From assembly GCA_937124585.1 (NCBI GenBank), contig CAKZKT010000129.1, positions 1-61,002 on the forward strand: 61,002 bases of DNA, written 5' to 3'. Source of the stretch: an uncultured Anaerolineae bacterium (lineage in GTDB: Bacteria > Chloroflexota > Anaerolineae > CG2-30-64-16). Position 1 is the first letter of the stretch. Every line of letters starts with the position of its first letter. This document shows, piece after piece, positions 1 through 61,002 of the stretch. The position numbers and the translations under genes are program-made. The notes below the pieces were generated by a model, which saw only the letters and a program-made list of their open reading frames with translations, was not told the origin of the DNA and made no database searches.

Positions 1-95
1 GCTGGCATTGATCTTCAGGACAAACATCGGCTTATTCTATCACCAAATCAGCGTCGACAAAACTGAAAGCCAGTCAGGTGATTGGGAGGGGCTCC

Positions 96-737
96 ATGTC
101 TGCGCCAAAATTGCTCGCAAAACTGCACCGATTAAGCCATGACTCTTTTCGCTACGATGGGCCGCCGGTCATCTACTTCGATCCCTGGAAGCTGGCCGCG
201 GGCAGCCCGCGCGCCGATCTGATCCTGGTGTCGCACGAGCATTTCGACCATTGCTCGCCGGAGGATATCCAAAAGATCAGCGGGCCGACGACCGTCGTGA
301 TTGCGCCGCCGGTGGCCGCCGAGAAGTTGCCCGGCGCTCGCATCCTGCGCCCCGGCAAGACAACGACCGTGGGCGATGTGACCGTGGAGGCGGTGCCGGC
401 TTACAACGTGAACAAGTTCCGCAGCCCGGGCGTGCCGTTCCATCCCAAAGCCGCCGGCCACAACGGCTATATCATCACCATCGGCGGCGAAAGATTGTAT
501 CACGCCGGCGACACCGACCACATCCCGGAGATGGTCGGCTTTCGCTGCAACGTGGCGCTGCTGCCCGTCTCCGGCACCTACGTGATGACCGCCGATGAAG
601 CCGCGGCCGCAGCCGCCGATATCAAGCCGGATGTCGCGGTGCCGATGCACTACGGCGACATCGTGGGCGGCAACGCGGACGTACAACGGTTCAAAGAGTT
701 GTGCGAGCAGGCCGGGATCGCGGTGACGGTGTTGTAG
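96..737 (+). CDS. MBL-fold metal-dependent hydrolase (UlaG-like)
   Basis: 213-aa cytoplasmic protein of the metallo-beta-lactamase fold. The metal-binding motif SHEHFDHCS lies near residue 47, a second ligand region HAGDTDH follows, and the C-terminal PMHYGD supplies the last histidine, as in UlaG-like hydrolases. Proteins of this type hydrolyse ester, lactone or phosphoester bonds; the substrate cannot be read from sequence. The ATG at 96 is preferred over the in-frame GTG at 78 because a GGGAGGGG Shine-Dalgarno sits just before it. The gene stands alone and converges on groL, from which it is separated by a strong hairpin. Confidence 0.85.
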   Translation: MSAPKLLAKLHRLSHDSFRYDGPPVIYFDPWKLAAGSPRADLILVSHEHFDHCSPEDIQKISGPTTVVIAPPVAAEKLPGARILRPGKTTTVGDVTVEAVPAYNVNKFRSPGVPFHPKAAGHNGYIITIGGERLYHAGDTDHIPEMVGFRCNVALLPVSGTYVMTADEAAAAAADIKPDVAVPMHYGDIVGGNADVQRFKELCEQAGIAVTVL

Positions 738-824
738 CGCCGACGGGACGCAGCCGGTTGGCGCGTGCTCCATCCATCTGCTGCATCGGCTTCTGGTTCG
801 CCAGCGCTCTCGAAATACGCAAAC

Positions 825-869
825 AAACAGTGGCCCCCGGCTTCACATGGAAGTCGGGGGCCACTGTTT
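825..869. terminator. Bidirectional hairpin terminator between convergent genes
   Basis: A perfect 15-bp inverted repeat (825-839 with 855-869) continues through a G-T pair and a 4-bp inner stem (841-844 with 850-853), giving about 20 paired positions around a 5-nt loop. It lies between the convergent MBL hydrolase and groL. The minus-strand side is followed by a U-rich stretch (complement of 817-828), the plus-strand side by GUUU, so it can serve both transcripts. Confidence 0.8.
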
Positions 870-894
870 AGCGGCTATGATTCAGCCTGTCGGC

Positions 895-2538
<1,644 letters not shown>

Positions 2539-2635
2539 TTATGAACTCCTTTTTCGCAGAGATAAATTTTTCGCAGTGGACGCGAGAACGACGGCGCTGA
2601 CGCGAATGCGCTGTGCCCATCGTTCGTCTTCGTCA

Positions 2636-2923
2636 TTAAGCCAACACGGCCAGGATGTCAGACTCGCGCAGGATCAACAGCTTCTTGCCATCCAGCTTGA
2701 TCTCAGTGCCAGAGTATTTGGCATACAGCACCCGGTCACCGACCTTGACTTCCATTTCGACGCGCTTGCCCTGGTCATCGGTGCGGCCGGGACCGGTAGC
2801 GATGATCTTGCCCTGCTGGGGCTTCTCCTTTGCGGTCTCGGGCAGGATGATGCCACCGGCGGTGACCTCTTCCTGCTCGATCGGTTCGACGACGACACGA
2901 TCAGCGAGTGGCTTGATGTTCAT
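2636..2923 (-). CDS. groS: Co-chaperonin GroES (Hsp10)
   Basis: 95-aa co-chaperonin that caps the GroEL ring. The sequence starts [14 protein letters not shown] and contains the mobile-loop region [18 protein letters not shown] (about residues 22-39) that docks on GroEL, then the beta-barrel core ending in ESDILAVLA. Full family length. It is the first gene of the operon; an AGGAGG ribosome site lies 7-9 nt before the ATG. Regulation is visible directly: a near-consensus promoter and two overlapping CIRCE-type operators lie just upstream. Confidence 0.98.
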
Positions 2924-2968
2924 AGTCCAACAGCCTCCTATGTTTTATGGTGATGGAAATATCGGATT

Positions 2969-2995
2969 TTAGCAGTCTCTCATCGCGACTGCTTA
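2969..2995. promoter_or_regulatory. CIRCE-like operator variant (second HrcA-type site)
   Basis: TTAGCAGTC-N9-GACTGCTTA has the same half-site length and N9 spacer as CIRCE, with the seventh base of the left arm changed C to G and the matching base of the right arm changed to C, so that pairing is kept. It has one other mismatch (8 of 9 positions pair). It shares TTA (2993-2995) with the canonical site next to it. HrcA binding is inferred. Confidence 0.6.
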
Positions 2996-3019
2996 GCACT
3001 CTACTTCCTTGAGTGCTAA
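2993..3019. promoter_or_regulatory. CIRCE operator (HrcA binding site)
   Basis: Exact TTAGCACTC-N9-GAGTGCTAA, the consensus CIRCE inverted repeat bound by the heat-shock repressor HrcA. It sits at about +2 to +28 relative to the predicted groESL start site, so bound repressor would block transcription initiation or clearance. Confidence 0.97.
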
Positions 3020-3027
3020 CGGCGCTG

Positions 3028-3056
3028 ATTGTACTCAAGATGGGCGAAGTCGTCAA
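3028..3056 (-). promoter_or_regulatory. groESL promoter
   Basis: On the minus strand, TTGACG (3051-3056), a 17-bp spacer and TACAAT (3028-3033) form a near-consensus housekeeping-sigma promoter. The expected start site is near 3021, immediately before the CIRCE element. Confidence 0.85.
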
Positions 3057-3125
3057 ATTTCAGGGGGCGCGTTGTTGAGGGTGGAATGAGGAGATGGGGC
3101 GGATAGGCATGTCGCATGCACGCCC

Positions 3126-3159
3126 ACGTGCCGGGCATCTCGTGGGGTGCCCGGCACGT
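3126..3159. repeat. 34-bp palindromic element, family A (GC variant)
   Basis: ACGTGCCGGGCA, a 10-nt loop, then TGCCCGGCACGT: perfect 12-bp arms. Compared with the copies at 21.7 kb, one base pair is changed on both arms together (A:T to G:C), so the stem is preserved. It lies between the groESL promoter and the 3' end of the helicase-loader gene, where it may end that upstream transcript's neighbour or act as a REP-like element. Confidence 0.75.
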
Positions 3160-3171
3160 CCGAGAGCGCCC

Positions 3172-3190
3172 ACGTGTCGGGCACTCTACA
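3172..3190. repeat. Truncated family-A palindrome (left arm only)
   Basis: ACGTGTCGGGCA followed by CTCTACA repeats the left arm of the element 46 bp before it. The right arm is missing, and the sequence runs into the stop codon (3186-3188) of the ATPase gene. Confidence 0.5.
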
Positions 3191-4595
3191 AGCCCCGCCC
3201 CTTCCGCGCAATCCGTTTCGCGGCCTGTTGCGTCTCGCTGCCCCGATAGCTGGGCACCGTGATCGCCAACACCGTGCAGCGCGCTTGATCCAACATGCGG
3301 CTGCCCAGGCGCGGCTCTTTTTTCAAGATGTCCTCGATGCTATCCGAGGTGGTGATCACGGTCGGCAGGCGAGCGGCATAGCGGTAATTAAGCAGCTGAA
3401 AGAGCTTTTCGCGTGCCCAGGGAGTGGCACTTTCGGTGCCCAGGTCGTCCAGAATCAGCAGCGGCGTGGTCTTCACCTGCTCGAACAGCCGATCGAGCGG
3501 GGTGGTGCTCTGCGGGCTGAAGGTGGCCCGCAGGTGATCGAGCAGATCGGGGACGACGACGAACATGGGCATGGGCCGGCCCAGCACCCGCTGCTGATTG
3601 GCGATGGCCGCGGCCAGATGCGTCTTGCCGCAGCCGAACCGTCCGGTGATCACCAGCCAGCCAGCCGGCGATTCAGCATAGCGGATGGCCAAGTCTTTGG
3701 CCCGACGCAGGTTCTCGCGCTGCTCCGGGATCTCGAGCTCGGCCGTGCGCAAGGTGAAGGTGTCAAATGTCTGGTCGGCGTGCAGGCTCAGCGTGCTGAG
3801 GCTGGCCGTGCCGCGTTCGACCCCTGGCTGACGAAAATCCGGCGTAAGGATCTCGACCACCCGACTCAGGTCGGGGTCCTCCAGCCGCGAGGCGATGCGG
3901 GGATCCAGCTCGTCGAGCCGCTGATTGGAGGTGATGACGGTCGGCAGACGGCTGTTGTACCGATAGTTCAGGATCTGGAAGAGTTTTTCCTGCGCCCACG
4001 GCGTCGTATTGTGCGCGCCCAGGTCATCGAGGATTAGCAGGGGCGCATCGCGAATCGCCTCCAGACGCTCGTCGTAGGTGACAGTGCTGGTGGGCGCATA
4101 GGTGGCACGCAGGTGATCCAGCAGGTCGGGCACGACGACGAAGAGCGCTTGGCTGCCCAGCATGACGCGAAAGTTGGCGATGGCCGCGGCCAGGTGGGTT
4201 TTTCCGCACCCGTAGCCGCCCAGCAAAACCAGCCAGCCGCGCGGTTCGCGCGCAAAGTCCAGGCTGAGCTCATAGGCGGCGCGCAGGTTGGGCCGCAGAG
4301 ATTCGGGCGCCGCGTTCGGGTCGAAGCTGTCGAAGGTCATCCGGTTCAACGCGCCGAGATTGCTCATCTGCTGCAGGCTGCGCAGGCGTTCAGCGGTCAG
4401 CCGCGCCTGGGTACAGCGACAGGGCACCGTCTTGCTGAAATCCGGATGGCCCGGCGGCACATCGTAGGTCAAGAAGCCACGGCCTTTGCAGATGGGACAC
4501 ACTTCGTCGGCCGGCGGCTGGTGCTGCGACGGCTCGACAGGCCGTTTCTGTTCCGGCTGCGACGGAATGCTCAGAAGATCGCTCAGGCGTTTCAT
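3186..4595 (-). CDS. DnaC/DnaI-type helicase loader with two tandem ATPase domains
   Basis: 469-aa protein that probably loads the DnaB helicase. Residues about 33-61 hold four cysteines (CPICKGRG and VPCRC) resembling a zinc finger. Two AAA+ domains of the DnaC/IstB type follow: the first with [16 protein letters not shown] (about 126) and LLILDDLG (about 186), the second with [17 protein letters not shown] (about 317) and LLILDDLG (about 379). Both keep Walker A, Walker B, a sensor-I-like T(S/T) and an SR arginine finger. Normal loaders are 240-330 aa with one domain, so this is an internal duplication. The ATG at 4595 follows an AAGGGG site; a TTG lies 18 nt upstream. It follows the DnaD-like gene by 14 nt. 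An IstB transposition role is unlikely, as no istA is present. Confidence 0.85.
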
Positions 4596-4609
4596 CGTGA
4601 ATGACCCCT

Positions 4610-5341
4610 TCAATGCTCGATCAGGTCCTCAAACCCTTTGGGCACATAGTAGCGTTCCAGCTCCTCGCTGCTGAGCGGTTCGGCCGCGGTGGGCCGACTC
4701 ACGCCGCGGCCCTGGATGCGCCAGCGTTCCAAAATGGCGCGCACATATTTCCAGTTGCGCCGGTTCATGGCCACCGCTTCCCGAAATGCATCCGCGATCC
4801 AATCCGCAGGATAATGACGCTCGGCGTCGCGCAATTCGTTGGCAATCATCGGGGTCAGCAGGCCGATGTTCTGCTCGTAGAGGACGAAGATGGCCGGCCG
4901 TTCGACCTGAAGCTGGACATCTTCGGCGACGTCGGCCAGCACATCCAGCTCGCCTGCCCGCAGCTTTTCAACCACCTCGCGACCGTTGGCGCTGTTGACC
5001 ATGTACCACTCTTCGCTCACGTCGCCGCGATGTACCGTCAGATGAAGCAGCGCGCCGCGCGCGACCGCACGCTCCAGCGCATCGCGCAGCAGCGTCTCGG
5101 CCACAGGCCGCTCTGCCGAGAGCCCGGCCAGCAAGCGATCGTCTTTCAGCAGCTCGTCAAGGCGCGCATAGCGCAGCGCACCCGTCTTGCGGCCAATCAG
5201 CCAGAAGAGATGCAAGATCACTTTTAGCTCGGCCAGATTGTCAATCAGCGGCAACAGGTCGCTGAAGAACAGATTGGGAATCGGCGTGACGGCCAGTTTG
5301 CCGGCCGGAAAGCCCGGAAAACCCTGCATGGACTCGTTCAT
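4610..5341 (-). CDS. DnaD-like replication initiation protein
   Basis: 243-aa protein with an N-terminal winged-helix-like region (about 20-110, starting [20 protein letters not shown]) and a C-terminal DnaD/DnaB-II module in which [10 protein letters not shown] and YVRAILERW match the YxxxI...W signature of the family. DnaD-family proteins remodel origin DNA and help recruit the loader and replicative helicase. It lies between dnaB and the loader gene, with only 13-14 nt on either side, so the three are almost certainly co-transcribed as a primosome cluster. The ATG at 5341 has a weak ribosome site; an internal Met four codons later is the alternative. Confidence 0.82.
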
Positions 5342-5354
5342 CTTCGACTCGAAA

Positions 5355-6698
5355 TCAGTAACCCAACGGCTCTTTGGTCAGTTCCAGATCGGCGAAGCGA
5401 GTGAGCGCCTTGTCGAAGTAGAGCGGCACCGTGTCGGTGGGGCCATTGCGATGCTTGGCCACGATGACATCGGCGATGTTCTTGCGCTCGCTGTTCTCTT
5501 TCACCGCGTCCTCGCGGTAGATGAACATCACAATATCGGCGTCTTGTTCGATGCTGCCGCTGTCGCGCAGATCGGACAGGATCGGCTTGTGATCGCCGCG
5601 CGACTCGACGGCGCGCGAGAGCTGAGAGAGCGCGATCAGCGGCACTTCCAGCTCGCGGGCCAGGCTTTTCAACGAGCGCGAGATGTAGCTGATCTCCTGG
5701 ACGCGGTTTTCGGTGCGGGTATCGCTGCGCATGAGCTGAAGATAGTCCACAATGACCATGTCCAGCCCGTGTTCGGCCTGCAGGCGCCGGGCCTTAGTAC
5801 GCAGCTCCAGCGCCGAGACCGCCGGCGTGTCGTCAATGAAGAGCAGGGTTTCCGAAAGCACGCCGGCCGCTTCCATCAGGATCGGCCACTCATCGTCGTT
5901 GATCTCGCCCAGCCGCAGCCGCTGCTGGTTGATGCCGGTCTCCGCAGCGAGCAGGCGCTGCACCAGTTGCTCGCTGCTCATCTCCAGGCTGAAGAAGGCC
6001 ACGCGCTGGCCGTAGCGTTTGGCCGCGTTCACCGCGAAATTGAGCGCCAGGCTGGTTTTGCCCATGCCCGGCCTGGCCGCCAGGATGATCAGGTCCGATT
6101 TCTGAAAGCCGCCGAGCAATTTGTCGAGCTTGGTGAAGCCGGACGGCACCCCGAGCAGCTCTCCCCGGTGACGATGCAGGTAGTCCAGCCGATCCACGAC
6201 CGCGTGCATGATCTGGCGCACGGGCGTCAGATCACGATGGATGCGCCGCTCCGAGACGTTGAAGATCAGCTGCTCGGCGCGATCCACGACTTCGTCCACG
6301 TCTTCGGCCTCTTCGTAGGCCAGCGCGGCGATCTGCCCGGCCGCGCCGATCAGCCGGCGCAGGGTGGCCGTGCGCTCGACGATGTGCGCGTAATGCTCGA
6401 CGTGGACGGCCGTCGGAACGCTGTTGATGAGGGAGGTGATATAGGCTGCGCCGCCGACCTGCTGGATCTGATCGCGGCGCTCCAGCTCATCCACGAGGGT
6501 GATGAAGTCCGCCGGCTCGCGACGCTCGTGCAGGTCCAGGATGGCCTGATAGATCCAGCCGTTCTTCTCGCGATAAAAATCGTCCGGCTTCAGGAACGAG
6601 GCAACTTTGATGATCGCATCCGGGTCAATCAGAAGCGATCCCAAGACGGCCTCTTCTGCCTCGGGGTTCGCCGGAATCGTCTTGTCGGGCGTGTTCAT
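5355..6698 (-). CDS. dnaB: Replicative DNA helicase DnaB
   Basis: 447-aa hexameric helicase that unwinds DNA at the fork. The N-terminal DnaB domain (about 10-110, with [18 protein letters not shown]) leads by a linker into the RecA-like motor with Walker [14 protein letters not shown] (about 208), Walker B VDYLQLM and the region [19 protein letters not shown]. Length and motifs are typical and no intein interrupts the Walker A site. It is the first gene of the dnaB-dnaD-loader cluster, read on the minus strand. The 170 bp upstream, before the nuclease gene, show no clear promoter, so read-through from that gene is possible. Confidence 0.97.
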
Positions 6699-6868
6699 GC
6701 CTCACCGCTGAACTGAATGGCTTGCGCTGCCGCCATACGACAGAAACGCCGCCAGGCCAATGGCAAGGCGGACGCTTCGGGGCAAGGGGATTCACTCCGA
6801 GCAGGCCGCGACGGGCGTTGTGCGCGAGGCATCATCGCCGATCCGGCCTGTCAGGAGATGACGTCAGC

Positions 6869-7384
6869 TTATTGCAGTCCCGAGAGATCGAGACCTTCCA
6901 GAAAATCGCGAAAGGCTTCGGGTGCGGAGGCCTTGCTCTCGTCTTTCTCGTCCGCCTGCGCCTCACCGCCTTCGATATCGGGCTCTGGGGTGATGGCGGC
7001 TTGATCCATCACTTCCTCGGCCACGTAAATCGGCACACGCTCGCGCACGGCCAGCGCAATGGCATCGCTGGGCCGAGAGTCTACCTCGATGCGGCGACCA
7101 TTCACGCGCAAGTTGATCAGGGCGTAGAAGGTATCGTTGCGTAGCTCGGTGATCACCACGTTGATCACCTCCGCGTCCAGCTTATGGATGACCGATTTGA
7201 GCAGGTCGTGAGTCAGAGGACGCTGCACCTCGACACCCTGGAGCTCGATGGTTATGGCATCCGCTTCAAACGGCCCGATCCAGATGGGCAGGAAGCGCGC
7301 GGCATCTAGTTCCTTCAACACGATAATACGGTGCTGCGACATCAAGCTGACCCGAACGCTATCAATCTTGACCTCGATTAACAT
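6869..7384 (-). CDS. Bifunctional nuclease family protein (DUF151)
   Basis: 171-aa protein of the BFN/DUF151 family, small proteins with reported DNase/RNase activity. The family pattern is clear: [10 protein letters not shown] at the start, [13 protein letters not shown] (about 32-44), the middle RPLTHDLL, and [12 protein letters not shown] (about 104) followed by [10 protein letters not shown]. An acidic tail (about 140-171) is extra. The ATG at 7384 is chosen because AGGAG lies 8 nt upstream; an in-frame GTG at 7411 lacks such a site. A good promoter lies about 60 bp upstream. The gene precedes dnaB on the same strand. Confidence 0.93.
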
Positions 7385-7441
7385 GGGTGCGTCTCCTGGC
7401 GCTTCCAACACTCACAACGCTGACAGCCCTACACGTGAGAA

Positions 7442-7470
7442 ATTATAGCACAGTCCCGCAGTCACGGCAA
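7442..7470 (-). promoter_or_regulatory. Promoter of the bifunctional nuclease gene
   Basis: Minus strand: TTGCCG (7465-7470), 17-bp spacer, TATAAT (7442-7447) with an extended TGC directly before the -10. Predicted start near 7435, giving a leader of about 50 nt. The -35 lies at the 3' edge of the disrupted GNAT gene. Confidence 0.8.
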
Positions 7471-8167
7471 ACGCAAAACAACGGGCGACGCATCGTTTTC
7501 GACGGCGTCCAGATAGGACCCCAACCAGTGGGCATCCTGGAGCAATGTGGTAGCCCTCCACGAGCAGCGCGGCGGCCAGGCGTCAGCGGGGACCGGGCCA
7601 TCCAGTGCGCCGTGCCAGGTGGAGCCAGGCAAGAACATCACTTCCCAATCGGGGCTGCTCGGCCGGCGCTCAGGGCGGCCGCGGCACGGGGATGCCGGTG
7701 CGCAGCGCACTGTGACGTTCGTAGAAAGCGATCCGGCGGCGACGCAAGCTGCGATCGGCGGTGGCCGGCGGGCTTTCCGGCGTTTCCACTTCGAGCAACA
7801 CGCCACAGCAGCCCACATGTCCGACCAGCCGGGCAATGGTCTCGCCGGCCGCAGCCGAAGCGCGCAGCAGGAGCGGGCCATAGCCACGACCGCGGCGGTC
7901 CGGGGCCACCACCAGATATTTCAGATGAAGCAGATTGGCGGCCGCCAGGTAGCCGGACAGAGCGAGGCCGACGACCGTGTCGGCCTCCACCAAGGCCAGG
8001 CAGCGACCGAGCAGGCTATCACGGCCGCGTTTGTGCGCGAAACCCTCCAGGGCAGCGATGGGCATTTCCCAGGGCGCCTCAAACGCTTCTCGGTAGATAG
8101 GGATCACACCTGCGGCGAACTGCCCCGGTGTCAGTTCGGCGATGTCAACGATCTGCAGCGGATTCAT
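7462..8167 (-). pseudogene. GNAT-family acetyltransferase, frameshifted
   Basis: The 5' part (8167 down to about 7672) reads as a GNAT N-acetyltransferase: FAHKRGRDSLLGR, then LLHLKYLVVAPDRRGRGYG with the acetyl-CoA loop, and IAFYERHSALRTGIPVP, where the frame stops. The family-like continuation is present downstream but spread over two frames: SPDWEVMFLPGSTWHGALDG (about 7600-7660) in the +1 frame, LLVEGYHIAPGCPLVG (about 7515-7562) back in the first frame, and YLDAVENDASPVVLRLP (7465-7515) in the +1 frame again. A gene needing three shifts is either decayed or damaged by sequence errors. The start (ATG 8167) overlaps the phosphatase gene end by 23 bp. Confidence 0.7.
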
Positions 8168-11084
8168 GGGGAAGCGAAGTAGCGCGGCGCGCCTCTGGAG
8201 CCGCAATCGGCTCGTCCGCCACGCGTTTCAGCACGATCAGCGTGAAGTCGTCGTATTGCGCCACAGCGCCGGCGAAATCGCGCACTGCGGCCATGATCGC
8301 ATCGGCAATCGCTTCGGCCGCCTCGGCACGATGGGCATACAACAGGTCGGCCAGCCGTTCGCGGCCGAACTCCTCGTCGGCCGCATTCAGCGCCTCGCTG
8401 ACGCCGTCGGTATAAAAAAGCACCACATCGCCGGCCTCCAGCGGCAGCTCCACCTGTTCGATCTCGGCCGGCGACACCACGCCCAGTGGGATGCCGCGCG
8501 TCATCAGGGGCCGCACGCCGTCCTGAGCTGATGCATGAAAGGCCAGATTGTGGCCGGCGCTGGCGCAGACCAGCCGATGGCGGTCGGGATCGAGCAGGCT
8601 GTAGTAGACGGTGATGAAGTAATCCGATGTGCTGTCGGCCACGATCAGATCGTTCGTCCGCATCAGCATAGGGGCCGGGTCACGGCCGCTGAGGGCCACG
8701 GCGCGCAGCAGCGTGCGCGCGAACATCATGTACAGCGCGGCCGGGATGCCTTTGCCCGAGACGTCGGCGATGAGCAGGCCCAGCCGGCCGTCGGGCAGCC
8801 GCACGAAATCGCAGAAATCGCCGCCCACCTCGCGCGCGGCGCTCCAGCGAAACGCGATCTGATAGCCGGGCAGTTCGGGTGCAGCCTGGGGCAACAGGCT
8901 CTGCTGGATGTCGTGGGCCAGCTCCAGCTCGCGCGCCAGGCGCGCGCGCTCGGCCTCCTGAAGCTGCAAGCGGGCGTTTTCGATGGCGATGGCGGCCTGG
9001 CTGGCGATGCCGCTCAGGATGCGCACGCGGCGCTCGCTGAACATGCGCGGGGTCTCGACATCGTCGGCCACCAGCGCGCCGATCACTTCATCGGCCACCA
9101 GCAACGGCACCACGAGCAGCGTGCAGCTGCCGAAATGGGAGAGCCAGGCCTCCGGCACGCGCGAGGTGTGACAGGTGTCGTCCACGACCAGCGGCTGGCC
9201 CAGCCGGCAGGCATCATCGAGCAGCGGCAGGTCGCCCGGCCGGATGACCCGATCCCGATAGGCGTCGGCCAGCCCGGCGCGCAAGGCGTACACGGTGCGC
9301 ACCTGGAAGCTGCCGTCGGCGTTGCGCAGCAGCACCGCGCAGCGGTCCACGCCGGTGACGGCCGGCGCCAGCCGCGCCACCTGCTCCAAGGTCTGTTCGA
9401 TCGGCTGAAGTCGACCGATCGCCTCGGCCACCTGGAGCAGAATCGTGGAGATCCAGGCCTCTTCGGCGCGCGCTGCGGCCAGACGGCTGTTGTCCACCGA
9501 GGCTGCCACCTGATGCGCGATGCCGCTGAGCATGGCGAGACGGCGCTCGCTCGGCCGGACACCGCTCTCCGGGCTGAAGCTCACGCCCAGGACGCCGAAC
9601 ACGGCCCCTTTGTTGAGCATCGGCAGGAGCGCCACGGTGCGACCGGCGCAGAGCACACGCAACAATTCGGGCATGTCGGCCGCGTCGGCCGCGGTCACGA
9701 TGGGCGTTTTGACGATGCGCAACCGGTCCAGCGCGGGCCAGTCGCCGGGGAAAAAGCGCAGCGCGGCCGCGGGCGCGATGTCGGGGCCATCGGCCGGCCA
9801 CAGCCCATAGCTGGCAGCGTACTGAAAGGCGTTCAGCTCTTCGTCCCAGAGCCAGATGGCGCACGAGGCCACGCCGGCCAGCATAGCCGTGACGCGCACG
9901 GCGGCATCGAGGACACCTTCGACGCTCTCGGCCTGGCTGGTCGCTTCAGCCACCTGGAGCATCACCGTGGTCACCCAGGCTTCTTCGCGCTGCGCCTCGT
10001 AGGCCTGCGCCGATTTGACAGCCACGGCCACCTGGTCGGCCAGTGTGCTCAGGACGAACAGGTCGTGGGGGCCGAACGCGCCGATCTCGGTGCTCTGGAC
10101 GTCCAGGACGCCCAGAATCTCGCCCTCGAAGATCAGTGGCACGGCCAGCTCGGCGCGCGTGTCGGGCAGCAGCCGCGGATCATCGGGGATGTAGCGAGGC
10201 TCCTGCGATACGTCGTTCACCAGGAGCGGTTCGCCGTGCTCGGCCACCCAGCCGATGATGCCCTCGACGCCGATGCGGGTCGAGCGGCCTTCACGCAGCC
10301 ACTTCTCGTTCAGCGCGTGGCCGCTGCTGGCTTTGAAGTGGGCCCGGTCGCTGCCGTGCTCGACCAGAAAGATCTGGACGTGGTAGTAGCCGAAACGCAA
10401 CGAGATCAACTCGACGACCTGGGTGAGCAACTGGCCCAGGTCGAGGATGCTGGTCAGCTTGCGGCCTACTTCGGCGATTGTCAACAGGGCGTTGAGCCGC
10501 TCCTGGCCGCGCGCGTACAGGCGGGCATTGTTCAGGGCCGAGGCGGCCTGATGCGTGAGGACCGAGAGGAGGCGAAGGTGGCTTTCGTCGAAGGCAAACG
10601 GCTGCGAGCTCTGGATGGAGACGGCGCCGATCGCCGTGTCGGCCACAGTCATGGGCAGGAAGATGGCCGAGCGCGGGGGCTGATCGCTGATGTAGGTCGG
10701 TCGTGCGGGGAGACGATCCATCTCCGCCTGAAAGTCGCGCACGAGGAGCGGTTCGCGCGCTGCGCGCAGCCAGCCGATGATGCCGTGACCTTCCGGCACG
10801 AAGAAGATCGCGGGTGGCTGCCGCTGGCCGTCTTTGATCCAGACTCTGATCTGATAGTTGTCGCCGTCGAACAGGCCGAGCTGAAAGCTCTCGGTCGGCA
10901 CGATGTGGCCGGCCAGCTCGTAGATCAACTCGCAGAGCTGGGCTTCGTCGAGCTGCGCCTCGACGAGGGTGCGGCCGATTTCGGCCAGGGTGACCAGCTC
11001 GTCGGCGGGGACGTTCGCGCGCAGATCTGCCTGATCCATGTTCGGTCCCACGAGACGCGGTGCAAGGCCGGTCTCCTGCATCAT
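8145..11084 (-). CDS. PP2C/SpoIIE-type serine phosphatase with four GAF domains
   Basis: 979-aa cytoplasmic signalling phosphatase. Four GAF-type sensor domains fill roughly residues 15-690; repeated AEEAW or EEAW helices link the later ones. A SpoIIE/RsbU-type PP2C domain (about 715-960) follows, with LARELELAHDIQQSLLP, GGDFCDF and DVSGKGIPAALYM metal-binding motifs and DGVSEALN plus YDDFTL at the end. Such enzymes dephosphorylate a STAS anti-anti-sigma factor. The ATG at 11084 overlaps the stop of the anti-sigma kinase gene (ATGA), showing translational coupling. No membrane segment is seen, so the signal is probably a cytoplasmic ligand or redox cue. Confidence 0.9.
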   Translation of the reverse strand: MMQETGLAPRLVGPNMDQADLRANVPADELVTLAEIGRTLVEAQLDEAQLCELIYELAGHIVPTESFQLGLFDGDNYQIRVWIKDGQRQPPAIFFVPEGHGIIGWLRAAREPLLVRDFQAEMDRLPARPTYISDQPPRSAIFLPMTVADTAIGAVSIQSSQPFAFDESHLRLLSVLTHQAASALNNARLYARGQERLNALLTIAEVGRKLTSILDLGQLLTQVVELISLRFGYYHVQIFLVEHGSDRAHFKASSGHALNEKWLREGRSTRIGVEGIIGWVAEHGEPLLVNDVSQEPRYIPDDPRLLPDTRAELAVPLIFEGEILGVLDVQSTEIGAFGPHDLFVLSTLADQVAVAVKSAQAYEAQREEAWVTTVMLQVAEATSQAESVEGVLDAAVRVTAMLAGVASCAIWLWDEELNAFQYAASYGLWPADGPDIAPAAALRFFPGDWPALDRLRIVKTPIVTAADAADMPELLRVLCAGRTVALLPMLNKGAVFGVLGVSFSPESGVRPSERRLAMLSGIAHQVAASVDNSRLAAARAEEAWISTILLQVAEAIGRLQPIEQTLEQVARLAPAVTGVDRCAVLLRNADGSFQVRTVYALRAGLADAYRDRVIRPGDLPLLDDACRLGQPLVVDDTCHTSRVPEAWLSHFGSCTLLVVPLLVADEVIGALVADDVETPRMFSERRVRILSGIASQAAIAIENARLQLQEAERARLARELELAHDIQQSLLPQAAPELPGYQIAFRWSAAREVGGDFCDFVRLPDGRLGLLIADVSGKGIPAALYMMFARTLLRAVALSGRDPAPMLMRTNDLIVADSTSDYFITVYYSLLDPDRHRLVCASAGHNLAFHASAQDGVRPLMTRGIPLGVVSPAEIEQVELPLEAGDVVLFYTDGVSEALNAADEEFGRERLADLLYAHRAEAAEAIADAIMAAVRDFAGAVAQYDDFTLIVLKRVADEPIAAPEARRATSLPHESAADR

Positions 11085-11563
11085 GGTTTGGGGCGGGCCG
11101 GACTCCGTCTGCGACCGGTGGTCGGGGTCGGCGGATCGACCGGTGCTACCCCGTGTTTGGCCATGACCAGAATGTTGCCGTGCTCCGGCGAAAAAGTGAA
11201 GGAGATATCGTCCATTAACTGCCGCATCAGATGCAATCCCAACCCTCCGATCGGCCGCTCTTCCAGAGGTAATGCCATGTCTGGCGGAGGTACGCCGTCC
11301 GGGTCGAAGGCACGGCCATGATCGCGCACGGTGATCACCACATCCCGGCCGCGCGTCTCGAAACGCAGCGTGACCTCGCCGGCCAGGCCATTGTAAGCGT
11401 GCTCGAAGATGTTCGAGCACGCTTCGTCCACGGCCATCATGAGGTCAAAACGCGCGGCCGGGTCAATGTGCGCCTGGGCGCACGCTTCTTCGATGAAGGC
11501 GCCGATGCGCGCCAGATCGGCCATCGTGCCAACCAGGTGTAGCTCCCGCCGGAAAGAGGTCAT
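11081..11563 (-). CDS. Anti-sigma factor serine kinase (RsbW/SpoIIAB-like)
   Basis: 160-aa GHKL-fold protein. The N-box MMAVDEACSNIFEHAYNG (about 42-59), the G1-type DHGRAFDP (about 97) and GGLGLHLMRQLMDDI (about 122) define an HATPase_c_2 serine kinase. Family members bind a sigma factor or another output protein and phosphorylate the STAS antagonist. The C-terminal 20 residues are Pro/Arg rich. It sits between the STAS gene (20 bp upstream) and the phosphatase gene (4-bp overlap), so kinase, antagonist and phosphatase are produced together. No sigma factor is encoded nearby, so the final target is unknown. Confidence 0.9.
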   Translation of the reverse strand: MTSFRRELHLVGTMADLARIGAFIEEACAQAHIDPAARFDLMMAVDEACSNIFEHAYNGLAGEVTLRFETRGRDVVITVRDHGRAFDPDGVPPPDMALPLEERPIGGLGLHLMRQLMDDISFTFSPEHGNILVMAKHGVAPVDPPTPTTGRRRSPARPKP

Positions 11564-11582
11564 ACCGGGCTCCTGCCGGAAG

Positions 11583-11918
11583 CTAGAAACTGCCCACCGC
11601 CTCGGCTTCGGTCGGAAAGATCATGAACTGGTTCTTGAGGCCCGTCAGATCGAGCACCTTGTCCACGTTCGGATTGATCTCGGCCAGGCGCAGGTCGCCC
11701 CGATTCCAGCGCCGGCAGGTCTTCCAGGCGCCGATCAGCTCGCGCAGGCAGGCGCTGCTGGCGTAGGTCACATCCCTCATGTTGACGACGATCTTGTATT
11801 TGCCGGCGTCGGTCACAGCGCGCAATTGGCTGCCCAATTCAGGCGCCACGCTGCCGTCTATGCGGCCGCTGAGTCGGAACAGCGTGCACCGTTTCATGTC
11901 TACGGTCGAAATTTCCAT
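11583..11918 (-). CDS. STAS-domain anti-sigma factor antagonist
   Basis: 111-aa STAS-domain protein: FRLSGRIDGSVAPELGSQL (about 14-32) and VVNMRDVTYASSACLREL (about 44-61) match SpoIIAA/RsbV-like antagonists; the serine pair in YASSA marks the likely phosphorylation site. The unphosphorylated form would bind the neighbouring anti-sigma kinase and free its target. The ATG at 11918 follows an AGGAGG site by 7 nt; the open frame extends further upstream but without similarity or a ribosome site. First gene of the three-gene partner-switching operon, with its own promoter. Confidence 0.92.
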   Translation of the reverse strand: MEISTVDMKRCTLFRLSGRIDGSVAPELGSQLRAVTDAGKYKIVVNMRDVTYASSACLRELIGAWKTCRRWNRGDLRLAEINPNVDKVLDLTGLKNQFMIFPTEAEAVGSF

Positions 11919-11965
11919 AATCAGGCCTCCTGTGCGAGAAGACGTTTTGACGACTACAAAATGCC

Positions 11966-11995
11966 AGTATACCACACGCCAGCAGGGGGTCACAA
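11966..11995 (-). promoter_or_regulatory. Promoter of the partner-switching operon
   Basis: Minus strand: TTGTGA (11990-11995), 18-bp spacer, TATACT (11966-11971) with TGG just before the -10. Predicted start near 11959, about 40 nt before the STAS ATG. Confidence 0.7.
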
Positions 11996-12099
11996 CTTGC
12001 TCTGTGCCGTGTGCGCGGCAGGGGGAAGATCCCCGGCGAGCGGTCTGCCGGAGATTGCACGTCGGCAGATGTTGCGGAGCAGCTTCTGGCCTGAACGAT

Positions 12100-13596
12100 C
12101 TAGGCCGCGTCGCGACCGGTCGAGCACGGCGTCTCATGCGCCTCCACGGCGCCGATCTCGGCGACCGTGCGGTTGAGAAAACCGGCTGCGAAGCGCAAAA
12201 AGGCGTCCACGTCGGCGAAATTGGAGGCCAACCCCACCGACACACGCACCGCGCTGATGTCACGGCCGAAACGACTGCGCATCTCCTGGCGCAGCTCCTG
12301 AAACGAGGGCACGACCAGCCGCCCGAAGAACGCGCGCATGATCTCCGGCGTTAACCCGTGCGCCACCTCGCCCGCGCCCGGATTGCAGAAACAGCCCGTG
12401 CGCAGCGAGATCCGCTCGTAATTGGCGAGCTGTTCCACGCGCTGATCGTCAATCGGCCGGCCATGGCGGTCCAGAAAGGTGACGGTCACCGTGCCGCCAC
12501 GCCGATGCGTGTGTGCGGGGCCGTGGATCTTCACCAGCGGCTGACCCGTATCGTGGCGCATGGCGGCCAGATTGTCAATCAGCCAGCCGGTCAGGCTCAT
12601 CACCCGCGCGTGGATCACGTCCAGCCCGATGGCGGCGAGATGGCGCAGACCGATCTCGACGGCCGGGATGTTCAGGTAATTGACCGTGCCGTCCTCGAAG
12701 CCGGCCTCGCCGGGCACCAGATAATGGCCGTCTCCCTGCACCGACGAGATCGTGATCGTGCCGCCCGCATACCACGGCCGCGTCAGTTTCGCCAGCGCCG
12801 CACGTCGCGCCAGCAAGCAGCCGATGCCGGTCGGATAGCCGAACATCTTGTAGAATGAGAGCGGCACGAAGTCGGGACGCCAGCGGGCCAGGTCGAGTCG
12901 GTTGGTAGGCGCGAAAGCAGCTGCATCCACCAGCACATCCCAGCCGCGCGCGTGTGCCTGGGCGATCATCTCCAGCGGGTGCTGGACGCCGGTGAAATTG
13001 GACTGCGCCGGGAAGGCAAACAGGTTGTTGCGACCGGGTTCGGCCAATGCCAGGTAAGCGTCCAGGGTGGCCGGCTCAACGCGCAGCTCAGGCTGGACGA
13101 TCGGCAGATAGGTGAAACGAGCCCCCTTGCGCCGGGCGAACTCGCGGATGCCGTTGACCGAATTGTGATTGTCGAACGTGAGCAGATAGTGATCGCCCGG
13201 CCCAAATGGATACGCCTCGCCCACCAGTTTGAGCGCGCCGGACGCATTGGACGTGAAGATCACCACGTACTCGTCCGGCGATGCGTTGAAAAACTCCAGC
13301 ACATAGGCTCGCGCCTGGTCCACCAGGCAGGTCATCGCCTGCGAGGTCGGATTGTGCGAGTGAGGATTGCCGAAGACATTGTCTCGGAGCAGGTCGAAAT
13401 GCTGACGAAGCTGGCTTTCGGCGTACAGCCCGCCGCCGGTGTAATCCAAATAGACCTGACCGGTGGCGTCGAGGCGGCCATATTCGGCAGCACGCAGGGC
13501 ATCCAACGCGGCCGTAGACGAGTAGTCGGGATAGGCAGCCAGGAACGCCGTGCAGGCGGCCTGACGGCTGGCAGAATCATATGAGTGCAGCGCCAA
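12100..13596 (-). CDS. PLP-dependent class V aminotransferase (cysteine-desulfurase/MoCo-sulfurase-like)
   Basis: 498-aa fold-type I PLP enzyme. YLDYTGGGLY (about 49), NPHSHNPTS (about 76), VIFTSNASGALK (about 112) and the Schiff-base lysine in PLSFYKMFGYPTG (about 250) are typical of class V enzymes related to the N-terminal domain of Mo-cofactor sulfurase. RTGCFCNPG (about 402) provides a cysteine in the loop that carries persulfide in desulfurases, so sulfur transfer is likely but not proven. The TTG at 13596 is preceded by GAGG at suitable distance. It lies 56 bp downstream of the ABC permease gene on the same strand and may be its last operon member. Confidence 0.8.
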   Translation of the reverse strand: MALHSYDSASRQAACTAFLAAYPDYSSTAALDALRAAEYGRLDATGQVYLDYTGGGLYAESQLRQHFDLLRDNVFGNPHSHNPTSQAMTCLVDQARAYVLEFFNASPDEYVVIFTSNASGALKLVGEAYPFGPGDHYLLTFDNHNSVNGIREFARRKGARFTYLPIVQPELRVEPATLDAYLALAEPGRNNLFAFPAQSNFTGVQHPLEMIAQAHARGWDVLVDAAAFAPTNRLDLARWRPDFVPLSFYKMFGYPTGIGCLLARRAALAKLTRPWYAGGTITISSVQGDGHYLVPGEAGFEDGTVNYLNIPAVEIGLRHLAAIGLDVIHARVMSLTGWLIDNLAAMRHDTGQPLVKIHGPAHTHRRGGTVTVTFLDRHGRPIDDQRVEQLANYERISLRTGCFCNPGAGEVAHGLTPEIMRAFFGRLVVPSFQELRQEMRSRFGRDISAVRVSVGLASNFADVDAFLRFAAGFLNRTVAEIGAVEAHETPCSTGRDAA

Positions 13597-13652
13597 TGTG
13601 AATATCCTCGATGCTGATCATAGAATCATGGATACAACGACGGTTGCCGCGC

Positions 13653-14537
13653 TCAAATTCTCATGCGTGGATCGAGCGCATCGCGCAACCCATCTCCGAG
13701 CAGGTTGAAGCCCAACACCGCCAGAAGGATCGCCAGGCCCGGGAAAGTGGCCACGTGCGGCGCCAGCACGAGATAATCGCGACCGTCGCTGAGCATGGCA
13801 CCCCACTCCGGAGTCGGCGGCTGTGCGCCAAGCCCCAGGAAGCTGAGGCTGGCGGCGGTGAGGATCGCGGTGGCGATGCGCATGGTGAGAAGGACGAGCA
13901 CCGGCGCCAGGATATTGGGAAAGAGGTGGAGGCGCATGATGCGGTGATTGGGCGCGCCGACCGTGCGGGCAGCCGTCACAAAATCCTGCTGTTTGACCGA
14001 CAGCACCGAGCCGCGCACGACACGGGTAAACGTGGGCACCGAAAAAATGCCCACTGCGATGATGACGTTTTCCAGGCCCGGCCCGATGACGGCAATGATG
14101 GCGATCGCCAGCAACAGGCCGGGGAACGCCAGCTGGATGTCCACGAGGCGCATGATGATCATGTCCACCGCGCCGCCGTAGAAACCGGAGACCAGGCCCA
14201 GCACGACGCCGATGGCGCCGCCGAGCAATGCGCCCAGGAAGCCGATCCGCAGCGAGATGGCCGCGCCGTACAGGATACGGCTGAAGATATCGCGGCCGTG
14301 CACGTCGGTGCCGAGCAGATGCGTCGGCGAAGGCGGCTGCAGGCTGGCGCGCAGGTTCTGTTTGATCGGATCGTAGGGTGTGATGAACGGCGCCGCCAGT
14401 CCTCCGGCGATGATCAGGAGCACGATGATCCCGCCGAAAATGGCAGCCCGATTTCTCAGCAGGCGCGTCCAGGCATCGCGCCACAAGCTGCGCGGCCGGG
14501 CCGCGATGGGCGTCTCGACCGCCTCGCTAATTGCCAT
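13653..14537 (-). CDS. ABC transporter permease, DppC/OppC type
   Basis: 294-aa inner-membrane subunit of a peptide-type (family 5) ABC importer. After an N-terminal cytoplasmic stretch, a first TM (FGGIIVLLIIAGGLAAPFI) is followed by a linker containing HLLGTDVHGRDIFSRILYGA, the DppC hallmark, then five TM segments; the EAA-like loop is TAARTVGAPNHRIMRLHLFP (about 194). Start: ATG 14537 overlaps the upstream permease gene by 11 bp and has GAGG before it; an ATG at 14564 is an alternative. With the DppB-type permease it would form the channel. No DppD/DppF ATPase gene is present in the window. Confidence 0.92.
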   Translation of the reverse strand: MAISEAVETPIAARPRSLWRDAWTRLLRNRAAIFGGIIVLLIIAGGLAAPFITPYDPIKQNLRASLQPPSPTHLLGTDVHGRDIFSRILYGAAISLRIGFLGALLGGAIGVVLGLVSGFYGGAVDMIIMRLVDIQLAFPGLLLAIAIIAVIGPGLENVIIAVGIFSVPTFTRVVRGSVLSVKQQDFVTAARTVGAPNHRIMRLHLFPNILAPVLVLLTMRIATAILTAASLSFLGLGAQPPTPEWGAMLSDGRDYLVLAPHVATFPGLAILLAVLGFNLLGDGLRDALDPRMRI

Positions 14538-15450
14538 AGTGGATCCTCGGATCGAGCCAGCCATATAGCAGGTCCACCACCAGGTTGATGAGCACGAATT
14601 GAGAAGCCAGGATCAGCAGAATGCCCTGCACCATCGGAAAATCGCGGTACGAGATCGAATCCACCAGCAGCCGGCCGACTCCCGGATAGGCGAAGACCGT
14701 CTCGGTAATCACGGCGCCGGCCAGCAAATAACCGAATTCCAGCCCGACCACGGTGACCACCGGGATCAGGGCGTTTTTGAGGGCATGGCGATAGATCACC
14801 GCGCGTTCGTGCAGGCCTTTGGCCACTGCGGTACGGATATAGTCCTGGTTCAACACCTCCAGCAGGCTCGACCGCGTGACGCGCGCGATGATGGCCGCCG
14901 CGCCTGCGCCCAACGTGAAGCCTGGCAGCACCAGATGGCGCCAGTCGCCTCGGCCGCTGGTGGGAAACCAGTGGAGCTGGACGGCAAAAATCAGCATGAG
15001 CATCAGGCCGAGCCAGAACGAGGGGGTGCAGATGCCCAGCAATGCGGCCACCATGCTGCCGTAGTCGAGGAGCGAATTGCGTCGCGTGGCCGCGGTGATG
15101 CCGGTGACCAGGCCGATGACCACGGCCACCGTGATGCTGACGGCCGTCAACTGCCATGTGGCAGGCAGCCGGAGCCCGATCTCGTACGTCACGGGGTTGC
15201 GCGTGCGGGTCGAACGCCCCATGTCGCCGTGCAGCGCGCGATTGAGCCAGGTCAGATACTGCTCGGGCAACGATTTATCCAGGCCGAGATCGCGGCGGAT
15301 GAACTCCAGATCGGCTTCGGTCGCATCCAGGCCGGCGGCCATGCGCGCGGGATCGCCGGGCACCAGGCGCAGCAACAAAAATACCGCGATCGAGACACCC
15401 AGAAGCGTCGGAATCAACGCGAGGATGCGCCGAACGAAATAGGTGAACAA
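14527..15450 (-). CDS. ABC transporter permease, DppB/OppB type
   Basis: 307-aa permease starting MFTYFVRRILALIPTLLGVS with the first TM, then the family motif RLVPGDPA (about 29), the segment LGLDKSLPEQYLTWL and HGDMGRST. Five more TM segments follow, with the EAA-like stretch YIRTAVAKGLHERAVIYRHA (about 200) contacting the ATPase. It pairs with the DppC-type subunit encoded just downstream. It lies 84 bp after the binding-protein gene, across a strong intercistronic hairpin that probably lowers permease output relative to the binding protein. Confidence 0.93.
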   Translation of the reverse strand: MFTYFVRRILALIPTLLGVSIAVFLLLRLVPGDPARMAAGLDATEADLEFIRRDLGLDKSLPEQYLTWLNRALHGDMGRSTRTRNPVTYEIGLRLPATWQLTAVSITVAVVIGLVTGITAATRRNSLLDYGSMVAALLGICTPSFWLGLMLMLIFAVQLHWFPTSGRGDWRHLVLPGFTLGAGAAAIIARVTRSSLLEVLNQDYIRTAVAKGLHERAVIYRHALKNALIPVVTVVGLEFGYLLAGAVITETVFAYPGVGRLLVDSISYRDFPMVQGILLILASQFVLINLVVDLLYGWLDPRIHYGN

Positions 15451-15477
15451 CTGCGTCTTCCCTGTCCAGGAACAAAA

Positions 15478-15518
15478 CCGCCGACCATCTCTGGCGCCGG
15501 GCGGGCGATGGTCGGCGG
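15478..15518 (-). terminator. Intercistronic hairpin (partial terminator) after the binding-protein gene
   Basis: CCGCCGACCATC (15478-15489) pairs perfectly with GATGGTCGGCGG (15507-15518) across a 17-nt loop. On the minus strand it follows the binding-protein gene and precedes the permeases, and a U-rich run follows (complement of 15471-15477, GUUUUGUU). It probably causes partial termination or protects the upstream mRNA. Confidence 0.65.
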
Positions 15519-15534
15519 CTGTTCGTCATGCAGC

Positions 15535-17172
15535 TTACTTGAAGTAGCCGGTACGCAAGTAGGCAATCCCGTCCGGCTGGATCACCATGCCATCGCACTT
15601 CGTGCTGATGCCGCCCAGCAACGTATTCACCCACAGGAAGATCCAGGGGGCCTCTTCCATCACGATCTCCTGGGCTTTTGCGTAGGCGGCTTTGCGCTTT
15701 TCCGGATCAGCCGTCTGCAGGCCGGCCTTGATCTGCGCGTCGAACTCCGGATTGTCCCAGAACGCCAGGTTGAAGGAGGTGGGCGGCCACGACTCCTTCG
15801 AGAGCAACGGCCGCAGGCCCCAGTCGGCGTCGCCGGTGGAGGGAGACCAGCCGGCGTAGTTCATCATGCTCTTGTTCTCTTCCGGCTTCTTGAAGCGCTC
15901 GGCGCTGAGGGTGGCTGCCTCCATGGCCATCACCTCGACGTCGAACCCCACCTCTTTGAGCTGGCCCTGCAGCGCCACGGCGACCTGCTTGGCCTCGGTG
16001 CTGTCGGACGACCAGAGCGTGGTCTTCACGTTGCTGACACCGGCCTGCGCCAGCAGCTCTTTGGCTTTTTGCAGGTCATACGGATAGGTCTTGACCGACT
16101 TGTATCCCCAGACGCGCGGGGCCAGCGGCGAGTCGGCGAGCTTGCCATAGCCGGCCAGCACCGAGTCAATGATTGCCTGCTTGTCAATCGCGTAGTTCAG
16201 CGCCTGGCGCACGCGCTTGTCCTTGAACGGCTCCTTCTGCGTGTTCATGGCCACCCAGAAGGTGTAGATGGCCTCGTTCGCGGCGATGGCGACGTTCGGA
16301 TTGCCCTGGAGTTGCTTCACCTGGGCGTAGGGCACGGTGTTGATGAAGTGGGCATCGCCGGCCAGCAACATGTTGATGCGCGTCCCGGCCTCTGGCACCG
16401 GCTTGATGATGAAGCGGTCCACTTTGGCGCCCTGCGCCGGGTTCCAGTAGTCGGCGAACTTCTCGACGGTCAGGTGATCGCCCGGCACCCATTCGACGAA
16501 TTTATACGGCCCGGTGCCGACCGGCTTCTTGCCGAAGGCCGGCGCGTCCGCGCCCTGCTTGGCCGCCGCGGGGCTGACGATGCCGCCCGCCGGGTGGGCG
16601 AAGGTCGCCAGCATCGCGCCGAACGGCTCGGAGGTCGTGAATTTCACCGTGTACTCGTCCACGACCTCGGTCTTGGCGATGATGCGATAGAGGCTGTAGC
16701 GCTTGAGCTTGTTGTCCGGATTCGTCACCCGGTCGAAGTTGTACTTGACGGCTTCGGCATTGAACGGCGTGCCGTCGTGAAACTTGACGCCTTTGCGCAG
16801 GTAGAAGGTGAAGGTGGTTGCATCCGGCGAGGCCTCCCACCGCTCGGCCAGCATCGGCTGCATCTCCATCTTCTCGTTGAAGCCGACCAACCCCTCGAAC
16901 ATCAGCTTCTCCGGTCCGTATGAAGCATTATCGTTCGTGTCTTGCGGGTCGAGGCTGACCACATCGGCGTACTGGGCGACGACGATTTCCTTCGGCCTGG
17001 CGGGAGCCGGCGCAGCAGTCGGCGCGGCAAGTTGCGTCGCCGCCGGGGCGGCTGGCGCGGCCGGCGCCGGAGCTGGCACCGGTGCACACGCCGCGACCGC
17101 CGTAGCGCCCGCAGACAGGGCTGCCAGGCGCAAGAAATCGCGACGGCTGAAACAATTGTTTGTGTTTGCCGT
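15535..17172 (-). CDS. Family 5 extracellular solute-binding lipoprotein (peptide/oligosaccharide ABC importer)
   Basis: About 545 aa. The frame opens with NTNNCFSRRDFLRLAALS, a twin-arginine signal, followed by a lipobox-like AAC and a Pro/Ala linker, so it should be exported folded by Tat and lipid-anchored. The body is SBP_bac_5: LRKGVKFHDGTPFNAEAVKY and the region ALNYAIDKQAI are diagnostic. No ATG or GTG precedes the Tat motif in this frame after the in-frame TGA; the codon 9 nt after AGGAGG is ACG (17170-17172), taken here as the start. The first standard codon (TTG 17133) would remove the signal. First gene of the operon with the two permeases. Confidence 0.85.
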   Translation of the reverse strand, partial: TANTNNCFSRRDFLRLAALSAGATAVAACAPVPAPAPAAPAAPAATQLAAPTAAPAPARPKEIVVAQYADVVSLDPQDTNDNASYGPEKLMFEGLVGFNEKMEMQPMLAERWEASPDATTFTFYLRKGVKFHDGTPFNAEAVKYNFDRVTNPDNKLKRYSLYRIIAKTEVVDEYTVKFTTSEPFGAMLATFAHPAGGIVSPAAAKQGADAPAFGKKPVGTGPYKFVEWVPGDHLTVEKFADYWNPAQGAKVDRFIIKPVPEAGTRINMLLAGDAHFINTVPYAQVKQLQGNPNVAIAANEAIYTFWVAMNTQKEPFKDKRVRQALNYAIDKQAIIDSVLAGYGKLADSPLAPRVWGYKSVKTYPYDLQKAKELLAQAGVSNVKTTLWSSDSTEAKQVAVALQGQLKEVGFDVEVMAMEAATLSAERFKKPEENKSMMNYAGWSPSTGDADWGLRPLLSKESWPPTSFNLAFWDNPEFDAQIKAGLQTADPEKRKAAYAKAQEIVMEEAPWIFLWVNTLLGGISTKCDGMVIQPDGIAYLRTGYFK

Positions 17173-17213
17173 AGCAGAGTTCCTCCTGGTGATTAAATCC
17201 GTCCGTCAAAATG

Positions 17214-17251
17214 AGGGCCAAATTCAGGCCCTGATGCGCCTTCAGAGGCGC
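17214..17251 (-). other. Two small hairpins in the leader of the solute-binding protein mRNA
   Basis: Within a leader of about 134 nt, AGGGCC/GGCCCT (17214-17219 with 17227-17232, 7-nt loop) and GCGCC/GGCGC (17236-17240 with 17247-17251, 6-nt loop) form adjacent stems. No known riboswitch was recognised; they may affect mRNA stability or translation. Confidence 0.4.
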
Positions 17252-17312
17252 GCGACAGCAACTCCCTCCCACACGATATGGACATCGCTGACCGGAATGT
17301 GAAGACGCGGTG

Positions 17313-17341
17313 AGTATATACCGAAACCGCGATCTGGTCAA
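17313..17341 (-). promoter_or_regulatory. Promoter of the peptide-type ABC operon
   Basis: Minus strand: TTGACC (17336-17341), 17-bp spacer, TATACT (17313-17318). The expected start is near 17306. The -35 overlaps the stop codon of the upstream GNAT gene. Confidence 0.82.
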
Positions 17342-17916
17342 ACCGATCTGGCGCAGCAAGCCTGAATCTCGGGCAACGTGAAGGCATCCCCCGTGTCGTT
17401 GATCCACGCGGCCAACCGCTCCTGCAGCTGTTTGCACATCTTGAGCCACGCGCCGCCATCTGCGACGATCTCGAAGCCCAGGCGGCGATAGAGGCGCACG
17501 GCCGGATTTTCGGCCTGCACGCTGAGCGATACGGCCGCGTATCGTGACCGCGCGGCTTCCAGCAGCGCGGTCAGCAGCCGCGTGCCGATCCCCTGGCCGC
17601 GATAGCCCGGCATCACGGCAACCAACAGCTCCGGCGTGGCCTCATCCACAAAGCCGTAGCCGGGCTGATCGGCCGGAAAACAGCGCAGCCACGCCGCGCC
17701 GAGCAACATGCCATCGGCATCCACAGCCAGGTAGCCCATGTCGCCCGGCCGGCCCCAGTCGGCGACATAGCGCGCCAGCTCTGGCGCGCGGACGATCTCA
17801 CGGCCAGGCGGCGCGGCGCCCGGCGGCACGTAGATCGCCTGATACAGCATCTCCCACAGGCAATGCGCGTCGTCTCGAGCCAGGGGCCGAATGTGGCAGC
17901 ACAATGAACTGTGCAT
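17338..17916 (-). CDS. GNAT-family N-acetyltransferase
   Basis: 192-aa acetyltransferase of the GNAT fold: HIRPLARDDAHCLWEML at the start, the acetyl-CoA pyrophosphate loop VMPGYRGQGIGTRLLTALL (about 104-122) and LSVQAENPAVRLYRRLGFEI (about 132-151) are all intact. The acceptor (a small molecule or a protein N-terminus) cannot be predicted. The ATG at 17916 follows GGAG by 9 nt; the open frame extends into the upstream gene but without support. It follows the phosphoglucomutase gene by 50 bp on the same strand and the two may be co-transcribed. Confidence 0.88.
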   Translation of the reverse strand: MHSSLCCHIRPLARDDAHCLWEMLYQAIYVPPGAAPPGREIVRAPELARYVADWGRPGDMGYLAVDADGMLLGAAWLRCFPADQPGYGFVDEATPELLVAVMPGYRGQGIGTRLLTALLEAARSRYAAVSLSVQAENPAVRLYRRLGFEIVADGGAWLKMCKQLQERLAAWINDTGDAFTLPEIQACCARSV

Positions 17917-17966
17917 CGGCGGAAACTCCGGTACGTCGGCTGCGCTCGGCGCGGCCGACGTACCGA

Positions 17967-19619
<1,653 letters not shown>

Positions 19620-19654
19620 CGTTTGCTCCGTTGACGCACGAAAGTTGTGTGGGC

Positions 19655-19999
19655 TCAGCCCACCGCCGATTTGATCCGCTGGAAAAGACTCTGCAGGCTC
19701 AGGGCAAGCATCTCATCGCCGGAGATCCAAATACGACCGCTGTAGTACATGGATTCGCCGGCGAAGGGATTGTTCCACAGCGTCGGAAAATCCGCCGCGC
19801 TGACCGTGATCGTGCAATCGGCCCGCTGTCCGGCTGCCCGCTCGATCTTCGGGCCGGTGCGCGAGAGGTCGAGGAACCACTGCCCGCCTCCCTCGCCAGT
19901 GATGTTGAAGATGTACTTCGCGCCCACCCGTTTGGCCGCTTCGGCATTGGCCTCGAGCCAGGCCGGGAAATCGGTATCGAACAGCTTGACGATGTCCAT
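19655..19999 (-). CDS. SCP2 sterol-binding-domain protein
   Basis: 114-aa single-domain protein of the SCP2 fold, a hydrophobic cavity that binds lipids or other apolar ligands. [20 protein letters not shown], the centre [16 protein letters not shown] and the closing [16 protein letters not shown] match the domain; there is no signal peptide or membrane segment. Family members in bacteria are often of unknown ligand. A strong AGGAGG site lies 8 nt before the ATG. It precedes pgm on the minus strand and is divergent from the GH51 gene. Confidence 0.8.
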
Positions 20000-20123
20000 G
20001 GGGGTCCCTCCTGTGGGTAAAATCTTCGTTGAACCGAAAGCGACGTGATTGTACCGTAGGTAGCCGATCTCTGCAACTCGCTCTGGCGAGGCTACGACAA
20101 ACTATCGCGAGGAGGGATGCCAG

Positions 20124-20152
20124 TTGCCTCGGCCTCATGACCGTGCTACAAT
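20124..20152 (+). promoter_or_regulatory. Promoter of the GH51 gene
   Basis: TTGCCT (20124-20129), 17-bp spacer, TACAAT (20147-20152) with an extended TGC before the -10. Predicted start near 20159, about 23 nt before the ATG. Confidence 0.8.
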
Positions 20153-20181
20153 CTATCCCATCCGATCTTCAGGAGCTGACC

Positions 20182-21669
20182 ATGCAAACGACCGAAATCC
20201 TCCTTCATACCCGCTTTCAGATCGGCCCGGTTGATCCGCGCGTGTTCGGCGGCTTCCTCGAACACCTGGGCCGGGCCGTCTACGAAGGGGTCTATGACCC
20301 GCAATCTGCACATGCCGACGCCGACGGTTTCCGCACCGACGTCATGCAGGCGCTCCGTCGTCTGCGGATGACGGCCATGCGCTATCCCGGCGGCAACTTC
20401 GCGTCCGGTTACCACTGGCTGGATGGCGTCGGGCCGAAGGCGAACCGGCCGACCGTGCGCGAGCTGGCCTGGCAAAGCATTGAGCCGAATCAGTTCGGCA
20501 CCGATGAGTTCATCCAACTGTCGCGGCGCATGGACTGGATCCCGATGCTCACGGTGAACCTGGGCACCGGCACGCCCGAAGAGGCACGCAATTGGGTGGA
20601 GTACTGCAATTGCCCGCTGGGCACGAAGTATGCCGACCTGCGCGCCGCCAACGGCCACCCGGAGCCGTATGACGTCCGGCTATGGTGCCTGGGCAACGAG
20701 ATGGACGGCCCCTGGCAGCTCGGCCATGTGCCGGCCCAGGAGTACGCGATCCGCGCCCAGCAGGCCGCCAAGATGATGAAAGATGTGGACAAACGCATCG
20801 AGACCGTGGTCTGCGGCTCGTGCACCATCAGCCTGCCGACCTACATGGAATGGGATCGCCAGGTGCTGGAATACATCGGCGATTACGCCGACTACATCAG
20901 CCTGCATCGCTATGTGGGCAATCGCAACGGCGACACGCCCGACTATCTGGCGATCACGAACTCGATTGACCGTCAAATCGAAGAGATGGACGCCACATGT
21001 CGTTTCGTCCAGGCGAAGCGACGCAGCAAGAAACGGCTTTTCCTCTGCTTCGACGAATGGAACGTGTGGTACAAGAACCGGCAGATGGACGGCGCGGGCA
21101 AATTCGCGCCGCATCTGATCGAGGAGGTGTACAACCTGGAAGACGCGCTCGTCGCGGCCGGCTTCCTGAACAGCTTCATCCGCCACGCCGACGTGGTGAA
21201 AATCGCCAACCTGGCGCAGATCGTCAACGTCATCGCGCCCATCCTGACGCAGGGCGACGATCTGCTCGTGCAATCCATCTTCTATCCGTTCGAGATGATG
21301 TCGAAACGGCGCGATGGCGTATCGCTGCGGGTGGTGGTGCAGGGGCCGGATTACGAGGGCCAGACCAACGGCCGGGTGACCTACGTAGACGCCAGCGCCA
21401 TCCTGGCCGCGGGCGCAGTCCACGTCTTCGCAACCAACCGCGCCACCGACGCGGCGGCGGTCGTGCAGGTCAACCTGGCCGACTGCGATATCACGGGCCT
21501 GGCCGATGCTGAGCTGCTCACCGGGCCGAACGCGCAGGCCGCAAACAGCTTCGAACAGCCGAACCTGGTCTGCGCGCAGCCGTTCGCCGACGTGCACATC
21601 GCCGACGGCAAAGCCAGCTTCGAGCTGCCGGCCCTCTCGTTCGCCGCGCTGACGTTCCGACTGGGCTGA
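20182..21669 (+). CDS. Alpha-L-arabinofuranosidase, glycoside hydrolase family 51
   Basis: 495-aa retaining glycosidase that releases L-arabinose from arabinan or arabinoxylan side chains. FGGFLEHLGRAVYEGVYDP (about 22-40), RYPGGNFASGYHW (about 73), the acid/base glutamate in WCLGNEMDGPW (about 171) and the nucleophile glutamate in CFDEWNVWY (about 291) are typical of GH51. No signal peptide is visible, so it acts inside the cell on imported oligosaccharides. The ATG at 20182 has AGGAG 6 nt upstream; the frame is open further 5' without support. It is monocistronic and followed by three palindromes. Confidence 0.95.
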   Translation: MQTTEILLHTRFQIGPVDPRVFGGFLEHLGRAVYEGVYDPQSAHADADGFRTDVMQALRRLRMTAMRYPGGNFASGYHWLDGVGPKANRPTVRELAWQSIEPNQFGTDEFIQLSRRMDWIPMLTVNLGTGTPEEARNWVEYCNCPLGTKYADLRAANGHPEPYDVRLWCLGNEMDGPWQLGHVPAQEYAIRAQQAAKMMKDVDKRIETVVCGSCTISLPTYMEWDRQVLEYIGDYADYISLHRYVGNRNGDTPDYLAITNSIDRQIEEMDATCRFVQAKRRSKKRLFLCFDEWNVWYKNRQMDGAGKFAPHLIEEVYNLEDALVAAGFLNSFIRHADVVKIANLAQIVNVIAPILTQGDDLLVQSIFYPFEMMSKRRDGVSLRVVVQGPDYEGQTNGRVTYVDASAILAAGAVHVFATNRATDAAAVVQVNLADCDITGLADAELLTGPNAQAANSFEQPNLVCAQPFADVHIADGKASFELPALSFAALTFRLG

Positions 21670-21690
21670 TCGGCACGCGCGAAAACATCC

Positions 21691-21814
21691 ACGTGCCAGG
21701 CATCTTGCAGAGTGCCTGGCACGTCGCGCATCCCCACGTGCCAGGCATCTTGTAGAGTGCCTGGCACGTCACGCATCCCCACGTGCCAGGCATCTTGCAG
21801 AGTGCCTGGCACGT
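21691..21814. repeat. Array of three 34-bp palindromes, family A, 45-bp period
   Basis: Copies at 21691-21724, 21736-21769 and 21781-21814. Each has perfect 12-bp arms ACGTGCCAGGCA / TGCCTGGCACGT around a 10-nt loop (TCTTGCAGAG; TCTTGTAGAG in the middle copy). The 11-bp linkers (CGCGCATCCCC, CACGCATCCCC) are nearly identical. The array fills the gap between convergent genes and could act as a bidirectional terminator or REP-type element. The spacers repeat, so this is not CRISPR. Confidence 0.9.
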
Positions 21815-21822
21815 CGCGATAT

Positions 21823-24381
21823 TCAGCGCAGGGGCACGCGCAACTCAGTTGTCGGTGATCCGCTTTCATCCAGAAAATACAACCGGGTCGAGTCGTCCGG
21901 CCGATAGAGAAAAACCTGAAGCGCGGACGGAGCAGCCCCTGCCGGCACCGGCAACGTATGCGTAGTGGTCACGACCATCCCGCTTTGCCACCCCCGGATC
22001 AAATCGCGGCCGCCACTCAGCGCGCGGTCATCCTGGCTGACCCTCTGGCCGGCCGCGTCGAGCAGCCGTGCACTGATGCTGGCATCGGCATCCGGCCGGT
22101 CGAGCAGGCGCCACGAAAGCGTGATGGTGAAGCTGTGGCCTGCGGCCAGGCTGCCCGCGACGACCGGCGCGGCCGCCTGAATGGCCAGCAGCTGCGCCGG
22201 CTCGGGCCGCGTCGCGACGGCAACTTCCTGCACGAACGACGTCGCGCGCACTCGGGGATCGTCCGTCGCCAACCGCAGCCAATAGCGGCCAGCGGTCTCC
22301 GGGCGGGGCAGGGCGAGGGGCAGCACGCTCCCCTCGCCGACCAGCAGCGGCAGCGGCAGCGCAAGCTCGAATGATCGGGGGGCACCTCCCTCGATCGGCT
22401 GCCACACACCGCGCACACGCAGCGGCCGCCCCGGCGCCAGCACGACCTCGCGCTCGGTCGCTGTGGCCAGAATCAGGAAGGCCTGGCCGTCGGCCGTGCT
22501 CCAGAAACGACCGACGACCGTCCCGGCTGCGGCCTGATCCGACAGGAGCCGATAGACCCACGTCGGCCCGAACTCCTGCTCCAGCACCACATCGGGGAGC
22601 GCGGCCAATACCTGACGCAGGGCCGCAGCGCGACCCGGCTGAAATGCCTCCATCACTTGACTGTGAATGATCACGCGGCCGACGCCCAGGCCGGACAACA
22701 ACGCCCGTGAGCGCGCATCGGGAAAATGCGCCAGGGTCAATCCCAGCTCGCGATGGTGCGGCGGCACGAAACCGCTGTAGCCATCTACGGTCGGCTGCCA
22801 GTGGCCGGTCTGGAAGTATTGATAGCGCAGGAGGTTATAGTCGGGCCAGGCCGCTTCCGCAGTGTCGTTCGTCGGGCCGGCCGGAGGGGCCGCCATATCG
22901 GAGCTCAGCGGCAGCTCCACGATGGCGCCGGCCGGGTGGTCGGCCAGCCACGTGGCCAGCGGCGACGCGGTCGGCGGCATCGGCCGGACCGCAAACGTCT
23001 CCATCCCGCCGGCATATTCGGCCAGGATCAAAGGTGCCAGGAGAAATGCCCACGCGACACGCCGCTTTTGCCGGATCGGCTCCCCATTCCTCGCCGCGGA
23101 AAGGGCCTGGATGAGACGCGCGGTGCCCGTTCCTGCCAGCAGCGCCAGCGCCAGGAACGCACTGTTGGCGAACCGGCCCGGCGCGCGGATGGCCGTCATG
23201 CCGGGCAGATGTTCGTAGAGCCAGCCGAACGGCAGCGGTAGTCTGCCACTGTCGGCCGCGGTCAGCTTCAGCTGTGGGCCGAGCGACAGGGTGACGGCGC
23301 TCAACGCCAGGAGTAGCCAGTAGCCCCGGCCGATCTGTGGCCGGCCCGCAGCCGACATAGCGCGTAGCCGGCCCGCGAGCAGACCCAAGGCGGCCAGTGC
23401 CAGGACGATGAAGCCCGGAAAAAGCCCGCCTTCGACCGACGCCAGCCCGGGGATAAGCCGATAAAGCGGGTTGGCGGCCGGTGGCTGCACCCACTCAGCC
23501 AGCGTGGCCGCGCTGCGCAATGCCTCATCCAGCGAACGCTCCAGCCCCAGATCGCTCCGCATCCGCAGATAGGGAATGGCGAACGGCGCGATCAGGATGC
23601 CGGCCAGCACCACCCAGGGGATCAGGGCAAGGAGCGGGAGGCCGCGCGCGGCCGGTCGCCGCGCACGCGGCCTGGCGACCAGGTGCCCTCTCGTCCATGA
23701 CCACAGGCCGACCAGCAGCCGCACAATCACGTAGAGCCCCACCGTCAGCGCCACCTGAAATCCATAGTAGAACGCGGACAGAGTCTGAAATGCCGCGGCC
23801 AGGGCAAAAAGGAAACCATCGCGCGGCCGGCCCGCCGCCCAAAAGCGATCCAGATAGAGCAGGGTCAGCGGCAGCCAGGCGATGCTCAGCAGCTGGAGCT
23901 GGCTCAAATGGCCGAACTGATGCGGCGAGAAAGCATAGATCAGGCCGGCGAGGAAGGCGGACAGCCGGCATCCCGTGACATGCAACGTCAGCAGATAGGC
24001 GCCCATCCCGGCCAGTGGAAAGGCAGCCAGGAAGAACAAATTATAAACGAGCACCGGATTGCCCGTGGCGGCCAGCCACGGGACGGCCAGCGGCGCGATC
24101 GGCCAGAGGATCTCGGACAGCGCCAGCGAGTTCGGCAGAGGCCAGAAGATCGGTGCGTCGAAAAGGGTCGGCGCTGCGATCGGCAGGATGTGCGCCTGCC
24201 AGGCGATGATCCAGGTGTTGAGCGTCGTGTCGGAGCGGTCGTGCAGGCCATCGGCCAGATGGCCGAGCAGCGGCCAGAAAAAGAGAAGCGTCAGGCTGGC
24301 ATAGCCCAGAAACGCTACGCCAGCCTGTCCATTGCGGCGATGCGAGGGCCTCTGGCCGGCTACTTCCACTTGATCGTGCAA
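21823..24381 (-). CDS. Large polytopic membrane protein, possible GT-C-type glycosyltransferase
   Basis: 852 aa. The first 480 residues or so carry about ten hydrophobic segments (for example FLGYASLTLLFFWPLLGHL, LVYNLFFLAAFPLAGMGAYL), and the C-terminal third is soluble and beta-rich with segments such as FALALPLPLLV-like strands. HDRSDTTLNTWIIAW early and AIRAPGRFANSAFLALALL in the middle resemble uncharacterised YfhO/GT-C-like proteins; transfer of sugars from lipid carriers is possible, not shown. The start is uncertain: TTG 24381 or GTG 24369, both inside the upstream gene end (22-bp overlap), which suggests translational coupling. Confidence 0.65.
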   Translation of the reverse strand: MHDQVEVAGQRPSHRRNGQAGVAFLGYASLTLLFFWPLLGHLADGLHDRSDTTLNTWIIAWQAHILPIAAPTLFDAPIFWPLPNSLALSEILWPIAPLAVPWLAATGNPVLVYNLFFLAAFPLAGMGAYLLTLHVTGCRLSAFLAGLIYAFSPHQFGHLSQLQLLSIAWLPLTLLYLDRFWAAGRPRDGFLFALAAAFQTLSAFYYGFQVALTVGLYVIVRLLVGLWSWTRGHLVARPRARRPAARGLPLLALIPWVVLAGILIAPFAIPYLRMRSDLGLERSLDEALRSAATLAEWVQPPAANPLYRLIPGLASVEGGLFPGFIVLALAALGLLAGRLRAMSAAGRPQIGRGYWLLLALSAVTLSLGPQLKLTAADSGRLPLPFGWLYEHLPGMTAIRAPGRFANSAFLALALLAGTGTARLIQALSAARNGEPIRQKRRVAWAFLLAPLILAEYAGGMETFAVRPMPPTASPLATWLADHPAGAIVELPLSSDMAAPPAGPTNDTAEAAWPDYNLLRYQYFQTGHWQPTVDGYSGFVPPHHRELGLTLAHFPDARSRALLSGLGVGRVIIHSQVMEAFQPGRAAALRQVLAALPDVVLEQEFGPTWVYRLLSDQAAAGTVVGRFWSTADGQAFLILATATEREVVLAPGRPLRVRGVWQPIEGGAPRSFELALPLPLLVGEGSVLPLALPRPETAGRYWLRLATDDPRVRATSFVQEVAVATRPEPAQLLAIQAAAPVVAGSLAAGHSFTITLSWRLLDRPDADASISARLLDAAGQRVSQDDRALSGGRDLIRGWQSGMVVTTTHTLPVPAGAAPSALQVFLYRPDDSTRLYFLDESGSPTTELRVPLR

Positions 24382-24893
24382 CCGACCGGCGCAGTCTCGG
24401 CGATCGGGGCCGCTCTACCGGCCAACACGGCATCGAGCGCCTGCCGCAGATACGGCTTCTTCACCGCGGCCGGGTCCTCGTAGTTATCGTCCACCGTGCC
24501 CTGGTAGCACAACGCCCGCTTGCGGTCGAAAACGAACACCTCGGGCGTGCGCGTGGCGCCATAGGCCCGCGCCACCATCTGCGATTCATCGTGGAGATAG
24601 GGGAAGTTGAAGCCCTTGGCGGCCGCGCGCTCCTTCATCATGGGGAAGCTGTCGGCCGGATATTTGACCGCATCGTTGGCATTGATCGCGATCAGCTGCA
24701 CCCCTTTGGGGCCGTAGTCGGCCTGGATCTGGATCAAGCGATCCTCCCAGGCCTGGGCATACGGACAGTGATTGCAGGTGAAGATGACGACGACCGCCTC
24801 CTTGTCCGCGTAATCCGCCAGCGCGTGGCGCTTGCCGTCCACGCCGGGCAAGTCGAATCCAACGGCTTGATCTCCGATCTTCAGGTTGCTCAT
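24360..24893 (-). CDS. Thioredoxin-fold peroxiredoxin-like protein (AhpC/TSA family)
   Basis: 177-aa thioredoxin-fold protein. IGDQAVGFDLPGVDGKRHAL starts the AhpC/TSA domain, FTCNHCPYAQAW (about 38-49) gives a CxxC redox pair in the usual active-site position, and ATRTPEVFVFDRKRALCYQG (about 113) supplies the cis-proline region. Family members reduce peroxides or protein disulfides; which one applies here is not visible. No signal peptide. The gene follows the 106-aa thiol protein by 40 bp and overlaps the large membrane protein gene, so the three form an operon. Confidence 0.88.
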   Translation of the reverse strand: MSNLKIGDQAVGFDLPGVDGKRHALADYADKEAVVVIFTCNHCPYAQAWEDRLIQIQADYGPKGVQLIAINANDAVKYPADSFPMMKERAAAKGFNFPYLHDESQMVARAYGATRTPEVFVFDRKRALCYQGTVDDNYEDPAAVKKPYLRQALDAVLAGRAAPIAETAPVGCTIKWK

Positions 24894-24933
24894 GGAACAC
24901 GCTCTCCTTTCACGACTTCGTCAAACAAACGCC

Positions 24934-25254
24934 TCAGCGTCCGATCGCGGCGCGCAGACCGCGCCGGATCAGCTCAGGCGGCGGCAGCGGTGTGATCCGA
25001 CCATCCTCGCGGCGATAGGCCCGGCAGCTCAGGCCGACCATGGCGCCGGCCGGCGGCGGGTCAATGTCCTGGCCTTCGATACGGATCGTGGGCGAGCCGA
25101 TGAAGCCCAGCTGCGCAGCCTGCTCTTCGGTTTCGACCCGCACGATCTCCACCTCGGCCGCGATCTCCTCCTCGGCCATGACCTGCTTGAGCCGCGCCAG
25201 CGCCTGCTCGTGCGATGGACAGTCCTCGAAATAAAGAAATGTCACGTGTAGCAT
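24934..25254 (-). CDS. Thioredoxin-like thiol protein
   Basis: 106-aa thioredoxin-like protein: MLHVTFLYFEDCPSHEQALA holds a single conserved Cys before Pro-Ser-His, GFIGSPTIRIEGQDIDP (about 52-68) carries the cis-proline loop, and GLSCRAYRREDGRITPLP has a second conserved Cys. Such small proteins occur beside redox or metal-handling genes; no precise function is established from sequence. The start at 25254 is chosen because the promoter's -10 lies at 25277-25282, which excludes a longer form. First gene of the operon with the AhpC-like protein. Confidence 0.78.
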   Translation of the reverse strand: MLHVTFLYFEDCPSHEQALARLKQVMAEEEIAAEVEIVRVETEEQAAQLGFIGSPTIRIEGQDIDPPPAGAMVGLSCRAYRREDGRITPLPPPELIRRGLRAAIGR

Positions 25255-25276
25255 CTTTGACCCCATTTCGGTCGTC

Positions 25277-25305
25277 ATTATATGCGGTGGCCGTGGCCAG
25301 GTCAA
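25277..25305 (-). promoter_or_regulatory. Promoter of the thiol-protein operon
   Basis: Minus strand: TTGACC (25300-25305), 17-bp spacer, TATAAT (25277-25282). Predicted start near 25270, a leader of about 16 nt before the ATG at 25254. Confidence 0.85.
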
Positions 25306-25354
25306 CTGCTCGTAGCACCGGTCTCATGTCCGATGAAACAAAGCCGACGTCTGC

Positions 25355-25708
25355 TCACCGGGCCGCGGCCGCCATCACCTCATCCATCCGCGCGTACGCC
25401 CGGCGCAGATGCGGGATCACGATCGAACCGCCTACCACCAGCGCGACCGCGAATGCCTCCTCGAACTCCGGCACTGTGACGCCGCAGCGCACGCATTGGA
25501 TGATGTGATAGGTGATGCAGTCGTCGCAGCGCAGGACCAGCGAAGCGACCAGGCCCAGCAGTTCTTTTGTTTTGGCCGGCAGCGCGCCGTCCTCATAGGT
25601 CTCCCCATCCAGCCGGAAGAAACGCTTGATGACGCGATTCTCGCCGGTGAGGATGCGCTCGTTGGTGGCCAGGCGCTCGGCCTGAAATTGGGCTAACGTT
25701 TTCTCCAT
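25355..25708 (-). CDS. Carboxymuconolactone decarboxylase / AhpD-like protein
   Basis: 117-aa all-helical protein of the CMD/AhpD fold. LPAKTKELLGLVASLVLRCD (about 43-62) and the CxxCxxxH redox motif RCDDCITYH (about 60-68) are intact, followed by EEFAVAL-type helix and GGSIVIPHLRRAY. With the CxxC pair it is more likely an alkylhydroperoxidase-type disulfide reductase or a related oxidoreductase than a true decarboxylase. AAGGAG lies 6-7 nt before the ATG at 25708. It is divergent from tsaD and precedes the thiol-redox genes on the same strand. Confidence 0.88.
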   Translation of the reverse strand: MEKTLAQFQAERLATNERILTGENRVIKRFFRLDGETYEDGALPAKTKELLGLVASLVLRCDDCITYHIIQCVRCGVTVPEFEEAFAVALVVGGSIVIPHLRRAYARMDEVMAAAAR

Positions 25709-25837
25709 GACATCTCCTTTTGTCAGATATGATGTCACCGCCTCTGCACCGCCGCGGCGAGTCGGATTTTCAGCTGGCATTACAGCCGGGGTTTGCGCGC
25801 GGCAGGTAGATCGGCTAAGATAGCGGCCGAGGTCAAT

Positions 25838-26902
25838 ATGTCGCTCATTCTCGCCATCGAAACATCGTGCGACGAGACCGCGGCCGCGGTCGTCGAGAAC
25901 GGCCACCGCATCCGGTCGAACATCGTCGCTTCGCAGATCGAGTTGCACCGGCCCTACGGCGGCGTCTTCCCGGAGGTCGCCTCTCGACAACACGTGTTCG
26001 ACATCGTGCCGGTGATCGCGCGCGCGTTGTCCGAAGCAGGCGTCGACTGGGCCGACCTGACCGCGCTGGCCGTGACGGCCGGGCCGGGGCTGGCCGGCGC
26101 GCTGCTGGTCGGGGTGAACACGGCCAAAGCCATCGCCTGGAGCCGAAGCCTGCCGCTCGTCGCCGTCAATCATCTGGAGGGCCACCTCTACTCCAACTGG
26201 CTCGACGAGGGAGATCGGCTGACCACCGCAGCCCTGACCCGGCCCACGCTGCCGGAGCTGGACGCGGCGGGCCAGGCCTTCCCGCTCCTTGTGCTGATCG
26301 TCTCCGGCGGCCATACCGAGCTCGTGCTGATGACCGGTCACGGACAATATCGCCGGCTGGGCGCCACGCTGGATGATGCGGCCGGCGAGGCGTTCGACAA
26401 AGTGGCCCGTCTGCTGGGGCTGGGCTATCCCGGCGGCCCGGCGATCCAGCAAGCCGCCACAAGCGGCGACCCGACCGCCTTCGACTTCCCCCGTGCACTG
26501 ACCACTCAGCCGGAACACCGTTTCGACTTCAGCTTCAGCGGCCTGAAGACCGCGGTGTTGCGCCAGGTGCGCGAGTTCGGCGAGACCGCGCTGCCCGTGG
26601 CCGATCTAGCAGCCAGCTTCCAGGCGGCCGTGGTGGACGTGCTGATCGCCAAAACCGCGGACGCTGCGGCCGAGTTCGGGGTGGGCCGGGTCTGCGTCTG
26701 CGGCGGGGTGGCCGCGAACAGGGCGCTGCGCGCCGCGCTGGCCGACCGCCTGCCCGGGGCAGTTTCCATTCCGCCCCTGTTCCTCTGCACCGACAACGCG
26801 GCCATGATCGCCGCGGCCGGCCACTATCGCCTGCACCGGCCTGGCCCGACCGGGCTCGACTTCGATGTGGAGCCCGACCTGGCGCTGCCGGTGGAAGCTT
26901 AA
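25838..26902 (+). CDS. tsaD: tRNA threonylcarbamoyladenosine biosynthesis protein TsaD
   Basis: 354-aa ASKHA-fold protein that transfers threonylcarbamoyl to A37 of ANN-decoding tRNAs. [15 protein letters not shown] (residues 5-19), [17 protein letters not shown] (about 86), the metal ligands in NHLEGHLYS (about 111), [12 protein letters not shown] (about 156) and [13 protein letters not shown] (about 287) are the family signature. The ATG at 25838 follows GAGG; an in-frame upstream GTG (25793) has no support. Partner genes tsaB, tsaC and tsaE are not in the window. The stop overlaps the convergent dehydrogenase stop by 4 bp. Confidence 0.97.
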
Positions 26903-27873
26903 TGATACCCCGGCATCTCGATCACGATCTTGATCACGCCGTCGCTGCAGTCGCGCGCCAGCTGATAGGCATCGAGCACGTGAGCAAACGTCGTCCGGTG
27001 CGTCAGCAGCGGCGTCACGTCAATGGCGCCGCTGGCCACCAGCTCGATCGCGGCGCGTGTTGATTTCAGCCCCGGCTCGAACGCTGCGCCGGCAATCGAA
27101 GTCGCCGTGCAATATTTGCGGAAGAAGGTCTCGTAGTCGAACGCGAAGTTGCAGGCGCGCGGGATGCCGAAAAAGAGGATATGCCCGCCCGTTTTGACCA
27201 GCGCCGGCGCCAGGTTGATGGCATCTGCCTCGCCTGCGGCCTCGATCACCACATCGGCCATCTGGCCGGCCGTGATCTCGGCCACGGCCTGCACCGCGTT
27301 GCCGTCCGCAGTGTGACGCGCGTGTGTGGCGCCGAACCGGGGAGCCACTGCGACCCGATGCGCGGCGACGTCCAACGCGATCACGCGCGCCGCCCCCAGC
27401 CGGCGGCACATCGCAGCGAAGAAGAGGCCGGCCGATCCCAGCCCGATGATCGCCACATCCCGATTGATGAGGACCGGCAGGCGCTGACAGGCGAAGATCA
27501 CCGTGCCGAGCTGTTGGGCCATCAGGAGCTGTTCGAGCGGCCGGCTGGCCGGCAATACCAGGACGTGCTCGGCCGGCGCCAGGAAATACTCGGCCATGGC
27601 CGTGTGGTAAGGCGCCAGCGTCAGCGCCACATCGCCCGGTGCCAGCGCGCAGCCCGGCGCATCGGCCGCCTCGACAACGCCGATCATCTCGTGGCCCGAC
27701 GTGCCGGGCGGAAACGGATAACGGTGCGCCGGCTCGTAGTAGACCATGTGGACATCGCTGCCGCAGAGCGAGACCAGAAGCGGCCTGACCAGAACATGGC
27801 CGGGTTTCGGTTCGGGCTTCGGTGTTTCGACGAAACGTGGCTTGCCGGCCGCAACGCATTGTACCGCGCGCAT
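26899..27873 (-). CDS. Medium-chain (MDR) zinc-binding dehydrogenase
   Basis: 324-aa NAD(P)-dependent alcohol/polyol dehydrogenase-like protein. Catalytic zinc ligands appear in SLCGSDVH (about 37) and GTSGHEMIG (about 60); the Rossmann motif is [15 protein letters not shown] (about 139). The lobe with four cysteines that binds the structural zinc in most MDR enzymes is missing: the sequence goes from [19 protein letters not shown] directly on. The substrate is unknown. GGAGGAG lies 8 nt before the ATG at 27873. It follows the ThrRS-editing-domain gene by 23 bp on the same strand. Confidence 0.88.
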
Positions 27874-27896
27874 GTGCTTTCTCCTCCGCTGTGTTT

Positions 27897-28307
27897 TCAG
27901 ATCTCCTTCCAGACCTTGCCCAGGCTCTCGCCGTACACGCTCAGCTCCCACTCATTGAAGTAGCCGAACGGAGTGACTTTGACCGCGTAGCCGGTGGCGG
28001 CCAGTCGGTCGGCCAGCTCGCCGATGAACGCGGCGGCGAATTCCGGCTCGGCGTTCTCACCGCCCAAATGAGTAAACGAGTGCAACACGACGTTCTTCAG
28101 GTCGCGCTTGTTTGCCAGCCACTTAACGTTTTTAAGCGTCTTGCGAAACACATCGTCCCCGCCGGCGGCATCTTTCGCCTCGACCTGCATGAAGACGACC
28201 ACGGCGTCGGTCATCTGATCTTCGACCTGAATCTCCTCGACACTCTCCAGCGTCCTGGAGAAGGACTTCCACCAGAAGCGTTTGGCCTGGAACATAAGCA
28301 GGCGCAT
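27897..28307 (-). CDS. Stand-alone threonyl-tRNA synthetase editing-domain protein
   Basis: 136-aa protein resembling the archaeal-type N-terminal editing domain of ThrRS (a D-Tyr-tRNA deacylase-like fold). MRLLMFQAKRFWW at the start, NVVLHSFTHLGGENAEP (about 72-88) and VTPFGYFNEWELSVYG (about 110-125) match the most conserved blocks of that domain. In archaea it removes Ser mischarged on tRNA-Thr; here it is free-standing and may edit in trans or use another substrate. A GGGGGGA run precedes the ATG at 28307. It lies in a run of minus-strand genes downstream of the ComEC-like hydrolase. Confidence 0.78.
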   Translation of the reverse strand: MRLLMFQAKRFWWKSFSRTLESVEEIQVEDQMTDAVVVFMQVEAKDAAGGDDVFRKTLKNVKWLANKRDLKNVVLHSFTHLGGENAEPEFAAAFIGELADRLAATGYAVKVTPFGYFNEWELSVYGESLGKVWKEI

Positions 28308-28476
28308 CGTATCCCCCCACGCAATCGGCTGCAATGCTCGCTGACCTGCAGCAGGTAAAAATCGATTTGGCGGCCGGCATACCCACGACATCGTCCTCGA
28401 TCGAAAGGCGCACCTTCTGCCCGCCCCACTCGGCCACCGGGCCGGTCACCGAAAGTTCCACAGGTGCTCCTGTCAT
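28305..28476 (-). pseudogene. Possible small coupled ORF after the ComEC-like gene, frame uncertain
   Basis: An ATG at 28476 overlaps the stop of the upstream hydrolase gene (ATGA) and opens VELSVTGPVAEWGGQKVRLS followed by IEDDVVGMP, a coding-like beta-strand pattern similar in size to the small proteins often found beside ComEC-like hydrolases. The continuation is unclear: in the first frame it runs into low-similarity sequence over the next gene, while another frame reads PPNRFLPAAGQRALQPIAW up to the editing-domain ATG. It may be a short real gene with a frameshift. No family is assigned. Confidence 0.3.
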
Positions 28477-29366
28477 GGAGAAGATGACGCTTTGCGCGCC
28501 GGCCTCACCTCCAGCTGCCGGCCATCGCTGATGACTTCGATCCGGCCATGCCGGTCGGTGCGAAAGATTTCGGCCTGAACAGCGGCCAGTCGCGCCAGCA
28601 CGGCCGGATGCGGATGGCCGAAGCGGTTCTTCGCGCCGACGGAGATGATGGCCACACGCGGCTTCACCGCGGCCAGAAAAGCGGCCGAGGTGGCGCCCTG
28701 GCTGCCGTGGTGGCCGACTTTAATCAGATCGGCCTGCAACGGCAAACCGGCCCGCAGCATGTCGGCCTCTGCCTCGCTCTCTGCGTCGCCGGTGAGCAGC
28801 AGGCTGATCTGGCCATGGTCGAGCCGGAGCACAATGGCGTTGTTGTTGTCGTCGGCCGCAGTGCCGCGCAGTGGCTGCGGCCCAGGGTGGAGCACGGTGA
28901 GCTGCGCCTGGCCGAGCGGGATGCGCATCCCGCGCACAGCAATCGTGCGCGAGATCTGATCGCGAGCCAGCACAGTACGCCAGGCCTCGGCCCACGACGA
29001 GGTGTCGGACAGCGTGGTGTCGAGCACCTGGCTCACCCGATAGCGGTCGAACAGGGGAATCAGGCCGGTGAGGTGATCGCCATCCGGATGGGTGAGCACG
29101 ATCAGATCGAGGCTGCGATCCCAAAACGGCAGCACTGCAGCCAGCTCGTTGAGGAGTGCGATCGGGCTGGGCCCGCCATCTACCAGGATCTGACGGCCAT
29201 CGGGCGTCTGAATCAGGGCCGCGTCGCCCTGGCCCACGTCCAGAAAATAGACGTGCAGCCTGCCATCCGGCAGCCCGCGCAGCGCCAGCCAGGCAACCGC
29301 GGCGGCCAGCGCCAGCACGCCGATCCAGCGCCACCCGGCCATCTGTCGCTTCAGGCCCTGGATCAC
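28473..29366 (-). CDS. ComEC/Rec2-related MBL-fold hydrolase, membrane-anchored
   Basis: 297-aa protein: one N-terminal hydrophobic segment (WIGVLALAAAVAWLALRGL), then a metallo-beta-lactamase domain of the ComEC C-terminal type with YFLDVGQGDAALIQTPDG, VLTHPDGDHLTG (about 90-101), LLTGDAESEAE and VGHHGSQGATS. The domain is thought to act extracellularly on DNA or nucleotides in ComEC; without the competence channel its substrate is unknown. The short ORF that follows overlaps its stop codon. Upstream lie 150 bp with a degenerate family-A palindrome. Confidence 0.85.
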   Translation of the reverse strand: MIQGLKRQMAGWRWIGVLALAAAVAWLALRGLPDGRLHVYFLDVGQGDAALIQTPDGRQILVDGGPSPIALLNELAAVLPFWDRSLDLIVLTHPDGDHLTGLIPLFDRYRVSQVLDTTLSDTSSWAEAWRTVLARDQISRTIAVRGMRIPLGQAQLTVLHPGPQPLRGTAADDNNNAIVLRLDHGQISLLLTGDAESEAEADMLRAGLPLQADLIKVGHHGSQGATSAAFLAAVKPRVAIISVGAKNRFGHPHPAVLARLAAVQAEIFRTDRHGRIEVISDGRQLEVRPARKASSSP

Positions 29367-29470
29367 CTGGCAGCTCCGCCGCGATATGCGAGTAACCGGC
29401 TTACAGCGCTTGCGTTCATCGGATACTCATGCCAGGCGCAGCGTCACAGCTCCTACAGCTGAAAGCGTCT

Positions 29471-29504
29471 ACGTGCCGGGCATCTTCCAGAGTCCCTGGC
29501 ACGC
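29471..29504. repeat. Degenerate family-A palindrome
   Basis: ACGTGCCGGGCA, loop TCTTCCAGAG, TCCCTGGCACGC: same length and loop as the 34-bp element, with three mismatched pairs between the arms. It lies just after the SH3b lipoprotein gene (minus strand). Confidence 0.65.
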
Positions 29505-29518
29505 TTGAACCGGTCGGC

Positions 29519-30277
29519 TCAATCTTCGACCGGCGTCAGCCAACGGTCATCTCCGGTGCCTTCGGCTGCCCAGCCTTTCACCTCTTCGCCCTCCAGTTGC
29601 CACCATAGATAGCCGTCCTGCCTGACCGGGCCGCCTCGCACGATGAACTGCGTGCCGGGCAACGCCCGCGCCACCGGCGTGCTGCTCGTCCCGGCCGCCT
29701 CGCGCAAGGTGAGCATCTTCCCTTGCTCGGTCGTCACCTGGACGCGGTCGCCCAGCCGGACGGCGCGGTTGACCAGCTTGCCGCCGCCGACGGCTGCGCC
29801 GCTGCTCTTTTCGGCAGAAAGCCACGGCTCATTCACGGTGCCGGCCGCCACCCAGCCCACGCGGCCCGTGCCATCATCCACCAGCCACCAGGTGTAGCCC
29901 TCCGCATCAACCGGCCCCTCTTTCACGCTGACCACAGTGTTGGGCGCCACCCGGCCGAGCAATTTGGCCGTGGTGCTGGGTTTGTCGCGCATGTTGACGC
30001 CGTTGCTGGCCGTCACACGGGCCGACTTGCCAGGCGCCAGGCCGGCCACCGGCGTGGACGTGGCGCTCGGCGTGGCGGTCGGCGGCCGCGTAGGCGTGAC
30101 GGCAGACGTCGGCGTCACGGCGGGCGGCCGCGTGCTCGTGGCTATGCTGGCTCTCGCGGCCGGCGATGGGGTCGCGGCCGGCGTCACCCGAATTTGAAAG
30201 CCTCCACAAGCGAGCATGGCGGGCAAAACCAGGAAGAACGGCAGCAACAACCGCCATAGTACCGATCTTCTTCTCAT
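29519..30277 (-). CDS. SH3b-domain lipoprotein
   Basis: 252 aa. A short signal peptide with lipobox LPAMLAC (Cys about 22) implies lipid anchoring on the cell surface. A Thr/Pro/Ala-rich linker (about 32-75) leads to two bacterial SH3 domains: GVNMRDKPSTTAKLLGRVAP (about 92) with WWLVDDGTGRVGWVAAG, and MLTLREAAGTSSTPVARALP (about 186) with WWQLEGEEVKGWAAEG. Such domains bind peptidoglycan or other wall polymers. No catalytic domain is attached. The ATG at 30277 follows AAAGG; it lies 43 bp after argS on the same strand. Confidence 0.88.
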   Translation of the reverse strand: MRRRSVLWRLLLPFFLVLPAMLACGGFQIRVTPAATPSPAARASIATSTRPPAVTPTSAVTPTRPPTATPSATSTPVAGLAPGKSARVTASNGVNMRDKPSTTAKLLGRVAPNTVVSVKEGPVDAEGYTWWLVDDGTGRVGWVAAGTVNEPWLSAEKSSGAAVGGGKLVNRAVRLGDRVQVTTEQGKMLTLREAAGTSSTPVARALPGTQFIVRGGPVRQDGYLWWQLEGEEVKGWAAEGTGDDRWLTPVED

Positions 30278-30320
30278 GGCAAACCTTTCTGTATCAGCGA
30301 ATGCACGAGGACGAGGGTTG

Positions 30321-32000
30321 TCACATGCTGTCCGGCGCATTGACGCCCATCAAGCCTAAAACACGCGCAAACACGGCCTTCGTCGCCGCTACCAGTCGCA
30401 ACCGCGCACACGCCAGTGCCGGGTCGTCCTGTTCGCCGGAGATCACCGGACAGTCGCGATAGAATTCATGGAAGATGCGGGCCAGATCGAGCGCGTAGAA
30501 GGCCAGGTTGTGAGGCGCGCACGTCAGCGCGGCGTGTTCGATGACCTCCTCCAGGTCGAGCATTTTGCGCAGCAGCGCCAGCTCCCGTGCATGGCCAAGC
30601 AGCTGCAGATCGCCATGCTTCCACTGTTCGGGCGGAAAGCCCCGTTCGGCGGCCTTCCGCAGGATGCCCGCCATGCGCGCGTGGCCGTATTGAACATAAT
30701 AGACCGGATTCTCGTCGTTCTGCGCCACTGCCAGGTTCAAATCGAAATCCATCACGGCCTGATTCGAACGCGTCAGGAGCAGGAAGCGCACCGCGTCCGC
30801 GCCCACCTCATCCACCACCTCGTCCACCGTGATGATGTCACCCGAACGCTTCGAAAGCTTCACTTCCTGGCCGTCGCGGTAAAGCCGCACCAGGTCGTAG
30901 AGGACGATGGTCAGCCGGGCCGGGTCGAGGCCGAGCGCAGCCATGAGATAGGGCATGCGGCGCGCCTGATTCTGGTGATCCACCGCCCATACATTAATGA
31001 CGCGGTCGAAGCCGCGCAACACGAATTTGTCGTAGTGATATGCGATATCGGAGGCGTAGTAGCCCGGCTGGCCGCTCGAACGGATCACCACCTCGTCGCG
31101 GTCCGAGCCGAAGCGGCTGGTGAGGAGCCATTCCGCGCCGTCGCGCACCGCCATGACGCCTGCTTCACGCAATTTGCCCAGCACAAATTCGAACGTGCCG
31201 CCCGGCTCATACAGGCTCCGCTCCGAATACCAGCGATCGAAACGGACGCGCAGCTTCTCGGCTGACGCCCGAATGCTCGCCAGGATCTTCGTCAGGCCGA
31301 TGTCGCTGAGCGCGGCGATGGTCTCTTCAGCCGGCATGGCCAGGAAGTGGTCGCCGTGTTCGGCCACGATCTCTCGCGCCAGATCTACCATGTACACGCC
31401 CTGATAGTGATGGCTCTCCAGGGGCGCATCCTGGCCAAACTGCTGGAGATAACGCCGATAGAGGGTCTCGGCGAAGGTGCGCATCTGCGTGCCGGCATCG
31501 TTCACGTAATACTCACGTTGAACGACATAGCCGGCGGCGACCATGATGTTGGCCAGCGTGTCACCCAGCACGGCGTTGCGCGCCGAACCCATGTGGAGCG
31601 GGCCGGTCGGGTTGGCGCTGATGAATTCCACCTGGCAGGTCTGACCCCGGCCCAGGTTGATGTCGCCATAGCGGCCATTCGCGGCCTCGATGGTCGCCAC
31701 CAGGCCGGACAGCCATCGGCCGGACAGCCGGAAGTTGATAAAGCCCGGTGCGGCTACCTCGACCGCGCCGATGAAATCGGCAGGCGCCATGTGCTGGACG
31801 ATGGCCTGGCCGATGGCCAGTGGTGCCATGCGCGCGGCGCGCGCACATTGCAGGGCAATCGAGGTGGCGTAGTCGCCTTTCGTGGGATCTTTCGGCCGGC
31901 TGATCTCGATGGCCGGCACGTCGAAGGCCGGCAGCGCGCCGGCCGCCTGCGCCGCCGCGATCGCCTGCCTCACATGTTCTGCGATCTGATTCCGAATCAC
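30321..32000 (-). CDS. argS: Arginyl-tRNA synthetase
   Basis: 559-aa class I aminoacyl-tRNA synthetase. The N-terminal additional domain (about 1-105, with PKDPTKGDYATSIALQ) is followed by the HIGH-like motif ANPTGPLHMGSARNAVLGD (about 125-143) and the KMSKS-like KLSKRSGDIITVDEVV (about 377); the C-terminal DALR anticodon-binding domain ends the protein. Typical length. The start is GTG at 32000 with GGAG just upstream. It follows polA by 53 bp on the same strand and may share its transcript. Confidence 0.97.
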   Translation of the reverse strand: MIRNQIAEHVRQAIAAAQAAGALPAFDVPAIEISRPKDPTKGDYATSIALQCARAARMAPLAIGQAIVQHMAPADFIGAVEVAAPGFINFRLSGRWLSGLVATIEAANGRYGDINLGRGQTCQVEFISANPTGPLHMGSARNAVLGDTLANIMVAAGYVVQREYYVNDAGTQMRTFAETLYRRYLQQFGQDAPLESHHYQGVYMVDLAREIVAEHGDHFLAMPAEETIAALSDIGLTKILASIRASAEKLRVRFDRWYSERSLYEPGGTFEFVLGKLREAGVMAVRDGAEWLLTSRFGSDRDEVVIRSSGQPGYYASDIAYHYDKFVLRGFDRVINVWAVDHQNQARRMPYLMAALGLDPARLTIVLYDLVRLYRDGQEVKLSKRSGDIITVDEVVDEVGADAVRFLLLTRSNQAVMDFDLNLAVAQNDENPVYYVQYGHARMAGILRKAAERGFPPEQWKHGDLQLLGHARELALLRKMLDLEEVIEHAALTCAPHNLAFYALDLARIFHEFYRDCPVISGEQDDPALACARLRLVAATKAVFARVLGLMGVNAPDSM

Positions 32001-32053
32001 GCTCCGTGACTCCCGACAGAGTTTCGTTCCGACCCGCGCAGCAAGCGTTTGGC

Positions 32054-34894
32054 TCAGCGCGACACCGGTTCCATCTCATACCAGTTCGGCCCGGCCTCCA
32101 CATCCACCCGGAGCGCGGCCTTGAGCGCGTAGGCGCCCTCCATCGTCTCCCGCACCAGCCGGCTGACCGCGCGCAACTCTGCGTCGGGGCACTCGAGCAC
32201 CAGTTCGTCGTGCACCTGGAGGATCATGCGCGAGCGATAGCCGCCTTCGGCCAGCGCCCGATGGAGCCGGATCATGGCGATCTTGATGATGTCGGCCGCA
32301 GTGCCCTGGATCGGATGGTTGATGGCCGCGCGCTCAGCGGCCTGACGGACGTTGTACGCCTGTGGCGTGTTGGCCGTGGTCTTGAGCACGGGGAAGTAGC
32401 GCCGCCGGCCGAGCAGCGTCTCGACATAGCCCTGTTCGCGCGCGCGGGCTTTGGTCTCCTCGATGTAGCGCTTCACGCCGGGATAAGTGGCAAAATAGCG
32501 CTGCATGAACGCCTCGGCCTCGCTCCGGCTGAGGCCGGTGCGCTGCGCCAGCCCGAACGCGGTGACCCCATACGAGGTGGCGAAGTTCATCATCTTGGCG
32601 ACCGCGCGCTGCTCTTTGGTGACCTGGTTCAGCGGGATGCCGTACACTTTGGCCGCCGCGCTGGCATGGATGTCCTCCCCGCGCGCGAAAGCCGCCAGCA
32701 GATACTCGTCGCCGGAGATGTGGGCCAGGATGCGCAGCTCGACCTGGGAGTAGTCGGCCGAGAGGAGCTGCCAGCCCGGCTCGGCCACGAAGGCACGACG
32801 GATCTCCCGACCGACTTCGGTGCGAACAGGGATGTTCTGCAGGTTCGGGTTGGTCGAGCTGAGCCGGCCGGTCTCTGCGCCGGTCTGATTGAACGAGGTG
32901 TGCACCCGGCCCGTGCGCGGGTTGACCATGGTCGGCAGCGCGTCCACGTAGGTGCTGAGCAATTTGCTGAGCTGACGCTGCTCCAGGATCAGGTCCACGA
33001 TCTCGTGCTTGCCGCGCAGGCTCTCCAGCACGTCGGCCGCGGTCGAGTAGGCGCCGGCCTGCGTCTTCTTCAGCCCTTCGGCCGGCAGCCCGAGCTTGCC
33101 GAACAGCACGTCCGAGAGCTGCTGCGTCGAGTTGATGTTGAAGGCGTATCCGGCGATCTTCTGGATTTCCATTTCGAGCTGGCGCAAGCGGGCGGTCAAT
33201 TCGACCGACATCTGGCGCAGCACGCTCAGGTCGAGCTTAACGCCGGCGGCCTCCATGTCCACGAGCACCGACACCAGCGGCATTTCGAGATCGCGGAAGA
33301 GCGACATCAGCCCTTTTTGCTCGACTTCAGGCAGCAACACCTGCGCGAGGCGCAATGTCACGGCCGCATCGGCCGCGGCATAGCTGGCTGCGGCGGCCGC
33401 CGGCACCCGGTCCATCGTGATCTGGCTCTTGCCCGAGCCGATCAGCTCGGCGATGGGGGTCATCTCGACCTTGAGCCGCGTCCACGCCAGGTCCTTCAGG
33501 CCGAGGCCCCGGTTGCTCGGATCGAGCAGCCAGGCCGCGATCATGGTGTCCACGAGCGCGCCCTGGACGCTCAGGTTGTAGCGGCGCAGGACGCCCAGGT
33601 CATAGCCGGCGTTGTGCGCGGCTTTGGCGATCTTCGGGTCGGCCAGGACGGGCTGCAGCGTGGCGCGCACCGTCTCCCAGGGGAGGCCGACCGTGTCGGC
33701 GTGGCCCAACGGGATGTACGCGGCCTGATGCGTGTCGGGGCCCCAGGCCACGGCCAGGCCCACCAGGTCGGCCTGCTGAGGGTCCACGCCGGTCGTTTCG
33801 GTGTCGAACGCGATCATGGCGGCCGCTGCCAGCTGCTCGGCGACGCCGATCAGCGCAGGCGCCGTCGTGACCAGAAGGCCGGCGCCGGCCCCGCTGGCCG
33901 ACAGGCCGGGCATGGTCGCAAGACCTTCTTCCGCGAAGAGCGCCATCTGTGCTCCGGCGGTGCGCGCCGCGGTTTCACCTTCTCCGCCTTCCGTGTCTTC
34001 TGGCTTCCCCACCTCTCCCGTCGCCTGAGGTTCCGGCAGCTTTTCGACCAGCGAGCGAAATGCCAGCTCCTGAAACAGGCGGATCACCCTGGCCCGATCG
34101 TAATCACGCGTGCGACAGGCTGCCAGATCGAGCTGCAGCGGCACATCGGCGACGATCCGACCGAGCTTGCGGCTCAGCTCGGCATCGGCCCGGCCGGCCG
34201 CCAACGCGCTGCGCACCCGATCCGGCTTGATCTCGTCGAGATGGGCGTAGATCTCATCCAACGTGCCGTACTTCTGGAGCAGGTCCGCCGCGCTTTTCTC
34301 GCCGATGCCGCGCACGCCGGGGATGTTGTCCGATTTGTCGCCGACCAGCGCTTTGAAGTCCACGAGCTGGTCGGGGTGTAGCCCGTATTTTTCCTGAACG
34401 GTCTGCGGATCGTAGACGATCACGTCGGAGAACTGACGGCCCGACGTGAGCACGTGCACGTGCGGATCCACGACCTGCAGGATATCGCGGTCGCCGGTCA
34501 CGATGAGGGCATCTACTCCCTGCGCCGCGGCCTGGCGGGCCAATGTCGCGAGCACGTCATCGGCCTCGAAGCCGTCGGCCGTGAAGATGGGAATGTTGAG
34601 CGCCTCGACGACCTGCTTGATGCGCTCGACCTGGGCGCGCAGCTCGTCTGGCATCCGTTCGCGTTGGCCTTTGTAGGCTTCGAACATCTCGTGCCGAAAC
34701 GTCTGGCCGACATCGAACGCGACCGCGACATACTCCGGCTTATGGTCGCGCAGGACGTTCAGCAGCATGGAGGTGAAGCCGAACACCGCATTGGTCAGCT
34801 CGCCGCCCGGCGCGGTGAGGGTCAGCGGCAAGGCATGAAATGCACGGAAAGCCAGGCTGTGGCCGTCAATCAGGACGAGCTTAGGGGTAGACAT
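32054..34894 (-). CDS. polA: DNA polymerase I
   Basis: 946 aa with three domains: 5'-3' exonuclease (about 1-310; GHSLAFRAFHALPLT, TGDRDILQ, DKSDNIPGVRGIGEKSA), a 3'-5' proofreading domain whose acidic residues are all present (FDTETTG, HNAGYDLGV, YAAADAAV), and the polymerase domain (about 550-946) with LSADYSQVELRILAH, motif B KMMNFATSYG and LQVHDELVLE. Intact proofreading residues distinguish it from Taq-like enzymes. A Glu/Gly/Ala-rich linker lies near residue 290. It fills Okazaki gaps and repairs DNA. It is co-transcribed with a 74-aa gene 19 bp upstream. Confidence 0.97.
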   Translation of the reverse strand: MSTPKLVLIDGHSLAFRAFHALPLTLTAPGGELTNAVFGFTSMLLNVLRDHKPEYVAVAFDVGQTFRHEMFEAYKGQRERMPDELRAQVERIKQVVEALNIPIFTADGFEADDVLATLARQAAAQGVDALIVTGDRDILQVVDPHVHVLTSGRQFSDVIVYDPQTVQEKYGLHPDQLVDFKALVGDKSDNIPGVRGIGEKSAADLLQKYGTLDEIYAHLDEIKPDRVRSALAAGRADAELSRKLGRIVADVPLQLDLAACRTRDYDRARVIRLFQELAFRSLVEKLPEPQATGEVGKPEDTEGGEGETAARTAGAQMALFAEEGLATMPGLSASGAGAGLLVTTAPALIGVAEQLAAAAMIAFDTETTGVDPQQADLVGLAVAWGPDTHQAAYIPLGHADTVGLPWETVRATLQPVLADPKIAKAAHNAGYDLGVLRRYNLSVQGALVDTMIAAWLLDPSNRGLGLKDLAWTRLKVEMTPIAELIGSGKSQITMDRVPAAAAASYAAADAAVTLRLAQVLLPEVEQKGLMSLFRDLEMPLVSVLVDMEAAGVKLDLSVLRQMSVELTARLRQLEMEIQKIAGYAFNINSTQQLSDVLFGKLGLPAEGLKKTQAGAYSTAADVLESLRGKHEIVDLILEQRQLSKLLSTYVDALPTMVNPRTGRVHTSFNQTGAETGRLSSTNPNLQNIPVRTEVGREIRRAFVAEPGWQLLSADYSQVELRILAHISGDEYLLAAFARGEDIHASAAAKVYGIPLNQVTKEQRAVAKMMNFATSYGVTAFGLAQRTGLSRSEAEAFMQRYFATYPGVKRYIEETKARAREQGYVETLLGRRRYFPVLKTTANTPQAYNVRQAAERAAINHPIQGTAADIIKIAMIRLHRALAEGGYRSRMILQVHDELVLECPDAELRAVSRLVRETMEGAYALKAALRVDVEAGPNWYEMEPVSR

Positions 34895-34913
34895 GGAATC
34901 CGCCTGTGCGATA

Positions 34914-35138
34914 TCAGCGCCGCTTGCGCCAATCGAACTTCCTGGTGGTGATCTTGCCCTGGCGCACCAGTTGTATCAGCTGCGGCTGCTCCAGCGCCGA
35001 AGCAGTCAGCCGCGCGGTCCGGCCGGCGTCCAGGCGCAATGGGCCGCTGGCCAGATCCAGCAGGATGTTCTCGTCAGTTGTGTTCACGACCTCGATGATG
35101 TCCGATGGTTTCCAGGTGAAAGGTTGCTGATTGGCCAT
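34914..35138 (-). CDS. Small conserved-looking protein upstream of polA, unknown function
   Basis: 74-aa protein beginning MANQQPFTWKPSDIIEVVN, then TDENILLDLASGPLRLDAG and a basic end (ITTRKFDWRKRR). It has no signal, membrane segment or recognisable domain; the pattern suggests a small beta-barrel with a basic C-terminal tail that could contact nucleic acid, which is speculation. It is clearly expressed: a near-consensus promoter lies upstream, AGGAG stands 6 nt before the ATG, and polA follows after 19 bp. An in-frame GTG directly precedes the ATG. Its fixed place ahead of polA hints at a replication/repair link. Confidence 0.75.
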   Translation of the reverse strand: MANQQPFTWKPSDIIEVVNTTDENILLDLASGPLRLDAGRTARLTASALEQPQLIQLVRQGKITTRKFDWRKRR

Positions 35139-35168
35139 CACCGTCTCTCCTATGCTCAGATTGTCCGC

Positions 35169-35197
35169 ATTTTACCCCGGTCAGGCCGGAAAGTCAA
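35169..35197 (-). promoter_or_regulatory. Promoter of the 74-aa gene and polA
   Basis: Minus strand: TTGACT (35192-35197), 17-bp spacer, TAAAAT (35169-35174). Predicted start near 35162, a leader of about 24 nt. Confidence 0.82.
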
Positions 35198-35272
35198 CGC
35201 GGACGCCGGACCCGGGCGCACCTCGTCGCGGACAAATCTTTCGCGAGCGTCTGACCCGAAAATCGCCGGTGG

Positions 35273-35307
35273 ACGTGCCAGGCACTCTGCAAGATGTCTG
35301 CGAAGTC
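35273..35307. repeat. Degenerate family-A palindrome, loop inverted
   Basis: The left arm ACGTGCCAGGCA is followed by CTCTGCAAGATG, the reverse complement of the usual loop region, then by TCTGCGAAGTC, which no longer pairs. It is therefore a half or decayed copy in the opposite orientation. Confidence 0.5.
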
Positions 35308-35408
35308 CCGCGACAGCGGGGGCACGTGGACACGGCTTGTTTTCATGGCTTTTTGTGCCCTTGCCGGGGCATGAACGCTGTCCGGATTATCGCCTCTCGA
35401 CTCGCCTC

Positions 35409-35417
35409 TGCTATAAT
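35409..35417 (+). promoter_or_regulatory. dnaE promoter (extended -10)
   Basis: TGCTATAAT is a full extended -10. No good -35 box stands 17 bp upstream (best: TTATCG with a 19-bp spacer). Predicted start near 35424, giving a leader of about 67 nt. Confidence 0.65.
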
Positions 35418-35490
35418 TTGATTGTAGTGTTTTTCCGACCAGCCAACGCGGTCAGTCTCGCAATCCGAAAATCAAACCCGAAGAACTGCG

Positions 35491-38400
35491 ATGCCTGAAG
35501 ATTTCGTCCACCTGCACGTGCACTCCGAGTACTCGCTCCTCGACGGCATGGGGCGTGCGGCTGCCTTGGCCAGGCGCGCGGCCGAGATGGGGCAGCCCGC
35601 GCTGGCGCTGACCGATCACGGCGTGATGCACGGCGCCATCGAATTCGCGCGCGCCTGCAAAAAGGAGGGGATCAAGCCGATCCTGGGCGTCGAGGCGTAT
35701 CTGACGCAGTTCGGTCGGCCCATGACCGGCCGCGACAGCGAGCTCGACAAAGAGCGCTATCACCTCTTGCTGCTGGCTGAAAACATGGAGGGCTATCGCA
35801 ACCTCCTCAAGCTGTGCACCGACGCGCAGTTCGACGGCTACTACTACAAGCCGCGCATTGACGCCGAATATCTGGCCGCGCACAGCCAGGGGCTCATCTG
35901 CCTGTCGGGCTGCCTGGCGGCCGAGCTGCCCGCATTGCTGGCAAACGGACAGACCGAAAAGGCCGTCGAGCGCCTGCTCTGGTACCGCGATGTCTTCGGC
36001 CCCGATCGCTGGTACATCGAGTTCCAGGAACACGATATCCCGGAGTTGACCCAGGTCAACAAACAGCTTTTCGCCTTCGCGCGCCAGTACAACCTGCCGA
36101 TGGTTGTCACCAACGACGCGCACTACGTCTACGAGCAGGATGCCGACCCGCACGATGTGTTGCTCTGCGTCCAGACCGGCGCCCTGTTGAGCGATCCCAA
36201 GCGACTGCGCTATGCCGGCGGCTCCTATTTCCTCAAGAGCCTGGAGCAAATGCGGCAGACCTTCCTGCCGCTCGTTGATCTGCCGGAAAGTGTGTTCACG
36301 AACACCCTGAAGATCGCGGAGATGTGCAACGTTGACCCCGAGGACAATGCCTATCATCTCCCCGACCTCCCGATTCCCGAAGGGTTCACCTATCAGACCT
36401 ACCTGCGCCACCTCACCGAGGAGGGACTGCGCTGGCGGTACGGCGCGCGTGCAGATGATCCCGCCATCCGGGCGCGCATGGACTACGAGCTCAAAATCAT
36501 CCATGAGATGGGGTTCGACGTCTACTTCCTCATCGTCTGGGATCTGTGCATGTACGCCAGGCGCCGGGGCATCTGGTGGAACGTGCGCGGCTCGGGCGCG
36601 GGCTCCATCGTGGCCTACGCCATCGGCATCACCAACCTCGACCCGTTGCGCAACAAGCTGATCTTCGAGCGCTTCCTCAATCCGGGCCGCGTGACCATGC
36701 CCGACTTCGACCTGGATTTTCCCGACGACCAGCGCGAGGAGCTCATCCGCTACACGGTTGCAAAGTACGGCAGCCATCGCGTCGCGCAAGTCGTCACGTT
36801 TGGCCGGATGAAGGCGCGCGCAGCCGTGCGCGATGTGGGCCGCGCCATGGGCATCGAGCTCAGCACCGTGGACAGCCTGGCCAAGCTGATCCCGGCCATC
36901 CCCGGCAAGCCGGTCACGATCAAAGACGTGCTCACCGAGGGCCACGAGTTCTACTCGGCTGAGCTGAAGCGCCGCTACGACGAGGACGAGCAGGTGCGCA
37001 AACTGCTCGATGCCGGCAGCCAGCTCGAAGGCGTGGCACGCCATTCCTCCATCCATGCCGCGGCCGTCATCGTCGGCGATCGCGAGCTCACCTACTACAC
37101 GCCGCTCATGCGGCCACCTAAATCGGCCATCACCGAGACGGTCACCCAGTACGAGTTCCCCATCTTGGAGTCCATCGGCCTGCTGAAGGTGGACTTCCTG
37201 GGCTTGGCCACCCTGACGCTGATGCGCGAGTGCGCGCGGCTGATCAAAGAGCGGCACGGCATCGAATACACCCTGCACAACCTGCCGATTGACGACCCCA
37301 AAACGTACGAACTGCTGAGCGCCGGCGACGTCATGGGTGTGTTTCAGGTGGAAGGCCAGGGAATGCGGCGCTGCCTGATGGAGATGCGGCCGACCGAATT
37401 CGATCACATCGTGGCCACCATCTCCCTCTATCGGCCCGGCCCGATGGAATTCATCCCCGACTTCATCGCCTGTCTGCACGGCGAAAAAAAGCCGGAATAC
37501 GTTCATCCGATTCTCACCGACATCCTCGCCGAGACCATGGGGGTGTGCGTCTATCAGGAACAAGTGATCCAGATCCTGACCGACATCGCCGGCTACACCC
37601 CCGGCGAGGCCGACCTGGTGCGCCGCGGCATCAGCAAAAAATCGAAAAAAACGCTGGACGAGCACCGCGAGATCTTCGCCAGAGGCGCGGCCGAGAAATC
37701 GGGGCTATCGCGCGAAGAGGCCGATGCGATCTGGGACGCGCTGATGGGCTTTGCCCGCTACGGCTTCAACCGCGCCCACGCCGCCGACTACGCGGTCATC
37801 GTCGCCCAGACCGCGTTCCTCAAAGCCTGCTACCCGGTCGAATACATGACCGCCCTGCTGACGGTGGAGCGGCACAACACCGAAAAAGTCGGCGTGCTGA
37901 TCGCCGAATGTCGGCGCATGGGCATCGAAGTGCTGCCGCCGAACGTCAACGTCAGCGGCCACCATTTCACCATCGAGCAATTGCCGCCCAAACGCGCCGC
38001 ACCACATCAGGCGACCGTCTTCCCGTTTCCCGTGCCCGAGCGCGCGGCGATTCGCATGGGCCTGGATGCCATCAAGAACGTCGGCGAAGGCGCTGTAGAC
38101 GTGATCCTGCAGGCGCGCGGCGACCGGCCTTTCGCCTCTCTCGCCGATTTCGCCGACCGCGTCGACCTGCGCCAGATCAATCGGCGCGGCCTCGAATGTC
38201 TGATCAAAGTCGGCGCGCTGGACGATTTCGGCGAGCGCGGCCAGCTATTGGCCGGCATTGATCGCATCATGGCCGCAAGCGAAGTGGCCCACACCGCACG
38301 TGAGGTCGGCCAGCTCGCCCTGTTCGGTGCCGCGGACAGCGATAGTGCCGCCGACCTGCTGGCATCGCTGCCCGCCGCGGCCAAAGCCAACCCCAAAGAC

Positions 38401-39423
38401 GCCCTGGAATGGGAGAAAGAGTTAGTCGGCGTGTATGTGTCAAGCCACCCTCTGCAGAAAATGACCGTAGACCTACAAAACATCGTCACCCATGCCTCGG
38501 CCGAGATCACGGAAGAAACGGCCGGCCGGAACGTGATCGTGGCCGGCATGATCACCGACGTGCGCCAGATCACCACCCGGAAAGGCGAGACGATGGCATT
38601 CCTGCGGCTGGAAGACCTCCAGGCCGCGCTGGACGTGACGGTCTTTCCGCGCCTCTACGCCGAACAGAAATCGCTCTTCGTCACGAACAAAATCATCATC
38701 GTGGCCGGCAAAGTCGAGGTGCGCAACGGCCGCATCAGCGTGATCGCCGATTCGGTGCGAGATTATGTCGAAGGAATGCGGGTGATCGAGGACACCAGCT
38801 CGGTCGCTTACCGCTATCGCAATGGCGCTGCGGGCGAAGCCGCCCGGCCGCAGATGCGAGAACGGCCGGCGCCGACGAGCTACACGCCGCCTGCGCGTGC
38901 CGCGTACCTGCCTGCGGCGGCCGCGACAGACGAAGAAGAGGAAGACGGCTACCCGGGCGAGGACAACCCCTTCGCATTGGAAGAACCGGAATGGCTTGCC
39001 GATGAAGCCGGCGACGAGAACGGCCGTCCGGCGGTCGGCCGGAGCCAGCAAACCACCCCCCCGATGCAACCGGCGCCATCCCAGCCGCCGCGGCCCACCG
39101 TGAGCGGCCCGGCTGAGGCCCCACGACCAACTGCTGGCCCGGCCGTTGCATCGCCTCAGGCTGGCGCGCCGGCCCGGCCGAAAACGGTGCACATCACGTT
39201 CAGGCGCAGCGCCAGCCTCGACGGCGACCGCAAACGCCTGGCCGAACTGGTCGAAATCCTGTCGAAGTACAACGGTGAGGACCGTTTCGCAGTCGTCGTC
39301 GAAGCCAACGGCTCGGCGCGCTGGCAGCTCGAATTTCCCAACAACCGCACACGCGTGTGCAAAGAACTGCAGGCAGAACTGATGCAACGGCTGGGCGCCG
39401 GCGCGTGGCAGATCCTGGACTGA
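35491..39423 (+). CDS. dnaE: DNA polymerase III alpha subunit DnaE
   Basis: 1310-aa replicative polymerase. The PHP domain has an intact metal motif ([15 protein letters not shown], then [13 protein letters not shown]), so PHP-based proofreading is possible. The C-family polymerase core shows [12 protein letters not shown] (about 404), [15 protein letters not shown] (about 367) and [11 protein letters not shown]. Helix-hairpin-helix (about 860-920) and OB-fold (about 1010-1085; [18 protein letters not shown]) domains follow. A Pro/Ala/Glu-rich linker (about 1120-1225) joins a last globular module with [19 protein letters not shown]. It diverges from the polA operon, which places both polymerases side by side. 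Confidence 0.97.
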
Positions 39424-39452
39424 CGAGTCGGCGGCCTCGCACCTCGCCGGCT

Positions 39453-39481
39453 TTGGCCGCCGCGCCGGTTTGTGCTACAAT
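39453..39481 (+). promoter_or_regulatory. Promoter of the mannosyltransferase gene
   Basis: TTGGCC (39453-39458), 17-bp spacer, TACAAT (39476-39481) preceded by TGC. Predicted start near 39488, about 60 nt before the ATG. Confidence 0.78.
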
Positions 39482-39546
39482 CTATCGTATGATATTCCGA
39501 CAGACGGTCTCTGTCGGCAGATGCATTGTCCGGGAACTGTTCGCTC

Positions 39547-40305
39547 ATGCCTGACAGCCCCAGGATCTTCCTGGTTTTGCCGACGTACAACGAATGCGAG
39601 AACCTGCCGCGGCTCGTGACGGCCATTCAAGCGCTGCCCGACCCCATTCATATCGTGGTCGTGGACGACAACTCGCCCGATGGCACCGGCGCAGTGGCCG
39701 ATCGGCTGGCCGCGACCACTCCACGACTGCAGGTGATCCATCGGTCGGGCAAGTTGGGCCTGGGGACAGCGTACACCGCCGGCTTTCAGGCCGCGCTGGC
39801 CCAGGGCGCCGATCTGATCCTGACGATGGATGCCGATTTCTCCCACGATCCCCGATATCTGCCCGCCCTGCTGGCAGCCAGCCGACGCTTCGACCTGGTG
39901 ATCGGTTCGCGCTATGTGCCCGGCGGCGGAGTGCAGGATTGGGGGCCGAAACGCAAGGCGCTCAGCCGCGGCGCGAACATGATCGCCCATCGCGTGCTGG
40001 GCCTGCGCGCCCGCGATTGCACGGCCGGCTTCCGCTGCTATCGCCGCGCGGTGCTGGAGGCCATTGACCCGGCCTCTATCCGGGCCGACGGCTATTCCTA
40101 CCTGATCGAAATGCTGTTTCGCTGTCAACGCGCCGGCTTCAGCATCGGCGAGACACCGATCATCTTTGTGGACCGCCGGCTGGGCCGCTCGAAGATCTCG
40201 CAGAAAGAACTCGTGAAAGCAGCTTTCACCGTGCTCAGGCTGGGCTATCGGCGATTAACGGAAAAAGGGCGCCGCCTGTGGCTTGCGACGCCGTTGCCTC
40301 GCTGA
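39547..40305 (+). CDS. Polyprenol monophosphomannose synthase (DPM1-like GT2)
   Basis: 252-aa family 2 glycosyltransferase. RIFLVLPTYNECENLPRLV starts the GT-A fold; VVDDNSPDGTGAVAD (about 36), the DXD-like MDADFSHDPRYLP (about 95) and DLVIGSRYVPGGGVQDWG (about 116) with SRGANMIAH are typical of dolichol/polyprenol phosphate mannosyltransferases. It makes mannosyl- (or glucosyl-)phosphopolyprenol, a donor for membrane GT-C enzymes such as the DUF2723 protein encoded 1 kb away. No C-terminal membrane domain is attached. The ATG at 39547 is preferred over TTG 39526. Confidence 0.9.
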   Translation: MPDSPRIFLVLPTYNECENLPRLVTAIQALPDPIHIVVVDDNSPDGTGAVADRLAATTPRLQVIHRSGKLGLGTAYTAGFQAALAQGADLILTMDADFSHDPRYLPALLAASRRFDLVIGSRYVPGGGVQDWGPKRKALSRGANMIAHRVLGLRARDCTAGFRCYRRAVLEAIDPASIRADGYSYLIEMLFRCQRAGFSIGETPIIFVDRRLGRSKISQKELVKAAFTVLRLGYRRLTEKGRRLWLATPLPR

Positions 40306-40348
40306 GAGGCGTCGTGGGCATCAGATAAACGAAAAGGACACTTTCCCC

Positions 40349-40501
40349 ATGCACAATCAAGGCTCAAGTGCCAGCCTGATCGAACTCGCACTGATCATCG
40401 TCCTGATTGCGATCATCGTGCTGGCAATCCTGCTGATCATCGGCGACGACCTGCGCCTGTGGGTCGTCAACACGCTGCAGGGCTTTTTCCCCGCCCGATG
40501 A
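40349..40501 (+). CDS. 50-aa Flp-type pilin-like membrane peptide
   Basis: Short protein with an N-terminal Gly-Ser-Ser-Ala stretch, SLIELALIIVLIAIIVLAIL as a single hydrophobic helix (about 9-28) and a C-terminal amphipathic part (DDLRLWVVNTLQGFFPAR). Layout and the Glu five to six residues after Gly resemble type IVb Flp pilins (G/xxxxEY), although Tyr is replaced by Leu. No Tad assembly genes are in the window. A GGA lies rather far (about 12 nt) before the ATG. It stands 43 bp after the mannosyltransferase gene and 18 bp before the ComF-like gene. Confidence 0.65.
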   Translation: MHNQGSSASLIELALIIVLIAIIVLAILLIIGDDLRLWVVNTLQGFFPAR

Positions 40502-40519
40502 GACGTGGAGACGCCGGCC

Positions 40520-41311
40520 ATGCGCGATGACGCTGATCGCAGCGCCGCCATGACCGTCGCACCGTCTACCTCGCCGCAGCGCCTGCTCACCTGGCTGCGT
40601 CTGGGCGGCACGGCCCTGCTCGACCTGCTCTTTCCCCCGCGCTGCCCCGGTTGCGGCCGCGTGGGGGATTTGTTTTGCCAGAACTGTCGGACACAGGTCG
40701 AGTGGATCCCCCCGGCCGTTTGTGATCGCTGCGGTCGGCCGACCGCGCACGCCGGCCTGTGCGACGATTGTCGAGGCCGGTCCTCCAGCCTGGACGGCAT
40801 TGTGGCAGCCGTGGTGTTCGCCGGCCCGCTGCGCGAGGCGATCCACAGCCTGAAATACGGCAACAATCGGGCCCTGGCCGGCGCGCTCGCCGACTACATG
40901 ACGACGGCATGGCGCCGACACAATCACACGGTGGACTGCATCGTGCCTGTGCCGCTGCACGTCAGTCGCCAGGCCGAGCGCGGCTACAATCAGGCCGCGC
41001 TGCTGGCCCAGGCCATTGGCCCGGCGCTCGGCCTGCCGGTGAACGAAAAGCTGGTGGCGCGGCACAAAGCGACGCGGCAGCAGGCACTGCTGAGCACCGC
41101 CGAACGCCGCGCCAACGTCAAAGATGCATTTTCCTGTCAGGGGACGGCGACCGGCCTGCGCATCGTGCTGGTGGACGACGTGTGCACAACCGGCTCCACG
41201 CTGGAGTCGTGTGCGACTGCGTTGCGCGCAGCCGGCGCAGCCAATATCTGGGCGCTGACGCTGGCACGTGCGCGCTGGCTGCCGGGCCAGCCCGCGCCCG
41301 ACGCGGTGTGA
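40520..41311 (+). CDS. ComF-family phosphoribosyltransferase
   Basis: 263-aa double-domain protein: an N-terminal zinc-ribbon-like part with four CxxC pairs (LFPPRCPGCGRVGDLFCQNC, CDRCGRP, CDDC) and a type I phosphoribosyltransferase domain with IHSLKYGNNRALAGAL, VPVPLH, RGYNQAALLA and the PRPP loop IVLVDDVCTTGSTLESC (about 210-226). ComF supports DNA uptake in competent bacteria; homologues occur widely and may be general. GGAG lies 9 nt before the ATG at 40520. A ComEC-like hydrolase is encoded elsewhere in the window but no competence locus is complete. Confidence 0.92.
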   Translation: MRDDADRSAAMTVAPSTSPQRLLTWLRLGGTALLDLLFPPRCPGCGRVGDLFCQNCRTQVEWIPPAVCDRCGRPTAHAGLCDDCRGRSSSLDGIVAAVVFAGPLREAIHSLKYGNNRALAGALADYMTTAWRRHNHTVDCIVPVPLHVSRQAERGYNQAALLAQAIGPALGLPVNEKLVARHKATRQQALLSTAERRANVKDAFSCQGTATGLRIVLVDDVCTTGSTLESCATALRAAGAANIWALTLARARWLPGQPAPDAV

Positions 41312-41313
41312 CG

Positions 41314-41342
41314 ATATGGCGCGCGGACATCGCGCGCCATAT
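41314..41342. terminator. Bidirectional hairpin between convergent genes
   Basis: ATATGGCGCGCG (41314-41325) pairs perfectly with CGCGCGCCATAT (41331-41342) around GACAT. It lies between the stops of the ComF-like gene (+) and the DUF2723 gene (-). Confidence 0.75.
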
Positions 41343-41348
41343 TCCGGG

Positions 41349-42908
41349 TTATCTGCGCTCGATTTTGAATAGCCGCAACGACCCTTTGGTCACAGGACGA
41401 AAACTGAAGCCCGCCCGTTCCAGCTCGACGAGCCGGTTCAGCGAGTAGATCGGCCGCCGGTCCACGCGCGCCGCCACGAATTCGATCACCGAATCGGCCA
41501 GGGCCGACGACTCGCTGCGCGGCCTGGCCTCGATGAATTGCAGATCGCGCCGGCCGGCGTCAATGTGCGCTGCGTAGTAAAGCGGATAAAGGCGACCCCA
41601 GTCCACGAATACGATCGCGTTCTCCTCCAATTCCCGAACCACACCGGCCATCTCGGCCCGCAGGTAGCGCGTGGTGGTATTGGCCGGATATTCGCGCGCC
41701 ACGAGGAAGGGCGCCTCGCCTCGGGCCACGGCCGGCATGTGAGGGGCCAGCACGGGCCACAGCGCGACAGCCAGCAGCGCAATCAACAGCAGCGGCCGCA
41801 GAACGCGCCAGGCCGGCCGGCGGCCGCGAGCCAGCACGCGCGCGACGACCGCATAGCCTGCGCCGGCCAGAAGCGCCAGCAGCAGATAGCCGGAGATGTA
41901 GAAGACGTAGATGTCTCCCACGTGATAGTTGAAATAGAAAAGCCACTGGCCGAGCAACCCGACGCCGAGCAACACGGCCACGCGCCAGGCGCGGCGGCTC
42001 AACGCCACCAGGCCGATCAACGCCAGGAGCAGCGTGAGGCCGGAAAACTCGCGCGGCAACTTGACCAGGTACTCGCCGATGCGTTTGACCATGTGCGGCG
42101 GATCCGGGTAGAGCGCGGTGCGCCACTGGCGGCCCGCCGCGATGAAGACGATGCGGCGGAGCGGATTGCTCAGATCGGCCTCGCTCAGGCCCCAGGCCGA
42201 GCGCGCCGGGCCGTAGGCCGCGTTGAAAATGTTGGCCGGCGCCGCGTTCAGGTCAACGATCAGGAAAGCCAGGAAGTAGAGCATCAGGCCGGTCAGCGCG
42301 CCGGCCAGCGCCGGCTTCCACAACGTGCGCCAGCGCGGCCGCTGCACCACCAGATAGACGGCGACGGCCGGCGCGAAGACGCCGACGCTGGCATGAGCGC
42401 CCAACCCCAGCCCGCCGCACAGCCCCGCGATGAAAAGCGCGGCCGGCCGGCCCGTGCGCTCCCACACCAGCAGCGCGACGATCACGGCAACCAGGAACGC
42501 CGCGCCGATCGCGTAGACCTCGGCGATCAGGGCCTGCGCCCAGAAGGTGAAGGAGACGGCCAGGCTCAGACCGGCCAGCACCCCGGCCCAGCGGCTGTCC
42601 GTCGCCAGCCGGCCGGCCGCGTAGAGGAGCGCCACCGTGACCGCGGCCGTGAAGGCCGAGAAGAGGTTGACGCGATACGCCACATCGCCCACCGGCACAG
42701 CCATAAGAAACAGCTTGCCCAGCAGGATGTAGACCGGGTAGCCGGTCGTATGGGCGATGCCGACCTGGTCGGCCAGCACCTGGAACTCACCGCTATCGCC
42801 CGGCAACAGCCAGGGCACCAGGGTGCGGACGTAAAGGGCCAGGCTGCCCAGGCCGAGCGCCAGGCTCAACAGCAGATCGGTACGGTCGAAAATACGATCT
42901 TGTTTCAT
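41349..42908 (-). CDS. DUF2723-family membrane protein (GT-C fold glycosyltransferase-like)
   Basis: 519-aa polytopic membrane protein with about 11 hydrophobic segments. LVPWLLPGDSGEFQVLADQV (about 28-47) followed by GIAHTTGYPVYILLGKLF is the conserved first loop of DUF2723 proteins, which are related to protein O-mannosyltransferase-type GT-C enzymes; Asp/Glu in GDSGE would be the catalytic pair. It probably moves a sugar from a polyprenol-phosphate donor onto a surface polymer or protein. The start at 42908 has only a weak ribosome site, and a 13-bp hairpin ends 12 nt before it. It follows the sugar ABC operon on the same strand. Confidence 0.82.
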   Translation of the reverse strand: MKQDRIFDRTDLLLSLALGLGSLALYVRTLVPWLLPGDSGEFQVLADQVGIAHTTGYPVYILLGKLFLMAVPVGDVAYRVNLFSAFTAAVTVALLYAAGRLATDSRWAGVLAGLSLAVSFTFWAQALIAEVYAIGAAFLVAVIVALLVWERTGRPAALFIAGLCGGLGLGAHASVGVFAPAVAVYLVVQRPRWRTLWKPALAGALTGLMLYFLAFLIVDLNAAPANIFNAAYGPARSAWGLSEADLSNPLRRIVFIAAGRQWRTALYPDPPHMVKRIGEYLVKLPREFSGLTLLLALIGLVALSRRAWRVAVLLGVGLLGQWLFYFNYHVGDIYVFYISGYLLLALLAGAGYAVVARVLARGRRPAWRVLRPLLLIALLAVALWPVLAPHMPAVARGEAPFLVAREYPANTTTRYLRAEMAGVVRELEENAIVFVDWGRLYPLYYAAHIDAGRRDLQFIEARPRSESSALADSVIEFVAARVDRRPIYSLNRLVELERAGFSFRPVTKGSLRLFKIERR

Positions 42909-42920
42909 CTCGTAACGCGA

Positions 42921-42952
42921 CAGACCGCACGCCGCAACTGGCGTGCGGTCTG
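42921..42952 (-). terminator. Strong hairpin directly upstream of the DUF2723 gene
   Basis: CAGACCGCACGCC (42921-42933) and GGCGTGCGGTCTG (42940-42952) form a perfect 13-bp stem with a 6-nt loop. On the minus strand it follows the ABC operon and lies 12 nt before the next ATG, so it may end the ABC transcript or restrain translation. On the plus strand it is followed by TTGTAAAAA. Confidence 0.6.
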
Positions 42953-42970
42953 TTGTAAAAATAGTCGGAT

Positions 42971-43020
42971 GTGCAGGCACCTTCCGCAGCCCCTGCGAAG
43001 TGCCGCGCGCGCAGGGGCCT
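42971..43020. repeat. Family-B palindromic element
   Basis: CCCCTGCG and CGCAGGGG arms flank AAGTGCCGCGCG, with an overlapping CTTCCGCAG/CTGCGAAG pairing on the left. Related CCCTGCG...CGCAGGG sequences lie at 60664-60692 and, less perfectly, at 44931-44960. Confidence 0.55.
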
Positions 43021-43037
43021 GCGACATGACCGATGTC

Positions 43038-43946
43038 CTACCCCTTCAGGCCGGTCAGCGCGATCCCCTCGATGAAGGTGCGCTGTGCGAAGAAGAAGAT
43101 GATGATGATCGGCGCGGCCGCGATGGTGCTGACAGCCATCAGGTAGGGATAGGCCAGCGGCGCGTTGCCCACCTGCGACATCATGGCGCGCAGTTTCTGA
43201 ATGCCCAGAGCCAGCGGATACATCGTGTATTTGTTGATGTAGATCAGCGGGCCCAGGTAGTCGTTCCAGGTGCCCATGAAAGCAAAGAGCGCCACAACAG
43301 CCAGTGCCGGCTTCGCCAGCGGCAGGATGATGCGGAAGAAGATGCCCAGCTCGCTGGCGCCGTCAATGCGCGCCGCCTCCGAGAGCTCCTCCGGCAGGGT
43401 CATGAAGAACTGCCGCAGCATGAAGATGAAGAAGGCATTGCCGAACAGCGCCGGCACGATCATCGGCAGGTAGGTGCCGACCCAGCGCAAATGCTTGAAG
43501 ATGATAAACAGCGGCACCATCGTCACGGTGTAGGGGATCAGCATGGTGCCGATGCACAGATAGAACAGCTTGTCGCGGCCCGGCCAGCGGATGCGCGAGA
43601 AGCCATAGGCCACCACAGACGACGACAACAGGGTGAAGAGCGTGTAGGGCACCGCGTAGCGGAAAACCGAGTTGAAGGTGTAGAGGGTGAAATTGTCCGA
43701 CTTCCAGGCGTTGATGAAATTCTCCCAATGCGCGGGATTGGGAACCAACACCGGTGGGATGCGATAGACCTGCGGATCATCCTTCAACGCGGAGCTGATC
43801 ATCCAATAGAGCGGGAAGGCGTATGAAATGGCCAGCGTGATGACGATGAAGTACTTCAATGCTTCGGGCATTATCCGGCCAAAAGTGTATTTCCCGGGAG
43901 TCACAACCCGCTCAACCGAGGGCATCGTCTGCGTTGCCGTACTCAT
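43038..43946 (-). CDS. Sugar ABC transporter permease (MalG type)
   Basis: 302-aa inner-membrane subunit with six TM segments, beginning LKYFIVITLAISYAFPLYWM. The ATPase-contact EAA loop reads EAARIDGASELGIFFRIILP (about 193-212), and the end (FFFAQRTFIEGIALTGLKG) is typical of MalG-like (CUT1) permeases for oligosaccharides. Its start overlaps the stop of the MalF-type gene (ATGA), so the two are translationally coupled. As in many such operons the ATPase is not encoded here and is probably shared from elsewhere. Confidence 0.94.
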   Translation of the reverse strand: MSTATQTMPSVERVVTPGKYTFGRIMPEALKYFIVITLAISYAFPLYWMISSALKDDPQVYRIPPVLVPNPAHWENFINAWKSDNFTLYTFNSVFRYAVPYTLFTLLSSSVVAYGFSRIRWPGRDKLFYLCIGTMLIPYTVTMVPLFIIFKHLRWVGTYLPMIVPALFGNAFFIFMLRQFFMTLPEELSEAARIDGASELGIFFRIILPLAKPALAVVALFAFMGTWNDYLGPLIYINKYTMYPLALGIQKLRAMMSQVGNAPLAYPYLMAVSTIAAAPIIIIFFFAQRTFIEGIALTGLKG

Positions 43947-44863
43947 CGTTCACCTCCGCCGTAAAAAACCCAGCGGCCCGACGTGCGGAACAGGATCGCG
44001 GTGAGGATAGCCACCACGATCGCCATGATCCAGGCCAGCGCGCACGCTTTGCCCATGCGGAAGAACTCGAAAGCCTGGCGATACAGGTTCATGGCGTAGA
44101 ACTCAGTGGAGGCCATAGGACCGCCGTTAGTCAGCAGATAGGGCATCAGGAAGGTCTGAAACGCGCCGATCAGGCTCATCACCAGGTTGTACAGGATGAT
44201 GGGGCTGCACATGGGGATCGTGATGTGCCAGAAGCGATGGAGCGCGTTGGCGCCATCCACCGTCGCAGCCTCGTAGAGCGAGCGCGGCACATCTTGCAAC
44301 GCGGCCAAGAAGATCACCACAGCCGTGCCCTGGGCCCAGAGCGAGATGACGATCAGGCTCGGCTTGGCCCACTCCACGCTGGAGAGGAAGGGGATGATCG
44401 GCTGTCCTGCCGCGCGCAGCAGGTTGTTGATCACTCCGTACTGATTGTTGTAGATGAAAAGCCAGACCATGGCCGAGCAGACCGCGGGAACGATGGACGG
44501 GATGTAGAAAATCGCCCGGAACGTGGAGCGCAGGACGAGCTTCGTGTTGAGCAAACTGGCCATCAAAAAGGCGACGACCACACCGAGCGGAACGCTGATG
44601 CCCACGTAATAGAAGGTGTTGTAGACGACCGTCCAAAAGCGGGGGTCGTCGGTGAAGATCTCCCTGAAGTTATCCAGCCCGATCCAGATCGGCGGCCGCA
44701 CCAAATCATAGCGGGTGAAGCTATAATACGCCGAAGAGATGAGGGGATAGAGCGTCCACAACAGGAAACCGAGCAGCCAGGGCGAAACGAACAACAGGCC
44801 CGTGATCAGGTTTTGGGTTTCCCGCTTGGAAAGACGCCATTTCTTTGCCGTAGCAACTGCCAT
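43943..44863 (-). CDS. Sugar ABC transporter permease (MalF type)
   Basis: 306-aa permease. After a short basic N-terminus, ITGLLFVSPWLLGFLLWTLY gives the first of six TM segments; IWIGLDNFREIFTDDPRFW is the usual loop, and EAATVDGANALHRFWHITIP (about 198-217) is the EAA loop that contacts the ATPase. It pairs with the MalG-type subunit. AGGAGG stands about 10 nt before the ATG at 44863; the frame is open further upstream into intergenic sequence without support. It lies about 200 bp downstream of the binding-protein gene, which leaves room for a processing or attenuation site. Confidence 0.93.
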   Translation of the reverse strand: MAVATAKKWRLSKRETQNLITGLLFVSPWLLGFLLWTLYPLISSAYYSFTRYDLVRPPIWIGLDNFREIFTDDPRFWTVVYNTFYYVGISVPLGVVVAFLMASLLNTKLVLRSTFRAIFYIPSIVPAVCSAMVWLFIYNNQYGVINNLLRAAGQPIIPFLSSVEWAKPSLIVISLWAQGTAVVIFLAALQDVPRSLYEAATVDGANALHRFWHITIPMCSPIILYNLVMSLIGAFQTFLMPYLLTNGGPMASTEFYAMNLYRQAFEFFRMGKACALAWIMAIVVAILTAILFRTSGRWVFYGGGER

Positions 44864-44930
44864 GGTGCCGATTCCTCCTGCCGATTCGTCCTCCGCCCCA
44901 TCGGCTGCGCGAGCGCTGCGAGCCGCCAGC

Positions 44931-44960
44931 AACGCAGGGGCTGCGACAAATGCCGTAGCC
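44931..44960. repeat. Possible family-B repeat remnant
   Basis: AACGCAGGGGCTGCGACAAA with GCCGTAGCC nearby resembles the CGCAGGGG half of the family-B element. It lies in the 197-bp gap between the sugar-binding protein and MalF-type genes. Confidence 0.35.
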
Positions 44961-45060
44961 CTCGGGCGGAGAATTCTTCCGCTTCGCGCTGCTGCTGTGC
45001 CATCGCAGTTCGACGGCACAGCAGCAGCCGATCTGACTCAAGCCACGGCCTGGCCCGCTT

Positions 45061-46464
45061 TCAGGTCGGCAGGCCCTGGTTCTTCCACTCGGTCTCGGCG
45101 CGCTTCTGCATCTCGGCCGCGCCCTGCTCAGGGGTCAGCTTGCCGCGATAGACCATCTCGCGCACCTCGGACCATTGATTCCACAGGAAGCCATGCAGCG
45201 GGCAGCGCCGAAGCTGGAACCAGTCGGTGGTCTCGTTGACCTTGTTGAAGTAGAAGTCGAGGCCGGGGTAGGCATCCGGCTTGACGTACTTCTCCATCCA
45301 CGACTTCTTGCCGACGATCCAGCCGACTTCCTTGAACAGGGTGTTCAGCGGCGTATCCTGGTTGAAGAACTCGCCCAGCTTGAAGGCTTCCTTCGGGTAC
45401 TTCGAGTTCTTGAAGATGCCCAGGGTATGGCCTCCGGCCTCCTGCACCTTCCGGCCTTTGTTGGCATCAATGACCAGCGTCCAGGAGGCTTTGTTCAGCT
45501 TTGCCACATCGGGCGCCTGCACGGTCGTCTCGCCGGGATGCCAGTAGCCTTCGATGATCATGGCCTGGGCCTGCGCGTTGTAGGCGCCGCCCCAGCCGCC
45601 CATGCCTTCTGCCTGGCGCAGGCCGGCGATCTGATCAGGCCCCATGATATCATAATACTGCTTGGTGACCGCAATGTAATCAACGATCTTGGGGTCGTTG
45701 AAGTTGAACTTGCCGGTCTTGTCATCCCACCACTTGACGAGGGTCGCCACCTGGATGCCGTCCGGGTCGCCGCCCATCGCGTCGTAGGGGTCGAGACCGA
45801 ACTGCTTCAGGTTGCCGGCCGCGTCCTTCTTGGTCAGCGCCTTGTGCCACTCCAGCGCCTCGGTGAAGGTCGTCGGCGGCTTGTCCGGATCGAGCCCGGC
45901 ATCCTTCACCAGCTTCGAGTTGTAGTTCAGGCCATAGTCCAGATAGCTCTCGAAGCAGGGCACACCGAGCAAGCCCTTGAAGGTCCAGAACTTGCAGAAG
46001 TCCCAGATCGCCGGGATGTAGTCGTCCTTCTTGATGTACTTGCTGGTATCCACCAGCGGTTGCGTGTCGAGGAAGACGTCCTTGATGGCCAGTTGCGCGT
46101 AGGAGATGTTGGAGGCCGCCTCGGGGGGATCGCCGGCGGCGATGGCGGTCTGCACCGGCTGATCGCCGGTATTGCCTTTGTACTCGATCGTGATGTTGCT
46201 GCCCACCACGGTCTCGTACTCCGGCATCTTATACCACACTTCATCCTGGAACAACTTGTTCATATTGCCCCAGGCCACCCACAGCCGCACGGTGATCGGC
46301 TGCTTGGCAGCCGGCGCTGCGGTCGGTGCACCTGGCTCTGCTTGCTTGGCGGCCGGCGCCGCGGTCGGCGCACCCGGGGCACAGGCTGCAGCGATGGCGC
46401 CCGTCGAGGCGACGGCCGTCAGCTTCAGGAAGTCACGCCGGGTCAGATGCTTCTTTCCGTCCAT
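45061..46464 (-). CDS. Sugar ABC transporter solute-binding lipoprotein (family 1)
   Basis: 467 aa. MDGKKHLTRRDFLKLTAVAS is a twin-arginine signal leading to the lipobox-like AAACAP; an alanine/proline-rich linker with two copies of PTAAPAAKQ follows. The mature part is an SBP_bac_1-type oligosaccharide-binding protein (VRLWVAWGNMNKLFQDEVWY, DPYDAMGGDPDGIQVATLVK, aromatic-rich YWHPGETTVQ). It captures sugars outside the cell for the MalF/MalG-type permeases downstream. AGGAGG precedes the ATG at 46464 by 8 nt. It is divergent from the response-regulator gene across 255 bp. Confidence 0.93.
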   Translation of the reverse strand: MDGKKHLTRRDFLKLTAVASTGAIAAACAPGAPTAAPAAKQAEPGAPTAAPAAKQPITVRLWVAWGNMNKLFQDEVWYKMPEYETVVGSNITIEYKGNTGDQPVQTAIAAGDPPEAASNISYAQLAIKDVFLDTQPLVDTSKYIKKDDYIPAIWDFCKFWTFKGLLGVPCFESYLDYGLNYNSKLVKDAGLDPDKPPTTFTEALEWHKALTKKDAAGNLKQFGLDPYDAMGGDPDGIQVATLVKWWDDKTGKFNFNDPKIVDYIAVTKQYYDIMGPDQIAGLRQAEGMGGWGGAYNAQAQAMIIEGYWHPGETTVQAPDVAKLNKASWTLVIDANKGRKVQEAGGHTLGIFKNSKYPKEAFKLGEFFNQDTPLNTLFKEVGWIVGKKSWMEKYVKPDAYPGLDFYFNKVNETTDWFQLRRCPLHGFLWNQWSEVREMVYRGKLTPEQGAAEMQKRAETEWKNQGLPT

Positions 46465-46635
46465 AGACCTTCCTCCTGATAGTGGTAAATTGTTTTGTAG
46501 TGAAACGTCGCGTGCCAGGGCCAGCACACTGCTGTAGCGTGACACGACGAACGGGTTGCTGGCGGCGGGCATGGGCGAGGTCGCCGTCTCAAAGCAAAAA
46601 AGCGGAGCGTTTGTCGGCACGCCTTAGTGCATGTT

Positions 46636-46641
46636 ATACTA
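46636..46641 (+). promoter_or_regulatory. Probable promoter of the HTH/receiver gene
   Basis: TATACT preceded by TGT (46633-46635) forms an extended -10; TTGTCG (46611-46616) lies at a long 19-bp spacing. Predicted start near 46648. Confidence 0.5.
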
Positions 46642-46719
46642 ATATCAAAATATCTTTTCCCCTGCAAGGGCATCAGGACACCGACGCGGACATAAAACGG
46701 ACATTTGAGCGGACATGCC

Positions 46720-47946
46720 GTGACTCGAGATGAGCTAATAGAACAATTGCGCGATGCGCTGAATCATCTGTACGACCCTGAACGACTGAGGCGGAGCGCG
46801 CTCGCGGCATGTTTCGGCGTCGCCAATCGTTTCGACACAGCCGCCGCGCTCCAACGCATCCTGATCGACGCAATCGCCGCGCTCAAGCCGCCGCCAGGCG
46901 AGCCGCCCCAATCGGTCGCCTGGCAGATCTACGAGCCGCTCTTCTATCGCTACGTGGAACAGCTCAGCGCCGAGGAGGTAGCCGATCAGCTGGGCATCGG
47001 CACGCGTCATCTGCGGCGCTGGCAGGCGGTCGCCCTCGAAGCCCTGGCCGATCTGCTCTGGAAGCAATACGGTTCTGCAGATTGGAAGATTTTGGAGCTG
47101 ACCGCGTCCGCGGACGCGGACGCATCAGGGCTGCGCCAGGAGCTGGCGTGGCTGAAGGAAGCCAGCAGCGTGAACGCGACCGACCTGGCCGAATCGTTGC
47201 CGGCCATCCTCGCGCTGGCCGGCAAACTCGCCACACGTTATCAGGTGTCGCTCCGGGTGGAGCGGGCCGAAAACTTGCCGCGCGTCAGTCTGCCGCCGGT
47301 GGCGCTGCGTCAGATCCTCATTAATCTGTTCAGCGTGGTCATCCCGCGCGCCGCAGGCGGCAATGTGGCGATGAGCGTGCAGCATGAGGCCTGGGATGTG
47401 CTGATCCGCGTGTGCTGCCCGCAATATCCTTCGGGGCCACGGCCAGCGCTGGAAAACGAGGCCGACAACCTGAACATGGCCCGCCAGGTGACCGAGCTGT
47501 GCGGCTGCCGGTTGAATCTGGCAGCCGACGCACGCGGCTTCGACGCCACACTGGCCGCGCCGGCCCTGGAGCAGATCCCGATCCTGGTGATTGACGACAA
47601 AGCCGACACCTTGCAGCTCCTGCAACGCTACGTGTCCGGTTCGCGCTACCGGCTGGTTGCCGTCAACAACCCGGAACAGGCCATCGAAACGGCCCGCCGC
47701 GTGGCGCCACAGGTCATCGTGCTGGATGTCATGATGCCGCACGTGGACGGCTGGGAGCTGCTGGGCCGTCTGCGCGAAAATCCCCACACACAGGACACCC
47801 CCATCATCGTCCACACGATTCTGGCGCAACGCGACCTGGCGTTGCTGCTGGGCGCCGACGCCTTCCTGCGCAAGCCGGTCAGTCGGGCCGATTTTCTGGC
47901 AGCGCTTGACCGCCAGCTGGCGCGGCCGGCGTCAGCGCCGCCGTGA
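46720..47946 (+). CDS. HTH - HATPase - receiver regulatory protein
   Basis: 408 aa. The N-terminal part (about 1-115) ends in a helix-turn-helix-like LSAEEVADQLGIGTRHLRRW. The centre (about 145-275) resembles a degraded histidine-kinase ATPase domain (LPPVALRQILINLFSVVIPR) without a phosphoacceptor-histidine helix pair. The C-terminus is a receiver domain with the acidic pair VIDDKAD (about 290), phosphoacceptor Asp in VLDVMMPHVDG and the lysine in FLRKPV. It is likely a phosphorylation-dependent regulator, perhaps DNA-binding. GTG 46720 is the preferred start (TTG 46705 alternative). Its 3' end overlaps the convergent hybrid-kinase gene by 68 bp. Confidence 0.82.
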   Translation: MTRDELIEQLRDALNHLYDPERLRRSALAACFGVANRFDTAAALQRILIDAIAALKPPPGEPPQSVAWQIYEPLFYRYVEQLSAEEVADQLGIGTRHLRRWQAVALEALADLLWKQYGSADWKILELTASADADASGLRQELAWLKEASSVNATDLAESLPAILALAGKLATRYQVSLRVERAENLPRVSLPPVALRQILINLFSVVIPRAAGGNVAMSVQHEAWDVLIRVCCPQYPSGPRPALENEADNLNMARQVTELCGCRLNLAADARGFDATLAAPALEQIPILVIDDKADTLQLLQRYVSGSRYRLVAVNNPEQAIETARRVAPQVIVLDVMMPHVDGWELLGRLRENPHTQDTPIIVHTILAQRDLALLLGADAFLRKPVSRADFLAALDRQLARPASAPP

Positions 47947-50170
47947 TCGCCGTCGCGCAGGCTGCCAGATCACGAATCGAGAGCCCCTCTCCCCGACAAA
48001 CCGTCAGCCGGTCGCTCACAATCGGCTGACCGACCGGGTCGCGCGACGAGATCACGATCACAGGGATGTCCCGGATCGTTGCATCGGCGTTCTTTTCCCG
48101 CAACACCTGAAAGCCGTCCATACCGGGCAAGATCAGGTCCAGCAGCAACACATCGGGCCGGCGCTGGCGCAGCAGATCCAGCCCGCGGTGACCGTCGGTG
48201 GCCCGGATCACCCGATAGGAACGGCCGGACGATGCCAGATGGCGAGAGAGCAGCCGCACGATATCGGGCTCGTCGTCCACCAGCAGCACGGTGCTGATCT
48301 CCGGGCCCAGAGCGTCCAGCGCAGACAGCAACGCCTCGCGCGTGATCGGCTTGACCAAATAGCGCACCACGCCCAGCTGCCGCGCGGCCTCGTCTTCGGT
48401 GGGAATCCAACAGGTGATGACTGGCGTTTGATACGGCAGATCGCGCAGTTGATCCGGCTCGGAACAGATCTCGGGCAGCGAGAGCGCGTTGATCAGCAGC
48501 GCTCGCGCCGGCACACGGGCCAGCTCTCGCCGCGCTTCGGCCAGATCGTAGACAGGAATCAGCTCGAACTCGTTCAAGAATGGCCGGAACCGGCGGACGA
48601 GCGAGGCGCTCCGATCGAGCAGGACGAAACGTTCGGCTGCCGGAGTCGGCCGCTCGCCCTGCCGCGGCCGCCAGCGCGCCTCGTAGGTCTGATGCGGGTT
48701 GAACCAGCGCAGGGCGGCCTTCTGGCTGCCCGTCGGCGTCGCGCTCTGGCCGGCATCCAGCGGCAGCGTGAAGTAGAACGCCGTGCCCAGCCCCTGGCCG
48801 TTTTCAGCCGTCGCATGTGCGGGGCTGTGCAGCCACATGCGGCCCTCGTGCATTTCGACGAAACGCTTGCTGATGCTCAGCCCCAGCCCGGTGCCGCCAT
48901 GCCGGCGACGCAGCGAGCCATCGAGCTGCTGGAAAGGCTGGAACAGGCGCTCTTGATCGGCAGCTGCGATGCCCGGCCCGGTATCCACCACACAGACCGT
49001 GATCTCGCGCGCGTCGTGCGACACGCGCACCTCGACCCCGCCGCGATCGGTGAAACGGCCGGCATTGCTCAGCAAATTCAGGATGACCTGGCGGATGCGC
49101 GTGCTGTCGCAGAAGACCGGCGGCAGGTCGGCAGGAATATCGGTGCGCAGATACAGGCCTTTGGACTCGTACAACGCGCCCACGGCCAATGCGGCCGCCT
49201 CGATGATCTCGCCGAGCGCCGTCCACTCTTTGGTCAGCACCATTTTGCCCGCCTCCACCTGGCTCAGGTCGAGCACATCGTCCACCAGGCGGGCCAGGTG
49301 CTGGCTGTTGCGTTGGATGGCGGTGATGTCGGCCAGCAGGGCCGGCGGGATGTCGCTGCCGTAGATCTGCGACGCGTTGAGGATCATGTCGCTGAAGCCG
49401 ATGATCATATTGAGCGGCGTGCGCAGCTCGTGGCTGACATTGGCGACAAACTCCTCTTTGGCGCGCCGCGCATCTTCGGCCACCTGGTACATCGCCTTCA
49501 GCCGGTCTGAAAGTCGCGCCAGCTCACGGTTGGCCTGCACCAGATCTTCCTCGACCTGGCGAAACTCCAAACGTTGACGTCGTGCCTCTTCGAGCTGACT
49601 TTCGGCCTGCGCGAAGCTGAGCAGCGCCCACCTGGTGATCGTGTAGAGGGCCTGCGAAGCGGCCCAGCCGAGCACGCCCGCGATGACGGCGCCTGCGCCG
49701 ATCGCCCAGGCATAAACAGCCGGCAATGGCCCGGCCGCGTCCACTCGCGTCAGCAAGCCGGCCAACGCCACCACACTCCCACCGGTCAGCAGCGCCGCCG
49801 GCCAGCCGAGCATGATGACGGCCAGCAGCGGAAAGAAGGCATAAAGCAACGCGATGGCGGGCTGGCCCAGACCAACGCAGGCAGCCAGGATCAAGCCGGC
49901 GAGGCCCGCCTGCCACCCCACCACGGCGAGGAGGAAATAACGCGGTAGCAGCCACAGCGCCAACAACGAGAGCACAACGACGGCTGCCAGAAACGGCATT
50001 ATGAGCAGATCAACCTCAGAGGGCGCACCGAACCAACGCACCATGAGCGCGGCAACTCCCAGCCCGGCAACGGCGATGATCAGGTGGCGCGCGGTCGCGT
50101 GAAGCAGTTCGAGTGCAGAGGCGGCGAAACGGCGATCTGCCCCAGGGGAAGCGAACAATCTATGCCACAT
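47879..50170 (-). CDS. Membrane hybrid histidine kinase with two C-terminal receiver domains
   Basis: 763 aa. About five TM segments (25-180) without a large external loop precede a coiled coil (about 185-235), a HisKA domain with His about 247 (FVANVSHELRTPLNMIIGFS) and an ATPase domain (NLLSNAGRFTDRGG, DTGPGIAAADQ, GGTGLGLSISKRF). A first receiver-like domain (about 518-630) lacks the acceptor Asp but keeps LVKPI. The second (about 636-745) has VLLVDDEPD and LLLDLILPGMDG but lacks the usual Lys-Pro. GGAG precedes the ATG at 50170. The neighbouring receiver protein is the likely partner. Confidence 0.9.
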   Translation of the reverse strand: MWHRLFASPGADRRFAASALELLHATARHLIIAVAGLGVAALMVRWFGAPSEVDLLIMPFLAAVVVLSLLALWLLPRYFLLAVVGWQAGLAGLILAACVGLGQPAIALLYAFFPLLAVIMLGWPAALLTGGSVVALAGLLTRVDAAGPLPAVYAWAIGAGAVIAGVLGWAASQALYTITRWALLSFAQAESQLEEARRQRLEFRQVEEDLVQANRELARLSDRLKAMYQVAEDARRAKEEFVANVSHELRTPLNMIIGFSDMILNASQIYGSDIPPALLADITAIQRNSQHLARLVDDVLDLSQVEAGKMVLTKEWTALGEIIEAAALAVGALYESKGLYLRTDIPADLPPVFCDSTRIRQVILNLLSNAGRFTDRGGVEVRVSHDAREITVCVVDTGPGIAAADQERLFQPFQQLDGSLRRRHGGTGLGLSISKRFVEMHEGRMWLHSPAHATAENGQGLGTAFYFTLPLDAGQSATPTGSQKAALRWFNPHQTYEARWRPRQGERPTPAAERFVLLDRSASLVRRFRPFLNEFELIPVYDLAEARRELARVPARALLINALSLPEICSEPDQLRDLPYQTPVITCWIPTEDEAARQLGVVRYLVKPITREALLSALDALGPEISTVLLVDDEPDIVRLLSRHLASSGRSYRVIRATDGHRGLDLLRQRRPDVLLLDLILPGMDGFQVLREKNADATIRDIPVIVISSRDPVGQPIVSDRLTVCRGEGLSIRDLAACATAITAALTPAAPAGGQALPENRPD

Positions 50171-50202
50171 CGTTTTACTCCGTAGGCCACATCCTGCTGT
50201 GC

Positions 50203-50208
50203 ATTATA
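50203..50208 (-). promoter_or_regulatory. Probable promoter of the hybrid kinase gene
   Basis: TATAAT on the minus strand with TGG directly before it (extended -10); no recognisable -35 at 17-18 bp. Predicted start near 50196. Confidence 0.55.
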
Positions 50209-50258
50209 CCATGTCCGTCCCTTGCCGCGCGCTGTGTGCATATGATATGGTTAACTTC

Positions 50259-50287
50259 TTGGGAATTCGCGCCAGGTATGCTAAACT
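50259..50287 (+). promoter_or_regulatory. Promoter of the ABC efflux operon
   Basis: TTGGGA (50259-50264), 17-bp spacer, TAAACT (50282-50287) preceded by TGC. Predicted start near 50294, about 26 nt before the ATG. Confidence 0.6.
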
Positions 50288-50319
50288 TAACACAACTACC
50301 CTGAACCGGGACTGGTGCC

Positions 50320-51693
50320 ATGTCGAAACATCTCCAAAAACTGTTCGTGTTGACGGCAGCCCTGTGGCTGGCCGGCTGCTCCATCTTCTCGGCTGCCACT
50401 GCTCGTCGCGGGGGCGTTGAAGAACCCACCCCCACGCCCATCCCGACGGCCATCGTGCCCGTAAATCCGGTGTATACCGTGCAACGCGGAGAGGTGATCA
50501 AAGAGTTTCAGTTCACAGGCCGCGTCTCGCCGACCGAGGAAAAAGACCTCTTCTTCCGCGTCAACGGCCGCGTGCGCCGTGTGCTGGTCAAGACCGACCA
50601 GATGGTCAAAAAGGGCGACCTGCTGGCCGACCTCGAAAACGACAGTCTGGAACGCGATCTGGCCGGGGCAAAGCTCAACCTGGCGCGCGCCCAATCCCGT
50701 CTGGACGATGCCACGCGCTCGCTGGAGATGCAGCGCGCGCGAGCGCGCCTCAACCTGGAGATCGCGCAGCTCAACCTGGAGCAGGCCCGCAGCCAGGACC
50801 TGACCCCACGGCGCACGCTGGCGGCGATCGAGCTGGAAAAAGCCCAGCTAGCCCTCGAACGCGCCCAGGCGGCCTACAATGCCATTGCGTGGCGCAACGA
50901 CCGGGGCGCCACCATCGAAGCGGCCAACCTGCAGCAGGCCACGCTGAATTACAATCAGGCCAAAGCCAACTACGACCTGGCCATTCAGGCGCTCGATAGC
51001 CAGAAATACCAGATCGCCATCCTGGAGCGACAGGTCAAACAGGCGCAGCTGGCCCTGGAGGAACTGGACAAACCCGCGGACCCCCTGCTGGCCAACGATG
51101 TCGAAGTCGCCAAACTCAACGTCCAGAAGCTCGAAGCGGCGCTGGCCGATGCGCAGATCGTCGCGCCGTTCGACGGCCGGGTCATGTCGGTGACGGCGAC
51201 CGAAGGCCGCGCCGCAACCGCCTTCCAGCCGGTGATCGTGCTGGGCGACGTGAGCAAGCTGGAGATCAAGGCGAACCTGAGCAGCAGCGACATCTCCAAC
51301 CTGGCCGTCGGCATGCCCGCCCAACTCTCTCTGGCCTCCCGGCCGAGCGAGGTGATGACCGGTTCCATCGTGCGGCTGCCGCCGACGACGATTGCGAGCA
51401 ATGTGAACCCGGCCGACGTGGACAAATCCACCGTGGTCGGCCTCGACGATCCGGCCAAAGCCGCGACCCTCCAGCTGGGCGACCTGGTCAAAGTGACCGT
51501 CATCGTAACCCGCAAGGACGATGCGCTCTGGCTGCCGCCGCAGGCGATTCGCACCTTCGAGGGCCGACGCTTCGTGGTCATCAAAGAAGGCGCCGGTCAG
51601 CGCCGCGTGGACGTCAAGATCGGGATCGAGAGCCTGGATCGCGTCGAAATCCTGGACGGCCTGACCCTCGGACAGCAAGTGTTGGGGCAGTAG
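50320..51693 (+). CDS. HlyD/MacA-type efflux adaptor lipoprotein
   Basis: 457-aa membrane-fusion-type protein. Signal peptide and lipobox (LWLAGC, Cys about 20) indicate lipid anchoring. A biotinyl-lipoyl-like half (DLFFRVNGRVRRVLVKTDQM, about 77-96) leads into a long coiled-coil hairpin (about 110-260) and back to the second half with IVAPFDGRVMSVTATEGRA (about 282), followed by beta-barrel domains. It couples the ABC/FtsX permease encoded next (4 bp away) to substrate or lipid partners outside the membrane. First gene of the four-gene operon. Confidence 0.92.
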   Translation: MSKHLQKLFVLTAALWLAGCSIFSAATARRGGVEEPTPTPIPTAIVPVNPVYTVQRGEVIKEFQFTGRVSPTEEKDLFFRVNGRVRRVLVKTDQMVKKGDLLADLENDSLERDLAGAKLNLARAQSRLDDATRSLEMQRARARLNLEIAQLNLEQARSQDLTPRRTLAAIELEKAQLALERAQAAYNAIAWRNDRGATIEAANLQQATLNYNQAKANYDLAIQALDSQKYQIAILERQVKQAQLALEELDKPADPLLANDVEVAKLNVQKLEAALADAQIVAPFDGRVMSVTATEGRAATAFQPVIVLGDVSKLEIKANLSSSDISNLAVGMPAQLSLASRPSEVMTGSIVRLPPTTIASNVNPADVDKSTVVGLDDPAKAATLQLGDLVKVTVIVTRKDDALWLPPQAIRTFEGRRFVVIKEGAGQRRVDVKIGIESLDRVEILDGLTLGQQVLGQ

Positions 51694-51697
51694 AGTC

Positions 51698-54601
51698 GTG
51701 CGCGTTGTTCTCCGCGGGTGGGCCATTCTGGTGGTCGCGGCCAAGCGTCTGCTGGCGCAGCGTGGCCTGGCGCTGGCCGTTATCCTGGGGCTGGTTGCGG
51801 CCGTGGGCATGGCGGTAAGCCTGCCGCTCTACGCCGACGCCATCAACTATCGCGTGCTGCAGGAACGTCTCGCCGCCAGGTCAAGCACGTCTGTCGTCAG
51901 CCGACCGCCGTTCGCCTTCATGTTCATGTACATGGGCAGCCTGAGCGGCCCGCTGGAATGGGCGGACACCGAGCCGGTGGATGACTACCTGCACAACCAG
52001 GCTGCCAACGACCTGGGATTGCCGCGCAAGGTCGGCGCGCGCTACTTCGCCACCGACAAGCTTTCCCTCTACCCCAACGATCCGGCTGCATACGGCGGTA
52101 ACCAGAAGCCGCTCGAATGGGTGAATCTGGCGACCGCCACGGACATCAACGAGCAGGTCACGCTCGTGGAGGGGAGCTTCCCCGGCGCCGCCGTTCCGGC
52201 GGCCGACAGTCCACTCGAAGTCATGGTGCACGAGGAGCTGGCCACCCGACTGGGCATGCAGGTGGGCGAGACATACGTCCTGCTCGATCGCAGCGGCGCG
52301 CTCAGCAAGGGCCGGCCGGTGCAGCTCTCTGTGCGCCTGACCGGCGTGTGGACGGCCGCCGACGCGCAGAGCGAGTACTGGTTCTTCTATCCGGAGGCGT
52401 TGGCCGACGCGCTGCTGGTATCCGAAGAGACATTCCGGGATCGGATCAGCCCCTTCCATGTCGGCGAGATCTATCTGGCCGTCTGGTACATGGTCATGGA
52501 CGGCACCCAGGTCCATGCCGATGACGTGGACGCGCTGGTGGCACGGATCGCGCGCGTCCAGCAGAGCGCCATCGGCCTGTTGCCGAATTTGCAGCTGAGC
52601 ATTGCGCCGCTGGAAGCACTGGAGCGCTATCAGCAAGCCACTTCCTGGCTCTCGATCATGCTTTATGCCTTCAGCGTGCCGATCCTGGGCATGGCGCTGA
52701 TGTTCATCGCCCTGGTCGCGGGGCTGATCGCCGAACGCCAGCGCAACGAAACCGCGATCTTTCGCAGTCGCGGCGCGGCCATCGGCCAGATCGTCGGCAT
52801 CACCTTCAGCGAGGGGCTGATCCTGGGCGCGGTGGCTCTGGCTGCGGGCCTGGGGCTGGGCCAGTGGACTGCGCGCGCCATGGGCCACGCGCGCAGCTTT
52901 CTGGACTTCAGCCTGCAGAGCGACCTGCGCATCGGCCTGACTGCGGCCGCGCTGCGGCTGGGGCTGATCCTGCTGGGAGTGGCGTTGGTGGCCCAAATGG
53001 CGCCCTCGTTCAGCAACGCGCGGCACACCATCATCACCTACAAACAGGAACGCGCACGCGTGCTGCGGCCACCCTGGTGGCAACGCATCTGGCTCGACGT
53101 GTTGTTGCTGATCCCGGCGGGCTATGGCACCTATCTGCTGCGCCAACAGGGCAGCATCGTCGTCCCGATCGTCGGCACGCAGCTGCCACAAGACCCCTTC
53201 CAGAATCCGCTCCTGTTCCTGGTGCCGGCACTGGGCATCCTGGCCTGTACCCTGCTGCTTCTGCGGCTCCTGCCGCCCCTCATGGCGGGGCTGGCCTGGC
53301 TAATCAGCCACACTCGCAGCATCGGCCTGCTCCTGACCGCCCGGCATCTATCGCGCACCTACAGCACCTACACGGCGCCGCTGATCCTGCTGGTGCTCAC
53401 CCTCAGCCTGTCGGCCTACACGGCATCGCTGGCCGAGACGATGGACAACCACACCTACGAGCAACAGGCCTACGCGGTGGGCGCCGACCTGATGCTGGAC
53501 GAAATCGGCGCCACCGCCATAGCCGGCTCGTTCGACTTCGGCGGGAGCAGCCAGAGCGGGACGACCGCAGCCCAGTCGGTAATCCCGGAGGCAGAATGGC
53601 AATTCCTGCCCGTCTCCGATCACCTGAAGGTTCCCGGCGTCGCCGCGGTGACCCGCGTTGGCCGCTACGACGCCGATGTGAACGTGGGCGGGAGACAGCA
53701 AAAGGCCAAATTCATCGGCGTGGATCGCGTGGACTTCGCGGGGGTGGCCAACTGGCGTCGCGACTTCGCATCGGCCAGCCTGGGCGCCCTGATGAACGTG
53801 CTGGCGCTCACCCCGAACGGCGTGCTGACCACCGGCGATTTCCTGGCACAAAACGCGCTCCAGGTGGGCGATCGCATCGCCGTCACAGTGCGGGCTTCGG
53901 GCCATACGGCCCGCCTGGACATGAAGATCGTCGGAACATTTCGCCTCTTCCCGACCTGGTACCCCGACGAAGGCCCCCTGTTCGTCGGCAACCTCGACCA
54001 TCTCTTCGACAACCTGGGCATGCAGGTGCCCTACGAGGTGTGGGTGAAACAGCAACCCGAGGTGTCGGCACAGAGCATTGTGGACGGAGTGCGCGAACTG
54101 GGAATGCGGGTGATCAACTGGGAGTCTGCGCCGTTGCGCATCGGCCAGGAGATGAAACGGCCCGAACGCCAGGGGCTGTTCGGCTTCCTGTCGGTCGGCT
54201 TTGCGGCCGCAGCACTGCTGACGGTGCTGGGATTCCTGCTGTATGCGTTCTTCTCGTTTCGACGACGTTTCATCGAGCTGGGCGTCTTGCGTGCCATCGG
54301 CCTGTCGGTGAGCCAGATGACCGTCCTGCTGGCCGCCGAGCTGGCGGTGTTGCTCCTCGTCGGGGTGATCGCGGGCACGCTGTTGGGCGCAATCGCCAGC
54401 GAACTGTTCATCCCCTTCTTGCAGGTCGGCGCTGGCCCGGCTGCGCGCGTGCCGCCGTTCGTAGTGATCATCGCCTGGCCCACCATCCTGCGCATCTACG
54501 GGCTGATGGGGCTGCTTTTCGTCATCACGTTGTTCCTGTTGGCGGTGCTGCTTCTGCGCATGCGGATCTTCCAGGCCGTCAAGATGGGTGAGACGGTATA
54601 G
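51698..54601 (+). CDS. FtsX-like ABC transporter permease (MacB type, double core)
   Basis: 967-aa permease. An N-terminal TM helix (about 20-40) is followed by a large extracellular region (about 45-320) and a group of TM segments (about 325-520, with SIMLYAFSVPILGMALMFIA), then a second extracellular region and the final FtsX bundle (about 830-960, with MTVLLAAELAVLLLVGVIAG). This double FtsX layout fits MacB/LolCDE-like mechanotransmission exporters acting on lipoproteins, peptides or antibiotics. GTG at 51698 starts 4 bp after the adaptor stop. It would dimerise around the two ATPases encoded downstream. Confidence 0.9.
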   Translation: MRVVLRGWAILVVAAKRLLAQRGLALAVILGLVAAVGMAVSLPLYADAINYRVLQERLAARSSTSVVSRPPFAFMFMYMGSLSGPLEWADTEPVDDYLHNQAANDLGLPRKVGARYFATDKLSLYPNDPAAYGGNQKPLEWVNLATATDINEQVTLVEGSFPGAAVPAADSPLEVMVHEELATRLGMQVGETYVLLDRSGALSKGRPVQLSVRLTGVWTAADAQSEYWFFYPEALADALLVSEETFRDRISPFHVGEIYLAVWYMVMDGTQVHADDVDALVARIARVQQSAIGLLPNLQLSIAPLEALERYQQATSWLSIMLYAFSVPILGMALMFIALVAGLIAERQRNETAIFRSRGAAIGQIVGITFSEGLILGAVALAAGLGLGQWTARAMGHARSFLDFSLQSDLRIGLTAAALRLGLILLGVALVAQMAPSFSNARHTIITYKQERARVLRPPWWQRIWLDVLLLIPAGYGTYLLRQQGSIVVPIVGTQLPQDPFQNPLLFLVPALGILACTLLLLRLLPPLMAGLAWLISHTRSIGLLLTARHLSRTYSTYTAPLILLVLTLSLSAYTASLAETMDNHTYEQQAYAVGADLMLDEIGATAIAGSFDFGGSSQSGTTAAQSVIPEAEWQFLPVSDHLKVPGVAAVTRVGRYDADVNVGGRQQKAKFIGVDRVDFAGVANWRRDFASASLGALMNVLALTPNGVLTTGDFLAQNALQVGDRIAVTVRASGHTARLDMKIVGTFRLFPTWYPDEGPLFVGNLDHLFDNLGMQVPYEVWVKQQPEVSAQSIVDGVRELGMRVINWESAPLRIGQEMKRPERQGLFGFLSVGFAAAALLTVLGFLLYAFFSFRRRFIELGVLRAIGLSVSQMTVLLAAELAVLLLVGVIAGTLLGAIASELFIPFLQVGAGPAARVPPFVVIIAWPTILRIYGLMGLLFVITLFLLAVLLLRMRIFQAVKMGETV

Positions 54602-54612
54602 GTGGTTTGATC

Positions 54613-55683
54613 GTGACAGAAAACCCGTTCATCATTTGCGAAAACCTGGTCAAAATCTACCGGGTAGCGAACCTGGAACAGGTCGCATTGCAAGGCCTCG
54701 ACCTCGTGGTGGAGCGCGGGGAGATGCTGGGCATCATCGGGCCGAGCGGCAGCGGCAAGTCTACCCTCATGAACATCCTGGGCGGTCTCGACCGGCCATC
54801 GGCCGGTCGCGTAATCGTGGACGGTCGCGACCTGCGCAAGATCCCCGATGCCGCGCTCGACAGCTATCGGCGCACGACGGTCGGCTTCGTCTGGCAACAA
54901 AGCAGCCGCAACCTGGTGCCCTATCTGACCGCGGAAGAAAATGTGATGCTGCCGATGACGTTTGCCGGAGTGCCTCCCCGCATCAAAAGCCAGCGGACGC
55001 GCGAACTGCTGGATGCGGTCGGCCTGTCGCATCGTCGGCGCCACCGCCTGGCCCAGATGTCGGGCGGCGAGCAGCAGCGCGTCGCCATCGCGGTGGCCCT
55101 GGCGAACATGCCGAAGCTCCTGCTGGGCGACGAGCCAACCGGCGAGATGGACACTGCGACCGCGCAGTCCATTTACCAGCTCCTGCGCGAGCTCAACCAG
55201 CGCTACAACCTGACCACCTGCATCGTGAGCCATGATCCCACCATCGCCCGCCACGTAGATCGCGTTGTGGCCATTCGCGACGGCAAGACCGCGACCGAGA
55301 CGATCCGTCAGACGGTCCCGATCGCGACCGCCGGCAACGGCGCTGCCGACGAAGAGGTCGAGCAAGAAGATATCTATCACGAACTGGTGGTGTTGGACTC
55401 GGCCGGCCGGCTCCAGGTGCCGAAGGATTACCTGGAGCAATTCGGCATTCGCGGCCGCGCGCAGCTAGAGATCACGCCAGACGGCATCCTGATCCGGCCG
55501 GCGCAGGTGGTGCAGGAAACGCAGGCCATGCGGGTCGCGCGGCCGGAGGCAGAAACCGTGACCGGGCGGATCGGCCTGCGCCGACGGCTGCAGAGCCTGA
55601 GCAGCACGCTTGGCCGCTGGACGCGACGCCAGGAGCCCCCTGTGGCCGACGCCCGCTCCGAGGAGGCCCGCCATGGCCAATGA
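54613..55683 (+). CDS. ABC exporter ATPase with C-terminal AbrB-like extension
   Basis: 356 aa. The first 225 residues or so are a MacB/LolD-type ATPase: Walker [11 protein letters not shown]-loop VWQQSSRNL, signature MSGGEQQRV, Walker [11 protein letters not shown], and H-loop in VSHDP. After an acidic linker comes [20 protein letters not shown] and the segment [14 protein letters not shown] (about 255-298), which matches the swapped-hairpin SpoVT/AbrB DNA-binding motif; a basic tail (about 320-340) follows. GTG at 54613 with GGTGG upstream is preferred; TTG 54607 is an alternative. The tail suggests dimerisation or self-regulation by DNA binding, both inferred. Confidence 0.88.
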
Positions 55684-56371
55684 GATCGGTGAAAATCAGA
55701 TCATCGTCCAGGTGAAAGACCTGGTGCGCGTCTATCGGCTCGGCGCGTCCGATGTACAGGCACTGCGCGGGGTGAATCTTCAGGTCGAGGCAGGAACATT
55801 CGTGGCGCTGAAGGGACGTTCGGGCTCGGGCAAGACGACCCTTCTCAACTGCATCGGCGGCCTCGACCGGCCCACCTCGGGGACGGTGGAGATCTTCGGC
55901 CGGCCGCTGCACAAAATGAGCGAAAGCGAGCTGACGCGCTGGCGCCGCGAGCACATCGGTTTCGTGTTCCAGACCTTCGCGTTGCTGCCGACCCTGTCGG
56001 CCTACGAAAATGTGGAGCTGATGCCGCGGCTGGCCGGCAAGGGCCGCAAAGCATGTCACCAGCAGGCCACACACTGCCTGGAGCTGGTGGGACTCAGCAA
56101 ATGGATGCACCATCGGCCGTTCGAGATGTCGGGCGGCCAGCAGCAACGCGTGGCGATCGCGCGGGCGCTCGCCAATCATCCCTCGCTGATGCTGGCAGAC
56201 GAGCCGACCGGCGAGCTCGACAGCACCACCGCGCGCGAAATCCTCGCCCTGTTCCGCCGCATCGTGAAGGAGCAGGGCACCACCCTGATCATGGCCACGC
56301 ACGACCCGCTGGTGGACGAATACGCGGATATCATCGTGCGGCTCCAGGACGGGCAGATCGTCAACGGCTAA
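55673..56371 (+). CDS. ABC exporter ATPase (MacB/LolD type)
   Basis: 232-aa ATPase: Walker A KGRSGSGKTTLLNCIGG, Q-loop FVFQTFALLPTLSAYENV, signature MSGGQQQRVAIARALA, Walker B LMLADEPTGELD and the H-loop in MATHDP are all intact, and the length is that of a single domain. The ATG at 55673 overlaps the upstream ATPase gene end by 11 bp and follows an AGGAGG site, so the two are coupled and may form a heterodimer driving the FtsX-like permease. A regular exporter of this type needs only one such gene. Confidence 0.94.
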   Translation: MANEIGENQIIVQVKDLVRVYRLGASDVQALRGVNLQVEAGTFVALKGRSGSGKTTLLNCIGGLDRPTSGTVEIFGRPLHKMSESELTRWRREHIGFVFQTFALLPTLSAYENVELMPRLAGKGRKACHQQATHCLELVGLSKWMHHRPFEMSGGQQQRVAIARALANHPSLMLADEPTGELDSTTAREILALFRRIVKEQGTTLIMATHDPLVDEYADIIVRLQDGQIVNG

Positions 56372-56379
56372 ACAAGCAG

Positions 56380-56430
56380 GGGGCAGACGGCCGCAGCGGC
56401 AAAAAGCAGGGGTGAACGGCCGTCTGCCCC
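56380..56430. terminator. Bidirectional hairpin between convergent genes
   Basis: GGGGCAGACGGCCG (56380-56393) pairs perfectly with CGGCCGTCTGCCCC (56417-56430) across a 23-nt loop. It closes the exporter operon (+) and the carboxypeptidase gene (-). Confidence 0.75.
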
Positions 56431-56436
56431 GACGCG

Positions 56437-58122
56437 CTACGCCAGGACGACTTCTCGGCGCAGCACGCCGGCCCGTTCAGCCACCGTGCGCACCACCAGC
56501 GTACCGCCCTGAGGCGCATGGATCAGCCATTCGGCCCTGGCCCGGTTGTCGGTGGGCGAAGCGCCGTAATACGCTGCGTTCAGCTTGTTGGAACGCCCCT
56601 CCAGATGGCCGACCTCCTGCTTGAGCTTGCCCGCTTTGAGCGTGGCGCCCGCGGGCAGTTCCAGCTCCAGGCGCACCGGTCGCACGGCCTTCATCTTCTT
56701 GGCCTGGGCCGAACCGTTGGTAGCCAGAAAGCCGATGTTTTCCACCACGGCCAGCAGGTGATAAACCCCCTCGCCTACCGGCGTCAGCATCACCTCGCGC
56801 CAGGCCAGCCGCGGGGCCAGGCTGGCAAACGCCAGCGCGAAGTCGGCGTGCGCAGCGATCTCGGCTTCCAGGAGGGTGGGCGGTGGATTGCGCCAGGTGT
56901 AGAGAGTGTTCCAGCCGCCCAGCTCGACTTTGCCCAGTTGTGGATGGTCGAACGCATACCATGGCACCAGGCCATCCGGCGCGTGCTCGTTGATAAAGTC
57001 GAGGATCTTGTAGTCGTCCTCCACTGGATGCTTGCGAAACCACTCGATAAATTTCTTCTCGTCGTTCTTGCCCTTCACGCCGGCCGCGGTGGCCAGGTCC
57101 CACATCTCCACAGTGAAGGCGAAGACCCCTTTGTGCTCGAACAGCCAGTCATCGAACACGCCGGTGATCACTTCTTTGGGGTGATAGCGGAAATAATGGT
57201 AGACCGACACGCAGGGGTAGCCCGTGAGCTGCGTGCCGCGCTCGCCGATGGCCTCGAAGACCCACAGGTCGTCGGTATCCATCTGGTCGTCGGGCCTGGC
57301 ACCGAAGGGCCGCAGGATGGCGCGGCTGTAGGTGTGGAAGGTGAGCGCGCCAAAGATGTTGGGATGTTTCGCCATGAACTCCACGACGGCCCGGATCTCC
57401 GGCTCGGAGGCCGGGAAGTCGCCGGCCCCGCGCTGCTCGCCTTCAGGCCGCCAGCCGCCAGGAAAGTTGCGGTTGAAATCGAGGCCCTGGTAGGCCGGCG
57501 CGACGGTGATGATATGGCCGTCGTAATTCTCGATCAGCCCTTCAGGGAACAGCCGATAATACACGCCGCCTTCCTCGTCCGGCGCGCGCTTGACCATCAG
57601 CCGCGGGTCGCGCTCCGAGATCTTCCAGTCGCCGGCCGGGTCGGGGATGCGCATCTGCAGGATGCGGCCGTCACCGTCAATGTCTTCGGGGTGCAGGCCA
57701 TCCTGCTTCTCCTCGAATGGATACGGTCGTGTGCCCGAGCGGATGAATTTCGGCCTCTCGGCCAGCGCCAGCTCCGCGCCGTCGGGGTTGAGCCGCGGCA
57801 CCACGTAGATGGCGGCCTCATCCAGCACACGAGTAATCTTCGGGTCGCTGCCGTAGCCTTCGACGGTTTTCTTGATGAAGTACAGCGCCGCCATGGACGC
57901 GGTCAGCTCGGTGGCGTGGATGTTGGCATCCACCCAGAACGCGGGCTTCTCGGTATCCGGGCCGGTCTCCTGATTGGTCAGCACGACCAACTGGATATCA
58001 CGGCCCTCGAAACTTTTGCCCAGACTGCTCACCTGCATGATGCCGGGGTGCTGCCCGGCCAGCCAGGCCAGCCGCTCGGTGAGTTGAGAGTAGGTGTAGT
58101 AGGTGTTGAAAGCGATCTCCAT
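56437..58122 (-). CDS. M14-family zinc carboxypeptidase-like protein
   Basis: 561-aa metallopeptidase-like protein. The zinc site is given by NIHATELTAS (HxxE, about 69-72 after the start) and the later FHTYSR; VVPRLNPDGAEL carries the arginine/Asn-Pro-Asp region, LDFNRNFPGGW follows, and the catalytic glutamate is in FTVEMWDL (about 338). A C-terminal beta domain (about 430-561) is extra. It removes C-terminal residues or cleaves peptidoglycan stem peptides; no signal peptide is visible, so a cytoplasmic role is likely. The ATG at 58122 with GGGGT is preferred over a TTG at 58164. Confidence 0.87.
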   Translation of the reverse strand: MEIAFNTYYTYSQLTERLAWLAGQHPGIMQVSSLGKSFEGRDIQLVVLTNQETGPDTEKPAFWVDANIHATELTASMAALYFIKKTVEGYGSDPKITRVLDEAAIYVVPRLNPDGAELALAERPKFIRSGTRPYPFEEKQDGLHPEDIDGDGRILQMRIPDPAGDWKISERDPRLMVKRAPDEEGGVYYRLFPEGLIENYDGHIITVAPAYQGLDFNRNFPGGWRPEGEQRGAGDFPASEPEIRAVVEFMAKHPNIFGALTFHTYSRAILRPFGARPDDQMDTDDLWVFEAIGERGTQLTGYPCVSVYHYFRYHPKEVITGVFDDWLFEHKGVFAFTVEMWDLATAAGVKGKNDEKKFIEWFRKHPVEDDYKILDFINEHAPDGLVPWYAFDHPQLGKVELGGWNTLYTWRNPPPTLLEAEIAAHADFALAFASLAPRLAWREVMLTPVGEGVYHLLAVVENIGFLATNGSAQAKKMKAVRPVRLELELPAGATLKAGKLKQEVGHLEGRSNKLNAAYYGASPTDNRARAEWLIHAPQGGTLVVRTVAERAGVLRREVVLA

Positions 58123-58178
58123 GTGGTACCCCGATAGATTTGGTGGATTGGGAATGATGGTCAAATGAAAGCATTCAC

Positions 58179-60554
58179 TTATTCGGCCAGCGCCCTGTTG
58201 ATGGGAAGGATGAAGACCGGGCTATCGCAGAGCTGAACCACCTGCTGGGCCACGCTGCCCATGAACAGCAGGTCCAGGCCGCCGCGACCTTGCGAGGCGA
58301 TCATGATCATGTCCACACCCTCGCGCTTGCCCACATCCACGATGGTGCGCGCCGGATAGGAGCCAGTCACCACGGTGCGCACGGTCAGTCCCTCGGCGCG
58401 CAGGCTGGCGGCCACCGAATCTAGATATTTCCGGATGTTGGTCTCTGCCTGGCGGCGGATGGCGTTAATGACGGCCGCCGGCGCGCGATACTTCTCGCTC
58501 TCGGGCACGGCCGGCACGCAGATCAACATCAGCTCGCAGTCGAACTGCCTGGCGAAAAATCGCGCGTAGGGCAAAATCTGCTCGGCGAAGGCCGAGCCGT
58601 CCAGACCGACCAGGATCCGGCCGAGATGGGGCGCTTCGGCCGGGCCGCTCTCGAACACCTGGACGAGCAGGATGGGAATGTCCAGCAGGTACACCAGCTT
58701 GCTGGACAATCCCTCGCGCAGCCAGTTCTTCTCGCCCGAACGCCCGCGGGTTGTGACGACGACCAGGTCAATGTGCTTCTCGAGCACCACATTGCGGGCG
58801 ACCTCCGCCGGCGAGCCTGTGCGGACTGTCGCGTCGACCCGGATGCCTGCGGCATGGACCTTTTCGGCCACCTGGCTGAGGTAGGCCTCGGCCTGCGCCT
58901 GCGCATCACTCTCCGCCTGGTAGGCACGAGAGGCCGACAGGAGGGTCAGATGCGCGCCGGTCGTCTCGCAGATGAACCTGGCCATGGGCAATGCCTGAGC
59001 CGCATAGGCCGAGCCATCCAACAAGGTGAGCACACGCCGGATGCTGACCTCCCCGTTCAGTGGGCGGTATGTGCGCGCCGGTTCCGGCGTCCAGGTGATC
59101 GTGATCTGGTTGTGTCTGCCGTTTTCGGCTATGCTGACCGGCATCTGGCCGAAGCCGAAGCCGGCCAGCAGGCTGGCGTTGAGCTGGCCCAGATAATCCA
59201 TCTCGGGCGAAGGCGCGCCGATGCGTCGGCGGAAATAGGTGAATCCCAAATAAAAAGCAGGGATAAGGACGAAATAGGCCCAGGCGCCTTCCAGGAAGCG
59301 TTCCTCGAAGATGATCAACGTCGCCGCAGTCGTCAGCAACGCTCCGGTCATGGTGCCGACGACCAGGACCGCCTGGTGGATGGAGAACTGGTCGGCGAGC
59401 TGGCGCAGCAGGCGCTGCGTAACGGCCCATCCGGTCATGCTCAGCAGGATGAAGACGCCGGCCGCGTAGAGAGCCAGATAGGTCTCCTCGTGGGTGCCGA
59501 ACAGCAGGAAGCAGCCGCTGACGATCCCGACCTCCAGCCAGACCGGCTTATCGGCCACATCGTAACGGTTCAGAGCGCCGAGCGCGGGCGGGATGTAGTG
59601 ACGCTCTCTCAGGCCCAGGGCCAGGTTCTGCAACCCCTGGGCGCTGGCCGCGCAGGCCGACATGAGGACGAAGACACCCACCAGCGAGCCCAGGTAGGGC
59701 AGAGGCGCAGGCAGCAGCTGGTCCATGGTCTGGGTGAAGACCGACACCTGAGTGTTGCGGGGGTCTGAGAGGGCGAAGATGGCCGGGCCGACAATCAACA
59801 TGGTCGCGGCCGTAGTGCTCATGATAATGAGCAGGCTATGGAAGGCCTTGCGGCTCTTCTGTTCCGGTGTGCCCTCGAACGCGGCCACCAGATTGGCAAA
59901 CACCTCGATGCCGGTCATCACCGCCAGGATGCGGACATAGCCGCCCACGGTGAAGTGCAGGTTGGGAGGCACGAAGGCGGCGAGAGACAGCGCCGGCAGA
60001 TGCAGCCCGGTGCGGAACAACGTCGCCAGGATCATCAGCCAGAGCAGGATGAGCACGCCGGCCGTGGCCGGGCCGAAGGTGCGGGCGGCCATCCTCGGCC
60101 CGCGGTTGACCAGCCAGCCGATCAGCAGACTCAGCCCGATCGCCACCACCGTACGGTAGGGCAGGCCCAGGATTGGGGTGTTGAGGATCGGGAAGCGGTC
60201 GGCGATGAAAGTAACCATGGCGGCCATGCTGACCAGAAAAGTGAGGGTATATTCGATGAAAGTGATGGCCGCGTTGACCTTGACGGCCCAGCCGCCGAAC
60301 TCCTCCTCGCTCAAGCCGCTGCCGCCCGAGCCGTCGGTGACCCACTGCATGACCAGCCGGTACATGGCCGAGACCACGGCGATGGTCAGGACGGCCAGCC
60401 ACACCGCGCCGCCGAAGACGATCTGGGCCGCGGTGGACGCCATGACGAGGCTCAGAAATGGGCCGAAGACGTACAACGGGGAAGTTGCCGGATCTCCGCC
60501 GCCGGCCAGCGCGCCTTCCAATGCGTTACGAAGTTTATGCGAAACGCGAGCCAT
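58179..60554 (-). CDS. APC-superfamily transporter fused to two universal stress protein domains
   Basis: 791 aa. The first 450 residues or so form an amino acid/polyamine permease with 12 hydrophobic segments. Two USP domains follow (about 500-635 and 640-785). The second carries the ATP-binding signature SQGRGGLDLLFMGSVAQQVV, the first a shorter TTRGRSGEKNWLREGLSSKL variant. Fusion of a permease to USP domains is known in other bacteria and archaea, where they are thought to gate transport by nucleotide level. The substrate is unknown. The gene is followed by the M14 peptidase gene on the same strand (56 bp). Confidence 0.9.
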   Translation of the reverse strand: MARVSHKLRNALEGALAGGGDPATSPLYVFGPFLSLVMASTAAQIVFGGAVWLAVLTIAVVSAMYRLVMQWVTDGSGGSGLSEEEFGGWAVKVNAAITFIEYTLTFLVSMAAMVTFIADRFPILNTPILGLPYRTVVAIGLSLLIGWLVNRGPRMAARTFGPATAGVLILLWLMILATLFRTGLHLPALSLAAFVPPNLHFTVGGYVRILAVMTGIEVFANLVAAFEGTPEQKSRKAFHSLLIIMSTTAATMLIVGPAIFALSDPRNTQVSVFTQTMDQLLPAPLPYLGSLVGVFVLMSACAASAQGLQNLALGLRERHYIPPALGALNRYDVADKPVWLEVGIVSGCFLLFGTHEETYLALYAAGVFILLSMTGWAVTQRLLRQLADQFSIHQAVLVVGTMTGALLTTAATLIIFEERFLEGAWAYFVLIPAFYLGFTYFRRRIGAPSPEMDYLGQLNASLLAGFGFGQMPVSIAENGRHNQITITWTPEPARTYRPLNGEVSIRRVLTLLDGSAYAAQALPMARFICETTGAHLTLLSASRAYQAESDAQAQAEAYLSQVAEKVHAAGIRVDATVRTGSPAEVARNVVLEKHIDLVVVTTRGRSGEKNWLREGLSSKLVYLLDIPILLVQVFESGPAEAPHLGRILVGLDGSAFAEQILPYARFFARQFDCELMLICVPAVPESEKYRAPAAVINAIRRQAETNIRKYLDSVAASLRAEGLTVRTVVTGSYPARTIVDVGKREGVDMIMIASQGRGGLDLLFMGSVAQQVVQLCDSPVFILPINRALAE

Positions 60555-60663
60555 ATGTCGAGACCTCTACACCTGAGTGCGGCGTTTGCGCGATCACACA
60601 AAATGGGACCGGCAAGCAAATTAATGCTACAACCGCACTTCCAAGATGGGAGCGATCGAGGTC

Positions 60664-60692
60664 GCTGCGCCCCCTGCGAAGGTGCCGCAGGG
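60664..60692. repeat. Family-B palindromic element
   Basis: CCCTGCG (60672-60678) and CGCAGGG (60686-60692) form a perfect 7-bp stem around AAGGTGC, matching the element at 42971-43020 in its core. Confidence 0.55.
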
Positions 60693-60734
60693 AGACCGAA
60701 TTCAGCCTGTGCAGGCAGGATTTGCATCCAAAAC

Positions 60735-61002
60735 AGCAGCACGCTGCCGCAATCCAAACTGTGGCTTGCGGCGGCACGCCGCCGCTTTGCCGTCACCCCC
60801 CGCAGCCCGCTCCCAAAAGCGGCAGCACGCGGCCGCAATCCAAACTGTGGCTTGCGGCGGCACGCCGCCGCTTTGCCGTCGCCCCCCGCAGCCCGCTCCC
60901 AAAAGCGGCAGCACGCGGCCGCAATCCAAACTGTGGCTTGCGGCGGCACGCCGCCGCTTTGCCGTCGCCCCCCGCAGCCCGCTCCCAAAAGCGGCAGCAC
61001 GC
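60735..61002. repeat. 86-bp tandem repeat with internal hairpin
   Basis: Copies begin at 60735, 60821 and 60907, with a fourth starting at 60993 and cut by the window end. Later copies are almost identical; the first differs at several bases. Each contains a perfect GCGGCGG-CACG-CCGCCGC hairpin (copy 1: 60768-60785). The period is not a multiple of three, so reading frames shift from copy to copy and coding is unlikely. Confidence 0.92.

What the first reader, a model, noticed from the sequence alone, without database searches (positions are those of the whole stretch)
2969..3019. Two overlapping CIRCE-type operators on groESL, the second with a paired base change
A perfect CIRCE (TTAGCACTC-N9-GAGTGCTAA) is directly preceded (downstream for the transcript) by TTAGCAGTC-N9-GACTGCTTA, which has the same geometry and shares TTA with it. 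The C-to-G change at the seventh arm position is matched on the other arm, so symmetry was kept. HrcA normally uses a single or separated CIRCE; an overlapping variant could give graded repression, bind a second HrcA dimer or a paralogue with altered specificity, or be an RNA hairpin in the 5' leader.
Basis: partly seen in the sequence, partly recalled or inferred. Interest (0 to 1): 0.62.

Follow-up and report, generated by a model that had tools for sequence, protein, structure and literature searches.

The report
Overlapping double CIRCE operator before groESL
The chaperone genes groES-groEL of this Chloroflexota bacterium carry two overlapping copies of the heat-shock switch CIRCE; the second, slightly altered copy looks like a real extra binding site for the same repressor, HrcA, and similar double switches occur in several other bacterial groups.

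Summary
A perfect CIRCE (2993-3019) overlaps by 3 bp a second palindrome (2969-2995, 15/18 matches; about 0.008 expected per window). The pair lies just downstream of a good sigma-70-type promoter for groES-groEL. The best reading is a second, probably weaker HrcA operator.

Evidence: (1) In 103 Chloroflexota hrcA operators, arm position 7 is the one variable core position and G its commonest substitute; the second element changes exactly there. (2) A related genus keeps the second core at 12/12 bases while the two spacers keep 5/18. (3) An exact scan of about 85,000 species genomes for this 24-bp overlapping arrangement gave 13 loci in several phyla, all before groES or hrcA-grpE-dnaK. (4) In another Chloroflexota family the paired-G form itself brackets the groEL promoter. 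(5) The genome has one hrcA, so no paralogue is needed.

Six of seven family relatives have only the perfect CIRCE, so the second site is lineage-specific. RNA pairing is not what is conserved: position-7 changes are mostly one-sided. HrcA binding, simultaneous occupancy and graded repression are untested. Two CIRCEs at one promoter are already known (L. lactis dnaK), so this is a variant of a known kind.

The parts
2993..3019 (-). Perfect CIRCE, TTAGCACTC-N9-GAGTGCTAA, promoter-proximal operator
   Evidence: 0 mismatches; present in all 8 readable family f1 groES leaders
2969..2995 (-). Variant CIRCE, on the coding strand TAAGCAGTC-N9-GACTGCTAA; second operator overlapping the first by 3 bp, both arms C to G at position 7
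   Evidence: 15/18 matches; core 12/12 conserved in G005; same register before groES in other lineages
3051..3056 (-). -35 hexamer TTGACG of the groESL promoter
   Evidence: Consensus scan, 10 of 12 matches with a 17-bp spacer; similar hexamers at this place in other f1 leaders
3028..3033 (-). -10 hexamer TACAAT; start site inferred near 3021, so the operators cover about +3 to +53
   Evidence: Consensus scan; start site is inference
2934..2939 (-). Shine-Dalgarno AGGAGG of groES
   Evidence: Sequence, conserved in f1 leaders
2636..2923 (-). groES, 95 aa
   Evidence: ORF; found by protein search in 56 of 60 relatives searched, 79-87% identical in family f1 apart from one 73% copy
895..2535 (-). 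groEL, 546 aa, same operon
   Evidence: ORF; 90% identical over 544 aa in G005

Best explanation
The region is a double HrcA operator. The single HrcA of this genome binds the perfect CIRCE at the groESL start site. It also binds, probably more weakly, the overlapping variant CIRCE immediately downstream. The second site raises repressor occupancy over the start and extends the block into the first ~50 transcribed bases, giving tighter repression when unstressed and release on heat shock when HrcA loses activity. Shown: geometry, conservation, recurrence, and position-7 tolerance. Inferred: HrcA binding to the variant, its weaker affinity, and the effect on repression. Open: whether two dimers sit at once or alternate; C. 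jejuni HrcA covers 30-40 bp (PMC7464140), so neighbours 24 bp apart would crowd each other.
For: Second element keeps the CIRCE geometry and 15/18 letters. In 206 half-sites of Chloroflexota hrcA operators position 7 has 33 of 44 core substitutions, 19 of them G, and the variant differs in its core only there. Core 12/12 identical to G005 against 5/18 in the spacers, Fisher p=8.7e-5. All 13 loci of an unbiased scan of 84,980 species genomes lie before groES (12) or hrcA-grpE-dnaK (1). 21 of 400 phylum genomes (this one included) have the register, all before groES. Paired-G sites bracket the groEL promoter in family f90. One hrcA in the genome, with a perfect CIRCE of its own.
Against: Six of seven family f1 relatives manage with one CIRCE, and only two of 396 class genomes have this register, so it is dispensable. 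The conservation test rests on one pair of genomes. No binding data. A 30-40 bp HrcA footprint may not allow both sites to be filled. Paired CIRCEs elsewhere occur at many registers without helical phase, so no special 24-bp complex is indicated.
Confidence: 0.78

Rival explanations
1. The second palindrome is kept as an RNA hairpin in the 5' leader, for mRNA stability or translation control, and HrcA does not use it.
For: The leader RNA is predicted to fold as two hairpins, z=-4.25. Several f1 relatives without the second CIRCE have an unrelated stem further down the leader, which G000 and G005 lack.
Against: Position-7 changes do not keep pairing: in hrcA operators 19 are one-sided, 6 two-sided non-complementary, 1 complementary; in 31 tandem loci 20 one-sided and 3 G/G. 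The letters kept are those of an HrcA half-site. The leader matches no Rfam family.
Confidence: 0.1
2. The second palindrome is a decaying or neutral duplicate of the first CIRCE with no effect.
For: Absent in most relatives; the last three bases have already changed in G005 (CAG for TAA).
Against: Core unchanged between genera while the spacers have diverged; the same arrangement recurs in unrelated lineages only at chaperone promoters.
Confidence: 0.1
3. The variant is read by another regulator, such as an HrcA paralogue with altered specificity.
For: The change is paired, and in family f90 paired-G sites sit at the groEL promoter.
Against: Only one hrcA here, and one in each of eight other tandem-bearing genomes (none found in a ninth, the 1.3-Mb G446). 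Mixed C/G sites are common at hrcA's own promoter. An unrelated regulator was not searched for.
Confidence: 0.02

Closest known systems
CIRCE/HrcA operator of groE and dnaK operons (Bacillus subtilis type)
   Same: Inverted repeat TTAGCACTC-N9-GAGTGCTAA at the start of groESL, with hrcA in the genome
   Different: Here a second, changed element overlaps the first by 3 bp
Two CIRCE elements at the Lactococcus lactis dnaK operon (PMC1676014) and the L. plantarum hrcA operon (PMC3842655)
   Same: Two CIRCE elements at one chaperone promoter
   Different: The passages read do not say that the two elements overlap each other, and they concern dnaK/hrcA rather than groESL
Streptococcus thermophilus groESL CIRCE, TTAGCAGTT-N9-GAGTGCTAA (PMC3192767)
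   Same: G at arm position 7 in a predicted CIRCE of a heat-induced groESL operon
   Different: Single element, change on one arm only

Membership tests
CIRCE element (second element) | 9-bp arms TTAGCACTC / GAGTGCTAA with a 9-bp spacer | tested here: inconclusive
   Geometry exact, 15/18 letters; two of the three differences at the tolerant position 7, one forced by the overlap
CIRCE element (second element) | Placed at the promoter/start of groESL or hrcA-grpE-dnaK | tested here: met
   Between a sigma-70-type promoter and groES
CIRCE element (second element) | hrcA present in the genome | tested here: met
   One hrcA, Pfam PF01628, E=1.7e-47
CIRCE element (second element) | Bound by HrcA and needed for repression | not testable with these tools
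   Needs gel shift, footprint and reporter assays
HrcA paralogue system | Second hrcA gene | tested here: not met
   One match in an assembly 99.8% complete
Known structured RNA leader (Rfam) | Match to a curated RNA family | tested here: not met
   Only a chance plant miRNA match far below its gathering score, inside groES on the other strand

The most novel reading that the evidence does not exclude
Overlapping CIRCE pairs are a distinct operator class in which two HrcA dimers compete for or share neighbouring sites at the start site. This would give a stepped or steeper heat-shock response than one CIRCE, and it would have evolved independently in Chloroflexota, Acidimicrobiia and candidate phyla.
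Probability: 0.25. Interest if true: 0.55.

Novelty: new variant of a known kind. Interest (0 to 1): 0.38.

Why it matters
CIRCE is usually treated as a single, nearly invariant operator. These data show that close and overlapping pairs recur at groE promoters, and that arm position 7 is the tolerant core base in Chloroflexota. A sequence search of the PDB found only apo HrcA of Thermotoga (1STZ), so the natural C/G/A series at position 7 and the overlapping pair are ready-made test sites for how HrcA reads DNA and how operator number sets the heat-shock threshold.

Tried and rejected
HrcA paralogue: one hrcA only. Rfam leader elements: none. Helical phasing of paired CIRCEs: distinct registers of 23-51 bp show no significant phase, Rayleigh p about 0.18 for Acidimicrobiales and 0.79 for all. 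Single origin of the tandem in family f1: GroEL and HrcA trees unresolved; GroEL weakly pairs G000 with G002, not G005. Shine-Dalgarno sequestration as an RNA thermometer: predicted in G000, but the pairing partners differ among f1 leaders. A first attempt to search relatives of an Acidimicrobiales locus failed because a genome handle was needed and was redone.

Full report
Observation. The window holds a perfect CIRCE at 2993-3019 and a second palindrome at 2969-2995, TTAGCAGTC-N9-GACTGCTTA, sharing TTA. They are the only two places in 61 kb with even 12 of 18 matches to CIRCE; about 0.008 sites with 15 or more would be expected by composition. On the coding (minus) strand the order is promoter TTGACG-17-TACAAT, perfect CIRCE, variant CIRCE, Shine-Dalgarno, groES, groEL. 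The start site, inferred from the -10 box, falls near 3021, so the pair covers about +3 to +53.

Repressor. The genome has one hrcA, in hrcA-grpE-dnaK, with a single perfect CIRCE. Its N-terminal DNA-binding region resembles that of family members that have only one CIRCE at groES. A paralogue with altered specificity is therefore not supported.

What the base change means. Of 111 hrcA upstream regions (110 across the phylum plus this genome), 103 contained a CIRCE-like site scoring at least 14/18. In the 206 half-sites, core positions 4, 5, 6, 8 and 9 together show 11 substitutions, whereas position 7 shows 33 (C173, G19, A14). The variant in the window changes exactly this core position on both arms. 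Sites were chosen by overall score, which limits how many mismatches are counted but not where they fall. In family f90, GCAGTC-N9-GACTGC sites bracket the groEL promoter, with the -35 box inside one spacer. A published S. thermophilus groESL CIRCE also has G at position 7 (PMC3192767).

Relatives. Between G000 and G005 the second core is 12/12 identical and the two N9 spacers 5/18 (Fisher p=8.7e-5). In 396 genomes of the class only these two have this register; two members of f124 have a 26-bp register at hrcA. Trees of GroEL and HrcA do not resolve G000 and G005 as sisters, so one gain, two gains or losses remain possible.

Recurrence. An exact-pattern scan of 84,980 species genomes for two C/G-tolerant cores in the 24-bp overlapping register returned 13 loci whose record titles name Chloroflexi, Actinomycetes, Acidimicrobiia, Peregrinibacteria/Peribacteria, Dormibacteraeota, a Clostridiales and a gammaproteobacterial MAG. 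Twelve lie before groES and one before hrcA-grpE-dnaK. In 400 genomes of the phylum 21 match, this one included; 18 are in family f61 and 2 in f86, all before groES. In Acidimicrobiales 37 of 198 genomes carry CIRCE pairs 23-51 bp apart; 29 of the 30 loci read lie before groES or groEL, and the reversed-pattern control found none. Registers vary and show no helical phase, so the overlap is one of several arrangements. Loci within a family are not independent, and MAG names are only as good as their binning.

RNA or DNA. The leader folds as two hairpins (z=-4.25), as any transcribed palindrome pair would. Pairing is not what evolution keeps: position-7 changes are one-sided in 19 hrcA operators and two-sided but non-complementary in 6, against 1 complementary; in 31 tandem loci they are one-sided 20 times and paired G/G 3 times. 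Half-site recognition by HrcA explains this; a required RNA stem does not.

Mechanism and limits. The most likely working is extra HrcA occupancy at the start site. C. jejuni HrcA covers 30-40 bp over the start site (PMC7464140), so dimers 24 bp apart might crowd or exclude each other; whether both bind at once cannot be told from sequence. Binding, affinity and effect on expression are inference.

Known or new. Two CIRCE elements at one promoter are known (L. lactis dnaK, PMC1676014; L. plantarum hrcA, PMC3842655). Searches for overlapping, tandem or double CIRCE in the held open-access papers found no description of CIRCEs overlapping each other at groESL, but most subscription papers are not held. 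I rate it a new variant of a known kind.

Noticed in passing
L070, L071, L073, L074, L075 (groES leaders of family f1): Relatives with a single CIRCE have a leader stem of differing sequence 24-28 nt after CIRCE (for example GCCCAG-tca-CTGGGC, GTCTGGC-tc-GCCAGAC, GCCCGC-tct-GCGGGC); G000 and G005 lack it and have the second CIRCE instead. Covariation was not formally tested.
   Followed up: partly
L110-L114 (family f90): The groEL promoter is bracketed by two CIRCE-like sites 44 bp apart, mostly of the GCAGTC/GACTGC type, with the -35 box inside the upstream site's spacer.
   Followed up: partly
L240-L249, L253-L272 (Acidimicrobiales): Pairs of CIRCE sites at groES or groEL promoters are frequent (37 of 198 genomes), in registers from 23 to 51 bp, many with G at position 7.
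   Followed up: partly
L048, L049 (family f86): In groES leaders a second, more diverged palindrome (CCGGTC-N9-GACCGC; CCAGTC-N9-GATCGC) sits in the same 24-bp register after a perfect CIRCE.
   Followed up: no
window 3186-4613 (-): The ORF upstream of groES looks like two tandem copies of a DnaC-like AAA+ domain (repeated [13 protein letters not shown] and [14 protein letters not shown] motifs), next to a DnaB-like helicase gene (5355-6698). Judged from sequence only.
   Followed up: no

Follow-up and report, generated by a model that had tools for sequence, protein, structure and literature searches.

The window analysed here, a whole stretch of 61,002 nucleotides from an uncultured Anaerolineae bacterium, carries a 34-bp palindrome three times over at positions 21691-21814, and the question raised by this locus is what kind of element the palindrome is and what might have placed it there. 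A preliminary description had reported three exact copies at a 45-bp period, and these were recovered with arms of ACGTGCCAGGCA/TGCCTGGCACGT, exact in 3/3. The copies in the window and the two genes bordering the array are as follows, with gene boundaries taken from our own ORF caller.

21691..21724, no strand assigned, hairpin repeat, copy 1 of triple tandem array (exact arms; fold -16 kcal/mol, z -7.9 on the + strand)
21736..21769, no strand assigned, hairpin repeat, copy 2 of triple array (exact arms)
21781..21814, no strand assigned, hairpin repeat, copy 3 of triple array (exact arms)
3126..3159, no strand assigned, compensated copy, A:T to G:C at stem position 8 (fold -17.5 kcal/mol)
3172..3190, no strand assigned, half copy (left arm, 3172-3183, with 2 mismatches; right arm missing)
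29471..29504, no strand assigned, decayed copy (3 arm mismatches in total; fold -10.4 kcal/mol)
35273..35306, no strand assigned, decayed copy that keeps its left arm but not its right (divergent gap)
20137..21669, plus strand, alpha-L-arabinofuranosidase type gene upstream of the array (PF06964, 148 bits; NF051901, 580 bits, below the cut-off of 625)
21823..24369, minus strand, convergent gene beyond the array (no family match in Pfam or NCBIfam)

Folded as DNA, the window copies gave hairpin z-scores of -7.9 to -3.5; an Rfam search of the window returned 0 matches to known RNA families. The arms of the 3126-3159 copy are ACGTGCCGGGCA...TGCCCGGCACGT, and comparison with the array copies confirmed the proposal that a single pair, here G:C, is altered on both sides. 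The description also held for the half copy at 3172 and the decayed copy at 29471. At 35273, where a copy had been claimed, only the left arm is intact; the right arm is lost, so this is no longer a true palindrome. All copies had been placed at 3' ends or between genes. This holds for the triple array, which two convergent genes flank at distances of 22 and 9 bp, and for the copies at 3126 and 29471, which follow the 3' ends of the minus-strand genes 3186-4595 and 29519-30049 at 27 and 15 bp, respectively; the 35273 copy, in a divergent gap, is no more than intergenic. Two other reading frames of the window were noted. The 475-aa minus-strand frame from 3186 to 4613 contains two IstB/DnaC-like ATPase stretches and is possibly a tandem fusion, and positions 28473-29366 (minus strand) encode a stand-alone ComEC C-terminal metallo-beta-lactamase part (TIGR00361 profile positions 440-663, below cut-off).

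The genome-wide pattern search proposed in the preliminary description was carried out on the assembly that contains the window (G000; 4.83 Mb, 164 contigs). Exact arms gave 238 copies and a relaxed core pattern 311, with 0 for the reversed pattern in each case, and the over-represented 14-mers among those listed for a 356-kb sample all derive from the palindrome. Within the order, represented by ten genomes of one family, the core pattern is found in seven (311, 98, 25, 19, 10, 10 and 4 copies), copy number ranging from 311 down to 0. The further carriers G741 and G742 hold 60 and 57 copies. Of 400 genomes drawn evenly from the phylum, 14 match, all except G000 with a single copy and at about the level of the reversed control. 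A scan of named genomes returned at least 78 stretches, and among the matches listed 77 stretches came from Chloroflexota MAGs (going by record titles, Chloroflexi, Anaerolineae, Thermoflexales, Thermoflexus and Caldilineales) and 1 from a Planctomycetota MAG. Across an order of Anaerolineae-type Chloroflexota the palindrome has tens to hundreds of extragenic copies, which are often locally tandem. A literature search for the palindrome repeat and for RAYT repeats in Anaerolineae found no description; GTAG repeats are known in Chloroflexi (T. roseum) from the available text of PMC3733652, and REP counts are given for Anaerolinea and Ardenticatena in that of PMC12306157.

Three other origins were rejected. 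The exact N10 pattern has 0 matches in viral_contigs, which speaks against a phage origin. DNA uptake words fill genes, and an uptake sequence was ruled out as only 1/40 clusters lies inside a called gene. CRISPR was ruled out by adjacent spacers (~11-21 nt) that are near copies of one another.

The hairpin unit is sharply bounded at 33-35 nt, with conservation ending at the arm ends. The 33-nt form consists of ACGTGCCAGGCA, a 3-bp inner stem, a 3-nt loop and the mirror of this half, and the 34-nt form, common in G000, has a 12-bp outer stem, a 3-bp inner stem, a 3-nt loop and a 1-nt bulge. G000 copies are mostly bulged 34-mers; those flanking two genes for RAYT, a single-tyrosine HUH transposase (loci L111 and L112, below), are 33- or 35-mers. 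GTGCC-A-GGCAC forms a mini-palindrome of 11 nt in each arm, the two arms being inverted 11-nt cores, and 35/88 exact cores in a sample had no exact partner at hairpin distance. Inner stems vary on both sides together (CTT/AAG, CCT/AGG, TCT/AGA), and the outer stem is compensated at pair 2 (C:G to A:T) and pair 8 (A:T to G:C). Covariation was scored on 31 of 38 distinct 33-mers, seven having been dropped by eye as non-homologous, a choice that leans towards structure; in this set 97.6% of cells pair, and 9/15 stem pairs have two-sided changes, against 2.5 in shuffles (0/500 as high) and 0-2 in slid controls. The hairpin is under pressure to stay self-complementary.

A GT[AG]G foot stands within 6 nt of either end in 5/107 copies, ACGT followed by C is found at the 3' end of 36/107, and a strong target-site, foot or flank consensus was sought around the copies without success. 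Within arrays, copies mostly start 45-55 nt apart; copy counts in arrays, at RAYT loci and at sites compared between MAG pairs are minima, the scan being liable to skip weaker copies. Some single G000 copies lie inside an outer imperfect inverted repeat of ~24 nt per side (TGATC..GAAAA..CCGTGTCC; L168:5912 and 13839, L174:14561, L183:7553 and the window near 35273) and may be part of a composite element.

Transposase genes were located in the order with the NF047646 profile, which gave 22 RAYT matches. Palindromes stand on both sides of 2/22, L111 (G405) and L112 (G400 = CG2_30_64_16), from two sister genera; L115 has a copy ~770 bp off, and the other 19/22 have no copy in the locus by the minimum-count scan. 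The L111 and L112 proteins are 89% identical and both genes directly follow mutS. At the same site four readable relatives (G407, G408, G402 and G403) have neither RAYT nor palindrome. The possibility of mutS as a fixed home of RAYT was discarded, with RAYT there in just 2/8 genomes that have a mutS match (the G401 contig ends at the site and the G406 match is ambiguous). No mutS match at E <= 1e-40 was obtained in G000 or G404; G000 is rated 99.8% complete, and eight relatives have a match. A third flanked gene was found in the Planctomycetota MAG S40-2 (L206, G750:C117; also L079), whose RAYT is 49% identical and is flanked by near-identical palindromes, three or four of them in tandem to one side and one to the other by the minimum-count scan. 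This palindrome and RAYT may reflect transfer between phyla, or misbinning. In three genomes other than G000 (loci L111, L112 and L206), a RAYT gene is embedded in a cluster of this palindrome.

HYH, Y120 and N124-P125 are invariant in 19/19 RAYT proteins, all of which matched NF047646 and PF01797 (E <= 0.001). The two closest RAYTs score 75-76 bits on NF047646 (L112 at 74.5), under the cut-off of 80. By sequence, the solved structure closest to these proteins is TnpA-REP 4er8 (E 0.001). A C-terminal HTH (Bac_DnaA_C, HTH_23 or HTH_28) was found in none, PF01797 being the only Pfam family in 19/19 at E <= 0.001.

Individual sites were compared between related MAGs. In one pair, ~92% identical at the site, a copy stands 1 bp past a stop codon in one MAG and there is none in the other, the gap also differing elsewhere between them; in another pair, 90% identical, a copy is common to both at the same site. 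Some copies are therefore retained and others turn over, but none of the MAG-pair sites compared shows a clean insertion marked by a target-site signature.

Elsewhere in the class, the hairpins clustered around RAYT homologues are different ones, and they track the RAYT tree. A homologue (E <= 1e-20) was found in 94/396 class genomes, and 30 loci were analysed, one per genome (L122, L123 and L137-L164). At these loci 30 hairpins lie within 300 bp (1.78/kb) versus 10 beyond 500 bp (0.21/kb; p 1e-10 for the enrichment, tandem copies not being independent). At least one hairpin within 300 bp is present at 16/30 loci, with hairpins on both sides at 8/30 and none at 14/30. The hairpins are of the same build with lineage-specific sequences (GTGACAGTCAC, GTGCGACGCAC, CTTCCGGGAAG and others). 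RAYT tree distance and hairpin-arm similarity correlate with rho -0.59 (n=16; 0/5000 permutations as low), and neighbours in the tree, a quick one with several weak forks, tend towards a shared hairpin type.

A degenerate hairpin pattern matched 95/396 class genomes with up to 137 copies, the reversed control giving 0 among the matches listed. It occurs in 33/94 RAYT-positive versus 62/302 RAYT-negative genomes (OR 2.1, p 0.004, kinship uncontrolled), a weak association at genome level. Among the genomes with 137 copies is G514, where the RAYT gene stands between two of its cognate hairpins. At this locus (L200:442-1230, G514:C213) the RAYT and its two hairpins are bracketed by two diverged copies of the upstream gene's 3' end, which looks as though that end was duplicated on entry of the unit.

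We consider it likely that we are dealing with a short hairpin element of REP/REPIN type, non-autonomous and linked to RAYT. RAYT would bind the hairpin in single-stranded form, probably while replication leaves that strand exposed, and its catalytic tyrosine would nick and join it. Hairpins would in this way be copied or moved into new gaps, with those past gene ends surviving, and tandem arrays could then expand via slippage or recombination. The copies in G000 would now be orphans of a RAYT that was lost, went unassembled or has diverged. The suggestion of REP-like elements mobilised by a RAYT transposase is borne out in part. For the family as a whole it is well supported, by the palindrome-flanked RAYTs of three other genomes and by co-diversification; against it, the RAYT of G000 is elsewhere and the GTAG foot is absent.

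The RAYT search that had been proposed for G000 did find one gene, on contig C102, but this adjoins a different repeat. Its neighbours are GCGGGRACRYGTYCCCGC repeats, of which the genome has 15, and it was ruled out as the cognate transposase. At C102:78145-79100 (L005, L201) some GCGGGRACRYGTYCCCGC repeats fit the GGGGWSAS motif of published TIRtrons, and the locus is a second, separate repeat/transposase pair. A RAYT at least 45% identical was found in just 3/13 genomes with at least four copies (G000, G400, G401, G404, G405, G406, G408, G741, G742, G743, G745, G747 and G750; G744, G746 and G748 were left out as, judged on size and count, they look like G408, G406 and G404 again), and a close RAYT was sought without success in the carriers G000 (311 copies), G741 (60) and G742 (57). 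With a cognate RAYT found in 3/13 carriers but not in G000, mobilisation is therefore something we infer. Several G000 contig ends fall on palindrome copies, so that the assembly may lack a RAYT embedded in such arrays; its loss there is a possibility, not a finding. Copies lie within ~150 bp of the ends of contigs C3, C6, C11, C19, C32, C34 and C41, so arrays seem to break the assembly.

Gene context was counted for 66 copies in 40 clusters, from 20 stretches and the window, using a simple codon-usage ORF caller; the stretches were chosen for holding copies, and expectations were taken from the gaps of the same stretches. Tandem gaps hold 25 clusters, convergent gaps 7, a divergent gap 1 and the inside of a gene 1, with 6 at stretch ends. 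Only 1/33 classed clusters is divergent, where 25.5% of gap bases are (p 0.001), and 7/33 are convergent versus 9.5% of gap bases (p 0.03); the median distance to the nearest 3' ends is 17 bp. The preliminary description would have been wrong if there were only a few copies in the genome with no bias to gene ends, and the 311 copies and their avoidance of divergent gaps dispose of that case.

The same placement, both the 17-bp median and the excess in convergent gaps, would suit a host-functional 3'-end element, a hairpin RNA that ends transcription or protects mRNA 3' ends and whose link to RAYT is old or incidental. Maintenance of the stem by compensatory change and the large hairpin populations without a close RAYT point the same way. 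However, an intrinsic terminator would carry a T-run, and none was found at +1 to +10 after the stem in 26 oriented copies; the terminator proposed in the preliminary description gained no positive support. Bulged 34-mers in tandem gaps have no clear orientation (6 in the direction of transcription, 12 opposite; n=18), and copy number falls from 311 to 0 within ten genomes of one family. REPs are in any case generally located at 3' ends, as set out in the accessible part of PMC3733652, and such placement is typical of them. We regard a host-functional element as unlikely.

Somewhat less likely again is that the copies are MITE-like, terminal or internal repeats of another transposon that RAYT does not move. 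The outer imperfect inverted repeat (~24 nt per side) on some single G000 copies and the absence of a cognate RAYT from G000 would fit this; most copies, however, have no shared flank, conservation ends at the arms, the over-represented 14-mers listed for the 356-kb sample are all palindrome-derived, and RAYTs are palindrome-flanked in three genomes. Protein-binding sites had also been suggested; one for a chromosomal protein, be it a nucleoid protein, a repressor or a replication factor, would explain the near-perfect dyad symmetry and conserved arm letters but gained no positive support and is highly improbable in view of the 3'-end placement, the wide variation in copy number among related genomes and compensated inner-stem changes that a double-strand site does not obviously need.

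The RAYT-linked hairpin element was compared with known systems. REPs are described as tagged at one end, with GTAG or CGTC, and as lying near 3' ends, the GTAG kind being RAYT-linked (PMC3733652, available part), and REPINs as inverted doublets with compensated stems (PMC3116915, available part). The palindrome shares with REPs a length of 20-40 nt, many extragenic copies, a position downstream of genes and avoidance of divergent gaps. As far as the accessible text of PMC3116915, PMC6006769 and PMC3733652 describes the REP/REPIN and RAYT system of Pseudomonas fluorescens (GI-GIII), both consist of many short extragenic palindromes near 3' ends, form tandem clusters with compensatory hairpin changes, and have a RAYT inside its own repeat cluster with repeats that co-diversify with it; the single cores and doublets of that system may have their counterpart in the unpartnered and paired 11-nt cores here. 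The palindrome here differs from classical REPs in having no GT[AG]G foot and a near-perfect 15-bp stem with a 3-5-nt loop. Its unit is 33-35 nt, whereas the first residues of the two 16-mers of the P. fluorescens GI doublet are given as 71 bp apart in the text available; its arms each contain an 11-nt mini-palindrome, and no close RAYT was found in most carriers. CGTC-tagged REPs are likewise short intergenic palindromes (Di Nocera 2013), and CGTC is present at some copies here (arm end ACGT + C), but just 36/107 have ACGT then C; CGTC REPs are reported, in the part of that paper available, without a flanking transposase, and the palindrome has one in three genomes.

TIRtrons (Di Nocera 2013; subclass 2.1, PMC6006769) resemble the present loci in having a RAYT-like gene between long non-GTAG inverted repeats, and some TIRs are double palindromic and form repeat families, as here, according to the available portions of these sources. 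The same portion of PMC6006769 reports for RAYT subclass 2.1 no REP-like neighbours by the GT[AG]G rule and manual inspection, and takes the subclass as probably TIRYTs, its 20 TIRYT examples all having an HTH domain; the NHYH and Y-I-H-x-N-P motifs of the subclass, as given there, are alike to those found here. Unlike TIRYTs, the proteins here have no detected C-terminal HTH (19/19); GGGGWSAS is absent from the palindrome consensus; and TIR families are described as moderately abundant, against hundreds of copies here. For lack of the GT[AG]G foot the repeat was therefore not filed as a classical REP, and for lack of the HTH the protein was not filed as a TIRYT. The palindrome and RAYT are best called a pair that behaves like RAYT and REPIN, distinct from both classical REP and TIRYT.

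A wider reading is offered tentatively, as one that may well prove too broad. Anaerolineae would have a class-wide, footless kind of REPIN, made of 33-nt hairpins with mini-palindromic arms, each lineage's hairpin being matched to its own RAYT of one short HTH-less clade; the pair would cross phyla, and large hairpin populations would outlive the transposase, possibly via host takeover as gene-end elements. A RAYT clade with subclass 2.1-like motifs and no detected HTH has clear cognate hairpins that track its tree. Its matched and mismatched protein/DNA pairs form a natural series for learning how RAYT recognises a hairpin that has no GTAG to guide it, and the system allows asking whether repeat populations outlast their transposase.

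Palindrome copies were also observed, together with a C25-peptidase gene, in a 9.5-kb segment that is 92.7% identical in genomes of two different classes, at the following loci.

L194 / L202-L203, G238, C1 ~847151-856616
L195 / L204-L205, G325, C5

One end of the shared segment coincides with a palindrome copy. These observations suggest horizontal transfer carrying the repeat.
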